This document shows, piece after piece, positions 1-64,000 of a stretch of 64,000 nt of DNA. The translations under genes and the position numbers were made by a program. This DNA is from Nodosilinea nodulosa PCC 7104 (GTDB lineage Bacteria > Cyanobacteriota > Cyanobacteriia > Phormidesmidales > Phormidesmidaceae), in contig NZ_JH976537.1 in the NCBI RefSeq assembly GCF_000309385.1, positions 5,035,938 to 5,099,937 on the forward strand, in the 5' to 3' direction. The notes under the pieces are model-generated. The model saw only the letters and a program-made list of their open reading frames with translations, had not been told where the DNA came from and searched no databases. Numbering within the stretch: position 1 is the first letter of the stretch; each line of letters opens with the position of its first letter.

Positions 1-1
1 T

Positions 2-284
2 GCCATCTCGAGACTGACCATTATTTGGGCGGATGGGGGCTTTGATGGCCCTGCTTTCATGATGTGGGTGATGGATACCTGTCGTTTGGATTCTCCAAGT
101 CGTGCTGCGACCTCAACAAACTAAAGGGTTCGTGCTGCTCAAGAAACGCTGGGTGGTGGAGCGTACCCTCGGTTGGCTGATGGGGTGCCGACGTTTGGTG
201 CGAGATTATGAACTGCTACCCGAAACCTCAGAGACCCTCATCTACCTGGCCATGATCCGTATTATGGTCAGGCGGTTGGCATAA
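2..284 (+). pseudogene. IS5-family transposase, 3' remnant with frameshift
   Basis: C-terminal part of a DDE transposase. One frame (from base 2) reads AISRLTIIWADGGFDGPAF and ends near DTC. A second frame continues from about base 84 with [20 protein letters not shown] and then [20 protein letters not shown] to a stop at 284. The two halves join into a normal IS5-type ending (the catalytic-E region with ERTLGWL) if one base is added near 80-86, so the copy carries a frameshift and is probably inactive. The 5' part lies outside the window. It opens the mobile-element-rich left island. Confidence 0.8.
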
Positions 285-314
285 TTTTTGACCCCTCAGA
301 TCTTTTAAAACGTC

Positions 315-334
315 CTCTTATGTCAGTGCCATTC
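315..334 (-). mobile_element. Stray 20-bp end of the IS4-type element
   Basis: These 20 bases are the exact reverse complement of the first 20 bases (6698-6717) of the intact IS4-type element further right. No transposase of that type lies beside them. They follow the IS5 transposase remnant by 30 bases, so they are either the scar of a second IS4-type copy or a terminal repeat shared by both elements. Confidence 0.55.
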
Positions 335-407
335 ATCTATAGCTTCACCCGAAATCAGCCACATTCCAAACCGCCGTCATGATCGCACCCCAAGGCTTTG
401 AGTTTCT

Positions 408-446
408 CAAAGAAACCCCTAGGTCTAGTAACTGGGGGTTTCTTTG
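408..446. terminator. Hairpin, likely bidirectional terminator
   Basis: A perfect 12-bp stem, CAAAGAAACCCC at 408-419 with GGGGTTTCTTTG at 435-446, around a 15-base loop. It lies between the IS remnant and the tRNA-Phe fragment. There is no long T run on either side, so termination is likely rather than shown. Confidence 0.45.
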
Positions 447-501
447 TACTATCCTCGTCAAAACATCAGAATAAATTATCTGATTGGCGAGGCTAAAATG
501 A

Positions 502-553
502 TGCCAGGAGGCGGGCTTGAACCGCCGACACGAGGATTTTCAGTCCTCGACTC
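502..553 (-). other. tRNA-Phe 3'-half fragment, probable attachment site
   Basis: On the minus strand this reads as the anticodon arm (GGACTGAAAATCC, anticodon GAA), variable loop, T arm (GGCGGTTCAAGCCCGCC) and acceptor 3' strand (TCCTGGCA) of cyanobacterial tRNA-Phe. The D arm and 5' acceptor strand are replaced by unrelated sequence from about base 554, so it cannot fold as a tRNA. Partial 3' tRNA copies are the usual footprint of tyrosine-integrase islands that recombine within tRNA genes. No integrase gene is visible here. Confidence 0.75.
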
Positions 554-585
554 ATCCTTGATGTGCAAGGGTTTCAGCCTTACAG

Positions 586-822
586 TTACTTGTTTACCCC
601 AAACTTACCCCAATAAATAAAAGTTCGGGTATCTTTCAAGCAATTTTGGCCAAGTTGGCTCAAGTAGAACATTTGTTCGACTGCTATGCTCACAACTTGC
701 GGATCCACGCTCTCCTGCGGATAGTACAATTGCACTTTTTTATGGTTGCCCGAACTAACCCATTCAGTTCGGGCGGCGTTAGACAAGTAACGACGGCCAT
801 ATATTTTCTCTCTAATGTCCAT
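586..822 (-). CDS. Possible small hypothetical protein
   Basis: A 78-residue open frame next to the tRNA-Phe fragment, starting ATG at 822 and divergent by 64 bases from the next gene. It has a soluble, mixed composition (N-terminus MDIREKIYGRRYLSNAARTE) and no recognised motif. A G-rich stretch upstream of the ATG could act as a ribosome site. It may be a cargo gene or gene scrap of the island, or a chance frame. Confidence 0.25.
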   Translation of the reverse strand: MDIREKIYGRRYLSNAARTEWVSSGNHKKVQLYYPQESVDPQVVSIAVEQMFYLSQLGQNCLKDTRTFIYWGKFGVNK

Positions 823-886
823 ATCTCTGCCCTATTCCCCCCCTAGACTCAGACTCATCAACTGAGATGAGGAGGCTAGCAGGGCC

Positions 887-1353
887 ATGACTCATGACCA
901 GGGATTAGAGGACTTGCTTGCGAGTCCGATATTTTTGCAAGGTCTTTCGCCGCAGGAGGCTGAGATTTTCCAGGCAATGTGCGGGGAGCTGAGTGGCCTG
1001 GCCACCCAAATCGCCGGTTCCATTACGGCTCAATCTTCTTCAGGGGCACCTGTGGATCTGATGGCGTTTTCCAGAACATCTCCGCCGCTGTGGAGGATGA
1101 GACGGAGAAAGCATCTCTGTGGGAACAGTTCGAGGAGAAGATTCAGGGAGCACAAGTCACGTTGGCTGAAATTGGCCAACATCCGGTTTCCCTTGAGGAA
1201 CTGGAAAGAGCAAAACATCAAGTTGGAGAATTGCTGCGACTGATTGACCAAATAGATCAGCCAGACACAGGGGTCGCTGAAGAGCATCCGTCTTCCTTCT
1301 GGAATAGGCTCTCGGGCCGGATTAAGGCAGTTCTCTTCTACAACCTGTTTTAG
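887..1353 (+). pseudogene. Hypothetical soluble protein, frameshifted
   Basis: Starts at ATG 887 behind a good ribosome site (GAGGAGG). The first frame gives MTHDQGLEDLLASPIFLQGL and stays protein-like to about base 1065. The continuation then appears in the -1 frame (VFQNISAAVEDETEKASLWE onwards) and ends FWNRLSGRIKAVLFYNLF at 1353. Restoring one T to the T run at 1067-1070 would give a single protein of about 155 residues, acidic and helical with a basic amphipathic tail. Family not recognised. It lies 9 bases before the next gene and is probably co-transcribed with it. The shift may be decay or a sequencing error. Confidence 0.55.
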
Positions 1354-1362
1354 GGAGGAGCA

Positions 1363-1938
1363 ATGAAACTGCTTCGGAAGCGCCTGACCCCGCTCTTTTA
1401 CGGATTGGCACTGTGCTTGCCTTTGGGGCTCAAGCTGGGGGTTCCTGTGATAATCGTTCAAGGGGAGCGGCTGGGCCTGTTCGCCGATAGGTCAGGTGTC
1501 GATACTTCAGGCTCCGACTATACGGTTGATGAGGTTCACGGCTTTTTGTTAACAGCCCACCAACCGGGGCAACCGCCGGTTCAATTTCGACTCGTCGGAC
1601 TGGCGGAGTCTGATGAGCGTTGGCAACGTGAAGCGACCGGGATTCTCTCGATGTTGCTGGAGGCTTCGCGAAATCAAGTCAAGGTCACATTACTCGATTC
1701 TGATCCAGCAGCAGCACTGCCGATCGCGCTCGTGCAACTCCCTACGGGCACCTATATCCAAGACATTGTGCTATCAGATGGCGTGGCTAAACTCGACTCA
1801 GCCACGCTTGGACAGATGCCGAGAGCAGCCGCAGCAGCCCTTCAACAGGCCCAAGCCTTTGCTCAAGGGCAGCACAAAAATATCTGGGCGAAAACAACCC
1901 TATCCAGTGGGCATCATGATTCAGACCCATACGTTTAA
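1363..1938 (+). CDS. SNase-like (staphylococcal nuclease fold) exported protein
   Basis: 191 residues with ribosome site GGGAGGAG before ATG 1363. Residues about 10-34 form a hydrophobic signal or anchor segment. The second half resembles the OB-fold of staphylococcal-nuclease proteins: a segment like VQLPTGTYIQDIVLSDGVAK, then an Ala-rich helix AAAALQQAQAFAQGQHKNIW matching the family's closing motif in which alanine-rich helices end in a Gly-x-W-type turn. The Arg/Glu catalytic set is not evident, so a non-catalytic role is possible. It overlaps the following signal peptidase gene by 23 bases, implying translational coupling. Function beyond the fold is unknown. Confidence 0.6.
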   Translation: MKLLRKRLTPLFYGLALCLPLGLKLGVPVIIVQGERLGLFADRSGVDTSGSDYTVDEVHGFLLTAHQPGQPPVQFRLVGLAESDERWQREATGILSMLLEASRNQVKVTLLDSDPAAALPIALVQLPTGTYIQDIVLSDGVAKLDSATLGQMPRAAAAALQQAQAFAQGQHKNIWAKTTLSSGHHDSDPYV

Positions 1939-2464
1939 CGTTTCCTCTAGCTGGCTGACGGCAACTCGAACCCTGAGTGTCGCCGTTTTACTGGCGCTGG
2001 GGCTCCGGACGTTTGTGGCGGAGACCCGCTTTATCCCCTCTGATTCCATGGTGCCGACATTGTCGGTGGGAGATCATCTCATCGTCGAAAAACTGAGCTA
2101 CCACGTTCATCCCCCCCAGCGCGGGGATGTGGTGGTCTTCAAAGCACCTCCAGAATTGCTGGCGCAGAACCTCCACGATGACCTGATCAAGCGCATTATC
2201 GGCTTGCCAGGGGATGTGGTCGAGGTCAAGGCTGGGAAAGTCTTTGTCAATGGTAAAGCCTCCAAAGAATCCTACCTGGTGGCATCTCCAAATTATGGAA
2301 TCGGGCCGATCACGGTGCCGGAGGGGAAGTACTTTGTTCTGGGCGACAACCGGAACCATAGCTATGACTCCCACTACTGGGGTTTTGTCCCGGCTGAGGA
2401 CATCATCGGTCATGCGCTCTGGTGCTATTACCCGCTGACGCACTGGGGCAAGGTGGCGTCTTGA
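1916..2464 (+). CDS. lepB: Type I signal peptidase (S26A)
   Basis: Membrane serine protease that cleaves signal peptides after Sec/Tat export. The ATG at 1916 gives 182 residues: a TM anchor at about 19-35, then the catalytic serine in FIPSDSMVPTL (Ser44), box C GDHLIVEKLSY, the catalytic lysine in LIKRIIGLPGD (Lys92) and box E GDNRNHSYDSHYWGFV. All catalytic boxes are present. A longer in-frame reading upstream would overlap the SNase-like gene and is unlikely. Its 3' end overlaps the convergent kinase gene by 37 bases. As an extra LepB inside an island and coupled to an exported protein, it may serve that neighbour. Confidence 0.92.
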   Translation: MIQTHTFNVSSSWLTATRTLSVAVLLALGLRTFVAETRFIPSDSMVPTLSVGDHLIVEKLSYHVHPPQRGDVVVFKAPPELLAQNLHDDLIKRIIGLPGDVVEVKAGKVFVNGKASKESYLVASPNYGIGPITVPEGKYFVLGDNRNHSYDSHYWGFVPAEDIIGHALWCYYPLTHWGKVAS

Positions 2465-3621
2465 GGCCGTTCTGGGGTTGAGATCGGGAGCCAGAACCGG
2501 AATGTAGTTCCGATGCCCAATTCGCTCTCGACCTCGATATGCCCTCCCTGTAACTCCACCAGCCGCTGGGTGATGGCCAAGCCGATGCCACTGCTGCCCG
2601 CATTGACGTTGCGGGATCTGTCGCCCCGCCAGAACCGTTCAAACACCCGAGGCAGGTTTTCAGGGGCAATGCCCTCCCCGGTGTCGCTAACAGCTACCCA
2701 AAACTCATTGGCCTGAGTCCAAAGGTGAACGGTGACAGCGCCCGATGCGGCATGAGCGATCGCATTACTGACTAGATTGATCAAGATTTGCTTGACGCGA
2801 TCGCGGTCGGCAAAGACCTCGGGCAGGTTATCCGAGCAATCCAGTTGAAGCTGACATTGGGCCAATACGGCCTGCTCACTGAGCATTTGGAGAACGTCAC
2901 GCAGCACCGGTAAGGGCTGAAAGCTTTCCAGGTAAAGGGGAAGATGTCCGGCCTCGACTTTAGAGAGTTCCAGCATGTCCTGAATTAAGCGTTCCAGTCG
3001 CTCCATCTCGGTCAGCATTGGCTGAGTGATGTCAGGCGACACCGCTAAGCCATCCTCGAACATCTCCACGTAGCCGTAAATGACGGTCATCGGGGTGCGG
3101 AGTTCATGGACGAGATCCGCCATCAGTTCCTGTCGGCGTTCTTCAACCCCTTGAAGGCTAGCGATCAGGCTGTTGATGCCCAGGCTGAGCCGATGAATTT
3201 CGGGAATATGGCTAGCGGGAACCCTTGTGGCTAAGTCTCCAGCCGCCGCTTGGCGAACGGCCCATTCAATTTTGCCGAGGGGGCAAACAACCAATTGGCC
3301 AACTGTACAGCCCCAAGCCGTTAAAGCGAGGACTGTAATCACTACAGAGAATAGGGTGCCTTGATTGTTGACCCGGTGAAATCGAGTGAGAATATCTTGG
3401 TTTGAGAAGGCCTCCCGTTCGCGAATGCCTTTTTCCAGATCAATGCCTTGTTGAAGATGGTAAACCTCGCGGGTGAAGGCGAAGGATTTGTAGAAGTGAG
3501 AAATCGCTGTAATCAGGCCCACACTGAGCGCCCCGACCAGAATATGGGATAGCAACAGCCGCATCCGCAGGTTCAGCGATGGCCTGCGGACGCCAGGCTT
3601 ACTGTGGGTCATGGCTGTCAT
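2428..3621 (-). CDS. Membrane sensor histidine kinase (HAMP-HisKA-HATPase)
   Basis: 397-residue two-component kinase. TM helices lie at about 22-43 and 89-112 with a short periplasmic loop between them, followed by HAMP (to about 165), the H-box DLVHELRTPMT with phospho-acceptor His172, N-box NLVSNAIAHA, G1 DTGEGIA, F-box FERFWRG and G2 SSGIGLAI. All ATP-binding boxes are intact. It follows the response regulator with a 23-base overlap (3599-3621), so the two form one operon and almost certainly one signalling pair. The small sensory loop gives no hint of ligand. It is convergent with lepB and resembles BaeS/PhoR-type kinases. Confidence 0.93.
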   Translation of the reverse strand: MTAMTHSKPGVRRPSLNLRMRLLLSHILVGALSVGLITAISHFYKSFAFTREVYHLQQGIDLEKGIREREAFSNQDILTRFHRVNNQGTLFSVVITVLALTAWGCTVGQLVVCPLGKIEWAVRQAAAGDLATRVPASHIPEIHRLSLGINSLIASLQGVEERRQELMADLVHELRTPMTVIYGYVEMFEDGLAVSPDITQPMLTEMERLERLIQDMLELSKVEAGHLPLYLESFQPLPVLRDVLQMLSEQAVLAQCQLQLDCSDNLPEVFADRDRVKQILINLVSNAIAHAASGAVTVHLWTQANEFWVAVSDTGEGIAPENLPRVFERFWRGDRSRNVNAGSSGIGLAITQRLVELQGGHIEVESELGIGTTFRFWLPISTPERPQDATLPQCVSG

Positions 3622-4315
3622 TGAAGCTGTAGCCCACCCCAGACACGGTGCGGATGAACTGGGGCCGCTTGACTTCCAGGCTGAGCTTTTTGCGGATCCG
3701 CTTGATGTAGGAATCGACGGTACGCTCGTCCCCGAGGTAATCGATGCCCCACACCTGATCGAGCAGTTGAGTGCGGCTCCAGACCCGACCCGTGCTTTTG
3801 GCGAGCGTTACCAGCAAATCAAATTCCACAGCGCTCAAGGTGACTGACTGAGGCTGCTCAGGTTCCCACTTGGCCCAGACCTCGCGCTTAGCGGTGTCGA
3901 TGAGGAAGTGGGGCGTCTCAATGGGATCGCATTCGGATGCCTGCTGCCGCATCTCGCGACGCAGCAAGGCGCGGATACGCACCAGCAGTTCACGGGGACT
4001 GAATGGCTTGGCCAGATAATCATCAACACCGGTTGAAAAACCGATAATTCGGTCCATTTCATCGGCTTTTGCGGTCAGCATCAAAATATAGGGATCTTTA
4101 GCGGCTTTAGACTGGCGAATGCGGGTGCAGACTTCTAACCCGTCCATTCCCGGCATTCGTAAATCGAGTAAAACGACATCGGGTTGATAGGTTTGAAAGG
4201 CTAACAGTCCTTGGGGACCATCGTGGGTGACGTGGCAGATATAACCATCAGATTCTACGCACGTCCGAATCATTGAAGCCACATTGACTTCATCCTCAAT
4301 GACGAGAATTTGCAT
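3599..4315 (-). CDS. OmpR-family response regulator
   Basis: 238 residues. The receiver domain (1-120) has acidic pocket EDE, phospho-acceptor Asp51 in VVLLDLRMPGMDG and the conserved lysine in LAKPFSPREL. The C-terminal winged helix (about 135-235) has the OmpR/PhoB pattern VTLSAVEFDLL ... RTVDSYIKRIRKKL ... FIRTVSGVGYSF. First gene of the operon, immediately followed by its kinase. Promoter presumably within 4316-4640. Target genes are unknown; the neighbouring lepB/SNase genes are on the opposite strand. Confidence 0.94.
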   Translation of the reverse strand: MQILVIEDEVNVASMIRTCVESDGYICHVTHDGPQGLLAFQTYQPDVVLLDLRMPGMDGLEVCTRIRQSKAAKDPYILMLTAKADEMDRIIGFSTGVDDYLAKPFSPRELLVRIRALLRREMRQQASECDPIETPHFLIDTAKREVWAKWEPEQPQSVTLSAVEFDLLVTLAKSTGRVWSRTQLLDQVWGIDYLGDERTVDSYIKRIRKKLSLEVKRPQFIRTVSGVGYSFNDSHDPQ

Positions 4316-4644
4316 GGGTATTGAAGGTTGGTGTGAAGAGTAGTGTTGAAGCGAAACTGAGATCAGGCGCTGCCGCTGAGGCGATGAGATGGCATAGCAC
4401 AGGAGCTCTCTGGGGCGATGGCCATCGCTCAGGGCATAGCGTCTAATTGGATCCTCACTTATTCTTTTGATCCCGTGAATATTCGGAGCCTAAACTTTTA
4501 CAATTCGCAATAATTAGGCCGGTTTGGGTGTCACAGAATTGGCTGATCGTTTCCACGGATGAGTCATAACGGAGCTTTAGTCTCTTGAGTAAATCAGGTT
4601 CAAACCCTGATGGGTTATTCCTTCCACTCAATGAGAGAACTTCC
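4316..4644. other. Intergenic region, divergent promoters
   Basis: About 330 bases between the response regulator and a membrane-protein gene, which are transcribed away from each other. It holds a 14-base palindrome GCGATGGCCATCGC near 4415-4430. No gene, tRNA or clear terminator is visible. Confidence 0.4.
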
Positions 4645-5241
4645 ATGACTTCACCATTTATCGCCCTAAATCCTGACTATACAAACGACAAAATTGGCGA
4701 GATTCCGTTGGCCTATTCGCTGCCTTTGAATGCTCACGCTACCGATACGCCACCGGCTTTGAAACAGCGCTGGAATCTATCGACGCTCGTTTCGGTGGCC
4801 TTCCGGCAACGGCTCAAGAAGTTGACCCCCTGGCTGCTTTCGGGCAGTGTTCTCAGTCTGGAGCTGATTTTGCACCAACCCGCCTTCATGCTGGGGGTAA
4901 GCCTGTTTGGCCTGGCTAGCATGACCGTGAAAGCCCTGCTGCGCAGCAATCCGGCGGTCCAAAAACTGTTCAAGCGGGTGGGGCTGAGCGCTCAATCCCT
5001 GCCGGTGCTCTCCATAGCCTTCGGCGGTGGGGTTTGGCTCAGTGCAGCAACGCCCAGCCAGGCGCTGTTCTTTCAGGCGGCAGAGCAGTTCTTCACCACT
5101 CAGTTTCCGGATGCAGCGACGGCTATTCCGATCGTCTTTGCTGTGCTGCGGGCGCTGTTTGTGCTCTACATCGGCGTCTCCTTAATCCGGGTGATCAACT
5201 CAGTGAGGAATGATGACGATTGGGTGCGAGCCGTTGCCTAG
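4645..5241 (+). CDS. Hypothetical membrane protein, 3' end interrupted by group II intron
   Basis: With ATG 4645 the product is about 198 residues. An N-terminal soluble region of some 50 residues is followed by three hydrophobic segments (about 60-100, 122-145 and 170-190). The small hydrophobic helices resemble pilin/TrbC-like membrane proteins, but no family is assigned. The last codons (GTG CGA GCC GTT GCC TAG) coincide with a group II intron 5' consensus GTGCG at 5224, so the natural C-terminus beyond DDW is probably missing and these residues come from the intron. An upstream in-frame ATG at 4585 is possible. Confidence 0.6.
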   Translation: MTSPFIALNPDYTNDKIGEIPLAYSLPLNAHATDTPPALKQRWNLSTLVSVAFRQRLKKLTPWLLSGSVLSLELILHQPAFMLGVSLFGLASMTVKALLRSNPAVQKLFKRVGLSAQSLPVLSIAFGGGVWLSAATPSQALFFQAAEQFFTTQFPDAATAIPIVFAVLRALFVLYIGVSLIRVINSVRNDDDWVRAVA

Positions 5242-6360
5242 AAACTGGAACTCACCTGAGTTTCAGGGGATTAGGCGCAAGGTCTTTAGACCTTGACAAC
5301 TGAATGGCCATGTAGGTGTAAGTCCTACCCCGTGGGTGCAACGGTGACAGCACTTCCCCCACTCGTGCGACTGGCTCTCAAGCGGGTGAAGCGGGGATGA
5401 ACGGCAGCCCTTCCGAGAACCGTACTCGGCAATCTGTCTAGCAAAGAATCTATGGGTAGCGAAAGCGAAGATGCGTCAGAACCATCGTTACGTCAAGTGG
5501 GCTACGACGGTTAGCAGCCCAGGCCAAAACGGCAAGGCAAACGGGAACTGGCGATTCCAGTCTCGACCAGTCTGCACTTCCCATTAACCCGGTGGAGAGC
5601 ATCGCCCTAAGGATTCAAACAATGGTCATTCGGAACGGAATAACCCGCTGAGGCGCTCTCTGGTTCACCCCAGAGTCGGCAGCCACGCTACAAGCCCTCA
5701 GCGGGCGGGATTGTATCAAAAGCAAAGGCCTGGGGTAATGCCCAGGATAGGCCAACAGATACACGATGAACTGATGGTAATGAATCAAGTCACAGTCCAA
5801 ACGTCTAAGACTGGGGCCAACGTGCCCACAGTGGAATGGAAGACCCTCCCCTGGCGACAGCTAGAGGCGAAGGTGTTCAAGCTGCAAACGAGGATTTACC
5901 GAGCTGAACAGAATGGTGATGTGAAAACCGTTCACAAACTGCAAAAGACCCTGATGCGGTCATGGGCAGCTCGCTGCCTGGCGGTGCGTAAGGTCACCCA
6001 GGACAACCGGGGCAAGCAGACAGCCGGGATTGATGGCGTCAAATCCCTCACCCCAGCTCAACGCTTGCAACTGGCCCAAAACCTCTCCTTGAGCGACAAA
6101 TCAGCCCCGGTTCGACGGGTGCTGATTCCCAAGCCAGGGAAAACGGAAAAACGGCCCCTCGGGATTCCGACTATGACCGAACGAGCCCGCCAGGCCCTGG
6201 TCAAACTAGCACTGGAACCCCAGTGGGAGGCCAAATTTGAGCCTCACTCCTACGGTTTCAGACCCGGTCGCTCAGCACAAGACGCCCTCAGGGCGATTCA
6301 ACAGGCGACCCAGCAGAAAGCCAAATACGTGCTGGATGCGGATATCGCCAAGTGCTTCTA
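5224..6360 (+). mobile_element. Group II intron, 5' portion, truncated inside its RT gene
   Basis: Begins with the 5' consensus GTGCGAG at 5224. It then shows domain-I-like structured sequence including TTGACAACTGAAT (about 5294) and GGTGTAAGTCCTACC (about 5313), and after some 550 bases a maturase/reverse transcriptase frame, the usual spacing. Domains V/VI and the 3' splice site are absent because the serine-recombinase cassette starts near 6360. The exact right junction is inferred from where RT homology stops (DADIAKCF). The intron should no longer self-splice from this locus. Confidence 0.75.
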
Positions 6361-6372
6361 TTGGACATCTTG
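5774..6372 (+). pseudogene. ltrA: Group II intron reverse transcriptase/maturase, N-terminal part
   Basis: Retains RT0 and the first RT blocks: VEWKTLPWRQLEAKVFKLQT, KVTQDNRGKQTAGIDGVKSL (RT1), VRRVLIPKPGKTEKRPLGIP with TMTERARQALVKLALEP (RT2), and PHSYGFRPGRSAQDAL ... KYVLDADIAKCF (start of RT3). The frame then runs into foreign sequence (YWTS, stop at 6372), so the catalytic YADD block, the maturase X domain and any endonuclease domain are gone. About 200 of a usual 550-600 residues remain. ATG 5774 or 5780 is the likely start; longer readings use TTG. Confidence 0.88.
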
Positions 6373-6381
6373 ATACTCCGT

Positions 6382-6687
6382 TCAAAAACGTAGCTTCTCG
6401 AGCTTTTCAGATAACAGATCCTGAAATTGAGTCAGCGTGTCAGGTGCATCCGGAAACAAATATAGCTTCGTCTCTGCATCGCGCGTGACAGCAATTTGGC
6501 CAGTATTAATACGATGGTAAATCCAATGGGGTGAGATTCTAAGACTGGCCGCAATCTGAGGAATCGTCAGGTAGCCGGGCACCTGACGGGGATGAGACTG
6601 ACTACGTTTCCTGAAGATGCGGTGTCTGAGGCGGATCGTTCTGACCGTACTCATCAATAAAGTTGGGGCCAGAGGAGAGCGAAATCC
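6382..6687 (-). pseudogene. Serine recombinase, C-terminal part (separated by IS insertion)
   Basis: Carries the DNA-binding tail of the recombinase whose N-terminal part is at 8178-9917. The frame GFRSPLAPTL ... STVRTIRLRHRIF ... GYLTIPQIAASLRISPHWIY is a helix-turn-helix with a terminal segment YLFPDAPDTLTQF. Removing the IS4-type insertion and one copy of its 10-bp target joins LTQE directly to GFRSP in frame, reconstructing a protein of about 681 residues. In the present DNA it has lost its natural start and is probably silent, or read only as a fusion from IS sequence (ATG at 6825). Confidence 0.85.
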
Positions 6688-8187
6688 TTCTTGAGTCGAA
6701 TGGCACTGACATAAGAGAGCAGAAAAGGCTTCAAGCGCTTGATCTGTAAAGATCGAAGCGTCGAAGCCCAAAACCATGTCTCTATGATGCCGAATCGTGC
6801 GGATGTCCTCAAGGAGAAATACCAAAACAGTATCGGTCTACCCTTTGCCAAGGTTCTACCGGAAGCCGAAGTCCAGGCTGTAGTGGACGAACAAGGCATC
6901 GCCTATCGCCAAGTGCTCTACACCCCAATGGTAGTGCTGTGGAGTTGGATCTCCCAAGTTCTTGATGTCGATGGCAGTCTCAGCCATGCGGTCAAGCGGG
7001 TGGTGGCCTGGATGAGCCTGGCGGGCTTAGAGCCGCCGTCAGCCGATACCGGGGGGTACAGTAAAGCGCGTAAGCGCCTGAGCGAGTCCATTTTCCCACC
7101 CCTACTAAAGCGAGTGACGAGGGCGTTACAACGGAAAGTATCCCCGGAACAACGGTGGTGTGGTCGCCGAGTCAAGGCCTTTGATGCCACGACGGTCTTG
7201 ATGAGTGATACCAAGGCCAATCAAGCGGCGTATCCCCAACACAGCAATCAGAAGACGGGCTGTGGCTTTCCGCTGTTGAAGCTTCAGGTGTGGTTTTGCG
7301 TGACTACGGGAGCGGTCTTGGAGGTAGCGATGGCTCCTTTTCGGGTGAGTGAGTGGCGCTTAGCCCGCCAACTTTACCAGACCCTGCGCCCAGAGGATGT
7401 GGTGGTGGCCGATTCGGCCTATGGCACCTATGTGGATCTGGCCTGGGTCGCGCTGACGGGAGCCGATGCCGTTTTTCGCAAGCACCATCAGCGCCGCTGC
7501 GATTTCAGGCGTGGCAAAAAGCTTGGGATTGGCGACCACATTGTCCGGTGGCAACGCCCCAAGCAATGCCCCGACGCCCTCTCGCCTGAGGAGTTTGAAG
7601 CCTTACCCGAGTCGATTGAGGTACGCGAAGTCTTTCTCTCCATTCAGACGCCTGGGTTTCGACCGACCAACATCGTAGTGGTGACCACCCTGATGGACGC
7701 CAAGCGGTATCGCAAAGCTAAATTGGCCGAACTCTATCACCTCCGCTGGCAGGCCACCGAAGTCAATCTCAGGCATCTCAAGACCACCTTAGCTATGGAG
7801 ATGATTGCCGCCAAAACGCCCGCTATGGTGACCAAAAGCATTTGGGTTCATCTGTTGACCTACAATCTGCTGCGAACCCTCATGTGGGAGGCGACTGCCG
7901 ACTCTGAGGTCGACGCGTTACGGCTCTCCCTTCAGGGCACTCGGCAACAATTTAATCACTTCCGACCCGAGTTTCTCCATCTCGCTCCATCCCAGCAACA
8001 GCGAGGCTACCAGGCCTTGTTAAGCGCTGTGCAAGAGCTGATTGTTCCCTTTCGCCCCAACCGTTCAGAACCCCGAGTCGTCAAACGTCGTCCCAAACCG
8101 TTCCCGAGAATGCAGGAACCCCGCTCAGTCCTGAAAGCTAAGCTGGTAGCTTGATAGGGCTTACGTCAGTGACATTCTTCTTGAGTC
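6688..8187 (+). mobile_element. IS4-family insertion sequence with target duplication
   Basis: A 1,480-bp element at 6698-8177. The left end GAATGGCACTGACATAAG and the inverted right end GAATGTCACTGACGTAAG form an 18-bp imperfect terminal repeat (two mismatches). Flanking copies of TTCTTGAGTC (6688-6697 and 8178-8187) are identical 10-bp target duplications. It carries a single full-length transposase gene. The perfect duplication and the undamaged target frame point to a recent insertion. Confidence 0.9.
6784..8154 (+). CDS. IS4-family DDE transposase
   Basis: 456 residues from ATG 6784; an earlier ATG at 6739 would add 15. The first catalytic Asp lies in RRVKAFDATTVLMSD, the second in EDVVVADSAYGTY and the Glu in the YREK signature YHLRWQATEVNLRHLK, all in the order and spacing expected for IS4. 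The C-terminus is basic (KRRPKPFPRM). Intact open frame inside intact terminal repeats, so the element may be active. It splits a serine recombinase gene transcribed from the opposite strand. Confidence 0.93.
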   Translation: MMPNRADVLKEKYQNSIGLPFAKVLPEAEVQAVVDEQGIAYRQVLYTPMVVLWSWISQVLDVDGSLSHAVKRVVAWMSLAGLEPPSADTGGYSKARKRLSESIFPPLLKRVTRALQRKVSPEQRWCGRRVKAFDATTVLMSDTKANQAAYPQHSNQKTGCGFPLLKLQVWFCVTTGAVLEVAMAPFRVSEWRLARQLYQTLRPEDVVVADSAYGTYVDLAWVALTGADAVFRKHHQRRCDFRRGKKLGIGDHIVRWQRPKQCPDALSPEEFEALPESIEVREVFLSIQTPGFRPTNIVVVTTLMDAKRYRKAKLAELYHLRWQATEVNLRHLKTTLAMEMIAAKTPAMVTKSIWVHLLTYNLLRTLMWEATADSEVDALRLSLQGTRQQFNHFRPEFLHLAPSQQQRGYQALLSAVQELIVPFRPNRSEPRVVKRRPKPFPRMQEPRSVLKAKLVA

Positions 8188-9917
8188 AACTGTTCCGCTA
8201 TGGTTTCGTCATCCAAACCCTGTTGGCTGAGAGTGACAACCCGGCCATCTAGCTCCTGAGCATTACTGAGATCCGAGAGTGCCCCAACAGGAACCGGGAG
8301 ATCTGCCGTTGTGGTCTCTCCCCCTTTCCAAATGATTCGGGTGCGCACCTGGTCTCGGGCAAGCCGATGAATCACGACTTTATCAATCAGGCACCGCAGC
8401 AGAGCTTTCTTTTGCACGCGGCTCAAGACGTCGCCTTGCCAAAGGCCAGGGAGCTTTTTCCCAATATCGAGAAAGGCAGTTTTCAAAGCAGGAGGAAGGC
8501 TGCGCTCGGGTTGTAGAACTTGGCGTTTGTCATACTTGTCTTCGGCTTGTTGCAGATCATGCAATGCGCCTTCCCACCGTCTTTCCAATTCTGCGGCCAC
8601 CAGGCGATTGTCGGGGTCGACTTGGTTATACTGACGCTCGGCTAGCGCCACTTGATAGCGCAGCCGTTTTAACTGCTGCTGGTGACCGTGTTCGAGGCTA
8701 TCTGAGGCCTTTTTTTGGGTCTCAAGGGCGGCTGAGTAAGCATCGAGTTCCAGAGGCGAAAGGGCGGCCAAAAAGGCTTCCACCACATAGTGGTCAATCG
8801 GATCTGCCGGAATGTATTGGCACACCAGCACCCGATATTGTTGTCGCAGATAATTGCAGATATATCGAGTGCCGGTCTTGTATTGGACGACCAGTTTATG
8901 ACCACATTCTCCGCAATATACTAACCCATGCAACAACGCGGCACCCGGCCTGGGAATGCCCCGGCTTTTGTTGCGGTCATACTCCGCATAGTTCTCTTTT
9001 AGCTGAGCTTGAATCTGCTCGTAGACCTCCCAGCTAACGTAGGCGGGATATTTGTCGTTCACCCGAATCCTCCACTCCGGTTGGGGTAATTGTTTTTGTT
9101 TGGCTTGAGAAGAGGCCGGGCCGTCCCGGACGGTTCGACTTCGACCATAGACAAAGGCCCCGGCATAGGCCGGATTTTTGAGCATGGAGAGAATGGCCGC
9201 AATACTCGGATCACGCCAAGTAATGTCACCAAAGCGATTTTGGCGGGGAAGGCACAAGCCTTGGGCCCTGAAGGTGCAGACCACCTGGCTGGCGGCCTTC
9301 ACCTTGAGAAAGGTGTCAAATACTAGCGTAATCCGGTCTTGGATTTCCTGGTTGGGGTGTTTATGAACCACACCCTGCTCATCGCGCACTAGCCCGACGG
9401 GTAACCGCAAGGCTAACTCCCCTCGCTGGGCTTTGTTGAGGATTCCAGCCCGCAGCCGAGAGCGAATCGTGTGCAACTCGAGTTCTGAAATTTGCCCTTT
9501 CAATCCCAGTAACAACCGTCCGTTGGCGCTGCCAGGGTCATACACGCCGTCGCGGTCGGCAATCAAACAGTTGCGGTATCCACATAAATCCAACAGCGGA
9601 TACCAATCGGAGCAGTTGCGCGATAAGCGAGTCACGTCGTAGGAGAGGATAATGCCCACCTGCCCTAAGGTGACTTGAGCAATCAATTCCTTAAAGCCAG
9701 CACGATGCTCAGCGGTCGCAGCCGTCATGCCCAAGTCACTATCGATAATTTCGATTTGGGTATCAGCCCAGCCTAGATCAACGGCTCTTTGTCGTAGGGC
9801 ATATTGGAGCTTCAGACTTTCTTGATTGCTCAAGATTTGATGGGGACTGGATTGGCGGATGTAGATGAGGGCCTTCAGCTTCAGGTGATAAGACGTCACT
9901 AGCTCGGAGGTGGTCAT
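8178..9917 (-). pseudogene. Large serine recombinase, N-terminal and catalytic part, disrupted
   Basis: Begins MTTSELVTSYHLKLKALIYI with the resolvase-type catalytic serine in YIRQSSPHQ. The catalytic domain (VGIILSYDVTRLSRN, ISELELHTIRSRLRAG), the recombinase domain (NPAYAGAFVYGR), a Cys4 zinc ribbon (YCGECGHKL ... YICNY) and a coiled coil follow. The IS4-type insertion adds a premature stop at 8166 after LTQEECH. ATG 9917 is preferred because a GAGGA site precedes it; an in-frame alternative is at 9932. Without its C-terminal helix-turn-helix the protein may still be catalytic but DNA targeting is doubtful. Confidence 0.9.
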
Positions 9918-10014
9918 GGATAATGTCCTCAAAAATGGTCATGAGGTCTGTGATGATGGTGGCCTGCAGGGCTGGAGATAGGCGGCTCCAGACCTGATGA
10001 GGAGAAATCGACAT
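9778..10014 (-). CDS. Small accessory protein of the recombinase cassette
   Basis: About 78 residues starting MSISPHQVWSRLSPALQATI, followed by a helical stretch ITDLMTIFEDIIHDHLRAS. Short proteins with an S/T-P-x-x-V-W-x-x-L motif are commonly found between a DUF5372-type gene and a large serine recombinase in bacteria (recalled, not searched). It overlaps the upstream gene by 86 bases and the recombinase start by about 140. The second half may be low-constraint sequence shared with the recombinase frame. Role unknown. Confidence 0.5.
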   Translation of the reverse strand: MSISPHQVWSRLSPALQATIITDLMTIFEDIIHDHLRASDVLSPEAEGPHLHPPIQSPSNLEQSRKSEAPICPTTKSR

Positions 10015-10333
10015 CGGCGTCACCCTGGTGAACAACCGTGACCAATTCGGTCACGCTCTCTAGCGTGAGCTTAGTTCCCAGGGATTCGCGCCGCGCGGCG
10101 AGATGGGTTGCCGACAGCGGTATTCGCAATTGCATATGGTCTTGGTAGATCACCGATGCATACCCGATCGCTCTGGGTGCAGTGGAGACGGACAGCAGCG
10201 TAAACCGTCGCCCAAAGAGCGGATGCATCGGGTCAGTAATTTCAATCTCTGCCAGTCCTTCCGGTTCTGCCGATGGGTTCTTGACAGGGGTATTAACTAA
10301 CGGTCTCGTTCGACCTGCTTGTCTATGGGCCAA
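9929..10333 (-). CDS. DUF5372-like protein of the recombinase cassette
   Basis: About 134 residues. The core EIEITDPMHPLFGRRFTLLS matches the opening of DUF5372-type proteins (I/T-H-P-x-H-P-L-x-G), followed by a beta-rich stretch and LRIPLSATHL. The start is uncertain: the frame opens with TTG at 10333 and has no good ribosome site. First gene of a three-gene minus-strand cassette with the small protein and the serine recombinase. The histidine-rich tail near 9935 overlaps the next gene. Role in transposition is inferred only from linkage. Confidence 0.55.
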   Translation of the reverse strand: MAHRQAGRTRPLVNTPVKNPSAEPEGLAEIEITDPMHPLFGRRFTLLSVSTAPRAIGYASVIYQDHMQLRIPLSATHLAARRESLGTKLTLESVTELVTVVHQGDADVDFSSSGLEPPISSPAGHHHHRPHDHF

Positions 10334-10430
10334 TAAAACGACTGTTTAGCCCAACTCTGCGCGGCCTATAGGCTCTAGGCCAAGGTCTTCTTTGCAGAGG
10401 CTTGCGTTTTGCAGGCCCGAAACATGCCAC

Positions 10431-10453
10431 AAAAAACCGGGGCTGTGCCCCGG
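10431..10453 (-). terminator. Rho-independent terminator of sbtA-sbtB
   Basis: On the minus strand the stem CCGGGGC / GCCCCGG with a 3-base loop is followed by TTTTTT. It lies 28 bases beyond the sbtB stop. Confidence 0.85.
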
Positions 10454-10480
10454 CTTTGGTAAAGTCTGCGCGATCTCGAT

Positions 10481-10882
<402 letters not shown>

Positions 10883-10903
10883 TCAGACCCGCGTCGTCTG
10901 GGT

Positions 10904-12004
10904 TTAGCCCCCCGTCATCGCCTCGGCCAGACCGACAAAGAGTGGTATGCACAGTGCGATCGCAACCGGCGTGCCGACAGCTGTGGACGCGCCGATGTAG
11001 GCCGACGGGTTGGCCGACGGGATGCCCGCTCGCAGCGTGGGCGGCCCGGAGATGTCTGAACTAGAGGCGGCAATGATGGCCAGGAGCGCGACGCCACCAG
11101 GGCTAAATCCGGTGGCGTAGTGGGCAATCATGCCGAGGCCGAAGGCGATAAACCCGTGCAGAAATGGCGCGACAAAGGCGTACAGGGCGTACCACTGGGC
11201 CACCTGGCGCAGCTCGTTGAGACGCGCCCAGGCCTCCATGCCCATGACCAGCATCAGAATTGAAAGCAGACCACGGAAGAGGGGCTCGTAGAAGCTTTCA
11301 AAGACACTTTCAGGCCGAGTTAAAATGCCCAGGGCGAGACCGAGCAGCAGCGCCGATAGGGCAGACCCCTGAAGACTTTCTTTCACAATAGGCCAGATTT
11401 TGACCTTATCGCTTTCAGAACCGCTTGGCTTGCTGAGGACAGCGACACCCCCGCCCTGCTCACCGTGATACGCTTCTTTGCTCAGATACTCCTCATTTTT
11501 GCGATACTTTTCGCGCTTCTGCTTGTTGCTATAGATACTGGCCAGGACAATCGCTGTTACGAGCGCGGGGATGTCCATAAAGGGATAGAGGGCGCCGGCC
11601 CAGGCCTCGTATTGAACGCCTTGCCCTTCCAGTACCGTGATGCCAGCGGCGAGGGTAGAGCCACTCACGGCTCCGAACAGGCCTCCGGTCGCCAGGGCAT
11701 CGACGGTTCTGATACCCCGCAGCTTGGCCAACGTGTAGCTCGCGATGAAGACAATTAGAATCCCTGTTACCACGGCGAACAGCGCGGGCAGCAGCATCTC
11801 TGCCAGATTGGCGTTGCGAATCGCAATGCCGCCGCTCAGGCCAACCTTGATCAGCAGCATGAAGACGATGAACTTATAGATCGCATCGGGAATGGCTAGC
11901 TCGCTACCGAGGGCGGCAATGACGATACCGCCAATCAGAAAGCCGAGCGTCGGGGACTGCAGCTGCGCCCCAAATTTTGTCAAGAACTCGGACAAGAAAT
12001 CCAC
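10904..12004 (-). CDS. sbtA: Sodium-dependent bicarbonate transporter SbtA
   Basis: 366 residues with about ten TM helices in two inverted halves around a hydrophilic loop at about 165-205 (KQKREKYRKNEEYLSKEAYH), the cytoplasmic loop implicated in regulation. Conserved stretches GGLFGAVSGSTLAAG and SSDISGPPTLRAGIPSANPS match the transport-site regions of SbtA. The start is GTG at 12004 behind GAGGAGG. It imports HCO3- with Na+ across the plasma membrane under carbon limitation, and SbtB downstream should gate it. The upstream region carries three TCTATCC repeats. Confidence 0.96.
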   Translation of the reverse strand: MDFLSEFLTKFGAQLQSPTLGFLIGGIVIAALGSELAIPDAIYKFIVFMLLIKVGLSGGIAIRNANLAEMLLPALFAVVTGILIVFIASYTLAKLRGIRTVDALATGGLFGAVSGSTLAAGITVLEGQGVQYEAWAGALYPFMDIPALVTAIVLASIYSNKQKREKYRKNEEYLSKEAYHGEQGGGVAVLSKPSGSESDKVKIWPIVKESLQGSALSALLLGLALGILTRPESVFESFYEPLFRGLLSILMLVMGMEAWARLNELRQVAQWYALYAFVAPFLHGFIAFGLGMIAHYATGFSPGGVALLAIIAASSSDISGPPTLRAGIPSANPSAYIGASTAVGTPVAIALCIPLFVGLAEAMTGG

Positions 12005-12059
12005 GTTTAATTCCTCCTCTATCAGGGTTTAGGGGTCAAGACGGCGAACACGCATAGAC

Positions 12060-12120
12060 ATGAATCTATCCAGACTTCAATCTCGATGCAAATAAGTCTA
12101 TCCTGGAATCTATCCTGATT
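12060..12120 (-). promoter_or_regulatory. sbtA upstream region with three GGATAGA repeats
   Basis: The heptamer TCTATCC (GGATAGA in the sense of sbtA) occurs at 12065, 12097 and 12109, all in the same orientation, with flanking similarity (AATCTATCCAGA, AGTCTATCCTGG, AATCTATCCTGA). It may be an operator for a carbon-response regulator. No exact NdhR/CcmR box (TCAATG-N10-ATCAAT) was found by eye. Confidence 0.4.
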
Positions 12121-12201
12121 TACCCGGTGTTGGGCGCGCTGATAAAGCAATGCCAAATCTAAGTCATAAGTTTTTCTTTATGAATGCAGCTTTTTGTGCC
12201 C

Positions 12202-12229
12202 AAAAAAAAGCGGGAACCGGAGTTCCCGC
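12202..12229 (-). terminator. Rho-independent terminator of cp12
   Basis: On the minus strand, an 8-bp stem GCGGGAAC / GTTCCCGC with a four-base loop is followed by eight T residues, 50 bases after the cp12 stop. Confidence 0.85.
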
Positions 12230-12280
12230 CTGTGCTGTGTGAGAGGGTGTGAGGCGCAACGCGTGGGCCGAAGACCGTCG

Positions 12281-12538
12281 TCAGTCTTCGTAGATGCGGC
12301 ACTCCGGAGCGTCGGGGTGGGCATCACAGTAGCGATCGAAGGCCGAAGGCTGAACCGCCTGACGGCAATGGGCAGTCGAGAGTTCTTCGACGGTTTCCCA
12401 GGCGATCGCAACGTCTATAGTTTTGGTGCCGTATAGGGTGGTCAGGCGGCGGGCATGCTCTAGGGCCACCTGCAACCGAGAGATCAGGGTGGGTTGGAGA
12501 GCGGTCTTGGGGGTCGATAGGGCAGTGGTCAAACTCAT
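12281..12538 (-). CDS. cp12: CP12-family Calvin-cycle regulator lacking the N-terminal Cys pair
   Basis: 85 residues from ATG 12538 (an upstream in-frame start at 12604 is less likely). It contains the CP12 core VAIAWETVEELSTA and the C-terminal GAPDH-binding tail Cys71-DAHPDAPE-Cys80-RIYED. The N-terminal cysteine pair that clamps phosphoribulokinase is absent; the corresponding stretch reads LTTLYGTKTID. An extra Cys58 lies just after the core motif. Canonical CP12 forms the dark GAPDH-PRK complex; this variant should bind GAPDH but may not use the N-terminal disulphide. Monocistronic, with its own terminator. Confidence 0.88.
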   Translation of the reverse strand: MSLTTALSTPKTALQPTLISRLQVALEHARRLTTLYGTKTIDVAIAWETVEELSTAHCRQAVQPSAFDRYCDAHPDAPECRIYED

Positions 12539-12795
12539 GGTGGATGGTTTCCTGTGCTGTAGTGGAACTGTTTTTAGCCTAATGATAATTTCGGCAAATA
12601 GCAATGGGTTTTACATATAGTCTTTTGTTATCTATCATCAGGTTTTCTTACCATTTACGGCCGGGCAAAGACGGGTGGAGAAGGCCGGGGGGAATGGTTC
12701 ACGGCTGCCAGGGCGTAGCAGTATCAAGCCTTTGCCGCTGTGGCCGGGGCGGCAAAGGCACCGTGGGTCGTCCCAGTGGGGCGACCTGAGCCGGG

Positions 12796-13023
12796 TCAAT
12801 CGATTTGCAGCGGCGCCACCATGTCTGAATTGGGGCGCGGCGGCGCTGCTGTGGTTGGTGTTTGGGGCAAGTTGTAGCCGACGATCGCCAGCATGAGGCC
12901 CAGGGCAAGCCCAGCGACAAACATCCAGCCGTGGGAGGGTTCGACGGTGCAAAGCAGGCGGCGATCGCGATCGTAGACATGAATCGCCCAGCCTTCCTGG
13001 GTGGTGTGGTGAAGTTTAGGCAT
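12796..13023 (-). CDS. Small membrane protein downstream of flv1
   Basis: 75 residues. A soluble N-terminus (MPKLHHTTQEGWAIHVYDRD) precedes one TM helix at about 33-50 (MFVAGLALGLMLAIVGYN) and a Pro-rich tail. It starts 30 bases after the flv1 stop on the same strand, so it is probably co-transcribed. Family not recognised. A single-span protein with this placement could be an accessory or simply a neighbour. Confidence 0.6.
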   Translation of the reverse strand: MPKLHHTTQEGWAIHVYDRDRRLLCTVEPSHGWMFVAGLALGLMLAIVGYNLPQTPTTAAPPRPNSDMVAPLQID

Positions 13024-13052
13024 GGCAACCTCGGGGTAGGGGAACGGGGCGG

Positions 13053-14801
13053 CTAAGGCCGCTGGGCCGCTGTCTGGTGATTGATGGCGGGCATACCGTC
13101 GGCGGCTATCAACTCGCCCCGCTGCACTGTGGCATAGATCAGCACCTGGTCGCCTGCTGGGGACTGCTCAACCACGGTGCACTCTAGGTAGGCCAGGGCG
13201 TCGATGAGAATGGCGCAGTCGTTGGCGGCCAGTCCAAAGGGCAGTTGGTCGAAGGCGTCGGTAGAGTACCCCTGGGTCGAAAAATGGCGGCGCACGGCCC
13301 GGCCCTCCTTGAGAATGTTCAGCACAAAGCCGCTGCCGGGGCGAAACTGGCTGGTTTCAGGGGCCTCCTGCGGCAGGGTCAGCATCAGGCCGGGGGGGCT
13401 AAAGCTGGCCTGGGCCACCCCGGCGGTGAGCAGCCCCGCGTGACGGCCCTGCTGCTGCGTGGTGACAACGCAGAGAGAGCCGATAATTTGGCCCAGGGCC
13501 TGGGCGGTGCGATCGCCTTGGGCAGCGGCGATCGCCGGTCTTACCCCCTGCCGCTTCTGGCGCTTGCGCAGGCGCTGGGCAAACTGGGTGGCCGCCGCCG
13601 CACAGGCTTCCAGGGCCGCTCCGTCGGGGCTAAAGCGCACCCGCAGCGGCTCAAAGCCAAAGGGATAGCTGGCATCCTTGAGCTTGCGCTCCAGCTGGTC
13701 GATCGCCTCGCCGCTCCAGCCGTAGGAGCCAAACACGCCCACCAGCTTCGTTTTGGGCACACTGGCCAAAATCAGGCCCAGGGCGGTTTGCACTTGCACC
13801 GGGGCATGGCCGCCCAGGGTGGGCGAGCCCAAAATAAAGCCGTCACACTGGTTGAGGGTATCCACCAGGCGGTTGGGGTCAGCCTGTTCGCAGTTGATCG
13901 CCTCCACGGCAACCTGGGCCGCGTGGAGAGCCTGGGCGATCGCATCGGCAAGCCGAGCCGTGTTGCCGTAGGCCGAGGCGTAGAGCAGCGCCACCCGCAG
14001 CGGCTGCTGGGCCTGGTGCTGGCACCACTGGCGATAGTCTTGCACCAGGCGGCTGAGGCTGTAGCGCACCAGGGGACCATGGCCCGGAGCCAGGGTTTTA
14101 ATCGGCAGGGGCTCAATCAGGTCCAGGGCGGTTTCCACCTGTTTGGCCTGGGGGCTGTGCAGGCAGTCGAAATAGTAGCGGCGATCGCCCTCCAGCTGCC
14201 GCCACTGCTCGTCCCACAGGGCATCGTCACAGCGGTGGGCGCCAAACAGCTTGTCGCTGTAGAGAATCTGGCTGGCCGGGTCGTAGGTGCACAGCCCATC
14301 GGGCCAGCGGGGCGTGGGCACTCCCACAAAATCCAGCACGTGGCCCTGGCCCAGATCCAGGCTTTCCCCAGAGCGCACCGGGTAAAGGCGGTGGGCGCGA
14401 TCGCCCAGGGCCAGCTTCAGGGTGTTGACCGCCGCCCGCGAACAGACAATCTGGGCCTGAGGGGCCAAATCCAGCAGCCGGGTCAGGGTCGCCAGTCGGT
14501 TGGCGTTGACGTGGCTGGTGACGATGTAGTCGATCTGCGCCAGATTCACCTGGCGCTGTAGTTCCGTCAAAAAGAGGTCGGTAAACGATTCGCCGGGGGG
14601 GTCGATCAGCGCCGTTTTATCGGCCCGAATCAGGTAGGCATTGGCGGTGGTGCCCCGCTGGCGGCTATATTCCACCTCAAACTTGAGGCGGTCCCAGGTG
14701 CGCGATCGCAGCACCTGCGACTGAGGCCCAATGGCGGCGACCTGCACATCGCGGGGATGGACAGTGGTGGGGAGAGGGGCTGAGGGGGTAGTCAAGGTCA
14801 T
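13053..14801 (-). CDS. flv1: Flavodiiron protein Flv1 type (substituted iron ligands)
   Basis: 582 residues from ATG 14801, with the three-domain cyanobacterial layout: metallo-beta-lactamase-like (about 20-270), flavodoxin-like (about 285-430, LLYASAYGNTARL) and C-terminal flavin reductase-like (about 450-580). Canonical ligands H-x-E-x-D-H are replaced by H97-V-N99-A-N101-R102, and HWPD by RWPD, the pattern of Flv1/Flv2. With Flv3 it forms the complex that reduces O2 to water downstream of photosystem I. The ORF could extend upstream to 14993, but that region is repetitive and unrelated. PsiE and Flv3 lie just upstream. Confidence 0.92.
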   Translation of the reverse strand: MTLTTPSAPLPTTVHPRDVQVAAIGPQSQVLRSRTWDRLKFEVEYSRQRGTTANAYLIRADKTALIDPPGESFTDLFLTELQRQVNLAQIDYIVTSHVNANRLATLTRLLDLAPQAQIVCSRAAVNTLKLALGDRAHRLYPVRSGESLDLGQGHVLDFVGVPTPRWPDGLCTYDPASQILYSDKLFGAHRCDDALWDEQWRQLEGDRRYYFDCLHSPQAKQVETALDLIEPLPIKTLAPGHGPLVRYSLSRLVQDYRQWCQHQAQQPLRVALLYASAYGNTARLADAIAQALHAAQVAVEAINCEQADPNRLVDTLNQCDGFILGSPTLGGHAPVQVQTALGLILASVPKTKLVGVFGSYGWSGEAIDQLERKLKDASYPFGFEPLRVRFSPDGAALEACAAAATQFAQRLRKRQKRQGVRPAIAAAQGDRTAQALGQIIGSLCVVTTQQQGRHAGLLTAGVAQASFSPPGLMLTLPQEAPETSQFRPGSGFVLNILKEGRAVRRHFSTQGYSTDAFDQLPFGLAANDCAILIDALAYLECTVVEQSPAGDQVLIYATVQRGELIAADGMPAINHQTAAQRP

Positions 14802-14832
14802 GGGAAAAGCGTGGGTAGGGTGAGCGGGGTCA

Positions 14833-14890
14833 ATTTTGGATTGGGGATTTTGGATTGGGGATTTTGGATTGGGGATTTCGGATTGATGGG
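14833..14890. repeat. Short tandem repeat, unit ATTTTGGATTGGGG
   Basis: Three perfect 14-base units (14833-14874) followed by a diverged one (ATTTCGGATTGATGGG). It lies upstream of flv1; similar GGGGATTTTGGATT strings are frequent in cyanobacterial intergenic DNA. Confidence 0.85.
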
Positions 14891-15029
14891 TGATGCCAAA
14901 TTTGAGTCGCCTAACCCCAATTTCAAACAGGCGGCTGGCGTAGGGGCACAGGCGAAGCCAAGCCAGAGGTTTTATGGCGTTTGCACGGTCCAACTAGGGC
15001 AACCAAGGCGGATTCAGTGTGGGACGTGA

Positions 15030-15554
15030 TCAATCGAGAGGCGGCTTCACCGCAGCCCGTTCGGCCAGGTCTTGGGCAAAGCGAATGCGATGGCGACGGG
15101 AAACCTCCTGTTCGGGGTCAACGCCATCGAAGGTGGGCGGAATCCAGACCCGCACCACCAGCAGTCCGCCCAGCACCATCAAGAACGCACAGCTCGCCAG
15201 CACCTGGGTCCAGGGGGTATCGAGCACGCCGCGCACAATAATTTCTCGCAGCACCGACACAATTGATACCTCGACCGCCACCCCAATCGAGACTCGATGC
15301 TCTTGCAGGTAGATAATCAGCAGCCGAAACAGCTCGACCAAAATCAGCAAAAAGAGAATGTCAGAGGTCACCTCGGGAAAGTTGAGCGGCGGCAGCAGCG
15401 ACAAAAACATTTCCCGCAGCTGCATCACCATGAAGCTAAACAGCCCGATACAGAGGGAAATCACAATCAGGTCTTGCACCAATTCCAGCAGACGAACCAC
15501 ATAAGTGCCGTTTAGCCAGGTGGCCCAGCGGGAGGATGTAGGGAGAGTTTGCAT
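15030..15554 (-). CDS. psiE: PsiE-family membrane protein
   Basis: 174 residues with about four TM helices (27-47, 62-80, 88-105 and 122-150) in the layout of phosphate-starvation-inducible PsiE proteins, including the intramembrane stretch VTSDILFLLILVELFRLLII and EHRVSIGVAVEVSIVSVLRE. The ATG at 15554 is clear. Its biochemical role is unknown in general. It sits between flv3 and flv1 on the same strand, an unusual spacer for a gene pair whose products work as a heteromer. Hydrophilic C-terminus VDPEQEVSRRHRIRFAQDL. Confidence 0.85.
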   Translation of the reverse strand: MQTLPTSSRWATWLNGTYVVRLLELVQDLIVISLCIGLFSFMVMQLREMFLSLLPPLNFPEVTSDILFLLILVELFRLLIIYLQEHRVSIGVAVEVSIVSVLREIIVRGVLDTPWTQVLASCAFLMVLGGLLVVRVWIPPTFDGVDPEQEVSRRHRIRFAQDLAERAAVKPPLD

Positions 15555-15665
15555 AGGGGGTGAGGGGATAGGGGGTGAGGGGGGAGAGGGGGGGTGGGGG
15601 AGATGAGGGGGGATGGGGGGAGATGAGGGGGGATGGGGGAGATGGGGGAGATGGGGAGGAGCAGG
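15555..15665. repeat. G-rich purine tract
   Basis: About 110 bases made almost only of G and A with scattered T (GGGGGAGATGGGG-like units). It could form G-quadruplexes on the plus strand. It lies directly upstream of psiE, in its promoter position. Similar tracts occur at 52022-52075 and, as C-rich strand, at 54060-54154. Confidence 0.85.
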
Positions 15666-15687
15666 CCGTAGGGTGCATTAGGCCGTG

Positions 15688-15817
15688 GATAGCTCTGCGG
15701 ATTGCCCTTAATTTAGGCCTTGGCCGTAATGCACCATTGGGGAATTTCGCTAGATAGCTCTGCGGATTGCCGTTAATTTGGGCCTTAGCCGTAATGCACT
15801 ATTGGGGGATTTCGCCA
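15688..15817. repeat. 65-bp tandem duplication beyond the flv3 3' end
   Basis: Two head-to-tail copies (15688-15752 and 15753-15817) starting GATAGCTCTGCGGATTGCC and ending with a GCACYATTGGGGGATTTCGC-like string, differing at only a few bases. Each includes GTAATGCAC, related to the GTAGGGTGCATT dispersed repeat just upstream. Confidence 0.85.
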
Positions 15818-15825
15818 TTCCAAAA

Positions 15826-17556
15826 TCAATAGTGGTTACTCGCCTTCCGGTGGTGCACTGCCGTCAGCCCATTGGGTTTCGCTACCCGTCCGGTCTTGGC
15901 GGTGCAGTAAATCATCCAGTGGTCGGCGGCTTCCATGCGGTGGTTGACGGTGCATTCCAGGTAGGCCAGGGCTTCGGCCAAAATGGGGGAGCCGTTGGTG
16001 GCGGCGTAGGTGGCCACGCCCTCAAAGCGATCGCCCCCTGGGGGAAAGCGCTTGAGAAAGTGCTTCATCAGCCGCTGGTAGTTGCCCTCTTCCAGCACGT
16101 TGAGCACAAAGGTGTCTCCCCAGTGCAGCAGCGATTCAATGGCGCGATCTTTGGCGACCGCGATCGCGATACCGGGAGGTTCAGTGCTGGCCTGAATCAC
16201 CCAGGAGGCCAGCATGGCGCTGGTGACGTCGCCCTTGCGCGCGGTCAATATATAGAGTCCGGTGCTGAGTCGCCCCAGCGCCTGATCCAGACCCGAGTTG
16301 TGGGACTGACCCTGCTTTTGGGTGCGGTCCCGGTTGACCCACTGGCCCAGGTCGGTGCCTGCTTCTTCGCAGAGTTTGTCGGTGGCCTCGGTGGGAGTTG
16401 CTTTGATCAAAATTGGCTCAAAAGCCGATTCCAGGCCCAGCTCCTGAAATCGATTGCGCAGGGGAAAGATTGGCTCATCCTGGCCGCCGCCGGTTTCAAA
16501 CAGCCCGATCGCCTGTTTGGGGTGGGCGGCGGCGAGAATGGTGCTGAGTATTGGCTCTAAACCGGGGGCGGTCTGGGGCGGCATACCCAAAACCAGGCCA
16601 GCGGCGGTGGACACCAGCTCCCGCACGGCGGGGATATCGGTATCGAGCAAATCTACTAGCTCTACGGCGGTGGCGGTTTTGAGCAACCCCTGGCCGAGGG
16701 CGTGGACAATGCGATCGCTGTGCCCGTATTCTCCAGCGTAAAAGATCGCCACAAAGGGTTCGGCCTGGGCCTGGGCCTCACTCCAGGTGCGGTAGCGCCC
16801 TGTCCAGTCAGCGATGTGGTGGCGCAGCAGCGGGCCGTGGCCGGTGGCAATCTGGCCAATGGCGAAGGGCTCTATCCGCTTCAGCGCCGCCAGCACCGAG
16901 CGGGCATTCGGCCCCATTAGACAGTCGTAGTACAGCTGAAAATCGGCCTCCAGCAGCGTGGGCATTTCATCGTAGAGGCTGTCGTCGCAGTAGTGCAGGC
17001 CAAACACATCGCAGGTGTAGAGCACCCCGGTGCTGCCGTCGTAGGTGAGCATGGTGTCGGGCCAGTGCAGGTTGGGGGCCGAAATAAACGTCAGCTCGTG
17101 GCCGTTGCCCAAATCCAGGCGATCGCCGCTTTTCACCATCTGGAACCCAAAGGGGCGGTGAAGCTGGTTCTGCAAAAACTGAATCGCCACCTTAGAGGCC
17201 ACCACCGTGATCTGGGGGGCCAGGGCCAGCAGGTTGCCAATCAGGCCGCTGTGGTCGGGCTCGGTGTGGTTGACAATCAAATAGTCAATCTCGGCTGGAT
17301 TCACCAACGCCTGAAGCTCCGCCAGGTACAGATCTTTGAACTTGCCGTGGGAGGTATCGATCAGCGCCGTCTTCTCGCCCCGAATTAGAAACGAGTTGTA
17401 GGTGGTGCCGTTTTGCAGCTCAAACTCAATGTCGAAGCGATCGCGATCCCAGTCCAGGCAGCGGATGGCGGTGGAGTCGGGGGCGATCGCCGCCGTTTGT
17501 AGGGTAAGGCGGTGGGCTGGGGCAGAGGCTAGTTCTAAAGTGGCCAGGGAAACCAT
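15826..17556 (-). CDS. flv3: Flavodiiron protein Flv3 type (canonical iron ligands)
   Basis: 576 residues in three domains: beta-lactamase-like (to about 265), flavodoxin-like (about 275-420, IFYAGEYGHSDRI) and flavin reductase-like (about 440-570, GLYILTARKGDVTSAMLASW). All diiron ligands are canonical: H97-T-E99-P-D101-H102, then LHWPDTM, YTCDVFGLHY and ATGHGPL. It reduces O2 with electrons from photosystem I, usually as a heteromer with Flv1, encoded nearby on the same strand beyond psiE. Start ATG 17556 with GAGG upstream. Confidence 0.94.
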   Translation of the reverse strand: MVSLATLELASAPAHRLTLQTAAIAPDSTAIRCLDWDRDRFDIEFELQNGTTYNSFLIRGEKTALIDTSHGKFKDLYLAELQALVNPAEIDYLIVNHTEPDHSGLIGNLLALAPQITVVASKVAIQFLQNQLHRPFGFQMVKSGDRLDLGNGHELTFISAPNLHWPDTMLTYDGSTGVLYTCDVFGLHYCDDSLYDEMPTLLEADFQLYYDCLMGPNARSVLAALKRIEPFAIGQIATGHGPLLRHHIADWTGRYRTWSEAQAQAEPFVAIFYAGEYGHSDRIVHALGQGLLKTATAVELVDLLDTDIPAVRELVSTAAGLVLGMPPQTAPGLEPILSTILAAAHPKQAIGLFETGGGQDEPIFPLRNRFQELGLESAFEPILIKATPTEATDKLCEEAGTDLGQWVNRDRTQKQGQSHNSGLDQALGRLSTGLYILTARKGDVTSAMLASWVIQASTEPPGIAIAVAKDRAIESLLHWGDTFVLNVLEEGNYQRLMKHFLKRFPPGGDRFEGVATYAATNGSPILAEALAYLECTVNHRMEAADHWMIYCTAKTGRVAKPNGLTAVHHRKASNHY

Positions 17557-17917
17557 CGAATATATCTATCCTCATTGAGACTTGAATGTATTTCAGTCAA
17601 TGTTGAACGCAATCAGCTTGTTTGTAAAATGCCGATTTCAAAACCAAATGATTAGGAATTTATATACCTAAAATCCATTAGCATTTATTTTGCAAATGTA
17701 TTGAGGCAACTCAGGGGTGGAGTAATGCCCGCTGCTCCCCACGGGCCATTGCCCTGTCGGAGCCGCTGCCCAAAGCACGCGATCCCGCGACTCTGGCAGG
17801 GCAGTCTCAGGCTAGCGAGGTTAAGATTGAAGCGTTACAGCCCATTGATTGAGGCATCGTTTGATTGACAACCCCGCATCGCGATGCCCATATCGTGATA
17901 TCCGCTGAGGAGGATCT
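17557..17917. other. Divergent intergenic region upstream of flv3
   Basis: 360 bases between flv3 (minus) and a TerB-like gene (plus). AT-rich for the first 150 bases after the flv3 start, with TCAATG and CTATCC near the start codon. Two direct TTCAG/TCAATG blocks may be regulator half-sites. No gene seen. Confidence 0.35.
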
Positions 17918-18601
17918 ATGTCCGTAGTTACCCAGTCCCCCTATACCCGCGAGCAGATTAAAGTCTGGCTCCGGGGGCTGCTCACCATGGCCTGGGCAGA
18001 CGGCAACTTCGATGAAGACGAAAAGGCGCTGATTGCCAAGATCACCGAAGACGAACTGGCTCCAGAGCTGGATTTTGAGCACTTTGAACCCGTTACCCCC
18101 GCCGAGGTGGCTCGGGTGCTGGGGAACGACCCCCATATGGCCGAAAACTTTCTGCGCATGGCGGTGATGGTGGCCCTGGCCGACGGCGTGTATTCCGTCG
18201 AAGAAGACGCCCAGCTCCAGGCGCTGTGTGAGGCCCTAAATCTGCAAGAAACGGTGCTCGCCTCGGTGCGATCGACCCTCTACAGCCTCAAGCCCGAGAA
18301 TGCCGCCGTTGCCGCTGGCCTGCGTCCCCCCACCAACGGCAAGCTCGACCCGCTCAAGCCCGCCCGCGAATGGCTCGACCAGCTAGAGGTGCACGACCCG
18401 CGCCTGGCCCGCTTTGTGTGCAAGCTGATTCCGTCTCAGTGCCCCTTTGAGCGCGATGTGGTGCTGTTTAAGAAAAAGCTGATGCACATTCCGCCCATGT
18501 GCAAAATTAACCCGCTATACGATCAGCTGGTGGGCCTGCGGTTTCGCGCCCTGTCGTACCTGGCTGACGACTGCGGCGAAGATGTGACACCGCTGCTGTA
18601 G
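17918..18601 (+). CDS. TerB-like plus Mo-nitrogenase C-terminal-like domain protein
   Basis: 227 residues behind a GAGGAGG ribosome site. Residues about 10-130 resemble TerB/DjlA-type helical domains, with paired motifs MAWADGNFDEDEKALIAKIT and VALADGVYSVEEDAQLQALC (acidic metal-binding repeats). Residues about 148-220 match the Mo-dependent nitrogenase C-terminal-like domain of cyanobacteria (PAREWLDQLEVHDPRLARFV ... CPFERDVVLF). Despite that domain name, no nif gene is near. It may sense metal or tellurite stress; function unknown. Confidence 0.75.
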   Translation: MSVVTQSPYTREQIKVWLRGLLTMAWADGNFDEDEKALIAKITEDELAPELDFEHFEPVTPAEVARVLGNDPHMAENFLRMAVMVALADGVYSVEEDAQLQALCEALNLQETVLASVRSTLYSLKPENAAVAAGLRPPTNGKLDPLKPAREWLDQLEVHDPRLARFVCKLIPSQCPFERDVVLFKKKLMHIPPMCKINPLYDQLVGLRFRALSYLADDCGEDVTPLL

Positions 18602-18629
18602 GGCGGTCTGCATGGTTGGGGTTAGAAAG

Positions 18630-18772
18630 TAGGGTGCACTCGCGGCCAAAGCACCTTCCAGAAATGTCCGACTCATTCCCGATCGCCGCAATGCACCGCT
18701 CTCGTTTAACGGATTTCTCACTGTACGGGTCTGGTGCATTGCTTCGCGAATGCACCCTACGGGACGCATGAA
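18630..18772. repeat. MITE-like inverted repeat (GTAGGGTGCA ends)
   Basis: Starts GTAGGGTGCACTCGCG and ends CGCGAATGCACCCTAC, giving inverted termini of about 15 bases around 110 bases that contain a second inverted GGTGCATTGC / GCAATGCACC pair. This is a familiar dispersed cyanobacterial repeat. It lies between two convergent genes. Confidence 0.7.
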
Positions 18773-18845
18773 AATGGCATGGTAAGAGCAATCGCGGCCA
18801 ATGCTCAATTTTGGCGCTGTACGTCGTTCTTGTGCCTTGCGATCG

Positions 18846-20492
18846 CTACAGCGACTCCGGTTCTTTGCCAGAGACCACGGGGGCGATCGCACTGAGCTTG
18901 AGTTCGGGATGGTCAGACTGAATCTGCTGACAATTCCACTCGTTTTTGAACAGCAGCACCGGGCGATCCCAGCTGTCTTTTACAGTGACGGTGTTAAACA
19001 GTCGCCCGACTTTTTCCAGCGCTTCCCAGCCGCCATCGACCCAGCGAGCGACGGAGTAGGGCAATGGCTCAATGCGGGTTTCGACGTTGTACTCGTGCTG
19101 CATGCGGTACTGCACCACCTCTAGCTGGAGCTGGCCCACAGCGGCGAGAATCGGGTCGCGCTTCGACTCGTCGGCGGAAAACATGATCTGCACCGCCCCC
19201 TCTTCGCGCAGCTCAGACACCCCCTTTTGAAACTGTTTGTACTTGGAGGGGTTGGGGTTCTTCAGGTAGGCAAAAATCTCGGGCGAAAAGCAGGGAATGC
19301 CGTCGTACTCCAGCCGCTTGCCCTGGTAGATGGTGTCGCCGATCGCGAACACGCCGGGGTTATTCAGGCCAATCACGTCGCCGGGGTAGGCTTCTTCGAG
19401 AGATTCGCGGCCCTGGCCGAACAGCTTTTGGGGATGCGATAGGCGCACCGACTTGCCGCTGCGGGCGTGGCTGACCACCATATCTTTCTCAAACTTGCCG
19501 GAGCACACCCGTACAAAGGCGATGCGGTCCCTGTGCTTGGGGTCCATATTCGCCTGGAGCTTAAACACAAACCCCGAAAAGTCTTCGTTGGTGGGGGGAA
19601 TTTGGCCCAGGGTGCTGCTGCGGGCCGAGGGCTTGAGGGCGTAGTCGAGAAAGGCATCAAGAAATAGCTGGACGCCAAAGTTGGTCATGGCGCTGCCGAA
19701 AAACACCGGAGTTTGCTGCCCGGCGTGGACGGCCTCTAAATCGAGCGCTGGCCCCAGCTCTTCAATCACCTCCAGCTCTTCTTTGAACTGGTAGTAGAGG
19801 TCTTGGTCGAGCAGGTCTTCGATCGCCGGGTCGCCCAGGTCAATCACGGTGTCTTTGGCGGCGCGCTTGCCGTGGATGCTGCGCTCGAACAGGTGAATCT
19901 GGCGGTGGCGACGGTCGAATACGCCCTTGAAGCGATCGCCCATCCCAATCGGCCAGTTGACCGCGTAGGTTTGCAGCCCCAGCCGCTGCTCGATCTCATC
20001 CAGCAGCTCCAGGGGTTCCCGCGCCGGACGGTCCATCTTGTTGAAGAAGGTGAAGATAGGCAGGGCGCGCATGCGGCACACCTCAAACAGCTTCAGGGTT
20101 TGAGGTTCTAGACCTTTGGCGGCGTCTTCGAGCATGACGGCGTTGTCGGCGGCGGCCAGGGTGCGGTAGGTGTCTTCGCTAAAGTCCTGGTGGCCGGGGG
20201 TATCGAGCAGGTTGATGGTGTAGCCGCCGTAGGCAAATTGCAGCACCGTGGAGGTAATCGAAATGCCCCGCTGCTGCTCCAGCTCCATCCAGTCGGAGGT
20301 GGCGCTGCGCTGGGCTCGCTTGGCCTTCACCGCCCCGGCTTCCTGAATTGCGCCTCCGTAGAGCAGCAGCTTTTCGGTCAGCGTCGTTTTACCGGCGTCG
20401 GGGTGGGAAATGATGGCAAAATTGCGCCGCTGCTCGACCGCATCGGCGATGTCGGCGGAAATCTCGGCGGCGGTTGCGGCGGCGTCAGTCAT
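18846..20492 (-). CDS. prfC: Peptide chain release factor 3
   Basis: 548-residue translational GTPase that recycles RF1/RF2. The G domain shows G1 [16 protein letters not shown]3 DTPGHQDF and G4 NKMDR (as [10 protein letters not shown]). Domain 2 ([20 protein letters not shown]) and the C-terminal RF3 segment ([20 protein letters not shown]) are complete. The start at 20492 is supported by [10 protein letters not shown], but no strong ribosome site is seen. The sequence around this start is repeated at 24955 on the far side of the Mrp operon. Confidence 0.95.
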
Positions 20493-20590
20493 GAACTCGC
20501 GATACTCGTAAAAATTGGTACTTCTCTCTATCTATTGTAGAGGGTGGCTCCAGCGAAGCGAAACCGGGCTGCCGGGTGCTGATCCTGGCT
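20470..20590. repeat. Direct repeat copy 1 (prfC 5' end and upstream)
   Basis: Contains GTCAGTCATGAACTCGC (prfC start codon region) and CTATTGTAGAGGGTGGCTCC followed by AGCGAAGCGAAACCGGGCTGC. The same string, with a short gap and a few changes, recurs in the same orientation at 24953-25035. The two copies bracket the whole Mrp operon. Confidence 0.8.
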
Positions 20591-20643
20591 CCAGGCTTCG
20601 CCCTGCCTGCCCCCAGAGCGGTGCGGCTTTGAGAGAGGGGATT

Positions 20644-21312
20644 CTACAGCAGCCCCCGGTAGCGAATAAACAATAGCGCGATCGCCCAGGACCCCAGGGC
20701 CACCTTGAGCGCCACCAGCATATTCAGCAGCGGGATCACGCCGCCGCTCAGCAGCGTACCAAACTGGCCAGGGGGCAGCTCAACGCCGACCAGGGTCAGC
20801 ACCGCCAGAAGAATGAAAATTAGCACCGAAACCTTTTCCCAGGCGGCGGCCCGCCAGCGCTCGTAGATCGCCTGCATCCACTCGGGCGAAGGGGCCGTAA
20901 TGGCGATTAGACCGATCGCCGTGCCGCCCGCTACCCCGGCCGCAAAGCCGCCCCCGGGGCTGAGGTGGCCCCGAATCGCCAGTTCGATACCCACCAGAGC
21001 GGCGATGGTAGCGCCAAGCCGGGCCAGCACAATGGACGGCTGGTCGGTAAAGCTGTAGAAGGGAACCGAAGGGGTTTCGTCAGCCAGCAGGTACTTGGCC
21101 CCCATAACCGCAAGGCTAAACACTACGACTTCAAACAGAGTGTCGTAGAGGCGATTGCGAAAGATAATCCCCGATACCGCGTTGGGAATGCCGGTATCGG
21201 CGGCGATCGCATCTACCACCGCCAGTTCAGCGCTGGCCGTCGCCGGGTCGGGCAAAATCAGCATCTTGAAGAAAAAGAGTACCCCTGCCGTCAGGTAAAC
21301 CCAGATCATCAC
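20644..21312 (-). CDS. mrpB: Mrp/Mnh antiporter subunit B
   Basis: 222 residues, several TM helices. The N-terminal part is a hydrophobic extension. The second half is the MnhB domain (ARLGATIAALVGIELAIRGH, SPGGGFAAGVAGGTAIGL), whose GHxxPGGGF motif is conserved across Mrp and complex-I-related antiporters. Last gene of the seven-gene operon, overlapping the preceding gene by 4 bases. It is part of the multi-subunit Na+/H+ antiporter in the plasma membrane. Confidence 0.92.
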   Translation of the reverse strand: MMIWVYLTAGVLFFFKMLILPDPATASAELAVVDAIAADTGIPNAVSGIIFRNRLYDTLFEVVVFSLAVMGAKYLLADETPSVPFYSFTDQPSIVLARLGATIAALVGIELAIRGHLSPGGGFAAGVAGGTAIGLIAITAPSPEWMQAIYERWRAAAWEKVSVLIFILLAVLTLVGVELPPGQFGTLLSGGVIPLLNMLVALKVALGSWAIALLFIRYRGLL

Positions 21313-21911
21313 TGTTCCTCCGTTAGGGTGGGGGCCTCGGGTAAGGGGCCGAGATCGTCGTCGCCATATAGCCTGGCCTCTGCGATCGCCCCCGGCAGTT
21401 CGGTCGCAAAAATGTCTGCCAGCCGCCGCACCCGCACCAGAATGCGGGGGGCCACCGCCTCAGCGGCGGGGCCAGGACGGTCCATCAGGCAGATGCCGTG
21501 CACCTCTTTGGCCGCCAGTCCCTGGCGCAGCGTCTGCTCATCGGCGTAGGGCACCAGCTCCAGCCGCAGCTGGTAGCGCTTCAGCATGGCCCGCAGGTAG
21601 TCGAGCATGGGCTGCCACTGCAGATTGTTTTTCGCCCCCTCGCCCTCCAGCACCCCCAGCCGCATCACCAGGGACGATCGCACCGCCACCACGTAGAGGG
21701 TAATCGCCAGCATGGTCCCCACCAGGGCTTCGGTCAGCGCCACGTCGGCTCCGCCCAGCATGGCATAGACCAGGGCCGCGATCGCCCCCAAAATGCCCCG
21801 CAGCACCAGCGCCTGGTAGGGGTTCTGCTGAAAAACCACCATCGCCGCCGACAGCGGCAGCAGCAGCATAATGGCGTAGACATAGCTGGCCATCATCGGG
21901 CTATCCGCCAT
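21309..21911 (-). CDS. MrpA C-terminal-like subunit (DUF4040/MbhD type)
   Basis: About 200 residues from ATG 21911, overlapping mrpG by 11 bases. The first 90 residues contain three TM helices matching the MbhD/DUF4040 portion found at the C-terminus of MrpA (LRGILGAIAALVYAMLGGAD, ALTEALVGTMLAITLYV). The rest is a soluble domain that could be regulatory. No full-length MrpA with its NuoL-like N-terminal part exists in this operon, which is typical of cyanobacterial mrp clusters that carry only this fragment. Confidence 0.8.
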   Translation of the reverse strand: MADSPMMASYVYAIMLLLPLSAAMVVFQQNPYQALVLRGILGAIAALVYAMLGGADVALTEALVGTMLAITLYVVAVRSSLVMRLGVLEGEGAKNNLQWQPMLDYLRAMLKRYQLRLELVPYADEQTLRQGLAAKEVHGICLMDRPGPAAEAVAPRILVRVRRLADIFATELPGAIAEARLYGDDDLGPLPEAPTLTEEQ

Positions 21912-22194
21912 GGCCCACCTGCCGGTCTTCACCCGCAACGCAGTAGGCCAGCACGTAGCCCAGCACCGTATTCCACACCGCCAGCGAAATTAAAGCCAGC
22001 ACCAGCAGCGGCCACTCCTGGGGAATGCGCAGCAGCAGCCCCACCACGATCGCCATCGAACCCAGGGTGTCGGCCACCGACAGCCCGTGGAGTTTGTAGA
22101 GCACCGATCGCCGGCCCAGCAGGGGCCAGGTGCCCCAGTACCAAAACACCAGGCCCAGCCCAATGCAGATATAGCTAAGGATATTAATCATCAC
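21901..22194 (-). CDS. mrpG: Mrp/Mnh antiporter subunit G
   Basis: 97 residues, three TM helices, with the MnhG pattern GLGLVFWYWGTWPLLGRRSV ... YKLHGLSVADTLGSMAIVVG. Starts 4 bases inside mrpF and overlaps the following subunit. Small membrane subunit required for assembly of the antiporter. Confidence 0.9.
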   Translation of the reverse strand: MMINILSYICIGLGLVFWYWGTWPLLGRRSVLYKLHGLSVADTLGSMAIVVGLLLRIPQEWPLLVLALISLAVWNTVLGYVLAYCVAGEDRQVGHGG

Positions 22195-22451
22195 CCCTCC
22201 ATTACATCGTTAACCCGCTTGACAATGTGGGCCAGCAGCATTAGCGCCGCATTGCCCACGCTGAGAATTAGCACGCCGACTACGCCGATCATCCAGTCAT
22301 CCTGCAAAACAGCAATGACCAAAATCATCACGGAGGTTTTAGTGGCGATACTGGCAAAGGCCAGCATGCGCTGCCAAATATCCTCATCCTGAAGCGCTTC
22401 AATCATCGGAATTAGCAGCGCTCCAATCATTGCAATTAACACCAGAGTCAT
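22191..22451 (-). CDS. mrpF: Mrp/Mnh antiporter subunit F-like
   Basis: 86 residues, about three TM helices (MTLVLIAMIGALLIPMIEAL, TSVMILVIAVLQDDWMIGVV, LILSVGNAALMLLAH). Size, hydropathy and position between mrpE and mrpG identify it as MnhF, although the sequence is diverged from the bacillus form. ATGA overlaps on both sides. Confidence 0.82.
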   Translation of the reverse strand: MTLVLIAMIGALLIPMIEALQDEDIWQRMLAFASIATKTSVMILVIAVLQDDWMIGVVGVLILSVGNAALMLLAHIVKRVNDVMEG

Positions 22452-22837
22452 GGTGATTCTCTCCGCTGAATTCCATGCACCTCGTACCAGCCCTGCTCTC
22501 GGTAGCGCTGCACAATGGTTTTGGGGGTAAACGTAATCAGAAAAATATCCAGAAAAATCAGGCTGGGGGTACGGCGGGGTTTAGCTCGATCAACGGTAAC
22601 AATTTCGTGATTGTGAGGCCAGATCATAATTTCAAACGCTTCTTTATAGGCTTGGGGAATCGCCACCACGACTTCCCACAGAGTGCGTAGCCAATCTTTG
22701 AGCCGCCCCGGGTTAGTTGCCCCCCGGGGCAGCAGGAGGGCCACGCCTACCCCAATCAAAATGTTGGCCCAGCTCAGATCGGCGGTCAGCAAAAACCAGA
22801 TGGTCAACCGCAAAATTATGTTTAAGTATCCCGTCAT
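22448..22837 (-). CDS. mrpE: Mrp/Mnh antiporter subunit E
   Basis: 129 residues: two N-terminal TM helices (NIILRLTIWFLLTADLSWAN, ILIGVGVALLLP) and a soluble C-terminus with the MnhE stretch PSLIFLDIFLITFTPKTIV ending in a His/Arg-rich tail. Positioned between mrpD and mrpF with 4-base overlaps at both ends. Confidence 0.92.
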   Translation of the reverse strand: MTGYLNIILRLTIWFLLTADLSWANILIGVGVALLLPRGATNPGRLKDWLRTLWEVVVAIPQAYKEAFEIMIWPHNHEIVTVDRAKPRRTPSLIFLDIFLITFTPKTIVQRYREQGWYEVHGIQRRESP

Positions 22838-24321
22838 GCCAGCACCATGCCAAACAAAACCATCAGCATTACGCTCATCACCCCAATCAAATGTTCAAAC
22901 TCCTCTAAAACCTGGGGCAGCTTCACGACCAGCCGCTGAATAATGAGTCGGTAAACCAGCCAGCCCAGGGCAATAATAGCCAATGGCTTGACGATATTGG
23001 CCAGGCTGTAGGCGTCGTAGTAGGCCACATTGGCCACCACCAGCCCCGCCAGCAGCAGCAGCACCGCAGGCCAAAAGCCGGGCTTGGTCGCCTGGGTTGT
23101 CGCAGGAGCGTGGGGCAAAAAAATAAATTTAGCAAAGGAAATGGCGGTGCCCAGGGCGGCTACATTCATGGCAATGACCTGCCAGGGCAGCAGGTTTTTC
23201 ATGGTTAGCACCTTGGCCCCAAAGCCCGACAGCAGGGGAAAGCCAGAAATCGAAAAGCTGGCAATTACCAGGGCAATCCAGATTGGGGTGGGAATGGGTT
23301 GCTCGTGGAGAGTCTTAAAACTGCGGCTGGGCAACGCGCCTGCGCTCAAAAACAGGGCCGCTTTGACCAGGCCGTGGGTGAGGGCATAAAAGCCGCCCAC
23401 CTCGGGGGCCGCCAGCACAAACCCCATCTGCGATACCGTGTGAAAGGCCAGCATGCGCTTGGTGTCTTTTTCGAACATGGCGTAGGCTACCCCCAGCAGG
23501 GCGGTACCGGCCCCAAAAACACGCACAATCGGGTCGATGTCCTCCAGCATGAGGGCCAGACGCACCAGCGGAAACACCCCCGCTTTTACCACCACCCCCG
23601 ACATCAGGGCCGAAACCGGGGTTTCTGACTCTGAGTGGGTGAGGGGCAGCCATAGCCCCGAGATAAAAATGCCGCCCTTGGTCAGCAGGCCCAGCAGGAG
23701 CAGCGCCAGGGCCTCGATGGGAGCCCCCTCCAGGGCCTCAAACGCAAAGGACTGGCGGGTTTGATACACCAGCGCGGCCCCCATCAGGTAGAACAGCATG
23801 GCGGTATTGCTGACAAATAGGTAGCGCAGAGCTACCCACAGACTGCGATGGCCTCTAGAGGCCGGTCCTTGACCATCGCTGCGCGGGTAGGCAATCAGCA
23901 AAAATGTGGCAATACCGATCACCTCTAGCGCCACGTAGAGGCTGATCAAATCGGCACAGATAAAGGCCGCATTGACGCTGCCGTGGAGAACGATCGCCTG
24001 GGTGTAGAAAAAGGTGGTTTTGCCGCTGTGCCAGCAGTAGAGAATGACGGCCGCCGTCACCAGAGCATTGGTGAGGATAAAAAAGGCGCTGAGGCTGTCG
24101 GCTACCAGCGTGACGCCAAAATTGTCGAGCAGGTGCCAGCTCAGGGGAGCGGGCTGGCCAAACAGCACCATAGCGTAGGCCATCGACACCAGGGTGACGA
24201 CCAGCGCAAACATGCGGTGGTCTAAGACCCGCCCCCAGGGGCGATCGCTCTGGGGCAGCAGGTAAATGCTAAACCCCACCAAAAACGGCAGCGCGATCCA
24301 GAGCATGGTCCACAGCATCAT
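22834..24321 (-). CDS. mrpD: Mrp/Mnh antiporter subunit D (NuoN/ND2-like)
   Basis: 495 residues with about 14 TM helices of the proton-pumping NuoL/M/N family. The core includes the conserved lysine-bearing helix region LLLGLLTKGGIFISGLWLPL, then HSESETPVSALMSGVVVKAG and FEKDTKRMLAFHTVSQMGFV. It is the ion-translocating subunit of the antiporter. It overlaps mrpC and mrpE by 4 bases each. Confidence 0.95.
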   Translation of the reverse strand: MMLWTMLWIALPFLVGFSIYLLPQSDRPWGRVLDHRMFALVVTLVSMAYAMVLFGQPAPLSWHLLDNFGVTLVADSLSAFFILTNALVTAAVILYCWHSGKTTFFYTQAIVLHGSVNAAFICADLISLYVALEVIGIATFLLIAYPRSDGQGPASRGHRSLWVALRYLFVSNTAMLFYLMGAALVYQTRQSFAFEALEGAPIEALALLLLGLLTKGGIFISGLWLPLTHSESETPVSALMSGVVVKAGVFPLVRLALMLEDIDPIVRVFGAGTALLGVAYAMFEKDTKRMLAFHTVSQMGFVLAAPEVGGFYALTHGLVKAALFLSAGALPSRSFKTLHEQPIPTPIWIALVIASFSISGFPLLSGFGAKVLTMKNLLPWQVIAMNVAALGTAISFAKFIFLPHAPATTQATKPGFWPAVLLLLAGLVVANVAYYDAYSLANIVKPLAIIALGWLVYRLIIQRLVVKLPQVLEEFEHLIGVMSVMLMVLFGMVLA

Positions 24322-24653
24322 GGCCGATACTCCTGCTCGATGGCGCGGGTTTCTAGCGTGGGGTTATCGCGGGCCAGCTTCATCACCGCCACCAGCATCA
24401 GCGCCTGAATCGAAAAGCCAATCACGATCGCCGTCAAGATCACCGCCTGAGGCACCGGGTCAGCGTAGTTTCCCGCCGTTCTGGGGGCCAGGATAGGCGT
24501 ATACACCCCACCCTTAGCCGCCACCAGCACAAACAGGGCGATCACCCCGGTGCTCATCACGTCCATTGCGATGATTTTCATCACCAAATTTTCCTTTAGC
24601 AAAATGCCAAAGAAACCTAAAAGAATGGTGGCGTAAACACAGGCGTAGAGCAT
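24318..24653 (-). CDS. mrpC: Mrp/Mnh antiporter subunit C (NuoK-like)
   Basis: 111 residues from ATG 24653 (a TTG at 24698 would extend it), with three TM helices of the NuoK fold: YACVYATILLGFFGILLKEN, MSTGVIALFVLVAAKGGVYT and VPQAVILTAIVIGFSIQALM with its conserved Glu/Asp neighbourhood. First gene of the operon order C-D-E-F-G-A'-B. Confidence 0.92.
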   Translation of the reverse strand: MLYACVYATILLGFFGILLKENLVMKIIAMDVMSTGVIALFVLVAAKGGVYTPILAPRTAGNYADPVPQAVILTAIVIGFSIQALMLVAVMKLARDNPTLETRAIEQEYRP

Positions 24654-25429
24654 GGATCTAGAGAGAATAAGAACGTTTAGGGGCAAACGCCAGGTCAATC
24701 GAAAAGGCCAGCGGGCCAGGCGTAAAGCAGAGAGTTAATCCGATGATCAATTGGTCTTTATCTATGATTTCTATCAGACATTCTCTCTATATTTTTTATG
24801 AATGATTTCCATGAATAATATCTATGAGTAAAAGACGCTAGCTTTTGACAGTTTATCGGCCAGAAGTGCTGCTCCGTCGGGCCTTTGCCGCCCTGAACAT
24901 CTAAATGGCACCTTCGCAAAGAGGCGGTTTTTCGGTTGACGTTGCTGTATCGGAGTCAGTCATAAACTCGCAACATTCGCAACATTGATTCTATTGTAAA
25001 GGGTGGCTCCAGCGAAACGAAATCGGGCTGCTGGACGCTGGGGTTGGCCGCATATTCTACCCTGCTCAAAAGCCCTAGCGTGAGTTTTAGAAAACTCGAT
25101 CCTGTGTGGTGGGCGATATCACGCGATCGCATTTTTAGGTCGATCGCGGCTGTCAGCCAGGGGTTGGCCACCTGGAGCTAGTACTTGAAGGCTGAAATAT
25201 ACCGACTATTCCAGCTCACTTGGCTCCCCTGCCCCCCTGCTCCTTCGCGATTGACAACAGTCGTCACACTTGTGCCGCAGTCTACTAGGGCCTGCCAACC
25301 GCACGGCGCGATCGCTGACCGACAGCGCTATGGATTGCGCCCCTGAGATTTAGCTCTGGCCCAAATCGGTGCTGTAGCGCCAAAAATTCGCTACCCTAAA
25401 CGGTCGTGTAGTGCGGGGCAGCGAAAGGA
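24654..25429. other. Intergenic region upstream of mrpC with repeat copy 2
   Basis: About 775 bases. 24720-24840 is AT-rich (TATCTATGATTTCTATCAGAC and similar) and is the likely mrp promoter region. 24953-25035 is the second copy of the prfC upstream repeat. 25040-25429 holds no gene that I can support. Confidence 0.5.
24899..25035 (-). pseudogene. prfC 5'-end remnant and direct repeat copy 2
   Basis: On the minus strand the repeat retains an ATG (near 24961) and codes MTDSDTATSTEKPPLCEGAI followed by a stop, clearly related to the prfC N-terminus [10 protein letters not shown] only in its first residues. Upstream of it lies CTATTGTAAAGGGTGGCTCC, as upstream of the real prfC. Interpreted as a scar of the event that placed the Mrp operon beside prfC. 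Confidence 0.6.
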
Positions 25430-25975
25430 ATGACGGCGATAGAACGGGTCGGCAACGTGATGGTGGGTCTGCTGCTAGGCGCGGCCCTGGCGGCGGGTGG
25501 TGGGCTGGGCCCAGCCCTGGCCAAAACCCCTGAAACGGGCAATGCTAGCGAAATTTACCTGAAGCAATCGCGATCGCAGTCCTACCGCTATGCTATGCTG
25601 GCGGGCTATTCGGCTGCCGAGCGCAAAGACTACAACACGGCGCTGATCAACTTTCGCCGGGCGCTGGCCTTTAGACCGGGCGATCGCTACGCCACCGCCG
25701 CCATTCGCAACATGGAAACCTACCTGGCTCAGGAGCATGCCGAGGCCGCCAAACAGGCCGAAATTGCCCAGCGCCAGGAAACTTTGGCCAGAGCCGTGGC
25801 CGCCAGCGACTGGGCCTGTGCCGCCGCCTCGGTCGATCGCCTGGTGGTGCTGGTGCCCCCCGATTCCGCCGCCCGCGCTCGCCTGATCGCCTACCGGGGC
25901 GAACTCACGGGCTTCATTCAGGCGCGGGCCAACTTAGACCAGTGGTCTACGGTGTGCCCTGGGGGCCAGACCTAG
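25430..25975 (+). CDS. Exported TPR-like protein
   Basis: 181 residues with GAAAGGA just before ATG 25430. An N-terminal signal peptide (hydrophobic 10-27, Ala-x-Ala near 31) is followed by a TPR-like pair of helices YAMLAGYSAAERKDYNTALI, NFRRALAFRPGDRYATAAIR and an Ala/Glu-rich helix. Two cysteines near the C-terminus (WACAAAS, STVCPGG) may pair in the periplasm. No specific family recognised; conserved-looking cyanobacterial type. Confidence 0.7.
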   Translation: MTAIERVGNVMVGLLLGAALAAGGGLGPALAKTPETGNASEIYLKQSRSQSYRYAMLAGYSAAERKDYNTALINFRRALAFRPGDRYATAAIRNMETYLAQEHAEAAKQAEIAQRQETLARAVAASDWACAAASVDRLVVLVPPDSAARARLIAYRGELTGFIQARANLDQWSTVCPGGQT

Positions 25976-26062
25976 GGGCGTCGGAGAAGGTTCGAATTGG
26001 CAGGCTCCAGCTTCGATCTTGGGTTATTCTGCTGAAAAGCTCGGCCCTCGACGGTTCTCCCT

Positions 26063-27313
26063 ATGCCCCACGATTTGCAACTTCTCGACGTCCGCCTGCC
26101 CGATCGCGACGGGCGATGGAATGTAGCCCTGAGTCAGGGAAAAATTGCGGCGATCGCCTCCTCCCCTCTTCCCCCAGACGGTGAACGTCTCGATGCCCAG
26201 GGCCAGCTGCTCATTCCTGGCCTGGTAGACGGGCACATTCACCTCGACAAGGCGCTGCTGCTCGATCGCCAACCAGCCCAGGCGGGCACCTTTGCCGAAG
26301 CCATGGCCGAAACTCTCCGACTCAAGCAGGGCTTCACCGTCGATGATATTCAAGCCCGCGCTCGCCAGGTGCTCGAAACCGCGATCGGCTTTGGTATCAC
26401 CAACCTGCGCAGCCATGTGGAGGTTGACCCCACCGCCGGACTGCGGGCCATGGAAGCCCTGCTGCCCCTGCGCCAGGAATACGCCTGGGGCATTACTCTA
26501 CAGCTGGCGGTGTTTGCCCAGGAGGGCATTACCCAACAGCCCGAAACCCTGCCGCTGTTACGTCAGGCCATGGCCATGGGGGGCGATGTAATCGGTTCGG
26601 CCCCCTATGTCGATACCGACCCCAAAGCCAACGTGCGGCACATCTTCGACATCGCCCAGGAGTTTGACTGCGATGTCGATTTTCACCTCGACTTTTTAGA
26701 TGATGACGAGCCGCTGCTGCTGCCCTTTGTGATTGACGAAACCCAGCGTCGGGGCTGGCATGGCCGGGTGTGCCTGGGCCACATGACCAAGCTGGCCTGG
26801 CTGCCCCCAGAGGAGCTGGCAGACCTGGCCACCGCCCTGCGGGAAAGCCAAATTTCAGTTCTGGCCCTGCCCGCCTCGGACCTGTACATGATGGCCCGCC
26901 GGGAGACCCACAGCCAGCGCCGGGGGGTCGCCCCCATCCATCGCCTCGCGGCACAGGGGGTCAACGTGGGGGTGGCCACCAACAACATTCTCAATTTGTT
27001 TACCCCCTTTGGCGACGGCGATGTGCTGAAAATCTGCACCCTGCTGGCCCAGGTGCTGCAGATGGGCACCACCGCCAGCCACCGGCTCTGTTTGGCCATG
27101 GCCACCACCCAGGCAGCCCGAGCGATCGGCATTGCCGATGTGGGGCTGAATGTGGGCGATCGCGCCGACCTGGTGCTGCTGAGCGCCACCTCGGTCTCAG
27201 AGGCGGTAGGGGCTGCCCCCCAGGGGCGCACGGTGATCAAAGCTGGTCGAGTGGTGGCTCAAAGTCGGCTGGACCAACAGCTGTTTGCGCCCCGGAATGC
27301 AGTAGTTCAATAG
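26063..27313 (+). CDS. Amidohydrolase-family protein (cytosine-deaminase-like)
   Basis: 416 residues with a TIM-barrel metallohydrolase pattern: LLIPGLVDGHIHLDKALLLD (HxH metal ligands), LRSHVEVDP, VDFHLDFLDDDE and CLGHMTKL for further histidines, and a late Asp region ASDLYMM. The H-x-H-L-D-K variant is typical of the cytosine deaminase/N-isopropylammelide subgroup. Substrate is unknown: pyrimidines, triazines or cyclic ureides are possible. The beta-sandwich ends (LLDVRLPD ... DLVLLSA) are present, so it is full length. No partner genes adjacent. Confidence 0.8.
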   Translation: MPHDLQLLDVRLPDRDGRWNVALSQGKIAAIASSPLPPDGERLDAQGQLLIPGLVDGHIHLDKALLLDRQPAQAGTFAEAMAETLRLKQGFTVDDIQARARQVLETAIGFGITNLRSHVEVDPTAGLRAMEALLPLRQEYAWGITLQLAVFAQEGITQQPETLPLLRQAMAMGGDVIGSAPYVDTDPKANVRHIFDIAQEFDCDVDFHLDFLDDDEPLLLPFVIDETQRRGWHGRVCLGHMTKLAWLPPEELADLATALRESQISVLALPASDLYMMARRETHSQRRGVAPIHRLAAQGVNVGVATNNILNLFTPFGDGDVLKICTLLAQVLQMGTTASHRLCLAMATTQAARAIGIADVGLNVGDRADLVLLSATSVSEAVGAAPQGRTVIKAGRVVAQSRLDQQLFAPRNAVVQ

Positions 27314-27429
27314 TTAGAGGCAGGCCTGAACGGCGATGGTCAAAGACCCGCCAAAGGGGCGAACGCCAGCAAGGCATAATAACAAGTGGGTTTATCCCCA
27401 TCTTTCGTTGTGCCCCCATCGCCTTCTGT

Positions 27430-27939
27430 ATGAACTATCTGGTCGCCGTTTTAGACAACCGCATCAAAGCCGAAGAGGCCTACAGCGCCCTGGAGCAGGC
27501 CAGCCTGCCCTCAGAGGACATTGATATTTTGGGTAAAGGCTTCAAGAGCGCCGATGAGTACGGCCTCATCGACCCCGCCAACCAGGCCTGGAAACAAATT
27601 CGCCTGATGATGCTCTGGCTGGTGCCCTTTGGCTTCGTGGCCGGGTTTGTGTTCAACATCATCACCGGGCTAGACACCTTTGCCTTTGCGGGACGGCTGG
27701 GAAATCAGCTGATCGGCGGGCTGCTCGGGGCTGCATCGGGAGCCATGGGGGCGTTTTTCATTGGCGGCGGGGTCGGTTTTGCCGTCGGCGGCGGCGATGC
27801 CCTCTCCTACCGCAATCGGCTCAACGACGGCAAGTTTTTGGTGGTAGTGCGCGGCTCCGAGGCGGTCGTGCGCCAGGCTACCCCAATTCTGCGCCAGTTT
27901 CGTCCCGAGAATATCCAGGGTTATGCGGGCAAGGGGTGA
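27430..27939 (+). CDS. Conserved membrane protein with stress-protein-like N-terminus
   Basis: 169 residues from ATG 27430. The N-terminal 55 residues (NYLVAVLDNRIKAEEAYSAL, EQASLPSEDIDILGKGFKSA) look like a small ferredoxin-like alpha/beta domain, as in general stress protein 17M-type proteins. Two Gly-rich TM segments follow (MLWLVPFGFVAGFVFNIITG, GLLGAASGAMGAFFIGGGVG), then a short beta domain (KFLVVVRGSEAVVRQATPIL). Function unknown. Confidence 0.7.
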   Translation: MNYLVAVLDNRIKAEEAYSALEQASLPSEDIDILGKGFKSADEYGLIDPANQAWKQIRLMMLWLVPFGFVAGFVFNIITGLDTFAFAGRLGNQLIGGLLGAASGAMGAFFIGGGVGFAVGGGDALSYRNRLNDGKFLVVVRGSEAVVRQATPILRQFRPENIQGYAGKG

Positions 27940-28019
27940 CCTGGTCTCGTCCAGTTCGTCAGCGCAGATAGCCAAACTAGCGGCCTAACCAGCGGTTCAG
28001 CGACCTAAAACCAGCTTCA

Positions 28020-28944
28020 CTAGCCAGTCAGACAGGCTGGGCACCGTGAGGTGGTTGAAGTGCCGTTAATGCACTCGTAGCCCGACATGGGTTCAAACAG
28101 AGCATCGGGAGCCTGGGCAGTTTTGAGATCATCGGTGCGCTGGCCGCGAAAGGCAATGTGGGCCAGCGCAAAGCCGATCAACCCTGGGGATAACCGCTGG
28201 CTCCAGTCCAGCAGTCGGCCTACATCGCCCACGATAAAGTCTCGAATTGGGTGCTCAGCGGCATAGAGAATAGCATCGGAGACCAGGCGAGGGTCGTAGT
28301 AGGGGGAATGCCGGTGGGTTTGACGCCAATTTTGGTCCGGGCGTGGTTGTAGAAGGGGGTGTTGATCACGGCGGGCTTGATGCTAATGACGTTGATGGCT
28401 TGCCCCTCATGCTCTAGCTCCACCCGCAGGGATTCAAGAAAGCCCTCCAGCCAGTGCTTAGCGGTTGAGTAAGCGCTTTGCAGCGGCAGAGCCCGTCTCC
28501 TTTCCATGGAGGAAACGGCAATTAGCGATCCTTGACCCGTTTGTTTGAGATACGGCAGTACCACTTTTGCCCCATGGACCTGGCCCATGAGGGTAACATC
28601 CCTCACCCGTCGAAACTCTTTAATGGTCATGGTTTCGAAGGGGGCGACCATGCCAGCGGCGGGCGGCACAGTGAACCCAGGTGTCAATCCGGCCAAAGGT
28701 GGCATTGGCGGCCTTTGCGATCGCATTGACCTGCTCAAACTTAGCGACGTCGGCGGTAACGGCGATCGCCTCGCCCCCCCAGCTGCTGAATCTCTTTTAC
28801 GAGTGAGGTTAGCTCATCCTGGTTGCGCGCCGCCACGGCAACTTTTGCATTACGTTTGGCCAATTCGAGCGCGGTACTGCGACCGATGCCGCTAGAGGCC
28901 CCCACAACAACGACGACCTGCTGATTGAGTGGCTTGAGCTGCAT
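28020..28944 (-). pseudogene. Short-chain dehydrogenase/reductase, decayed by three frameshifts
   Basis: The Rossmann start VVVVVGASSGIGRSTALELA is at 28944-28760. The next frame gives VAPFETMTIKEFRRV, VVLPYLKQTGQGSLIAVSSM and the catalytic YSTAKHW motif, and a third frame (28232-28020) gives the C-terminus VGDVGRLLDWSQRLSPGLIG to YECINGTS. Shifts fall in a 7-C run near 28772, near 28670, and at a C run near 28300. Correcting each restores a single SDR of about 300 residues. It is either a true pseudogene or a spot of homopolymer errors; three in one gene favours decay. Confidence 0.85.
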
Positions 28945-29011
28945 GGAAAGCCTTTAATCTTCTCCAGTTTTGGATGGACTGTTTAATGTTGAGCCGATGT
29001 TGGGGATGATG

Positions 29012-29572
29012 TTAGGGAGCGTGGGTTTCGCCCGACCCCACAATGCCAACCTTGTGGCGAAACATAAGTTCACCCCCGTACCAGCCGCTGGCCAGCAGCA
29101 GCGTTGCCACTACCCAGGACAAAACTAGTCCGGTTGGCAAAATACTAAATTCTGGGCTGGCCAAGCGAATAGCAAAATTTCCGATCGTCAACACGAGCAC
29201 CGCTACGTTGAGCACCATATGCGCCCATCCGGCCCGACGGCTGCGCGCCCTAGGAATGCGGATAAAGTCAAACATACCAATCACGGCAGCGGCTACCCCC
29301 GATAGCAAACCCACGCCCAACAGCCACACTGAAGCCTGCGACCAGAATGCGCTCTTTGTTATCCAGTAGCCCAGGTCGGTACCCGCCACACCGCTGAGAA
29401 AAGCGATCGGAAAAATGACTATGATGGGATGAATTGGATGGCCCAAAATAGCGACAGAGCTAGTAATACCAGTGCCGTGATACTCTGTGGGCCGACTGTC
29501 AATAATGGGCGGAATGTTTGGATAAGGAACATTCATATCCTGATGGCCTTGTTGGGCTTCTCGTGTTTCCAT
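29012..29572 (-). CDS. DUF2231 membrane protein
   Basis: 186 residues, AAGAGG ribosome site. After a polar N-terminus comes the DUF2231 signature SVAILGHPIHPIIVIFPIAF and four TM helices (about 48-66, 80-103, 118-136 and 148-165). Family proteins are membrane-bound, often near redox or haem genes; function not established. Its GC content and codon use look lower than those of the flanking housekeeping genes. Confidence 0.85.
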   Translation of the reverse strand: METREAQQGHQDMNVPYPNIPPIIDSRPTEYHGTGITSSVAILGHPIHPIIVIFPIAFLSGVAGTDLGYWITKSAFWSQASVWLLGVGLLSGVAAAVIGMFDFIRIPRARSRRAGWAHMVLNVAVLVLTIGNFAIRLASPEFSILPTGLVLSWVVATLLLASGWYGGELMFRHKVGIVGSGETHAP

Positions 29573-29696
29573 AATGCCTCTTAGGTACAGCTATACTTCA
29601 GTACTGAATGGTTTATATTGTGAGGTCTTTGCGCTTCCGGGTACTCGGGCTTAGGGATGAAATTCTACCTGCGTCAGGCAACCCTAAAATTTGGGC

Positions 29697-30239
29697 TTAG
29701 ACCTGGCGATCGACTGAGCCCATGATGATGTCAGCGCTGCCCAAAACTACGGTAATATCGGCAACTTTGACCCCCCTGAGCAAAAACGGCAAAATCTGTA
29801 GATTGACAAAATCTGGGGCTCGAATTTTCCATCGCCACGGAAACTCATTGCCATTGCCAATTAGAAAAATGCCCATTTCGCCTCTGCCGATTTTGACTCG
29901 GGCGTAGTGGTCTCCCTCAGGGATTTTGAAGGTAGGCGCTATTTTTTTGCCGATGAATTGGTAGTCAGCGCCATTCCACTTCGACTTGGGCCCTTCCGCC
30001 ATCCGCTTGGCCTCCAGGTTTTCTAAGGGGCCGCCAAAAAGGCCGCCCAGGGCCTGCAGCACAATTTTGGCCGACTGCCGCATCTCGCGAATGCGCACAA
30101 ATACGTTTTTGGAAAGCTCTTGGGTGACCTGGGGGCGATCGCTGGGGAAAGCCACCCGCTCATGATCCTGTAGGTAAGTGAGCTGATTCGGGTTACTGTT
30201 AGAGACCATTGCCCTATCTCTTGCACTAGCTTTTGGCAC
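29697..30239 (-). CDS. NdhH (NuoD-like) C-terminal fragment, probably a remnant
   Basis: 180 residues. From about residue 45 it follows the last third of NAD(P)H-quinone oxidoreductase subunit [70 protein letters not shown] and the terminal [13 protein letters not shown]. Normal NdhH has about 390 residues; the first 200, with the quinone-site residues, are missing and no other frame upstream supplies them. Start uncertain (30239 or 30209). Likely a truncated paralogue rather than a working complex-I subunit. Confidence 0.75.
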
Positions 30240-30674
30240 AAAACATCCTGCTCTTGGGGCTGTCGTGGAGGCTCTTAACTCAAGCCGACCCTATAATTTT
30301 ATTTACGTAACTTATAGTCAAAACTGACCATAGATAGCGTTCTACGGCGCCCGTTTTACGGGCCTAACAAGGTCAAGCTAAGCTGATTTAGCCAAAAACA
30401 AAACTACTAGGTGTATAAGAGTCTAAGCGCTGCAAAAGCTAACCTCGTCTTCCCTGAGGCATATATAGATTCGATCATTTTGTGCCTAATCTACTGACAC
30501 TCAAATCGAGGCGATTCTGATCGGGCGCAGCTAATTTTTAAGGCATGGCATTGCTGTGGCTGGTGGCCAAACTGCTCTTTGATGCGATCGCGCCGTCTTG
30601 AGTTGGCCCACCGATATCCGCAGTACCGAGCCGCTTCAAAATACCCGCCTGCACCGTTGCTTGGGCAGTACAAG
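30240..30674. other. Intergenic region, no gene supported
   Basis: About 430 bases between the NdhH remnant and the amylase gene. 30290-30330 is AT-rich. The minus-strand stretch 30540-30673 has an open reading frame after the amylase stop, but no convincing start or similarity. Confidence 0.4.
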
Positions 30675-32321
30675 CTAAACCAGCACCTTGGCTTCGTATT
30701 CGGGGAGGTCGGTGGTCAAAACCCCGCCATCAACCTCAACGTCATAGTCATTCCCCCATTCATGCCATGTGCCATCGTGGGGGAAATTAGTAATTTTATA
30801 GTCGGCGATGTACTGGTCCGAAAAGTTAACGACAACGACAACTCTAGAGCCCTCGTCGTTCCAGCGAACGAAAGCCAGCACGTTCGACTCCGAATCTTCA
30901 AAGAAAAACTCGACATTTTCGGTACGCAGGGCGTGGCTTTGCTTTCGCAGGTCAATCAGGCCTTTGTAGTGTTCAAACAGGTCGCGATTGCGATCGTTTG
31001 CTAGCAGAGTCCAGTCAATTTTATTTGGGTCTAGAGACTTGGGCTTGTAGGCCCCATACTCTTCCCCCATCCAGATTAAGGGCACACCCATCGATGTCAT
31101 AACTAGAACTGCGCCCAGCTTCGCTCGCTTGAAGGCCGCATCATCGAATATTTCGTGGTTGCCTAACTGCACCATTAAATGATCGTGGTCGTGGTTGCTG
31201 AGGTAAGTAATAGCGTTAACCGCGCCTAAGTAGCCCGATCGCTTAGCATCAACTAGTTCTTTGATGCTGTCTGTATTGATGCCTTCTCCCCACAGCATAG
31301 GCACGAGATTGTGCAAAAAACCATCGCGCCAGCAGGCATCGAGAGGGCCATCTAAATTAGTTGCATCGGGAGACTCTGGAATAAGTTCGCCAATATTATA
31401 GAAGGGTTTGAGATGAGCATCTTGGGAATTTTGGCTGGCCAGTTCTTTGAGAAAGTCAAAGTGGCCCATTTGGCTCACCGCGTCAAATCGATAGCCGTCG
31501 ATGTGGTACTCTGAAATCCAAAAGCGAACTACGTCTTTGACAAATTCTTGAGCTGGACAGAGATCGAGGTGCTCGTCGTAGTGGTCGTAGTCAAACTCTG
31601 GGCCCCAATTGTACTCGGCATCTTTAGGTTCGCGGCGATACCAGTAGGTGTAGTCGATTTTAGTGAGCGGAGCTTCAGAACCAGAGTGATTTAGGATGAT
31701 GTCTAAAATGACGCGAATGCCTCGGGCATGGCACTCATCGACGAGATACTTCATGTCTTTAGAACTGCCATAGGCAGACTCGACCGCAAAATAATGGTGA
31801 GTGTTGTAGCCCCATCCCTGCTCGCCCGGAAATTCTTGAATGGGCATTAGCTCAATGGCGTTGATGCCTAATTCACAGAGATAGTCTAGCTTTTCGGTGA
31901 TGTGCTCAAGTTTACCCCGGGGGTAGGGATCGTCTTCGCCCCCAGAGAAGTCGCTTACCAAAATTTCGTAAATAACAAGTTCATCATTTTGGGGTAAATC
32001 TTTGTCGTCGTGATTCCACACATAATCATCAACAATGGGTTCGCCATCTTTAATAAAAATAATAGTGTTTTGATGAATCTCATCGACGTGGTTGGCTCTA
32101 GGATCGATTACCTCAACCCACTCGTCGGGCTCTAGAAAAAAGCTTTTAGACTGCACCCGAAACTTATACTCGTAGCGCCCGTCCTCCAGATCTACGGAGG
32201 TGCGAAAATAGCCGTCCTTCCCCTTTTTCATGGTAATGTCTTGCCAATTGGAGAAGGAGCCAAACAAGATGGCACCTTCGTTGTAAGGCGCAAACAATCT
32301 GAACTCGACCGAACGGGTCAT
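30675..32321 (-). CDS. GH13 alpha-amylase-family protein with N-terminal CBM48
   Basis: 548 residues. Residues 1-90 are a CBM48-like beta sandwich (FRLFAPYNEGAILFGSFSNW); 115-460 is a GH13 barrel with YEILVSDFS, LGINAIELMPIQEF, DIILNHSG, nucleophile Asp280 in GYRFDAVS, acid/base Glu312 in NIGELI and third acid Asp378 in LSNHDHD; a C-terminal beta domain follows. It resembles branching-enzyme/trehalohydrolase-type GH13 enzymes acting on alpha-glucans. GC content is visibly lower than in neighbours, suggesting acquisition by transfer. Intact. Confidence 0.9.
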   Translation of the reverse strand: MTRSVEFRLFAPYNEGAILFGSFSNWQDITMKKGKDGYFRTSVDLEDGRYEYKFRVQSKSFFLEPDEWVEVIDPRANHVDEIHQNTIIFIKDGEPIVDDYVWNHDDKDLPQNDELVIYEILVSDFSGGEDDPYPRGKLEHITEKLDYLCELGINAIELMPIQEFPGEQGWGYNTHHYFAVESAYGSSKDMKYLVDECHARGIRVILDIILNHSGSEAPLTKIDYTYWYRREPKDAEYNWGPEFDYDHYDEHLDLCPAQEFVKDVVRFWISEYHIDGYRFDAVSQMGHFDFLKELASQNSQDAHLKPFYNIGELIPESPDATNLDGPLDACWRDGFLHNLVPMLWGEGINTDSIKELVDAKRSGYLGAVNAITYLSNHDHDHLMVQLGNHEIFDDAAFKRAKLGAVLVMTSMGVPLIWMGEEYGAYKPKSLDPNKIDWTLLANDRNRDLFEHYKGLIDLRKQSHALRTENVEFFFEDSESNVLAFVRWNDEGSRVVVVVNFSDQYIADYKITNFPHDGTWHEWGNDYDVEVDGGVLTTDLPEYEAKVLV

Positions 32322-32434
32322 GGCCCATACCCTTTTTCACCTCCAGAACTATGGTGTCAAAATTGATTATTTTCACCTATCTTTAGGAAGAAACAAGGTA
32401 ATTCAACCGTAAAAGGAGCTGCCCCTGGGGTTAC

Positions 32435-33979
32435 ATGAAAGCATCTCCCAGCATCATCGTTATTGGCAGCGGCATTGGCGGCCTGTGCTGTGGGGCGCTG
32501 CTGGCCCGCTACGGCTACCGCGTCACCGTCTGCGAAAGTCATACCATTGCGGGCGGGGCCGCCCACGGCTTTGAGCGCGGCGGCTACACCTTTGACTCAG
32601 GGCCATCGCTCTACTCGGGCATGTCCTACCGGGGTTCCACCAACCCCCTGCGCCACGTGCTCGATGCGGTGGGTGAGGGTGACAGCGTCGCCTGGGCCAA
32701 CTACGACACCTGGGGCGTGCGCCTTCCCGAGGGCGATTTTGACACCACCGTAGGCAACGACCAGTTTGCCCAGGTGCTCCAAACCCTGCGGGGCGATGCC
32801 GCTGTGCGGGAGTGGCGTCATCTGCACAAGGCGATGGTGCCGTTGGGAAAAGCCGCTACGGCCCTGCCCCCCGCCGCCCTGCGGCTCGACCTGGGCGCCT
32901 TGCAAACCGTCGCCCCCTACGCCTGGAATCTGCTGCGCAATGCTCCCGCCTTAACTCAATCCAGTCAGCCCTTCAGCGCCGTACTCGATCGCACCATCCG
33001 CGACCCCTTTATTCGCCACTGGATGAACCTGCTGTGCTTTTTGCTGTCGGGCCTGCCCGCCGAGGGCACCAGCACCGCCGAAATGGCCTTTATGTTTGCC
33101 GAGTGGTACCGTCCCGGCGTCAGCCTCGACTACCCGATGGGGGGCAGTGCCGCCCTGGTCAACGCCCTGGAGCGCGGCCTGGAAAAATTTGGCGGCACCC
33201 TGCGGCTGGGCGCCCATGTCGAGCAGATTTTGGTGGCAGGGGGACGCGCTGCTGGTGTCACCCTCCGCTCTGGCGAAACCCTCAAAGCCAGCACCGTTAT
33301 TGCCAACGCCTCCATCTGGGATACCCTCCGGCTGGTGCCCGAGGGCGCTCTGCCGAAGGCATTTGTAGCGAAACGCCAGGCCACCCCCGCGTGCCCCAGC
33401 TTTCTGCACCTGCACCTGGGCATCGATGGTGCAGGTCTGCCTGCCGATCTGGCCTGCCACTACATCACCGTCGAGGATTGGGCGGCGGGCATTGAGGCGC
33501 CCCAAAACCTGATCGTGATGTCGATTCCCACCGTGCTCGACCCGTCGCTAGCGCCGCCGGGCAAGCACACCGTTCATGTTTACACCCCGGCTACGGAACC
33601 CTACGCCCTGTGGCAAAGCCTCGATCGCCGCAGCGACGCCTACGCAAGCTTAAAAAAAGAGCGGGCACAACCGCTCTGGCAGGCCCTAGAGCGCATTATC
33701 CCCGATGTGCGCCAGCGGGTTGAGGTTGAGCTGGTGGGCACGCCCCTCACCCACGAGCGCTTTTTGCGCTGTCATCGGGGCAGCTACGGCCCCGCAATTT
33801 CGGCCCAGGACGGCCTGTTCCCAGGGCCAAAGACGCCATTAAAAGGGCTATTCTGCGTGGGTGGGTCTATATTTCCGGGCATTGGCCTGCCAGCGGTAGC
33901 CGCCTGCGGACTGATTACGGCCAATACCCTGACCTCGGTGGGCAGGCATCGTCAAATGCTCAAAGAAATAATGGGGTAG
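32435..33979 (+). CDS. FAD-dependent carotenoid desaturase/isomerase-like oxidoreductase
   Basis: 514 residues. N-terminal FAD fold IIVIGSGIGGLCCGALLARY, then CESHTIAGGAAHGFERGGYT and FDSGPSLYSG, as in CRTISO and phytoene-desaturase-type proteins. The second dinucleotide-associated motif is DYPMGGSAALVNALERGLEK, and the C-terminal FAD motif is KGLFCVGGSIFPGIGLPAVA. Likely a carotenoid isomerase or related polyene oxidoreductase at the thylakoid; the exact substrate cannot be fixed from sequence alone. A crtH paralogue is possible. Confidence 0.82.
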   Translation: MKASPSIIVIGSGIGGLCCGALLARYGYRVTVCESHTIAGGAAHGFERGGYTFDSGPSLYSGMSYRGSTNPLRHVLDAVGEGDSVAWANYDTWGVRLPEGDFDTTVGNDQFAQVLQTLRGDAAVREWRHLHKAMVPLGKAATALPPAALRLDLGALQTVAPYAWNLLRNAPALTQSSQPFSAVLDRTIRDPFIRHWMNLLCFLLSGLPAEGTSTAEMAFMFAEWYRPGVSLDYPMGGSAALVNALERGLEKFGGTLRLGAHVEQILVAGGRAAGVTLRSGETLKASTVIANASIWDTLRLVPEGALPKAFVAKRQATPACPSFLHLHLGIDGAGLPADLACHYITVEDWAAGIEAPQNLIVMSIPTVLDPSLAPPGKHTVHVYTPATEPYALWQSLDRRSDAYASLKKERAQPLWQALERIIPDVRQRVEVELVGTPLTHERFLRCHRGSYGPAISAQDGLFPGPKTPLKGLFCVGGSIFPGIGLPAVAACGLITANTLTSVGRHRQMLKEIMG

Positions 33980-34038
33980 GCGCGATCGCACCCACCCCAT
34001 CAAGGTTCTTTCAGCTATGCTCGAACAATCAGGCTTGA

Positions 34039-34212
34039 CTAACGAACGACGGCACCGCGATACTTGAGACCGTCGGTGTGGGTCTCGGTGCGATCGCCAG
34101 TGGCCAGGTGGCGGGTAACCACAGCACCTCTATAGCGCCCGATCACTTCTTCTGAAACATGCAGATCAGAAGTAGCTACTTCGTAATTGATTCCACGGTA
34201 CTTGAGTGACAT
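34039..34212 (-). CDS. DUF4278 family small protein
   Basis: 57 residues, starting MSLKYRGINYEVATSDLHVS and ending TDGLKYRGAVVR. The doubled L-K-Y-R-G motif and the middle G-R-Y-R-G are the hallmark of cyanobacterial DUF4278 proteins. A GAGGCGAG ribosome site precedes the ATG at 34212. Role unknown. A promoter is likely within 34213-34330. Confidence 0.85.
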   Translation of the reverse strand: MSLKYRGINYEVATSDLHVSEEVIGRYRGAVVTRHLATGDRTETHTDGLKYRGAVVR

Positions 34213-34418
34213 AATCTCGCCTCGCTTTGTTGTCTTGAAGGGTACAGAGGCGCGTTCCTTCAGGGTGTTTCCCCTACTTCCGTCTCTTTGTAGAGAGATG
34301 AACGTTTTGTCTTTCTGTATTCATTGTTACCGTTCCCCCTCTTGCTGTCAAGGCAACTGTGTCAGGGATTGCTGATTTTCCCGGCCTGGGAAACTGGCCG
34401 GGGACACCCAAAAACAAG

Positions 34419-34450
34419 TCTCCAAAGCCCTATGCCCAGGGCTTTGGAGA
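34419..34450 (-). terminator. Hairpin terminator downstream of the GIY-YIG-like gene
   Basis: A perfect 13-bp stem TCTCCAAAGCCCT / AGGGCTTTGGAGA with a 6-base loop. On the minus strand it is followed by CTTGTTTTTGG, a U-rich tail. Confidence 0.75.
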
Positions 34451-34498
34451 CATTCAGAGAGCGCCCGTGGGCGCCAGAGACCGAACAGCGTCAGCCGC

Positions 34499-35164
34499 TC
34501 AAGCCTGGGTTTCCTGGGTCTGGTCGCGCACCAGCGCACTCCAGTTGTCATCGGTCATGGCGGCGGCCAGGTTTGCTTCGGGCTGGGTGGCGCTGGTGGC
34601 CTGGGCCAGATCCAGCTCCTTAGACAGGGTGCCATCGGCCATGGCGCGACGCAGCTTCAGCTTTTTCTCTTCGTAGGCTTCCCGTTCGGCGGCAGACATG
34701 ACCTGAGTGGCGGCTTCCCGTATGGTGCCGGCCCAGGTGCCATCTACATTGCCGGGTGGGGGGCTGGGCAGGGCGGCAATCCATTCGTCCCGCAGGGCCG
34801 CCATGGTCTCTCGCTTAGGGAACTGGAAGGGTTGCACCGTTACCAGGGCGCACACCGCTTCTCCTTTCTGGACGAGATGGCTGCGCAGAGACAGCGATAC
34901 GTTGCGGGAGATGCCAATGAACTGCGGCTGGCGATCGCGATCGAGCACGGTATAGACCCCCGTCACCTTCGTCCCCTGGGTTTGCTCGCACCAGTCGGCA
35001 ACGGGGAGGGGAGTGGGGCCAATGTCCGCCGGAACGGGGGCCGCAGTGTCGGCGGCATGCTCATCGGCGGCGCTGTACAGAAAGTCGTGAAGACTGCGAT
35101 GTTCGGCAGGGACGTTCTGATGCTCGATCGCGTCTGTTTTTTCAGAGGTCAAAGGTTTAGCCAT
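34499..35164 (-). CDS. GIY-YIG-like domain protein
   Basis: 221 residues from ATG 35164 (the frame can be extended to 35218). The central segment GVYTVLDRDRQPQFIGISRN followed by LRSHL resembles the GIY-YIG fold, in which G-V-Y and F-I-G replace the usual G-I-Y and Y-I-G. The catalytic Arg is plausible, but the Glu is not obvious. Flanking regions are acidic and low complexity (ADEHAADTAAPVPADI; EEKKLKLRRAM). Nuclease activity is uncertain; the type is common in cyanobacteria near RNA-processing genes. miaA lies just upstream. Confidence 0.65.
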   Translation of the reverse strand: MAKPLTSEKTDAIEHQNVPAEHRSLHDFLYSAADEHAADTAAPVPADIGPTPLPVADWCEQTQGTKVTGVYTVLDRDRQPQFIGISRNVSLSLRSHLVQKGEAVCALVTVQPFQFPKRETMAALRDEWIAALPSPPPGNVDGTWAGTIREAATQVMSAAEREAYEEKKLKLRRAMADGTLSKELDLAQATSATQPEANLAAAMTDDNWSALVRDQTQETQA

Positions 35165-35228
35165 GTTGACGTCAAGGCCTTCATTATGCTCCGAAACCGT
35201 GCGATCGCGCCATGGCACCGTGGATGGG

Positions 35229-36200
35229 TCAAGGCCAGAGCCGATCTTTAACCGCTGCTCCCACCCGATCTACTAAATCCCCGGCGTCGGCATCAAACCA
35301 CTGCACCGCCGCCCGATTGCGAAACCAGGTGCGCTGGCGTTTGGCAAACTGGCGCGTGTGCTGCACTATGTCGGCCTGGGCCGCCGCCAGGGAAATATCC
35401 CCCTGCACGTGGCGCAGCATTTCGGCGTAGCCCAGGGTCTGAAGGAGGGGCAGGGCGGGGCCGTACTTTTGGGCCAGATAGGCTACTTCAGCCACAAACC
35501 CGGCTTCGACCATAGCCTCGGTGCGTCGGGCAATGCGGCGCTCCAGGGCCAGGGCATCGCAGTCGAGGCCCAGGTACAGCACCGGATAGGGCGGCGGCGA
35601 TGCCCCCTGGAGCGCCGACAGAGGCTGCCCGGTGACATAGTAGACCTCCAGGGCGCGCACGGTGCGAACCGGGTCGTGGGGATGAATACGCTCGGCAGCG
35701 GCGGGATCGAGGGCCTGAAGCAGGGCGTAGCAGTGGGGCTGGCCGAGATCGCTCAACTGCTGGCGCAGGGCAGGCTGGGGTGCCACTGGCGGAATTTGCA
35801 GCCCTTTTACCACCGCATCTATATAGAGTCCGGTGCCCCCCACCAGCAGCGGTAGCTGCTCTCCCTGACCGTGCAGCGCTCGAATTAATCCCTGCGCCTG
35901 CCGCTGGTACTGGGCCAGGGTGAGGGTTTCCGTCGGATCGCAAATGTCTATTAAATAGTGGGGCACCTGAGTCTGCTCAAACGCCGAAGGTTTTGCGGTG
36001 CCAATATCAAACTCTCGATATACTTGTCGGGAATCGGCGCTGAGAATGACCCCGCCCAGTCTCTGAGCGAGGGCGATCGCCAGGGATGACTTGCCCGTAG
36101 CGGTAGCACCGCCAATCACCAGTAAAAACGGTACAATTGAACTATCTATACTGCCCCCCCGAGGCGATAATTCTAGTTGAGAAAATTTTGGTGATTGCAT
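35229..36200 (-). CDS. miaA: tRNA dimethylallyltransferase
   Basis: 323 residues. P-loop GGATATGKSSLAIALAQRLG, substrate motif SADSRQVYREFDIGTAKPS, LLVGGTGLYIDAVVKGL, and the C-terminal QTLGYAEMLRHVQGDISLA ... TRQFAKRQRTWFRN. Transfers dimethylallyl to A37 of tRNAs that read UNN codons. The extra N-terminal 20 residues (MQSPKFSQLELSPRGGSIDS) may mean that a later start is used. Divergent from gyrB with a 125-base gap. Confidence 0.95.
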   Translation of the reverse strand: MQSPKFSQLELSPRGGSIDSSIVPFLLVIGGATATGKSSLAIALAQRLGGVILSADSRQVYREFDIGTAKPSAFEQTQVPHYLIDICDPTETLTLAQYQRQAQGLIRALHGQGEQLPLLVGGTGLYIDAVVKGLQIPPVAPQPALRQQLSDLGQPHCYALLQALDPAAAERIHPHDPVRTVRALEVYYVTGQPLSALQGASPPPYPVLYLGLDCDALALERRIARRTEAMVEAGFVAEVAYLAQKYGPALPLLQTLGYAEMLRHVQGDISLAAAQADIVQHTRQFAKRQRTWFRNRAAVQWFDADAGDLVDRVGAAVKDRLWP

Positions 36201-36249
36201 CCCTGGTCCATTCTTCGTCTGAAGCTGCCTTAGAACCCGCTGTGGCTGC

Positions 36250-36262
36250 TTTGTGCTATAAT
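36250..36262 (+). promoter_or_regulatory. Probable gyrB promoter -10 (extended)
   Basis: TGCTATAAT at 36254-36262 is a near-perfect extended -10 element about 64 bases upstream of the gyrB start. A -35 hexamer is weak (TTAGAA near 36230). Confidence 0.5.
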
Positions 36263-36325
36263 CTTCTAGCGTTTTAGCCTGTCGGGTAGTCAGGCGGCTT
36301 TAAGCCCATTTTTGGAGCGTACAAC

Positions 36326-38266
36326 ATGACAACCGATTACGGTGCTGACCAGATTCAGGTGCTTGAGGGGCTTGAGCCGGTTCGCAAGCGTCCGGGTATG
36401 TACATTGGCAGCACTGGACCCCGTGGACTCCATCACCTAGTGTACGAGGTTGTTGATAACTCCGTAGACGAGGCGCTGGCGGGCCACTGCGATCGCATCG
36501 ATATTTCCCTCAACGCCGATGGCTCGGTCTCCGTCACCGACAACGGGCGCGGCATTCCCACCGATATTCACCCCCGCACCGGCAAGTCGGCTCTCGAAAC
36601 GGTGATGACCGTGCTCCACGCCGGGGGCAAGTTTGGCGGCGGCGGCTACAAGGTGTCCGGCGGCCTGCACGGCGTCGGTATTTCTGTCGTCAACGCCCTG
36701 TCCGAGTGGGTTGAAGTCACCGTATGGCGCGAGGGCAAGGAGCACAAGCAGCGTTTCGAGCGCGGCGTGCCCGTGGGGGAACTGGCGGTCGAGAAAATTG
36801 CTGAAAAGCGTCAGGGCACCTCGATCACCTTTTTGCCGGACACCGAGATTTTTCACAACGGTACTGAGTTCGACTACGACACCCTCTGCGGGCGACTGCG
36901 AGAGTTAGCCTACCTCAACGCGGGTATTCAGGTCATATTCACCGACTACCGCCTCGATGTCATCAAAGCTGACAAACCCAAGGTTTCCACCTACCACTAC
37001 GCGGGTGGCATCATTGAGTACGTGCAGTACATCAACCACGACAAGCAGCCCATCCACGACGAGATTATCCACATCTCCTCTGAGCGCGACGGCGTACAGG
37101 TGGAGGCGGCGCTGCAGTGGTGTATCGACGCCTATTCCGACAACCTGCTGGGCTTTGCCAACAACATTCGCACCATCGACGGCGGCACCCACTTGGAGGG
37201 GCTAAAAGCGGTGCTGACCCGCACCCTCAACAACGTCAGCCGCAAGCGCAACAAGCGCAAAGACGGCGACTCCAACCTGGCCGGGGAAAACATCCGCGAG
37301 GGGCTGACGGCGATTATTTCGGTGAAGGTGCCCGACCCCGAGTTTGAGGGCCAGACCAAGACAAAGCTGGGCAACACCGAGGTGCGCGGTATCGTCGATT
37401 CCCTGGTGGGCGAGGCGCTGACCGAGTACCTCGACTTTCACCCCAACGTGGCCGACGCCATCCTAGAGAAGGCGATTCAGTCGTTCAATGCCGCTGAGGC
37501 GGCCCGGCGCGCCCGCGATCTGGTGCGCCGCAAGTCGGTGCTGGAGTCGTCTACCCTGCCCGGCAAGCTGGCCGACTGCAGCAGCCGCGACCCCAGCGAG
37601 TCGGAGATCTTTATTGTGGAGGGTGACTCGGCGGGCGGCAGCGCCAAGCAGGGACGCGATCGCCGCTTCCAGGCCATTCTCCCCCTGCGGGGCAAAATTC
37701 TCAACATTGAGAAAACCGAAGATTCTAAAATCTACAAAAACACCGAGATTCAGGCGCTGATCACCGCCCTGGGCATGGGCATTCGCGGCGAAGAGTTTAA
37801 CCCGGCCCAGCTGCGCTATCACCGCATCTGTCTGATGACCGACGCCGACGTGGACGGGGCCCACATTCGCACCCTGCTGCTGACCTTTTTCTACCGCTAC
37901 CAGCGCGATCTGGTCGACCAGGGCTATGTGTACATCGCCTGCCCGCCCCTGTATAAGGTGGAGCGAGGCCGCAACCACTGGTACTGCTACAACGAGCGCG
38001 AGCTGCAAAACCTGATCACCAACGAGTTTCCGGCCAACGCCAACTACACGGTGCAGCGGTTTAAGGGTCTGGGCGAAATGATGCCCCAGCAGCTGTGGGA
38101 AACCACCATGGATCCCGCCACCCGCACCATGAAGCGGGTGGAGATTGAAGATGCGGCCGAGGCCGATCGCATCTTTACGATTTTGATGGGCGATCGCGTT
38201 GCTCCCCGCCGCGAGTTCATTGAGACCTATGGCCCCCGTATGAAAATGGAAGACCTGGACATCTAA
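36326..38266 (+). CDS. gyrB: DNA gyrase subunit B
   Basis: 646 residues, full length with no intein. GHKL ATPase: [55 protein letters not shown]. Transducer lysine region in [55 protein letters not shown]-terminus [20 protein letters not shown]. Pairs with GyrA (not in the window) to supercoil DNA. Ribosome site GGAG at 36313. Confidence 0.98.
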
Positions 38267-38288
38267 ACCGCAAAACCTCACCCAGCCT

Positions 38289-38321
38289 CACCCTGAGCGT
38301 TCGCCCAGAATGCTCAGGGTG
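38289..38321. terminator. Hairpin after gyrB
   Basis: A 10-bp stem CACCCTGAGC / GCTCAGGGTG with a 13-base loop, 23 bases past the gyrB stop. There is no T run, so it is a weak or factor-assisted terminator candidate shared with the convergent gene. Confidence 0.45.
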
Positions 38322-38345
38322 CTTGCAATGGCGCATCTACTCAAG

Positions 38346-38867
38346 CTAAGTGGCACGGCCCAGGCGGCGAAGCACCACGGCCTGGAGCCAAACCACCGCG
38401 ATCGGAAAAACGGTTCCAAGCATGATCCACAGCCCCCCATCGTCGTAGTCAGAAGATCTGCACTTAGCCCAAAGCAAACCCAAACCAATCAGGCCCAGAA
38501 GCATCCCACTTCCTACCAATAGACCAACGAACAGCCCCCCTAACCAGCCCAAGATTTCTTGAATCAAACCGGGATTGGGGTGGTTGGTATCCAACCAAAT
38601 CACAAAGAGGGCGGCGTAAGTAAAAAGAGTTCCAAGTCCCACAACACCAAGGGCAGACCAATCGTCAGACCCATATTGGCTAGCATAGGCATCGAGAGCT
38701 ATAGCTGTCCTAAGCGTTGCCTGCAGCGTAATCGAGTTGAGCAAAAAGATTTTTAGGAATAGCACTAAAAAGTTTGTGCCATGCCAATTGTTCATCGGCT
38801 TCTGGAGCAGAGCAAGGACAAATGCCTGTAGCGCCATAAACAGCGCTAGGAACATCAGGCCCTCCAT
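38346..38867 (-). CDS. Hypothetical multi-pass membrane protein
   Basis: 173 residues with about four to five TM segments (1-22, 33-55, 73-93, 110-132 and 148-165). Conserved-looking loops DAYASQYGSDDW and CRSSDYDDGG are acidic. No family recognised. It lies between gyrB and desC; the next gene upstream on its strand is desC, about 260 bases away, separated by repeats, so it is probably its own unit. Confidence 0.55.
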   Translation of the reverse strand: MEGLMFLALFMALQAFVLALLQKPMNNWHGTNFLVLFLKIFLLNSITLQATLRTAIALDAYASQYGSDDWSALGVVGLGTLFTYAALFVIWLDTNHPNPGLIQEILGWLGGLFVGLLVGSGMLLGLIGLGLLWAKCRSSDYDDGGLWIMLGTVFPIAVVWLQAVVLRRLGRAT

Positions 38868-38953
38868 GGTTTATAGCGAGAGCCAGAGAGGTAGGACATT
38901 TCACAGATGACTCCTGTGCGATAGCTATACGCGATACGCGGCCTCAACCAGCT

Positions 38954-38995
38954 AAAAAAACAAGACACCGCCCATATAACGATGTCTTGTTTTTT
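38954..38995. terminator. A/T-flanked hairpin, likely bidirectional terminator
   Basis: AAAAAAACAAGACA and TGTCTTGTTTTTT form a long stem around CCGCCCATATAACGA. It lies upstream of the 38346-38867 gene and downstream of desC, matching a terminator for desC on the minus strand. Confidence 0.6.
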
Positions 38996-39040
38996 GCGAT
39001 CGCTAGCGGTCAGGCGTTGGGCAGTTATAGCTGTAGTCAG

Positions 39041-39113
39041 CCTGGTTAAGACATGTCTCCTATGAACGTTCAAACGTTTGAACGTTCATACGGTTTCTGG
39101 ATGTCCTAACCAA
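39041..39113. repeat. Palindromic repeat element, copy A (30-bp perfect palindrome)
   Basis: 39061-39090 is a perfect 30-base palindrome (half-site TATGAACGTTCAAAC). Outer arms GGTTAAGACAT (about 39045) and ATGTCCTAACC (about 39099) extend the symmetry with one mismatch. A related element in the opposite orientation is at 50029-50110. Confidence 0.85.
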
Positions 39114-39130
39114 CGTAACTATGGCAGTTA

Positions 39131-39952
39131 CTACCCATCCGCAGAACCCACCAGCTTCACTTTTTTAGCCAGGCCCAGCGTTTCCAGCAGGCGAATGGTC
39201 ATCCAGGTCATATCCACTTCCCACCACTTGAGGCCGTGGCGGGCCGAGTACTGGTAGGCGTGGTGGTTATTGTGCCAGCCTTCGCCGTAGGTGAGCACAG
39301 CCACCCACCAGCAGTTGGTCGACTTGTCGTCGGTTTCGTAGCTGCGATAGCCAAACTTGTGGGTAGCGCTGTTTACAAGCCAGGTGCAGTGGTAGACCGC
39401 CACCAGGCGAACGAAAATTCCCCACAGCACAAACGGCCAGCCGCCCAGGGCGTAGAGCACAACCCCTAAGGCCACCTGGAGCAGCAGAAAATATTTTTCG
39501 CAGAAGAGATAAAACGAGTCATCTTTGATGTCGCGAATGAAGCGATCGACATCGTGCCGAGCCGGTACATCTCGCAGCATCCAGCCCATGTGGCTCCACC
39601 AAAAGCCTTTGTTAGAGTCGTGGTGGTCGAGGTTTTGGTCAGAGTAGGCGTGGTGGTGGCGGTGCAGGCCGACCCACATAATGGGGCCATGCTGGCAGGC
39701 CAGGGTGCCGCAAAAGACAAAGAAATACTCCAGCCACTTGGGCACCGTAAAGCTGCGGTGGGAAATCAGGCGGTGCCAGCCCAGGGTAATGCCCAGGCAG
39801 CCGGTAAACCAGTGCAGCAGCAGGGCCACACCAATCGCAGTCCAGGAAAAATTGCCCGGCAAGAAGGCCAGGGCAGCCACGCTGTGGACAGCAATCATAA
39901 ACAGGAGAGTGACCCAGTCGCGAGACAAACGCTCAGTAGTTACAGCAGTCAT
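39131..39952 (-). CDS. desC: Acyl-lipid/acyl-CoA delta-9 fatty acid desaturase
   Basis: 273 residues with four TM helices and three histidine boxes: H60-RLIS-H65, H97-RHHH-A and the HNNHH motif near residue 228 (GEGWHNNHHAYQY). WLVNSATHKFGYRSYETDDK is typical of DesC. Introduces the first double bond into stearoyl chains of membrane lipids using ferredoxin. Full length; start MTAVTTERLSRDWVT. Upstream neighbour diverges. Confidence 0.95.
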   Translation of the reverse strand: MTAVTTERLSRDWVTLLFMIAVHSVAALAFLPGNFSWTAIGVALLLHWFTGCLGITLGWHRLISHRSFTVPKWLEYFFVFCGTLACQHGPIMWVGLHRHHHAYSDQNLDHHDSNKGFWWSHMGWMLRDVPARHDVDRFIRDIKDDSFYLFCEKYFLLLQVALGVVLYALGGWPFVLWGIFVRLVAVYHCTWLVNSATHKFGYRSYETDDKSTNCWWVAVLTYGEGWHNNHHAYQYSARHGLKWWEVDMTWMTIRLLETLGLAKKVKLVGSADG

Positions 39953-40090
39953 GCAAAAATCTCAGAACTTTGGACAAAGGCCTAACAAAAATCTCGGGCA
40001 AGAATTTTGCGCAGGCAGAGTAAATGTAGGGGAGAATAAGTACCCCTGTTTCTTAACGAAAAAATTTAACCATTGCAACAATCAAACCCG

Positions 40091-41302
40091 ATGATGCCAC
40101 CAGAATCTTTACTTCTTCCGATTTTTTATGGAATTGACGCCCAGGTCAAGCAAAACCTGGAGCGGGTTCTGGCGGCCTTTCGGCGGCACCGGGTGGGTAG
40201 CCACCACTTCAGCAGCGTGTCGGGCTACGGCCACGATGACCTGGGGCGAGATACCTTCGATCGCGTGTTTGCCGACGTTATGGGGGCAGAGACCGCCCTG
40301 GCTCGATCGCAGTTTGTATCTGGTACCCACGCGATCGCCTGCGCCCTGTACGGTGTTCTGCGCCCTGGCGATGAAATGCTTGCGGTTGCGGGCACCCCCT
40401 ACGACACCCTAGAAGAAGTCATTGGTTTACGCAGCACGGGCCAGGGGTCCTTAGCAGAGTTTGGGGTGTCCTATCGAGAGTTACCGTTGACCGCCGCCAA
40501 TGCGATCGACTGGCACGCCCTGGCTAGTGCAGTCAGGCCCAACACCCGACTGGTACATATCCAGCGATCGTGTGGCTACAGTTGGCGGTCAACCCTTACC
40601 ATACCCGAAATCGAAAAAATAGTACGTACGGTAAAAGATCAGAATCCCAACCTGGTCTGTTTTGTCGATAACTGCTACGGCGAATTTTTAGAAGACCGCG
40701 AGCCCACCGCCGTCGGGGCCGACTTAATCGCCGGGTCGCTGATTAAAAACCCCGGTGGTACCATCGCTCCCACGGGCGGCTATGTGGCAGGCCGAGCCGA
40801 TCTGGTGGCCGCCGCCGCTTGTCGTCTCACCGCCCCCGGCATTGGGGCCAGCGGCGGGTCGAGCCTCAACCAAAACCGACTGCTGTACCAGGGGCTGTTT
40901 TTGGCCCCCCAAATGGTCGGCGAGGCGATGAAGGGCAACTTTCTGTTAGCCCATACGTTTAACGCCCTGGGCTATCCGGTTAACCCTCCCGCCGCCGCCG
41001 CCCAGCGCGACGTGATCCAGGCTATTCGGCTGGGCTCACCGGAAAAACTGATCGCCTTCTGTAAAGCCGTGCAGGCCCACTCGCCCATTGACGCTTACGT
41101 AGAACCCGTACCGGCCGCCATGCCCGGCTATGACAGCGAACTGGTGATGGCAGGCGGTACATTCATTGACGGCAGCACCTCCGAACTCTCCGCCGATGGC
41201 CCCCTGCGGGACCCCTACATTGCCTACTGCCAGGGCGGCACCCACTGGACCCACGTGGCTTTAGCGATGGAGGCCGCCGTAGAGGCGATCGGACCAGCTT
41301 AG
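40091..41302 (+). CDS. PLP-dependent aluminium-resistance/methionine gamma-lyase-like protein
   Basis: 403 residues from ATG 40091 (a TTG at 40073 is possible). Fold-type I PLP enzyme: SQFVSGTHAIACALYGVLRP, then CFVDNCYGEFLE (cofactor Asp) and the Schiff-base lysine in LIAGSLIKNPGGTIAPTGGY. It matches the family often called aluminium resistance protein or methionine gamma-lyase. Likely cytosolic C-S or related lyase; physiological substrate not known. Monocistronic, facing psaL. Confidence 0.9.
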   Translation: MMPPESLLLPIFYGIDAQVKQNLERVLAAFRRHRVGSHHFSSVSGYGHDDLGRDTFDRVFADVMGAETALARSQFVSGTHAIACALYGVLRPGDEMLAVAGTPYDTLEEVIGLRSTGQGSLAEFGVSYRELPLTAANAIDWHALASAVRPNTRLVHIQRSCGYSWRSTLTIPEIEKIVRTVKDQNPNLVCFVDNCYGEFLEDREPTAVGADLIAGSLIKNPGGTIAPTGGYVAGRADLVAAAACRLTAPGIGASGGSSLNQNRLLYQGLFLAPQMVGEAMKGNFLLAHTFNALGYPVNPPAAAAQRDVIQAIRLGSPEKLIAFCKAVQAHSPIDAYVEPVPAAMPGYDSELVMAGGTFIDGSTSELSADGPLRDPYIAYCQGGTHWTHVALAMEAAVEAIGPA

Positions 41303-41324
41303 GGGCTGGCAAGCTTAAATCTGT

Positions 41325-41397
41325 AGGTTGGTTGAAGCGCCAGCAGAACCCGACAAAGCTTACGGCTGTTGGGTTTCACTGCGTTCTATCCAACCTA
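41325..41397. repeat. Dispersed inverted repeat (GTAGGTTGG ... CCAACCTA)
   Basis: About 73 bases with inverted ends GTAGGTTGG and CCAACCTA and an inner AACCCGACA / TGTTGGGTT-type pair, as in a common cyanobacterial intergenic repeat. It lies between the PLP enzyme gene and the psaL terminator. Confidence 0.65.
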
Positions 41398-41464
41398 TAA
41401 GCTCCTCAGCTGACAACACTATCAACTACCAATAGAACAAACCCCCAATAAAACAAAAAGGAAA

Positions 41465-41490
41465 GGAGCGACGGATTTATCCGCCGCTCC
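41465..41490 (-). terminator. Terminator of psaL
   Basis: Stem GGAGCGACGGA / TCCGCCGCTCC (one mismatch) with loop TTTA. On the minus strand it is followed by TTTCCTTTTTGTTTTATT. 52 bases beyond the psaL stop. Confidence 0.75.
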
Positions 41491-41541
41491 CTTAAAGGAA
41501 TGCCACCCGGGTAGTACCAGGGGCAATACCAGGCGATAAAC

Positions 41542-42024
41542 CTAGCTGTGGCCGCCGCTGACCAGGGTGGTCAAAATGGGCAGATTGGCCGCCAGCAGGT
41601 AGGCAAAGGTGGCACCGCCGATGCCGCCAATCAAGAAGCCGCCCGCAAACTCGCTCCAGCCTTCATCGGTTTCGAGGCTGGCAGGAGGTGTAAAGGGGGT
41701 GGTGGTTTTGGTCACTTCGGTATTGACCCCGGCACCGGAGTAGATCGACAGACAGGCGGTCAAAATGACCACCAGCGCCGCCGCACTCAGCAGGCCGGCC
41801 AGCCCAGGGATTTCAGAATCGCGCAGGGGGCCAAGCACAGCAAAGGGACCGTAGAGCAGGTAGCCATGGGCCATGCCAATCTCCAGGCCGCGTCGCTGGG
41901 GAGAAAGCCCCCGGCGATAGGCGGGCAGATTGCCAATAAAGGCTTTAGAGAAGCCAGAGGAATTAATCGGCGTTTCCAGATTGCCGATCTGTGGATCCCC
42001 AGCGGGCTGAATCATTTCTGTCAT
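41542..42024 (-). CDS. psaL: Photosystem I subunit XI
   Basis: 160 residues from ATG 42024, chosen for GGAG upstream and the PsaL-like N-terminus MTEMIQPAGDPQIGNLETPI. Three TM helices, with conserved PAYRRGLSPQRRGLEIGMAH and YLLYGPFAVLGPLRD. PsaL holds together PSI oligomers and binds chlorophyll and carotenoid in the thylakoid. It lies downstream of psaF-psaJ; a psaI was not found in the flanks. This order (psaF, psaJ, psaL together) has been associated with tetrameric PSI in other cyanobacteria. Confidence 0.96.
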   Translation of the reverse strand: MTEMIQPAGDPQIGNLETPINSSGFSKAFIGNLPAYRRGLSPQRRGLEIGMAHGYLLYGPFAVLGPLRDSEIPGLAGLLSAAALVVILTACLSIYSGAGVNTEVTKTTTPFTPPASLETDEGWSEFAGGFLIGGIGGATFAYLLAANLPILTTLVSGGHS

Positions 42025-42169
42025 AGGGGGTTTCTCCAACTCAAACAAAGTCACAGCAAGTTAAAGAGACGGTTTTCAGACGCCGTTAAGTCCCCAAAAA
42101 CCATCTTCAAAGTGCCCTAAGGGCATCCTCACCAGCGTCCTGAAGGGGACTGTCCGGCGAGGCTTTTGC

Positions 42170-42295
42170 CTAAGGGTGCAGCAGTAAATCAGGAAAGAAA
42201 CGGTTGAACTCAATCAAAATACCGGCGGTAATGACCATCCACACGGTGGCCAGCACCGGAGCAGAGGACAGATACCGAAGCAGGTTGTTGTCCAT
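42170..42295 (-). CDS. psaJ: Photosystem I subunit IX
   Basis: 41 residues, one TM helix: [20 protein letters not shown] followed by [20 protein letters not shown], ending in P. The [12 protein letters not shown](Y/F)PDLL motif is diagnostic for PsaJ. AGGAG ribosome site 11 bases before the start. Sits between psaF and psaL on the same strand, 49 bases after psaF. PsaJ stabilises PsaF at the lumenal plastocyanin/cytochrome docking side. Confidence 0.95.
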
Positions 42296-42344
42296 GGGCT
42301 AATTCTCCTGGGTCGTTGTTCTGGGAATGAGCAGTGGGAGTTAC

Positions 42345-42845
42345 CTAGCGAGGAGATACGGTAATCTCGTCGTCTTTAGCAAACATCTCGCCGCTGGCAA
42401 TGTCTTTGAAGGCCGTCAGAGGCCAGGCAAACCCGGCAAGAGAGCACTTGATAGCCAGGGGCACGTCAATAATGATCTCTTTGTCCTCGGGGCTCTTGGC
42501 ACCGCGCACCGCGATGACATAGGCGCGACCGACCCAGCCAATCCAGCCAGCAATGTACAGAAACAGCAGGCTAGGAATCAAGAACTCTCCGGCATGGGCC
42601 AGATCGCCGTCCACGACCAGGTGAGGCAGACCGTCGCTGCCGCACAGCAGGCTAGAGCTACCGTAAAAGTCAAAGCGTGCCTTTGCCGATGCCGTGGTGG
42701 CACCAGCAGCCCGCTTCAGGAAAGCTTCGTTTTGGCCACAGGGGGTCAATCCTGCTACATTGTCGCCAGCCAGGCTAGCGGAGGCCGGGGGAGCAAACCC
42801 AAACCAGAGAAATACTACAAGCGCTACAGCAAAAAACCGTCGCAT
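42345..42845 (-). CDS. psaF: Photosystem I subunit III
   Basis: 166 residues with a cleavable lumen-targeting signal ([20 protein letters not shown], then ASAS), then [20 protein letters not shown] (the cysteine-bearing lumenal region), [20 protein letters not shown] and a TM helix [20 protein letters not shown]. Docks plastocyanin or cytochrome c6. First gene of the psaF-psaJ-psaL operon; divergent from tsaD across about 195 bases that should contain both promoters. Confidence 0.96.
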
Positions 42846-43039
42846 AAACCGTTCCTTTTAATTACCTAAGAAACTGGGGCGATTTGAACGTAAAGTTAAG
42901 TTTTTTGAACAAAAATTCACCCAACTTGGTCGCCATAATACCCCGCAGCCGAACCCCCGTAAAGCTAAGATCGGTGGGGTGTTTACATCTCTACAAATTA
43001 CGGCTTGGCTTACATCAGTTCCTCCTCGGCGGCGATCCA

Positions 43040-44149
43040 ATGGCGACAATCTTAGCTCTAGAAACCAGCTGTGACGAAACGGCGGTGGCGGTGGTGCGCG
43101 ATCGCACTATTTTGAGCACCGTAGTCGCATCCCAGATCGACATCCACCAGCCCTACGGGGGCGTAGTGCCCGAGGTGGCTTCGCGGCACCACGTCGCTAC
43201 CCTGGGCGATGGTCTGCGTCTTGCCCTAGATCGAGCCGAACTAGACTGGGCCGCCATTGATGCCGTTGCCGCTACCTGCGCTCCAGGCCTGGTAGGGGCG
43301 CTGCTGGTCGGGCTGACCGCCGGTAAAACCCTGGCTATGGTGCATCAAAAGCCTTTTCTGGGGGTGCACCATCTGGAGGGGCATATCTACGCTAACTATC
43401 TGGCCGAGCCCGATTTGCAGCCCCCTTACCTGTGCCTGCTGGTCTCTGGGGGACATACCAGCCTGATCTACGTCAAAGGCTGTGGCCAGTACCAGACCCT
43501 GGGCCAAACCCGCGACGATGCCGCAGGCGAAGCTTTTGATAAGGTAGCCCGACTGCTGGGGCTAGGCTATCCCGGCGGTCCCGCGATCGATAAATTAGCT
43601 CAGGCAGGTGATCCTACGGCCTTCCCCCTGCCCGAGGGCAATATTTCTCTGCCCGAGGGTGGTTTTCATCCCTATGATTCCAGCTTTAGCGGGCTGAAAA
43701 CGGCAATGCTGCGACTGGTGGAAAAGCTCAGGGCCGAGGGCGTTGAGCCGCTGCCCGTAGCTGACCTGGCCGCTAGTTTTCAGGCCACCGTGGCCCGCAG
43801 TCTAACCCGGCGAGTGGTGGCCTGTGCCCAGGCCTACGGCTTGTCTACCGTGGCGGTGGGGGGTGGAGTAGCCGCCAACAGCGGCTTGCGTCAGCACCTC
43901 CAGCAGGCGGCTGAGGCCCACGGCCTGCGGGTAATCTTTCCTTCCCTCAGCCTGTGTACCGATAACGCCGCCATGATTGGCTGCGCCGCCGCCGATCACC
44001 TCAACTGTGGCCACCGCTCTAGTCTGGAGTTGGGGGCACAGTCGCGGCTTGACTTGGCCCGAGTGATGGAACTCTACACGTCCCACTCGGCGAGCCCATC
44101 GACAGAGCTTGACGCTACACTGGGAAGGCAGCCAACCATTACCCGATAG
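43040..44149 (+). CDS. tsaD: tRNA threonylcarbamoyladenosine (t6A37) transferase TsaD
   Basis: 369 residues from ATG 43040, chosen because [19 protein letters not shown] matches the family start. HHLEGH (metal-binding HxxxH region), [31 protein letters not shown] and [17 protein letters not shown] are all present, and the DNA region upstream in frame is promoter sequence. Transfers the threonylcarbamoyl group to A37 of ANN-decoding tRNAs with TsaB/TsaE. Its stop abuts the next gene's region. Confidence 0.97.
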
Positions 44150-44208
44150 TGCTGCACAGCGCTAAGCGATTCTCTATTGTTCCTATTGACTTACCTTCAG
44201 CATCGCAG

Positions 44209-44616
44209 ATGGGTTCTATGGTTCAGCTACAACGCCCTCGTCGCCATTCCCAGGTTTTTGGCCTGGGCGGTGTTGTTGTGGGGGCGCTGCTGGTCTTCGG
44301 ATGTGGCCCCCAGGGGGCGACGGGCGAAGCTAGCTACGAAGCTCAGCTGGCCCAACACCTGGCCGCCACGGGTGCCGTCATGTATGGTGCCTATTGGTGT
44401 CCCCACTGCGCCGACCAAAAGGCCATGTTTAAGCATGCTGCCTATCAGCTGCCCTACATAGAGTGCGCAGCCGATGGTGAAAATGCCCAGCCAGAGCTGT
44501 GTCAGCAGAAGGGCATTAAGGGCTATCCCACCTGGGAAATTAGTGGTCAGCTGTATCCGGGGGTGAAACCCTTAGATGAGTTGGCTGACCTATCGGACTT
44601 TCCACCCCCTCCGTAG
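44209..44616 (+). CDS. Thioredoxin-fold lipoprotein (CPHC motif)
   Basis: 135 residues from ATG 44209. Lipoprotein signal with lipobox LLVFGC (Cys32), then a thioredoxin-like domain with redox motif Cys64-PH-Cys67 in YGAYWCPHCADQKAMFKHAA and cis-Pro region IKGYPTWEISG. This domain equals the C-terminal part of cyanobacterial VKOR fusion proteins, here without the VKOR membrane part. Likely an envelope disulphide-exchange protein. An alternative GTG start at 44149 overlaps tsaD. Confidence 0.82.
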   Translation: MGSMVQLQRPRRHSQVFGLGGVVVGALLVFGCGPQGATGEASYEAQLAQHLAATGAVMYGAYWCPHCADQKAMFKHAAYQLPYIECAADGENAQPELCQQKGIKGYPTWEISGQLYPGVKPLDELADLSDFPPPP

Positions 44617-44683
44617 ACCTTTTGATTGCCTGGGAGCGCCAGCAGGTGCTCCGTCAATGACCGTCCTCAAACCCCCATAGCCG

Positions 44684-45031
44684 TTGCAAAACCCTAGTTC
44701 CCACCCCCACGCCCACCTACACGAGGTTGATCCTGCCGCTGACAGCAGGGCGCATCCCCATGTGCACGATCCAGAGTCGCTGCGACGTATCGTCAATCGT
44801 CTGGCTCGCATTGAGGGCCATATTCGCGGCATTAAAACCATGGTGCAGGAGAGCCGCCCCTGTCCCGATGTGCTGGTGCAGGTGGCGGCGGTGCGGGGAG
44901 CGCTCGATCGCGTCGCCCGCATCATTCTCGATGAGCACCTGACCGAGTGTATTGGCCGCGCCGCCGAAGACGGCAATATTGAAGCCGAAATTGCCGAGCT
45001 GAAGGCCGCCCTCGATCGCTTCTTGCCCTAG
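44684..45031 (+). CDS. CsoR/RcnR-family metal-responsive repressor, InrS-like
   Basis: 115 residues. Helical core PESLRRIVNRLARIEGHIRG, with ligands Cys60, His85 and Cys89 at the spacing (25, then 4) of the nickel sensor InrS Cys53/His78/Cys82, plus a His-rich N-terminus SSHPHAHLHE ... AHPHVHD. The only in-frame start is TTG 44684, directly after an in-frame stop, so the start call is by elimination. InrS represses the nickel exporter gene nrsD; no exporter gene is adjacent here. Copper or formaldehyde-type relatives use other ligand sets. Confidence 0.85.
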   Translation: MQNPSSHPHAHLHEVDPAADSRAHPHVHDPESLRRIVNRLARIEGHIRGIKTMVQESRPCPDVLVQVAAVRGALDRVARIILDEHLTECIGRAAEDGNIEAEIAELKAALDRFLP

Positions 45032-45109
45032 ACTGGGGGGCAAACCCCAGCCTTTTGGGCTGTCTAGATAACTTTTTGAGCCTTGGGCCTCGGTCTCGGG
45101 CATGGCCAA

Positions 45110-45523
45110 TTAGGCCGATATAAATCGAGCGTGATCGTGCAGCAGACGCCGCTCAAATTGGCGCACCCAGTGGCTAAAGCGATCGCTGTCCTGGGCCGTA
45201 TCAAAGACCAGCGATTGGCGCATGAGTAAGGCGATGTATTCCTCCTTGGTGCGCACCACAATGGCGGTCTGCTGCCCTAGCTCAATGCAAATATAGGAGA
45301 AGCCCTCTAGCTTAAGGGATGACATCAGCAGAGACTTTAGCCCCAGGGACTGAAATACCAGCTGCACCCAGCTAGTGCTCTCATTGTCAGGGGTCACGAA
45401 ATATTCCTGGGGCAGGCCGCTGAAGTCAAAAATGGCGGCCCCAATAATGTTCTCTACCATTGCGTCCTGGGCCGGAAGAGAAGACGCGGGCTGCGTCGGT
45501 GTAGGTGCCTTAGCCGTAGTCAT
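45110..45523 (-). CDS. Roadblock/LC7-like protein
   Basis: 137 residues from ATG 45523 (frame opens at 45556). After a Pro/Ala-rich head, residues about 20-100 (MVENIIGAAIFDFSGLPQEY ... IELGQQTAIVVRTKEEYIAL) show the alternating pattern of roadblock/longin-type small domains common in cyanobacteria. No enzymatic motif. Possibly regulates a small GTPase or kinase; none is adjacent. Confidence 0.65.
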   Translation of the reverse strand: MTTAKAPTPTQPASSLPAQDAMVENIIGAAIFDFSGLPQEYFVTPDNESTSWVQLVFQSLGLKSLLMSSLKLEGFSYICIELGQQTAIVVRTKEEYIALLMRQSLVFDTAQDSDRFSHWVRQFERRLLHDHARFISA

Positions 45524-45758
45524 AGACCCATGGAAGTGACACAGAATGCTGAACAAAACAGGTCAAGGGCAGAGCCAACCTGTGGAAACACTCCAACAGG
45601 CCTAGCATACCCGGCTGGGGTAGAGAAATCATGGTTGACGGCAGGATCTAGGCCATCTAACCCCAGCTGACGACCCGCTGTGGGAAATTTGTGCTGGAGC
45701 GGAAGATACCCGGTAGGCGGCTTCAGCCCGTCCCGTCCAGCAACACCTGCACCGAACT

Positions 45759-47342
45759 TCAATCCTCCAGCCTGGCCGCCGCTACGGGGCTTTTCTGCCT
45801 CAGGAAATAGGTGCGCATGTGCCCTTTGCCCTTGACCCATACTTCGCCGCGCAGTTCGAGGGCATGGGTGTCTTTAAGGAACAGATAGGTGGCCTCGGTT
45901 ACCTGAATGTGCTCGGCTATCCCGGCCGATTCCATCCGGCTGGCGGTGTTAACGGTGTCGCCCCAGAGGTCGTAGATAAATTTCTTGGTGCCGATTACTC
46001 CGGCAACCACTGGCCCAGTGTTGATGCCAATGCGCAGCCGAAAGCTCTGGCCGGTGCGATCGCTAAAGGACCGAGCCATAGCCTGCATGTCCAGGGCCAT
46101 ATCGGCCACGGCCTGGGCATGGTCGGCCCGCTCGTAGGGTATCCCCCCGACCACCATGTAGGCATCGCCAATGGTCTTAATTTTCTCCAGCCGGTGCCGC
46201 TCGGCCAGGTGGTCAAACTGGGAGAAAATATCGTTGAGCAGCGCCACTAGGGCCTGGGGGCTGAGGCTTTCAGAAAGCTGGGTGAACTCGACAATGTCGG
46301 CAAACAGCACCGTCACCTCGGCAAAGTGGTCGGCAATGGTGTTGCGCCCCTGCTTTAGGCGAGTGGCAATGGGCAGGGGCAAAATGTTCAGCAGCAGCTG
46401 CTCTGACTTCTCTTTTTCCTCCTGCAGCGCAGCGCGGGCCTGCTCTCGCTCGGCCACGACCCCCGCCAGCACCAGAACCGTAAACGCCAGCACACAGATA
46501 AAAGCCTGGAGCGGCTGCACGGCCTCAGCGGGGTTTTGGGTGGCCACCAAAAATGGCCCCACCCCCTGGATGACGCCCCAGGTGGCAATCACGGTGACGA
46601 TTGCCGTACCCAACGCCGCCCCCAGCGGCCCCAGGCGCAGCGCCGCCCACATCACAATGGGAAACACCATATATTCCAGGGGATAGGGAGCCTGCTCCAT
46701 GCGCCTGGGATCACAAAACAAAACCCAGCTGAGGGCCACCAGTACCCCCAGCCACAGCACAATTAGCGGCGGAGCGTAAAAACTGCGGAAGCGGCGTACT
46801 CCCGGCCTCCAGGTAATTATCAACGTGGTGATCACCACAACCCCGGTGACATTGCCAATCCACCAGCTAAACCAGGCTGAACCATAGTCGGCCCAGCCCA
46901 TGGCGGTCATCAGGCAAAAGTAGGTGACCCCAAGGGTGGCGCTGAGGGTAGCGGGTATCACGGCTCCAAAACCAATCAAGGCTCCCACATCTTTGATGCG
47001 CTGCAGGGAGTTGATAAAGCCGACTCGACGCAGCAGCCACAGCCCCACTAGGGGCTGAAGCGTATTGTTGACGGCGGCCAGAATATCTCGATGCCAAACC
47101 TGATCGGGGGAGGTCAGGGTTGTCACCAGCGACCCCAGGGTCAGGCCTGGGGCCAGGGCGGCCCCGGCGATTAGGACCACGCCCTGGCTGTAGCCCGCTG
47201 GCGGCCAGATCGGCAGCACGGTTTTGGAGTAGCCAGCAAAATGAAAGCTCAGTTTGGCCACGATGACGTAGCCCAGGGCCACGGCCAAAATCGGCGGCCA
47301 CCGCTGCCCCAGACGCTGAATCAACGATAGAACACGAGCCAT
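45759..47342 (-). CDS. MASE1-type adenylate/guanylate cyclase
   Basis: 527 residues from ATG 47342 behind AAGGGG. The N-terminal MASE1-like region (about 8-315) has eight or so TM helices (VAKLSFHFAGYSKTVLPIWP, PLGAALGTAIVTVIATWGVI). A short coiled coil (REQARAALQEEKEKSEQLLL) leads to a class III cyclase domain: VTVLFADIVEFTQLSE (metal Asp), KTIGDAYMVVGGIP (metal Asp), RIGINTGPVVAGVIGTKKFI, YDLWGDTVNTASRMES. Membrane sensor producing cAMP or cGMP; SbtB in this window is a known cAMP binder, a speculative link. Confidence 0.9.
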   Translation of the reverse strand: MARVLSLIQRLGQRWPPILAVALGYVIVAKLSFHFAGYSKTVLPIWPPAGYSQGVVLIAGAALAPGLTLGSLVTTLTSPDQVWHRDILAAVNNTLQPLVGLWLLRRVGFINSLQRIKDVGALIGFGAVIPATLSATLGVTYFCLMTAMGWADYGSAWFSWWIGNVTGVVVITTLIITWRPGVRRFRSFYAPPLIVLWLGVLVALSWVLFCDPRRMEQAPYPLEYMVFPIVMWAALRLGPLGAALGTAIVTVIATWGVIQGVGPFLVATQNPAEAVQPLQAFICVLAFTVLVLAGVVAEREQARAALQEEKEKSEQLLLNILPLPIATRLKQGRNTIADHFAEVTVLFADIVEFTQLSESLSPQALVALLNDIFSQFDHLAERHRLEKIKTIGDAYMVVGGIPYERADHAQAVADMALDMQAMARSFSDRTGQSFRLRIGINTGPVVAGVIGTKKFIYDLWGDTVNTASRMESAGIAEHIQVTEATYLFLKDTHALELRGEVWVKGKGHMRTYFLRQKSPVAAARLED

Positions 47343-47387
47343 TGATACCCCTTGGTGAAAACACAAATACCCTGGCCGTCCGGCCAA

Positions 47388-47770
47388 ATTGTGCCGGAGT
47401 TCCCTGTCCCTAGCTGGCTCTGACGTGGGGATGGTGATTCTGATTAAATCAGCCGCAGGGCGAAACTCAGTCGCTCTACATCAAGTCTTAGTGTTGTCTG
47501 CTTGGAAAAAATCGGGCTGAGCGGTCTTAGCGATTCCGGTCCTCTGCTCTAAACTTCACGGGGAGAGGGCCAACTTCCGCACTGTTTTAGCTTCAGATGC
47601 TTCAAACCCCCTTCTTTCTCGCCTGGGGCTAGTATCCCCAAAAACATTAAGGAACCCGTAGATGCTGTTCAAAGGGCCGCTAAAAATCGTATGGTTTTCA
47701 AGGGACACCGCTCCACTACAGCGGCTTTCATCTAACTTTATTTGCGTTTGCAAGAGACTCAGCATTGTCT
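47388..47770. other. Intergenic region upstream of acs
   Basis: About 380 bases between the divergent cyclase and acs genes. Contains CCGCTCCACTACAGCGG (near 47709) as a small hairpin. No small gene recognised; both promoters should lie here. Confidence 0.4.
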
Positions 47771-49738
47771 ATGGCTTCCCCCACCATCGAATCGATTCTC
47801 CACGAAAATCGCCTGTTTCCCCCTGCCGACGGGTTTGCTCAAAACGCATCCATCAAAAGTCTGGAGGAGTATCGCGCTCTGGCTGAGCGGGCGGCGGCAG
47901 ACCCGGCCAAGTTTTGGGCCGACCTGGCCAGTCAGGAACTGCACTGGTTCAAGCCCTGGGAGACGGTGCTGGACTGGCAGCCTCCCTTCGCCAAGTGGTT
48001 TGTGGGGGGCAAAATCAATATTTCCTACAACTGTTTAGACCGCCACCTGACCACCTGGCGGCGCAACAAAGCCGCCCTGATCTGGGAGGGGGAGCCGGGC
48101 GACAGCCGCACCCTCACCTACGCCCAGCTGCACCGGGAAGTGTGCCAGGTGGCCAACGTGCTGAAGGGGCTGGGGGTGCAGAAGGGCGATCGCGTCGGCA
48201 TCTACATGCCGATGGTGCCCGAGGCGGCGATCGCGATGCTGGCCTGCGCCCGCATTGGTGCGCCCCACACCGTCATCTTTGGCGGCTTTAGCGCCGAAGC
48301 CCTCAAAGATCGCCTCAACGACGCCGAGGCCAAGGTGGTGATCACCGCCGATGGCGGCTTCCGCAAAGACAAAGTTATTCCCCTTAAGTCGGCGGTGGAT
48401 CAGGCTCTGGAGGGCGGCGGCGTGCCCAGCGTCTCCAGCGTGCTGGTGGTCCAGCGCACTAAAGAAGACATCCCCATGGTGGAGGGGCGCGACCACTGGT
48501 GGCACGAGCTCCAGGCCACCGCCTCGGCCCACTGCCCCGCTGAGGAGATGGATGCCGAAGATCTGCTGTTCATTCTCTACACCAGCGGCACTACCGGCAA
48601 ACCCAAGGGGGTGGTGCACACCACCGGGGGCTACAACCTCTACACCCACATGACCTTCCAGTGGGCCTTTGACATTAAAGACACCGATGTCTACTGGTGC
48701 ACCGCCGACGTGGGCTGGATTACCGGCCACAGCTACATTGTCTACGGGCCGCTGTCGAACGGGGCCACCACGGTGATGTACGAGGGGGTGCCCCGGCCCT
48801 CCAACCCCGGCTGCTTTTGGGATGTGATTGAAAAGTACGGCGTCACCATTTTCTACACGGCCCCCACCGCCATTCGCGCCTTTATTAAAATGGGCGACGA
48901 GCTGCCCAAGGCCCGCGATCTGTCGTCGCTGCGGCTGTTGGGCACGGTGGGTGAACCGATCAACCCCGAAGCCTGGATGTGGTATCACCAAGTGATCGGC
49001 GGTGAGCGCTGCCCAATTGTCGATACCTGGTGGCAAACTGAGACCGGTGGCTTTATGATCACGCCGCTGCCGGGGGCAATTCCCACCAAGCCCGGCTCCG
49101 CGACCCTGCCCTTCCCCGGCATTTTGGCCGATGTAGTCGATCTCGACGGCAATCCCGTCGCCCCCGGCGAAGGCGGCTACCTGGTGATCAAGCACCCCTG
49201 GCCCAGCATGATGCGCACGGTCTACGGCGACGACGATCGTTTTCGCCGCACCTACTGGGAGCACATTGCCCCAGTCAATGGCCAGTACCTCTACTTTGCC
49301 GGCGACGGTGCCCGCAAGGATGCCGACGGCTACTTTTGGGTGATGGGCCGCGTTGACGATGTGATCAACGTATCGGGCCACCGACTGGGCACGATGGAGG
49401 TGGAGTCGGCCCTAGTGTCACACCCGGCAGTCGCCGAAGCCGCCGTGGTGGGCCGCAAAGACGAGATCAAGGGCGAAGACATTTTTGCCTTTGTGATTTT
49501 AGAAGGCCAGTACAGCCCCAGCGATGAGCTCAAGCAGCAGCTCAAGCAGCATGTGGTAAATGAAATTGGAGTAATTGCCCGGCCCGGCGAAATTCAGTTT
49601 GCCGACGCCCTGCCCAAGACGCGATCGGGCAAGATTATTCGCCGCTTTTTGCGCAACTTGGCCAGCGGCGAGGCGATCGCAGGGGATGCCTCCACCATGG
49701 AAGATCAGAGCGTGCTCGACCAGCTTCGCCAGATCTAG
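47771..49738 (+). CDS. acs: Acetyl-CoA synthetase
   Basis: 655 residues from ATG 47771, complete. AMP-binding motif [20 protein letters not shown], aromatic core [72 protein letters not shown] and the acetylatable lysine in the terminal [12 protein letters not shown]. Converts acetate, CoA and ATP to acetyl-CoA. Followed by a clear terminator, so monocistronic. Confidence 0.97.
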
Positions 49739-49776
49739 CGTTCGCTGCTGGAAACCCATAACTCTGCCCACCTAAG

Positions 49777-49816
49777 GCGCAGCAGGATCTCAAACGAGGT
49801 AGTGCTGCGCTTTTTT
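49777..49816 (+). terminator. Terminator of acs
   Basis: Stem GCGCAGCA (49777-49784) and TGCTGCGC (49803-49810) followed by TTTTTT. 39 bases past the acs stop. Confidence 0.85.
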
Positions 49817-50765
49817 GTAGCCTTTGTAGGCCGCTATAGGGTTTCCTTTCGCAAAGCATTGAAGCGATTGACGAAGGCAGCAGCTAGCAATAGAACGCCC
49901 GCTCACCTCAAATTTTTCTAGATTTGAACCGGCAGCCCCAGGAGTATCTCCTGGGAGTGAGGTTTTGATCGGTTTTACCGGGTTGATTTACTCTAAGACC
50001 TCCGGCCTTTAAAGCTGTAGCCATAGTCACTTAGATTAGGACATCCAGAGACGTTTGAACGTTTGAACGTTTTGAGCGGAAATCTCTCAACCAGACTGGG
50101 TACAGCTATATTTCCAGACAATAGCCCTTAAGTACCGGCTCAGGCAAAATTTCTATAACCTAAGATACATGGCAATTGGTCCATAACAAGTTAAGAGCCA
50201 TTGCAATGGCTCCGTCTGAAATAGGAGCGGCTGCGCAAATCCTGCTGGATTAAGCCCCTGACCTACAGAGCAACAAGCAGCGGCTGGGCTTCCAGGTGGG
50301 TTGACCCAGCAGCCCCGCCGTCGCCCAGCAAAGTTCTCTAAAGACAAGCGTTCTCGCTGGGGCGGCCACATTTTTCCCCTGGATACTGCGGCGCGGGCTG
50401 AGGCTTGAGTCGCTTCGATCTATTGGTCAACCGAGTGGAAATCTGCTGGCCTGCGATCGCTCTATTGACCCCGGCAAGACGACATTGTGGCGATTGTGGA
50501 GCCTAAAGGATGGGCTTTTCTGCCGCGATCGCGCCTGCGAGATAGCTAATAGGCGATCTGCAAAAAACCGTAAAAGCCGATCAAATTCATATATTTTTTA
50601 GGTGACAGCACTTAACCCCATGACTATAATTAATTGTGCGAGCAGGCAGATTTATTTGCTATTATTCATCTGCTATTCCTCAATGGCCGTTAACCTTATT
50701 CCTGGGTCAACCCACAGTTTTTGAGTATATAGCTTCCCGTCTTATCACAAGGATTTTCCCCGACA
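49817..50765. other. Gene-poor 950-base region
   Basis: No supported protein gene on either strand. It contains palindromic repeat copy B (50029-50110). From about 50560 it becomes AT-rich and probably contains the cyAbrB promoter and a long leader (TATAATTAATTG near 50628, TATATAGC near 50727). An ncRNA here is possible but not shown. Confidence 0.45.
50029..50110. repeat. Palindromic repeat element, copy B
   Basis: Shares TTAGGACATCCAGA, GTTTGAACGTTTGAACGTTT and, on its far side, AACCAGACTGGGTACAGCTATA with the inverted copy at 39041-39113 (there AACCAGGCTGACTACAGCTATA). The central palindrome is partly degraded here. Confidence 0.8.
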
Positions 50766-51146
50766 ATGGCAGAAAAACCCAATCCCCTAACCGGTAAAGC
50801 ACTGCTTCAAAAGGTTAAAGACCTTGCCAACCTAACCAAGCGCGAGACCGCTAAAGAATGCGGTTACTACACCCTCACTAAAGACAATCAGGTGCGGGTC
50901 AATCTATCTGGCTTTTATGATGCGCTGCTCGAGGCCAAAGGCATCAACCTTGATCCCGAAAGTAGCAAAGATGGCCGAGGTCGCGAACCCACCTATCGAG
51001 TGAGCGTCCACAAAAACGGTCAAATTGTTATTGGGGCTACCTATACTCAAGAAATGGGCCTCAAGTCCGGCGATGAGTTTGAAATTAAGCTGGGCTATAA
51101 GCACATTCACCTGAAGCAGCTTGACACTGACTCTGATGAAGATTAG
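50766..51146 (+). CDS. AbrB-like transcriptional regulator (cyAbrB)
   Basis: 126 residues. N-terminus PLTGKALLQKVKDLANLTKR and ETAKECGYYTLTKDNQVRVN are characteristic of cyAbrB proteins, with the DNA-binding AbrB fold at about 75-120 (YRVSVHKNGQIVIGATYTQE, GLKSGDEFEIKLGYKHIHL). cyAbrB paralogues in Synechocystis control carbon- and nitrogen-response genes including bicarbonate uptake genes (recalled literature), so the sbtA region here is a candidate target. Its long 5' region suggests complex control. Confidence 0.92.
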   Translation: MAEKPNPLTGKALLQKVKDLANLTKRETAKECGYYTLTKDNQVRVNLSGFYDALLEAKGINLDPESSKDGRGREPTYRVSVHKNGQIVIGATYTQEMGLKSGDEFEIKLGYKHIHLKQLDTDSDED

Positions 51147-51220
51147 TACGAAGTTACTACGCCAAATTTGCCGATAAATATGTCAGCAATCATCAATCTG
51201 GTGGTTTTTTTTTAAGCTGG

Positions 51221-52027
51221 ATGGCCCTGGGTATTCCTACTAGCCTACTGGTTGCCCGCAGCGCTCAAATTCCGCTCACCTATCCGGTTGCCCCTCAGCA
51301 CAAGCTACCCCTGCTGCTGCCCCTATACCTGCTGGTGCCGGTGGCGGTCGAAGTGCATCGCCGCCTGGAAATGAGACGCTGGTCAGACTACGGCATCCTC
51401 TGGAATCAGTCCTTTTGGCGATTGATGGCGGTGGGGTTTGGGGTCGCGGCTGGCGGCGTGGCGGCTTTAGTCGCACTACAGCTCGGCTTGGGCTGGCGAT
51501 GCTGGCAGTCGCCCTCTCCGCAGGGCTCTGCCGATCGCCCGGTGAACCCCGATCGCTCGGCAAATGGGGATGTCGTTACTCCTTCGCCAGGGGTGGTGCT
51601 GGCCGCAGTGCTGCCCCTGGCCCTGTTTGTGGGCTGGATTGAGGAGCTGGTGTTTCGCGGCGTGCTGGTCAATGGGCTGGGGCAGATATGGCCGGTTGGG
51701 CTGATGGCGATCGCCGTCAGCCTAATTTTTGCCGCTTCTCACCTGCTGTGGGATGGCCCCGCCGGAGCGCCCCAGCTGCCGGGATTAGCGCTGATGGGCG
51801 CGGTACTGCTGCTGGCCCGCTGGGCGGCGGGGGGAAGTCTGGGGCTGGCCTGGGGCCTGCACGCTGGGTGGGTCTTTGCGATCGCGGCCATTGATGCCCT
51901 GGCCCTGCTCAAGCCGGGCAAAGATGGTCCAGTCTGGCTGATGGGGCGGCCCGATCAGCCGCTGACGGGGCTGCTGCCGCTGGCGCTGCTGGCGCTGACC
52001 GGGGCGGGGGTGTGGGCGTTTGGGTGA
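51221..52027 (+). CDS. CPBP-family intramembrane protease
   Basis: 268 residues, about seven TM helices. The Abi/CPBP motifs are EELVFRGVLVNGLGQ (Glu-Glu and Arg), FAASHLLW (Phe-x-x-x-His) and GLHAGWVFA (His), so motifs 1-3 are present; the usual Asn/Asp four residues after the third motif's His is replaced. Likely an Rce1-like glutamate protease for membrane proteins or prenylated substrates. ATG 51221 follows a polyT tract; no clear ribosome site. Confidence 0.82.
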   Translation: MALGIPTSLLVARSAQIPLTYPVAPQHKLPLLLPLYLLVPVAVEVHRRLEMRRWSDYGILWNQSFWRLMAVGFGVAAGGVAALVALQLGLGWRCWQSPSPQGSADRPVNPDRSANGDVVTPSPGVVLAAVLPLALFVGWIEELVFRGVLVNGLGQIWPVGLMAIAVSLIFAASHLLWDGPAGAPQLPGLALMGAVLLLARWAAGGSLGLAWGLHAGWVFAIAAIDALALLKPGKDGPVWLMGRPDQPLTGLLPLALLALTGAGVWAFG

Positions 52028-52075
52028 GGGAGGGGGAGGGGGAAGTGGAGGGGTGAGGGAGATGGGGGTGGAGAG
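52022..52075. repeat. G-rich purine tract
   Basis: GGGTGAGGGAGGGGGAGGGG and similar over about 55 bases between two convergent genes. Same class as 15555-15665. Confidence 0.8.
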
Positions 52076-52093
52076 TGCCTTTCTTTTGGTCCT

Positions 52094-53353
52094 TTAGGGT
52101 TCTGATTTTTTGAGGGTGACGAGGGTGATGGGGGTGAGCGGCTGCCAGCGGGTGAGGGAGCCCACCCGAACGCCGTGCTGCACCTGGATCTGGCGGAGCT
52201 TTACCTGCCAGGGCGATGGGCCAGTGGCGCTTTCATCGACCCAGCCCAAAACTGCCCCAGTATGCTCCAGGGTGGCGAGGGCCAGCACGATGTGCCCCTG
52301 GGGCCGCAGGCGGCGGCCACAGACCTCTAAAATCTCGCCCAGGCTGCCGCCGCTGCCGCCGACAAAGACGCGATCGGGATCGGGCAGCTGAGCCAGGGCA
52401 TCCGGCGCGGCCCCGTAGACGGGGTGCAGGTTAGGGCTGCCCAGGCGGCGCTGGTTTTGCTGAATCAGGGCATAACCAGCGGTCGTTTTTTCGATCGCAT
52501 AGACCCGAGCGGTGGGGCAAAGCCGACTGAGTTCTACGCTAACAGACCCCGTGCCCGCCCCCACATCCCAGATCACCTGGTCTGCCCTGGGGTCGAGATC
52601 GGCCAAAATCTGAATGCGAATGTCGCGCTTGGTGATCAGGCCGGGGCGATCGCCAAAGGTGGCAAAGGCGCGATCGGGCAGGCCAATCAGCGGCAGGGCG
52701 TGGGAATCAGGCGCATCCTCCTGCCGCTGGAGTACGACGACGTTAAGGCTGGCGAAGGTACTGGATATCGCGGCTTCAGGCGTAAACTCACGCACCTGCT
52801 CCCCGTCTGCCCCCAGGTTTTCGCACACCCACAGGCGGTAGGAGCAGGGTAGATCCAGGTTGAGCAGCAGCTGTGCCAGGGTCGCCGGGGAATGGGTGGG
52901 GTCTGTGAGCACCGCAATCAGTCCATCTCCCCGGCGCAGGGCCGCGATCAGCTCCACGGTCGATCGACCGTGGGCGCTGATCAGCGTGGCCCCCTGCCAG
53001 GGCAGCTTGAGGCGGCTAAAGGCCAGCTGCACCGCACTGAGGTGGGGGTGAAAGGTAAGATGTTCCGCCGGTAAATGGGCCAGCAACAGCCGCCCTAGGC
53101 CAAAGAAAAGCGGATCGCCGGAAGCCAGCACCACGATTATGCCGGGACTGCCCAGTTCAAGCCGCTGACGGAGGCGATCGAGGGTGGCCTTTAGATCGCC
53201 CAGGGGCCACCGTTCGCCGCGGCCTGGGGCAAAGTAGCTGAGCTGGCGATCGCTGCCCACCAGCACCGCCGCCTGGTCAATCAGCGCCCCAATCCTGGGG
53301 GATAGCCCGCCCCGCCCGTCTAGGCCCACGCCCACAACGTGGATTGGGGTCAT
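52094..53353 (-). CDS. cobL: Precorrin-6Y C5,15-methyltransferase (CbiE-CbiT fusion)
   Basis: 419 residues from ATG 53353, overlapping the cobH stop as ATGA. The N-terminal half (MTPIHVVGVGLDGRGGLSPR, then GIIVVLASGDPLFFGLGRLL) is the CbiE tetrapyrrole methylase fold; the C-terminal half (IWDVGAGTGSVSVELSRLCP, FVGGSGGSLGEILEVCGRRL) is the SAM-dependent CbiT decarboxylating methyltransferase. The fused form is CobL. Catalyses two methylations plus a decarboxylation in corrin (B12) synthesis. The open frame extends upstream of 53353 without coding value. Confidence 0.94.
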   Translation of the reverse strand: MTPIHVVGVGLDGRGGLSPRIGALIDQAAVLVGSDRQLSYFAPGRGERWPLGDLKATLDRLRQRLELGSPGIIVVLASGDPLFFGLGRLLLAHLPAEHLTFHPHLSAVQLAFSRLKLPWQGATLISAHGRSTVELIAALRRGDGLIAVLTDPTHSPATLAQLLLNLDLPCSYRLWVCENLGADGEQVREFTPEAAISSTFASLNVVVLQRQEDAPDSHALPLIGLPDRAFATFGDRPGLITKRDIRIQILADLDPRADQVIWDVGAGTGSVSVELSRLCPTARVYAIEKTTAGYALIQQNQRRLGSPNLHPVYGAAPDALAQLPDPDRVFVGGSGGSLGEILEVCGRRLRPQGHIVLALATLEHTGAVLGWVDESATGPSPWQVKLRQIQVQHGVRVGSLTRWQPLTPITLVTLKKSEP

Positions 53354-53967
53354 GGCTGCTGCTCCCAGGCCAGCACCAGCAGCGCGTTGAGAATGGCGGC
53401 GGCCACCGCTGAGCCGCCCTTGCGCCCCTCTACCCGAATTTGAGGCACTGAGGCCTGGGCCAGCCGCCGCTTTGAATCTTCTACCGCCACAAACCCCACC
53501 GGAGCGCCAATCACCACGGCGGGCCTGACCTGGCCGCTCTCGATGCGATCGCACAGCGCCATCAGCGCCGTAGGCGCGTTGCCAACCACCACCAGCGCGT
53601 TGGGATACTCCTCCACATACCGTACCAGGCCCGTTTCGGTGCGGGTGCGCCCGGCCGCCGCCGGGTCTCCCACCGTCACTGCCGTCAGCAGCGGATTTTG
53701 GAAGGTGCGCTCCACCATACCCACGACCCCCTGGCGCACCATGGTCACATCTACAATAATTGGGCCGCGGCGGGAGAGGTGCTGAAGCGCAGCATCTATG
53801 GCCCCCCCAGCAAAACACACCAAATCTTTAAACTCAAAATCGGCGGTGCTGTGAATCACCCGCCTCACCACCGCATACTCCGTCGGGGTCAAGCTGTGGG
53901 TTCCAAATTCCTGGTCTATCAACGCAAAGCTTTCTTCTAAAATGGGGCTTTGCACCAGCTTCGCCAT
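53350..53967 (-). CDS. cobH: Precorrin-8X methylmutase
   Basis: 205 residues. Family motifs VIHSTADFEFKDLVCFAGGA, IIVDVTMVRQGV and GNAPTALMALCDRIE, then VIGAPVGFVAVEDSKRRLAQ. It contains the catalytic histidine in HSTADFEF. Moves a methyl group from C11 to C12 in the corrin ring. Upstream partner of cobL in one unit, overlapping by 4 bases; cobD lies 10 kb away on the same strand. Confidence 0.95.
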   Translation of the reverse strand: MAKLVQSPILEESFALIDQEFGTHSLTPTEYAVVRRVIHSTADFEFKDLVCFAGGAIDAALQHLSRRGPIIVDVTMVRQGVVGMVERTFQNPLLTAVTVGDPAAAGRTRTETGLVRYVEEYPNALVVVGNAPTALMALCDRIESGQVRPAVVIGAPVGFVAVEDSKRRLAQASVPQIRVEGRKGGSAVAAAILNALLVLAWEQQP

Positions 53968-54059
53968 AGATTCAACTGCCCGTTTATAGCACGTCTCCCT
54001 CGCGAGGTTCCATCATCCCACGACGGCCCGCAGGGAGTTGAGGAAAATAGGGAGTTGAG

Positions 54060-54154
54060 AAAACTAAGGATAGTTCATCTCCCCCCCTCTCGCCCAATCT
54101 TCCCCCTCTCACCCAATCTTTCCCCCTCTCCCCCCTCTTCCCCCACCCCCGCCT
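54060..54154. repeat. C-rich pyrimidine tract upstream of holA
   Basis: Repeats of CCCCCTCTC and CCCAATCTT over about 95 bases, ending at the holA start. Complementary class of the G-rich tracts; it may shape holA translation because no ribosome site is obvious. Confidence 0.75.
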
Positions 54155-55147
54155 ATGCCCGCCCACTACTTCTGGGGTGACGACGAGTTCGCCCTTCAAA
54201 ATGCGGTTAAAGCCCTGCGCCAGAGCACCCTTGATGAGGCCTGGGCCAGCTTCAACTACGACGTCATTCCTGCCGATGTCGTCAACGGCCCGACCCTGGC
54301 CCTCAACCAGGCGATGACGCCCCCCTTTGGCCAGGGTCAGCGGCTGGTGTGGCTACAAAATACCGGCCTGGGCCAGCGCTGCCCAGAGGAATTGCTCAGC
54401 GAGTTTGAACGCACCCTGCCCCAGCTGCCCGAGACCACGGTGCTGCTGCTGACCAGCACCGCGAAGCCCGACGGACGGGCCAAATTCACTAAATTTTTCA
54501 AAACCCAAGGGGAGATCCGCGAGTTTGCCACTATCCCTCCCTGGAAGACTGACCAAATTCGCCAGCAGGTGGTGAGTGCAGCCCAGGCCAAGGGGGTAGC
54601 CCTGGAGTCATCTACCATAGACCTACTGGCGGCGGCGGTGGGCAGCGACACCCGCCAGCTCTATCTGGAGCTAGAAAAGCTGGCCCTTTACTGGGGCGCT
54701 AACCCCCAGCCCATCCCCCCTGCTGTAGCCGCCGAGCTGGTGACGGTATCGACCCAAACCAGCCTAAAGCTGGCCCAGGCCCTCCAGCAGGGCGATACGT
54801 CCACCGCTCTGGGCCTGGTGAATGACTTGCTCGATCGCAATGAGCCAGCCTTGCGCATTGTGGCCACGCTGGTCAGCCAGTTTCGCCTGTGGCTCTGGCT
54901 CAAGGCGCTAATTCAGGCCGGGGTGCAGAGCGATGCCGAGATCGCCGCCGCCGCCGAAGTTGCCAATCCCAAGCGCATCTATTTTTTAAAGCAGGAGGTG
55001 CGATCGCTAAGCCTAACCCAATTGCAACGCAGCCTGCCTTTGCTACTAGAATTAGAGTCTGATTTAAAGCAGGGCCGAGATGAACGCGCTACCTTACACA
55101 CAAAAGTGATAGAACTCTGCCGGGCGTTAAGGCCGGGGGCGACATAG
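54155..55147 (+). CDS. holA: DNA polymerase III delta subunit (HolA-like)
   Basis: 330 residues, clamp-loader fold: start MPAHYFWGDDEFALQNAVKA, the AAA-like region (LPETTVLLLTSTAKPDGRAK, KTDQIRQQVVSAAQAKGVAL) and the C-terminal helical part VATLVSQFRLWLWLKALIQ. Opens the sliding clamp at replication. Next gene on the strand is 170 bases away. Confidence 0.93.
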   Translation: MPAHYFWGDDEFALQNAVKALRQSTLDEAWASFNYDVIPADVVNGPTLALNQAMTPPFGQGQRLVWLQNTGLGQRCPEELLSEFERTLPQLPETTVLLLTSTAKPDGRAKFTKFFKTQGEIREFATIPPWKTDQIRQQVVSAAQAKGVALESSTIDLLAAAVGSDTRQLYLELEKLALYWGANPQPIPPAVAAELVTVSTQTSLKLAQALQQGDTSTALGLVNDLLDRNEPALRIVATLVSQFRLWLWLKALIQAGVQSDAEIAAAAEVANPKRIYFLKQEVRSLSLTQLQRSLPLLLELESDLKQGRDERATLHTKVIELCRALRPGAT

Positions 55148-55317
55148 CCCCAGACCTGGAACCAGTGCAGGTGCTGCCCCGTCTGGGCTGGGAGATTTAG
55201 GCAACCACCCCGGGGTCGGCACCTCTCAAGCCAGGTAAACGTCTTTAAACTATGGGAGCACGGTCATTGGAGCACGGGGCCACTCTGGTTAACACCAGCA
55301 CAGGAGAGAGACACATA

Positions 55318-55848
55318 ATGATTCACCGATTTATTCACCGTTTATCCATAGCAAATTCAGGCCGCAGCGTGGCCATTGCCGCTGCCGTCGCCAGCCTCAG
55401 CCTGCTGGCGGGGGCCGGTGTTCAGGTGCCAACGGCCTCTGGCGGCATCACCCTTGGGGCCGCCTGGGCCCAAGACAACGGCATATCCCCAGAGGAGGTT
55501 ACCGGCTATGCGGCCTCGGTCCTACAAATGGACAGTCCTCGCAACGAGGCCCTGAGCCAGATCAAGTCCCTGCTCACCGGCACCGACCAGGACATCAACA
55601 GCATCGATATGAGCTGTACCGGCACCGCCAACCTCAACCAGCTGCCCCGCAATCTGCGCAGCAGCGTGCGCACGATTGTGATCAACTACTGCAACCAGGC
55701 CAGCCAGATTGTAGAGTCCAACGGGCTGACGGTGCGTCGCTTCAACGCCATTACCGCCGCCCATCCCCAGGACCCAGCGCTGGCGGAGCAAATTCGCTCG
55801 GCCATGATTGAGCTTCAGCAGCAGTCTGCCAACGGCGGCGCCCAATAA
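55318..55848 (+). CDS. DUF4168 exported protein
   Basis: 176 residues from ATG 55318 behind AGGAGAGAG. Signal peptide at about 18-50 ([20 protein letters not shown], Ala-rich cleavage near AWAQ). The mature part has the DUF4168-like helical pattern [20 protein letters not shown] ... [20 protein letters not shown], with a Cys pair (DMSCTG, NYCNQA). Its stop overlaps the obg start (TAATG), so the two are coupled. Role unknown. Confidence 0.75.
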
Positions 55849-56867
55849 TGCAGTTTATTGATCAAGCTGAAGTCGACGTCATAGCGGGCGATGGTGGCGA
55901 TGGCATTGTGGCGTTTCGGCGCGAGAAGTACGTGCCAGCCGGGGGGCCAGCCGGGGGCAACGGCGGTCCCGGCGGCTCGGTATACCTAAAGGCGACATCG
56001 CAACTCCAAACCCTGCTCGATTTTCGCTACGCCCATCGGTTTAAGGCCGGCAATGGCCAGCGCGGCGGTCCCAAGAACATGACCGGGGCCGCTGGCGGTG
56101 ATCTGTATCTGGAGGTGCCCTGCGGCACGGCTGTATACGACGTCGCTACCGACGAGCTGCTGGGCGATTTGGTCACCGCTGACCAGGTGCTCTGCGTAGC
56201 CCAGGGCGGCAAAGGGGGCCTGGGCAATCGCCACTTCTTAAGCAATCGCAACCGTGCCCCAGAGCATGCTCTGCCGGGGCTGCCCGGCGAACAGCGGCAG
56301 CTGCGCCTGGAGCTGAAGCTGCTGGCCGAGGTAGGGATTGTGGGGCTTCCCAACGCCGGTAAATCAACGCTTATTTCGGCCCTATCGGCGGCCCGCCCCA
56401 AAATTGCCGACTATCCCTTTACGACGCTGGTGCCCAATCTGGGGGTGGTGCGCCGCCCTACCGGCGATGGCACCGTCTTTGCCGACATCCCTGGCTTAAT
56501 TGAAGGGGCGCACCAGGGGCTGGGGTTGGGCCACGAGTTTTTGCGCCACATCGAGCGCACCCGGCTGCTGCTGCACGTGGTCGACGCTACCGCCGAGCAT
56601 CCCTTCGACAACTTTCAGACTATTCAACAGGAGCTTAAGGCCTACGGGCGAGACCTCAGCGATCGCCCCCAGGTGCTGGCCCTGAATAAAGTGGATGCCC
56701 TCACCGCCGAGGATTTAGCCGAGCTGATCGGTCAGTTCACAGCCCAGGTGTCGGGGCCGATATACGGTATTTCAGCGGTGGCCGGTACGGGGCTGGGGCA
56801 AATGCTGCAGCAAATTTGGACACTGCTCGATGCCGCCGCTGCCGAATCGGCCCAGCCCGTGCCTTGA
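55848..56867 (+). CDS. obg: GTPase Obg
   Basis: 339 residues. N-terminal Obg glycine-rich domain ([40 protein letters not shown]). GTPase: [48 protein letters not shown]. Ribosome assembly and stress signalling. Starts at the last base of the preceding gene (TAATG). Confidence 0.96.
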
Positions 56868-57047
56868 ACCCGCCGAAAGCGTCGCCTGGGCCAGGCCTCA
56901 GCGGGGCGAGGCTAACCGGGGCCATCACGCCCTCTTGAAACTTACCGATGGTTAATAAAGATACCGTTTGACCCTTATCTATCGTTACTTAGGTCAGGGC
57001 CTAAGGGCATTCTAAGCCTGTGTTTAATCAAGGGCTAAGCGTTGACC

Positions 57048-58409
57048 ATGAACGTTTCCGTGTTTCCGGTGCTGTCTGACGGTGAAGCCGCGCCCGCCCC
57101 AATGACCTGGCCCCACTGCCCCCTCTACGGCCTCCCCTGGGCTGAGCGACAGCGGCGGCGCAGCCAGGCGATCGCCGCCCTCAACCTCAGCCACCCCAGC
57201 GGTGTTTCGGCCTGGGAAGAAGCCGCCCAAATAGCCGCCCGCTTTTTGGCCGTGCCGGTGGCTGTGGTCACCACTACAGATGGCCACACCGAACACATTC
57301 ACGCTGCGGTTGGGCTCTCGTCGCTGGGCCTGGGCAACCCCCTATCCCAGCAGCGTCAGCTTTCCCTTAGCGCTGGGCTAGGGATCTATGTCCTCGACAG
57401 CGAGCAAACCCTGGTCATTCCCGACGCGATCGAAAATTCGGTTTTGGCCCAAAGTGAATTGGTCAGCACCTACGGTATTAGAGCCTACTGTGGCGTACCG
57501 CTGATGACCAGTCAGGGCATCTGCCTGGGCACCATGGCCGTGATGGACGGGCGGCCCAGGCCGTTTAGCGACCAAGAAATCGGATTTTTGGCTATGGCGG
57601 CCCGCTGGGGCATGAGCGAGTACGAGCGGCAGCAGGCCGCCAGCCGCCAGCCCCCCCTCGCGGCTGGGTCAATGTCGTTAGAGGCCATAGTGGATAGGGT
57701 GCGCCTCAATCTGATTAGCCAGCTCACGCAGGATCTTCGCAGCCCGCTCACGACGGTACTGGGTATGAGCACCATGCTGAGCCGGGAAATCTACGGCCCC
57801 CTCACCCCCAAACAGAGGGAGTACACCGACATCATGCACGGCAGCAGCCAGACCCTGATCGATCTGGTCGATGAGCTGATAGACCTCAGCCCAGTGGAGG
57901 CAGAGCGCTCCGATCTGGTGCCGACTACGGTGGATATTGAGGCCCTCGGGCACCAGGTAATTGCGGCCCTAACCGCCCTGGCTGAAAAATATGCCCAAAC
58001 CCTGACTCTGACCGTAGAACCAGGGGAGACCCAGTGGAGCCTAGACCAGCGTGTGGTCAAGCAGATTTTGTATCACCTGATTTTTGGCATTATGCATGTG
58101 GCTGGAGACAATAGCACCCTCCGCATTCATGCCTGTCGGCGGGGCCAGGCTCTGGCCCTGGGTCTGTGGCTATCTAACCCCTGGATGGGAGAAGGGCTAC
58201 CCACCGAGGTGATTGAGACGCTCCACACTCCGGCAGCGGAGTTGGCCGCCAGTATGGCCTCTCGCCCCCTGTTAGGTCTGTTGCTCAGCCAGCATTTGGC
58301 CCAGCGCCACGGTGGCCAGATTACGGTTCAGGGCAGCAGCGACAGCAACTGCCGCCTGATCGTAATGCTGCCGGTGCTGGATAGCGCCGTGGCTCGTCCG
58401 GCCGCCTGA
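57048..58409 (+). CDS. Degenerate GAF sensor kinase lacking the phospho-acceptor His
   Basis: 453 residues from ATG 57048. GAF domain at about 55-190 (VAVVTTTDGHTEHIHAAVGL, IRAYCGVPLMTSQGICLGTM), then HisKA-like helix LISQLTQDLRSPLTTVLGM. The position of His in the H-box (HELR) is Gln228 (TQDLRSP). The ATPase region keeps only a rough fold: the N-box Asn is missing (QILYHLIFGIMHVA) and the G boxes are altered. It probably cannot autophosphorylate and may act as a ligand-controlled scaffold or phosphatase. The response regulator follows on the same strand, 125 bases later. Confidence 0.85.
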   Translation: MNVSVFPVLSDGEAAPAPMTWPHCPLYGLPWAERQRRRSQAIAALNLSHPSGVSAWEEAAQIAARFLAVPVAVVTTTDGHTEHIHAAVGLSSLGLGNPLSQQRQLSLSAGLGIYVLDSEQTLVIPDAIENSVLAQSELVSTYGIRAYCGVPLMTSQGICLGTMAVMDGRPRPFSDQEIGFLAMAARWGMSEYERQQAASRQPPLAAGSMSLEAIVDRVRLNLISQLTQDLRSPLTTVLGMSTMLSREIYGPLTPKQREYTDIMHGSSQTLIDLVDELIDLSPVEAERSDLVPTTVDIEALGHQVIAALTALAEKYAQTLTLTVEPGETQWSLDQRVVKQILYHLIFGIMHVAGDNSTLRIHACRRGQALALGLWLSNPWMGEGLPTEVIETLHTPAAELAASMASRPLLGLLLSQHLAQRHGGQITVQGSSDSNCRLIVMLPVLDSAVARPAA

Positions 58410-58534
58410 GATTGATCCTTGGGCCAGCGCCAGGCCGATGGGCAGAGCATGTTTACGCAAGCTTAACCAGAAGCCGATGCTTCCTTAAGCTCAATCCGAC
58501 ACCATAACCTAGTGGTGCAGACGCGAGCCCGTCG

Positions 58535-59407
58535 ATGGTGGCCGCAGGCGTGGCGCTGGGTGGGAAGATAATCCCTCCGCCCGGTTTTGTCGCAGTCGGG
58601 AATCATGCCAGCGTTTTGTGGTCTGCCCCGATCGCCGTTTACGCCCCTGGCATTGCTGTGCAAAAAGTACCCCCTGGTCTCCCTCCCCTGTCGGGTGTGC
58701 AAGAGCGAATTTTAATTATTGACGACGAAGACCTCATTCGTGAAACCGTGGCTATGGCGCTGACCGAGCAGGGCTATCAGGTGGTTACCGCTGAGTCGGG
58801 TCAGCGCGCCCTGGAGCTGATTTTTCCGGCGGCTGGCGAGGGTTTAGCCGGACTCAGCGTCGATCTGGCGATCGTCGATCTGATGCTGCCTGGGGTGAAC
58901 GGGCTGGATATTTGCCGCCTGATGCGCCACCACAACTTGGATATTCCCATTTTGATTTTGAGCGCCAAGGGAGCGGAGATGGACCGGGTCGTCGGGCTGG
59001 AGGTGGGAGCCGACGACTATTTGCCGAAGCCCTTTGGGATGCGCGAGCTGATTGCCCGCTGCCGGGCGCTGCTGCGGCGGCAGCAGTGGTCATCGGCTAA
59101 ACCCGACAATGTTGTGCTGACCTACAAAGACATTGTTCTTTACACCACCGAGTTTAGGGTGACGGTGGCCGGGCAGGAGGTCGCCCTGTCGCCCAAAGAG
59201 TTTCGCATTTTAGAGCTATTTATCCAGAGTCCGCACCGCGTTTGGTCCCGAGAGGAGCTGATTCAGGCGGTTTGGGGGGCTGATTTTGTGGGCGATCGCA
59301 AAACCGTAGACGTGCACATTCGCTGGCTGCGGGAGAAAATTGAGCTCGATCCGGCCAATCCAGCCTACGTCACAACGCTGCGAGGGTTTGGGTATCGCTT
59401 TGGATAG
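58535..59407 (+). CDS. OmpR-family response regulator
   Basis: 290 residues as read from ATG 58535. A receiver domain starts at about 57 (RILIIDDEDLIRETVAMALT), with phospho-Asp in LAIVDLMLPGVNGLD and the Lys in LPKPFGMREL; then a winged helix (VALSPKEFRILELFIQSP ... DRKTVDVHIRWLREKIELDP). The first 55 residues are not part of any domain, so GTG 58658 or 58697 are alternative starts. Pairs by position with the degenerate kinase; a different kinase may phosphorylate it. Confidence 0.9.
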   Translation: MVAAGVALGGKIIPPPGFVAVGNHASVLWSAPIAVYAPGIAVQKVPPGLPPLSGVQERILIIDDEDLIRETVAMALTEQGYQVVTAESGQRALELIFPAAGEGLAGLSVDLAIVDLMLPGVNGLDICRLMRHHNLDIPILILSAKGAEMDRVVGLEVGADDYLPKPFGMRELIARCRALLRRQQWSSAKPDNVVLTYKDIVLYTTEFRVTVAGQEVALSPKEFRILELFIQSPHRVWSREELIQAVWGADFVGDRKTVDVHIRWLREKIELDPANPAYVTTLRGFGYRFG

Positions 59408-59543
59408 AGCAGGGCGAAAGGGGAGGTTGCCTCGCCCTGGGCTTATGCTCGGGACCGGGCGATCGCGGTGGAATTGGCCGCCGGGGAGGGAGTAGATTGC
59501 TATATGATCGGGGAAAAGAGAACGCTCGAATGGGAGGCAGATT

Positions 59544-60113
59544 GTGCGCGAGATTTTAATTAGCCTGGGGATTTTAGCGGTCTGCTGCATGGTACTGCTG
59601 GTGGCTCAATTCACCGGCTCGCAGCCCGAGGCCATAGCCTCTAACCTGGATCGCACTGAGGTCGCCGAAGCCGCCGACACCCTCAGCCAGCCATCGCTCC
59701 AGCTGGCCCAAGCCGCCGCCGATTTAGCGCCCGATGTTACCCCCGAGGCAACTGCTCCCATGACAGAAGAAACCCTGGTGACAACCGATTCTGGCCTTCA
59801 GTACGTCGATGTGGTCGAGGGCACCGGGGCCATGCCCCAGCCGGGCCAGCGAGTCACGGTGCACTACACCGGCACCCTGGAAGATGGCACCAAGTTTGAC
59901 AGCTCCCGCGATCGCGGTCGTCCCTTTAGCTTCCAAATCGGCGTGGGCCAGGTAATTAAGGGCTGGGACGAGGGCGTTGGCACCATGCGGGTGGGCGGTC
60001 AGCGCAAGCTGATAATTCCCCCCGAACTGGGCTACGGCAGCCGTGGGGCGGGTGGGGTGATTCCCCCCAACGCCACCCTGCTCTTTGACGTAGAGCTGCT
60101 GCGGATTGGCTAG
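59544..60113 (+). CDS. FKBP-type peptidyl-prolyl isomerase, envelope-targeted
   Basis: 189 residues with start GTG 59544 behind GGGAGG. A signal-anchor ([20 protein letters not shown]) and an Ala/Pro-rich linker are followed by an FKBP domain at about 80-189: [60 protein letters not shown] and [12 protein letters not shown]. Folding catalyst in the periplasm or thylakoid lumen. Confidence 0.94.
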
Positions 60114-60204
60114 GGCAATACCGCGTCTGTGCCAAGGGATCTATACCGCTGGAGGACGATCCAGGGCCAGAGCCACCTGGTTCTGGCAGACTGTCTACTA
60201 CCGC

Positions 60205-60678
60205 TTAGCAGCCCGACTCCTGGGACTGCTGAAAGTTGCGCAGGGCCTGCCGGGTCTTAGGTCCGGCGACCCCGTCGACGGGGCCGGGGTCGTAGCCGCG
60301 TTTGGCCAGCTGTTGCTGCACTTGGCGCGTGCCCTCGGCAAGGCTTTCGCCCAGCTCTTCGAGCAGCTCCAGGGCGTTGTCGCCGGGCTTAGCGGCGTGG
60401 GTCAGCTCGCGCAGCCGCGCCTTGAGGTTTTCGTTGACCGAGGCGTATACCCGGCTGGCGCTCCCCAGCCCAATGGCGTGGTCGATGAAGTGATCGGCTT
60501 CGTTGATCCAGAAGTCGAGGCGGCCATCGGTTTCAGCCTGGGCCAACAGCTCGTCTAGGCGCTGGCTCTCGGCGTCGGTGAGGCTGGGGCGGGCCGCCAG
60601 CTGGCAATACTCGTGCACCAGCGCCAGACAGTCGGCGTCGGCAATCCCTGAAATTTGATGCTTTAACAGTTCACCCAT
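60205..60678 (-). CDS. Peptidoglycan-binding-domain protein
   Basis: 157 residues. A helical N-terminal region (DCLALVHEYCQLAARPSLTD ... LDELLAQAETDGRLDFWINE) precedes a PG_binding_1-like end VQQQLAKRGYDPGPVDGVAG, then PKTRQALRNFQQSQ. No signal peptide, so its site of action is unclear. It could be a small regulatory or cell-wall-associated protein; otherwise unidentified. Confidence 0.75.
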   Translation of the reverse strand: MGELLKHQISGIADADCLALVHEYCQLAARPSLTDAESQRLDELLAQAETDGRLDFWINEADHFIDHAIGLGSASRVYASVNENLKARLRELTHAAKPGDNALELLEELGESLAEGTRQVQQQLAKRGYDPGPVDGVAGPKTRQALRNFQQSQESGC

Positions 60679-60806
60679 GGTCTGACTCGCGTGCTTCGGT
60701 TTGGTGTCAGTACAATCTGCTCAGTTTTTGGGCAGTTAAGTAAGGATTGGATCTGTAGTTTACCCGCTGCCAGGCCAGGGCAACGAGGGGGGAAACCCTC
60801 ATCTTC

Positions 60807-62351
60807 CTAGTGGCCTGCCATTTTGTGACCAATGTCGGTGAGATTGGCCTGCTCCACCAGACTCTCGTAAACCAACTGGCCCTCGCTCATCACCAGGAGG
60901 CGATCGCTGAGGGCCAGCAGCTCATCGAGATCTTCGCTGACCAGCAGCACCGCTACCCCCCGGTTGCGGACTTCCACAATGGCGTTGTGAATTTGGTCTA
61001 CGGCGGAGAAGTCGAGGCCAAAGCAGGGGTTGGCGGCAATCAGCAGGTTGATGTTGGCGGAGGACAGCTCGCGGGCCAGCACGGTGCGCTGCACATTGCC
61101 CCCCGACAGGTTTTGAATCGGCGTGTCAGGGGAGGGGGTTTTGATTCTAAAGGTTTCGATCAGCCCCTGGGCCGCCTGGCGAATGGCTTTGAGCACCAGC
61201 CAGAGGTTCATGCGGGCCTGGGGCGGGCGATCGAAGGTGCGCAGGGCCATGTTTTCGGCCACGCTCATGCCGGGGACGCAGGCGTTGCGCAGGGGTTCTT
61301 CGGGCAGGGTGCAGACCCCGTGGCGCGCCATTTCGGCGCGGGTGGCGCGGTAGGGCTGGCCCGCAATGGAAATTTGGCCCTGGGTGGGCGATCGCTGCCC
61401 CGCCAGCACCTCCACCAGCTCTCGCTGGCCGTTGCCCGAAACCCCTGCAATGCCAACTATTTCGCCATCTTTTACGGTCAGATCGAGGGGGCCGAAGGCA
61501 GGCAGGCCGTTGTCTTTGGTTGCCCCCAAACCCCTGACCTCCAGCACGGAGCACGACGGCGCCGAGTCGGTTTTGGCAACGGTTTTGGTGGCGCGGTCGG
61601 CGCCTAGCATCAGGCGGGCCATATCGGCGACGGTCAGATCGGCGACGGCCCCATGTCCGGCCAGGTGCCCCTTGCGCAGCACCGTCACCTCATCGGTGAA
61701 GGCCAGCACTTCGCGAAACTTGTGGGTAATCAGCAGTACGCTCAGATTGCCCGCCTGCACCTCCTGGCGCAGCAGCCCCAGCACCTCGTCGGCTTCGTCG
61801 GGGGTCAGCACCGAGGTGGGTTCGTCGAGAATCAGAATGCGGCTTTGCAGATAGAGCTGTTTGAGAATTTCCAGCTTTTGCTTTTGCCCCGCCGCCAGCT
61901 GCCCCACGGGCATGTCTAGGTCGACCTGAAAGGGCGATCGCGCCATAAAGTCTTGCAGGGCGGCGTACTCCCGGCCCCAGTGGATCACCTGGGCGCGATC
62001 GTAGCGGCTCAGCACCAGGTTTTCGGCCACCGTCATGGCGGGCACCGAGGTAAAGTGCTGGTACACCATGCCAATGCCGCAGCCGTGGGCATCCTTGGGG
62101 CTTTTGATTGGGTAGATCTGGCCGTCGATCAGCACCTGCCCGGCGGTGGGCGGGTAGAAGCCCATGATGCATTTCACCAGGGTGCTCTTGCCGGCCCCGT
62201 TTTCGCCCAGCAGCCCGTGGAAGGTGCCGGGCTTGAGGGTGAGGCTGACCTCGTTGAGGGCTACCAGGCTGCCAAACCGCTTGGTCATGTTGACCACCTT
62301 GAGTTCGGGGGGAGCGTTAAGGTGCTGCAGCGATGGAGCGGTAATAGTCAT
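60807..62351 (-). CDS. ABC transporter ATPase of nucleoside/simple-sugar type
   Basis: 514 residues with two fused ATPase halves. Half 1: Walker A GLLGENGAGKSTLVKC, signature VGQLAAGQKQKLEI (degenerate), Walker B RILILDEPTSVL. Half 2: GIAGVSGNGQRELVEVL (degenerate Walker A), NLSGGNVQRTVLAREL, LLIAANPCFGLD (Walker B altered). Asymmetric halves are normal for RbsA/YufO-type importers of BMP-family lipoprotein systems. The permease and binding-protein genes are not in the window; the upstream gene on the minus strand is cobD. Confidence 0.9.
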   Translation of the reverse strand: MTITAPSLQHLNAPPELKVVNMTKRFGSLVALNEVSLTLKPGTFHGLLGENGAGKSTLVKCIMGFYPPTAGQVLIDGQIYPIKSPKDAHGCGIGMVYQHFTSVPAMTVAENLVLSRYDRAQVIHWGREYAALQDFMARSPFQVDLDMPVGQLAAGQKQKLEILKQLYLQSRILILDEPTSVLTPDEADEVLGLLRQEVQAGNLSVLLITHKFREVLAFTDEVTVLRKGHLAGHGAVADLTVADMARLMLGADRATKTVAKTDSAPSCSVLEVRGLGATKDNGLPAFGPLDLTVKDGEIVGIAGVSGNGQRELVEVLAGQRSPTQGQISIAGQPYRATRAEMARHGVCTLPEEPLRNACVPGMSVAENMALRTFDRPPQARMNLWLVLKAIRQAAQGLIETFRIKTPSPDTPIQNLSGGNVQRTVLARELSSANINLLIAANPCFGLDFSAVDQIHNAIVEVRNRGVAVLLVSEDLDELLALSDRLLVMSEGQLVYESLVEQANLTDIGHKMAGH

Positions 62352-62376
62352 GGCAGAAGCGTTTCCGTTGCGAGCA

Positions 62377-63477
62377 TCATACTCCCATCCCCTGACCTAG
62401 AGCTGCCAGCAGGCAAGCATTTTCGGCGGCGGTGCGCACGGCCACCCGCACATAGTCTGGCCCCAGCTCGGCAAAGCTGAGGCAGTCGCGAATCAGCACC
62501 CGGTGGCTGTGCAGCAGGCGCTCTTGCAGCAGCGGAGCAGGGATATCGGTTTTGACCAGTAAATAGTTGGCCGCGCCCGCCAGGGGCGACAGCCCGGCAA
62601 TGGCCTGCATCCCCTCCAGCAGCGCCTGACGGGCCGCAGGCAGCCACTGCCAGGTGTGGTTCTGGAACGGGATGTCGCCCACCGCCGCGATCGCCGCCGC
62701 CGCCGCCAGAGCGTTCACCGGCCAGGGGTCGCGCCAGCGCTGCCAGCGGCGGAGGCGATCGGGATGGCCCAGGGCGTAGCCCAGGCGCAGGCCAGGGAGG
62801 GTATAAAACTTGGTCAGCGATCTGAGCACCACCAGGTTAGGGTAGCGGCCCAGGTAGCCAATCAGAGACTGCTGCTGCTCGGGCAGCACAAAATCCATAA
62901 AGGCTTCATCGACAATCACCGTGGCAAACTGCTCTAGCAGCGGCTCTAGGCTGGCGGCCGAAAGCAGATAGCCGCTGGGATTGTGGGGATTGTTAATCAG
63001 CAGGCCAGCGGCCTCAGGGGCAGGCCAGGGTGACATGGGCCGCAGCGCCCCGGCTGGCTCTACCGCCAGGGGCCAGGGCCGGATGGTCACCCCAAAGGCT
63101 CTCAGCGCCCGCCCGTAGTCGCCAAAGGCCGGGGTCAGCAGGTGACAGCCCCCAGGGCTCTCGGCCAGGTCGCGGGCGGCCCAGGTTAGCAGTTCGGCGG
63201 CCCCGTTGCCCGGCAGCACCCAGCTGGCGGGCAACTGGTGATGGTCAGCCAGGGCCTGGCAAAGGCTCCGGTAGTCGGGATCGGGGTAGTGGCGCAGCTG
63301 CCCCAGGGCCTCGGTCATGGCCTGCATCACCGACTCGGGCGGCCCCAACGGGTTAATGCTGGCCGAAAAATCTAAAAGGGAATCGGGGGAGCAGCCGGCG
63401 ATCGCAGCCGCCCAGGCTAAGTTTCCCCCGTGAACAGGTCGACTTGAAGGTGTGTGAGTAGACGATGGTTGAATCAA
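62377..63477 (-). CDS. cobD: L-threonine-O-3-phosphate decarboxylase
   Basis: 366-residue PLP aminotransferase-fold enzyme. Start of the family HGGNLAWAAAIAGCSPDSLL, then DFSASINPLGPPESV, NNPHNPSGYLLS, the cofactor lysine in SLTKFYTLPGLRLGYALGHP and a C-terminal DYVRVAVRTAAEN. Makes (R)-1-amino-2-propanol phosphate for the B12 lower ligand arm. The start is TTG 63477 by position, only 9 bases after the HU stop, so HU and cobD may share a transcript. Confidence 0.92.
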   Translation of the reverse strand: MIQPSSTHTPSSRPVHGGNLAWAAAIAGCSPDSLLDFSASINPLGPPESVMQAMTEALGQLRHYPDPDYRSLCQALADHHQLPASWVLPGNGAAELLTWAARDLAESPGGCHLLTPAFGDYGRALRAFGVTIRPWPLAVEPAGALRPMSPWPAPEAAGLLINNPHNPSGYLLSAASLEPLLEQFATVIVDEAFMDFVLPEQQQSLIGYLGRYPNLVVLRSLTKFYTLPGLRLGYALGHPDRLRRWQRWRDPWPVNALAAAAAIAAVGDIPFQNHTWQWLPAARQALLEGMQAIAGLSPLAGAANYLLVKTDIPAPLLQERLLHSHRVLIRDCLSFAELGPDYVRVAVRTAAENACLLAALGQGMGV

Positions 63478-63485
63478 GAGGGCAA

Positions 63486-63779
63486 TTACTTAGCCACCTT
63501 TTCTTTGAACAGCTTGCCAGCGGAAAATGCAGGCACCTTTGTCGCCGGAATCACCATCGTGTCGCCGGTCTTGGGGTTGCGGCCTTCCCGCTCTTTGCGC
63601 TCGCGACGCTCAAAGGAGCCAAACCCTACCAGGGTGACCTTTTCGCCTGCCGCTACGGCCTCAATGATGGCGTCGATAGTGGCAGAGATAACCAGGTCCA
63701 CCTCTTTTTTGGTCACGGGCTTGTCGCTAGCAGAGGAGGCCTTCTCAGCCACCGTATCAACGAGTTCAGCTTTATTCAT
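63486..63779 (-). CDS. hup: HU-family DNA-binding protein
   Basis: 97 residues. MNKAELVDTVAEKASSASDK, VTLVGFGSFERRERKEREGR, NPKTGDTMVIPATKVPAFSA and GKLFKEKVAK form the complete HU fold with the proline-bearing DNA-binding arm (residues about 58-78). Nucleoid packing. Short leader with a promoter presumably in 63780-63900. Confidence 0.97.
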   Translation of the reverse strand: MNKAELVDTVAEKASSASDKPVTKKEVDLVISATIDAIIEAVAAGEKVTLVGFGSFERRERKEREGRNPKTGDTMVIPATKVPAFSAGKLFKEKVAK

Positions 63780-64000
63780 ACCTGTCTCCTATGGGCAAAG
63801 AACATTGGGATCCAGTCGCATTCTGACGATAGGCCCAGAGCGTAGATCACAACTCCGGCAGCCAAAATGGCTGAAACCCCTGTCAATCCAGAATTTCACT
63901 GCCCCATTCTAAGGGCAACCCTCGGAAAGTGGATCGCCAAAACCTTTAATTTATGTGGATTCCGGGGTTTTTTAAGAAAGTTAAACAGCTGCATGCCCCC
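63780..64000. other. Upstream region of hup, no gene seen
   Basis: 220 bases to the window end. AT-rich stretches (TTTAATTTATGTGG near 63945) suggest a promoter for a gene beyond the edge. No coding frame supported. Confidence 0.3.

Follow-up and report, generated by a model that had tools for sequence, protein, structure and literature searches.

Taken together, the evidence assembled here makes it probable that, in Nodosilinea nodulosa PCC 7104, a group II intron inserted into a small membrane-protein gene, a large-serine-recombinase element then integrated into the reverse transcriptase (RT) gene of that intron, two copies of this element exchanged their flanks and further insertion sequences (ISs) followed. 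The window, that is, the whole stretch of 64,000 nucleotides that we analysed, belongs to a genome of two contigs (C1, 6.10 Mb, and C2, 0.79 Mb; here G000). Every layer of the locus is of a known kind; what is new is the pattern of targeting and the exchange. The account is built on junctions, un-inserted versions, an attachment register, a target codon shared with Microvirga and the places where the separated halves lie, all of them read directly from sequence.

The 5′ exon of the membrane-protein gene occupies 4585–5223 on the plus strand and ends in ..VRNDDDW, and at 5224 the exon/intron junction reads ..GAC GAT TGG / GTGCGAGCC (here and below, a slash marks a junction). From this point the 5′ part of a group II intron, starting with GTGCG, extends on the same strand to 6357, where it is truncated within the RT; the N-terminal half of the RT/maturase ORF (5711–6357, plus strand) is cut in motif A at VLDADIAKC-F. 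This half matches the RVT_N (8.6e-35), RVT_1 (4.8e-13) and TIGR04416 (8.5e-37) profiles. In a congener (G035) the window locus is conserved at 92% identity and the intron is complete: at 2,407 bp it has a 5′ GUGCG, a full RT/maturase ORF, domain V and a 3′ boundary, as expected of a group II intron, and its spliced exons read ..DDDW/QTMARTPLMVAVCVAVGEVLTNLIIQ followed by a stop codon. The window copy retains the 5′ part only, and its DNA identity to the intact copy ends exactly at 6358. An Rfam search of the window returned no group II intron match, which is consistent with the truncation. At 20 loci in relatives the membrane-protein gene is uninterrupted, the same Trp codon being read through as ..DEDW/QTIARTPLIIIIAV.., and paralogous genes carry further introns at this codon, complete in G035 and truncated in G000. 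The latter, at C1:75689–77830, is the second copy of the window intron in G000 (97% identity) and is also truncated in the RT, about 20 nt beyond the window break (at FDQIDHS) and by a different, multi-copy IS, and there too the RT 3′ half is missing. A preliminary description of this DNA had placed the intron 5′ end at 5224 and the cut in the RT near 6360; the former is borne out by the complete sister copy, the second genomic copy and the uninterrupted loci, and the latter by the end of identity next to the TT core described below.

The element that interrupts the RT occupies 6358–10308 on the minus strand and measures about 2.46 kb without the IS that it contains and the duplication made by that IS. 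The left attachment core, TT at 6356–6357, consists of the first two bases of the Phe codon in DIAKC-F-D and is placed by the register of the element ends; the right core, TT at 10309–10310, follows the register of the ends in Microvirga and in G054, which holds the nearest relative in another genus. All genes of the element lie on the minus strand. They comprise a DUF5372-like ORF (9929–10308), a small ORF upstream of the recombinase that has no family match (9778–10035), the N-terminal part of a serine recombinase (8178–9932) and its C-terminal part (6382–6697), which carries a weak helix-turn-helix match (HTH_17), is split off by the IS and aligns collinearly with the G054 recombinase, which is uninterrupted. 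The resolvase (PF00239), recombinase (PF07508) and zinc ribbon (PF13408) domains all score above cut-off, in the order typical of large serine recombinase elements, and DUF4368 is absent from the Pfam matches of this recombinase. Judged by its domains and attachment sites, then, the element is a large serine recombinase element. The cassette of DUF5372, small protein and serine recombinase that had been described is indeed present, but its DUF5372 label is weak: PF17342 scores 16.1 bits against a cut-off of 25 (E=0.012), and the ORF is at best a distant relative of that family.

Element ends from all three sources (window, G054, Microvirga) fall into a single register around a 2-nt core, AA/TT, which is followed by 13 nt and then by TAATACCCC or a close variant, with a matching end on the opposite side. 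In all three the core is found at both ends, with no longer duplication; it is also present in the empty target of the Microvirga element, where joining restores the RT, and in that of the window element, of which the left side is represented. An apparent inverted match, TATTGG, had suggested a right end at 10335–10338 and was dropped after the relatives gave the attachment register. Since the right core lies at 10309–10310, the TTG start called at 10333 for the DUF5372-like frame falls in the host flank, outside the element, and the extent to 10333 originally given has to be shortened. No obvious start codon for this frame is seen inside the element, either in the window or in Microvirga.

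The IS that splits the recombinase is a 1,480-bp member of the IS4 family (6698–8177, plus strand) with a transposase ORF at 6739–8154. It has a DDE transposase (NF033592, 191.6 bits; cut-off 115), terminal inverted repeats and a 10-bp target duplication, TTCTTGAGTC, at 6688–6697 and 8178–8187; six other full-length copies in G000 each have their own 10-bp duplication. The split reported earlier is thus supported by this duplication and by the C-terminal part beyond it, and the recombinases of G054 (which has one stop codon) and Microvirga are unsplit by any IS. The order of insertion, first intron, then recombinase element, then IS, likewise stands, because besides the junctions there are un-inserted versions at all levels: the gene without the intron (the 20 loci), the complete RT (G035) and the recombinase without the IS (G054 and Microvirga). 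The suggestion that such stacking records repeated targeting of one safe site is not supported, as every layer obeys a separate target rule: the intron occupies one conserved Trp codon in paralogous genes, the element at an attachment site in RT motif A, and the IS4 duplication differs from site to site.

On the left side, therefore, the four-level nest has the layers and the order first proposed, but on the right side it is not closed. The right flank (10311–12004, minus strand) is not RT; about 170 bp of non-conserved DNA separate the right core from sbtB (10481–10813) and sbtA (10904–12004), which have P-II and Sbt_1 matches, so that the element faces the 3′ side of sbtB here. Neither the RT 3′ half nor the intron 3′ end nor the second exon follows on this side. 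Nor does the RT continue elsewhere, an outcome that had been named as fatal to the nest: G035 DNA used as a query against G000 gave no match for an RT 3′ half, and a whole-genome search found no maturase domain. This leaves the insertion unrefuted and the nest unclosed. In the regions downstream of sbtB in six relatives, where the right-hand target was sought, the spacer is not conserved and no target was recognized. The open right side points to a rearrangement.

Parts of the genes that lie downstream of the intron in G035 match C2:505000–530990 of G000. A 54-bp exact copy of the left end of the element, which is otherwise single-copy in this genome, is found at C2:533789–533842; the C2 half of the cluster has the matching orientation and lies 2.8 kb from this stub, with two IS-type transposase genes between them. 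On the other side of the stub come an IS630-like element and then an nrt/cmp-like transport cluster, and in one relative (G043) such a cluster directly adjoins sbtB-sbtA in the predicted order and orientation. With the separated cluster near the stub and the stub's neighbour adjoining sbtB in G043, the element is placed at the breakpoint. Because G000 also has a paralogous cluster at C1:5.743–5.796 Mb, the C2 half is assigned to the window locus by inference. In that paralogous cluster, some 2 kb carrying two unrelated ORFs take the place of the segment in which the intron-bearing gene would be expected (C1:5786000–5796000). The downstream ATPase of the G035 cluster is of the HerA/FtsK type with weak Pfam support, and a conjugative label for the cluster would be a guess. 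Elsewhere in the window, the minus strand carries a glutamine riboswitch at 34249–34306 (Rfam RF01739, 59.2 bits), which together with sbtA and sbtB points to a cyanobacterial genome.

The breakpoint is best read as an exchange between two copies of the element, and the four arms fit this reading. The intron would have settled at the conserved codon of the small membrane-protein gene, and the element would then have integrated through its 2-nt-core site in motif A of the RT, at the Phe codon (DADIxxxF/D), disabling the intron RT. A second copy of the element would have lain between the nrt/cmp-like cluster and sbtB. These copies would have recombined, either homologously or through the recombinase, swapping their flanks and leaving half of the intron's cluster on each replicon; later, IS4 would have split the window recombinase and other IS elements would have shrunk the partner copy to the 54-bp stub. 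We infer that a single exchange produced both junctions, and the recombinase was presumably once active. Several observations weigh against an exchange: the stub is only 54 bp long and flanked by ISs, C2 likewise lacks the intron 3′ half, a paralogous cluster exists on C1, the adjacency comes from one relative and the right target is not recognized. A simple insertion into the intron RT, followed by an unrelated deletion from the right end of the element to the sbtB region, would require only one copy of the element and agrees with the genome-wide absence of the RT 3′ half. Such a deletion, however, would have had to stop exactly at the core at 10309–10310, with no IS at the junction, and would leave both the C2 stub beside the displaced cluster and the adjacency of nrt/cmp and sbtB in G043 unexplained; we regard it as quite improbable. 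It is hardly credible that the junctions are misjoins at a repeat during assembly. G000 does contain many IS copies, but the junctions lie at attachment cores and not at IS ends, and the only repeat of the element, the stub, is too short to misjoin long contigs.

Relatives of the recombinase show where such elements insert. A scan of named genome contigs gave no confirmed relative, and plasmids yielded them. When the flanks of the copy on a Microvirga ossetica plasmid are rejoined at the core, they restore a group II RT, ..NWILDADIRSF/FDQIDQAWLL.., and the core again coincides with bases one and two of the Phe codon that is hit in the window; the recombinases of the two elements are 62% identical. 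Other Microvirga copies interrupt an IS630-type transposase gene (left side; the right was not restored in frame) and dctP. More distant relatives obey a comparable rule. In six genomes their flanks rejoin to seven different IS4-type transposase genes (one each in G008, G012, G028, G039 and G058, and two different ISs of G015), every one cut at the Glu codon of Y-x2-R-x3-E (YREK), the core GA being its first two bases. The target counts come from a convenience sample: the flanks of many copies could not be joined cleanly, and the genes hit include at least one ordinary gene, dctP. DDE_Tnp_1 matches were obtained in the six rejoined transposases that were scanned, two of them below cut-off. In DDE transposases of this family, the Glu of the motif is known to be the third catalytic residue. 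Copies of the Mesorhizobium type interrupt serine-recombinase genes at D-x-DG-x-Y (joining restores the frame in the three AR07 copies), and the flanks of the Rhizobium and Sinorhizobium copies, inspected by eye, read as insertions in IS66 tnpB at LHWILD/GID. Automatic flank joining left many copies without a join, among them every alphaproteobacterial copy except L244, which it joined at the wrong place; alphaproteobacterial copies have a different end motif and were joined from pairwise copy boundaries, and the type-B copies of G015 and those of Bradyrhizobium 62B gave no clean gene and were left out of the counts.

Mixed flanks are not unique to the window. The G054 copy (L080, C396:932–3400) has its flanks in two different genes, one judged by eye to be an AlbA/AAA-like ORF and the other the beginning of an IS5-like transposase gene. 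Two copies of a 2,571-bp element in G015 (L132 and L144) have one flank in common, but in opposite roles, as would be expected had element copies recombined there too. One IS4-type element of the same genome has, in about ten copies scattered over different sites, the same recombinase element in its transposase gene (L133–L145); the recombinase element thus also seems to spread with the IS that it disabled.

From these flanks, the relatives appear mostly to insert in conserved, often catalytic, codons of enzymes of other mobile elements. Most likely, integration would proceed as in other serine integrases, between attP and attB, with a predicted attB inside a conserved motif of a mobile-enzyme gene. 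A broader reading, with about an equal chance of holding or failing, is that a widespread minimal serine-recombinase family parasitizes mobile DNA: each subfamily would use its own motif (the Glu codon of IS4-type transposases, RT motif A, DGxYD of serine recombinases or WILDG of IS66 TnpB), disable the enzyme and spread in part by riding its host, and recombination between copies would reshuffle replicons. Specificity might instead be loose, mobile-element targets merely marking where insertions are tolerated, as the Microvirga copy in dctP, an ordinary transporter gene, and the ordinary ORF on the left flank of the G054 copy would suggest. We consider this unlikely, since single codons recur, for which tolerance alone is insufficient: one Glu codon is hit in the seven transposase genes of six genomes, one serine-recombinase motif in the Mesorhizobium-type elements (n=3 with frames restored, in AR07), and one codon of RT motif A in two unrelated hosts.

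Serine integrases are known to choose conserved genes; in the present case entire subfamilies seem adjusted to single codons in the enzymes of mobile elements. Inteins and homing introns also target conserved, often catalytic, codon stretches, and they splice out and so spare the host gene; the element described here, in contrast, shows no sign of splicing and breaks its host gene. The best named NCBIfam relative of the recombinase is the XisF-type fdxN recombinase of cyanobacteria (NF041201), at 93.8 bits far under the cut-off of 375, and the fdxN element and its target differ from those described here. The large serine recombinase elements of Durrant et al. (2022, PMC10083194) have the domain order, the 2-nt core and the insertion within conserved genes in common with ours; a TT core was described there for one multi-targeting recombinase, and DUF4368 in 63% of the multi-targeting (TndX-like) clade. 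Unlike them, the window element is without DUF4368 and carries only two small ORFs as cargo, and the subfamilies here concentrate on motifs of mobile-element enzymes. IS607-family elements are likewise small and moved by a serine recombinase, but their transposases have an inverted domain order and minimal target specificity (PMC4058570), whereas the window recombinase runs from catalytic domain to recombinase domain to zinc ribbon and has a defined attachment register. The open-access literature that we searched contained no relevant report on DUF5372 or on large serine recombinase elements in transposase or intron genes, and no precedent for the concentration of targets in motifs of mobile-element enzymes.

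If the broader reading is true, these elements would parallel inteins and homing introns at the level of DNA, one mobile element exploiting another and disabling it, and they would provide natural integrases with predictable, codon-anchored targets. The present locus illustrates how an element of this kind can mark the place of an exchange in which the main chromosome and a second replicon take part.
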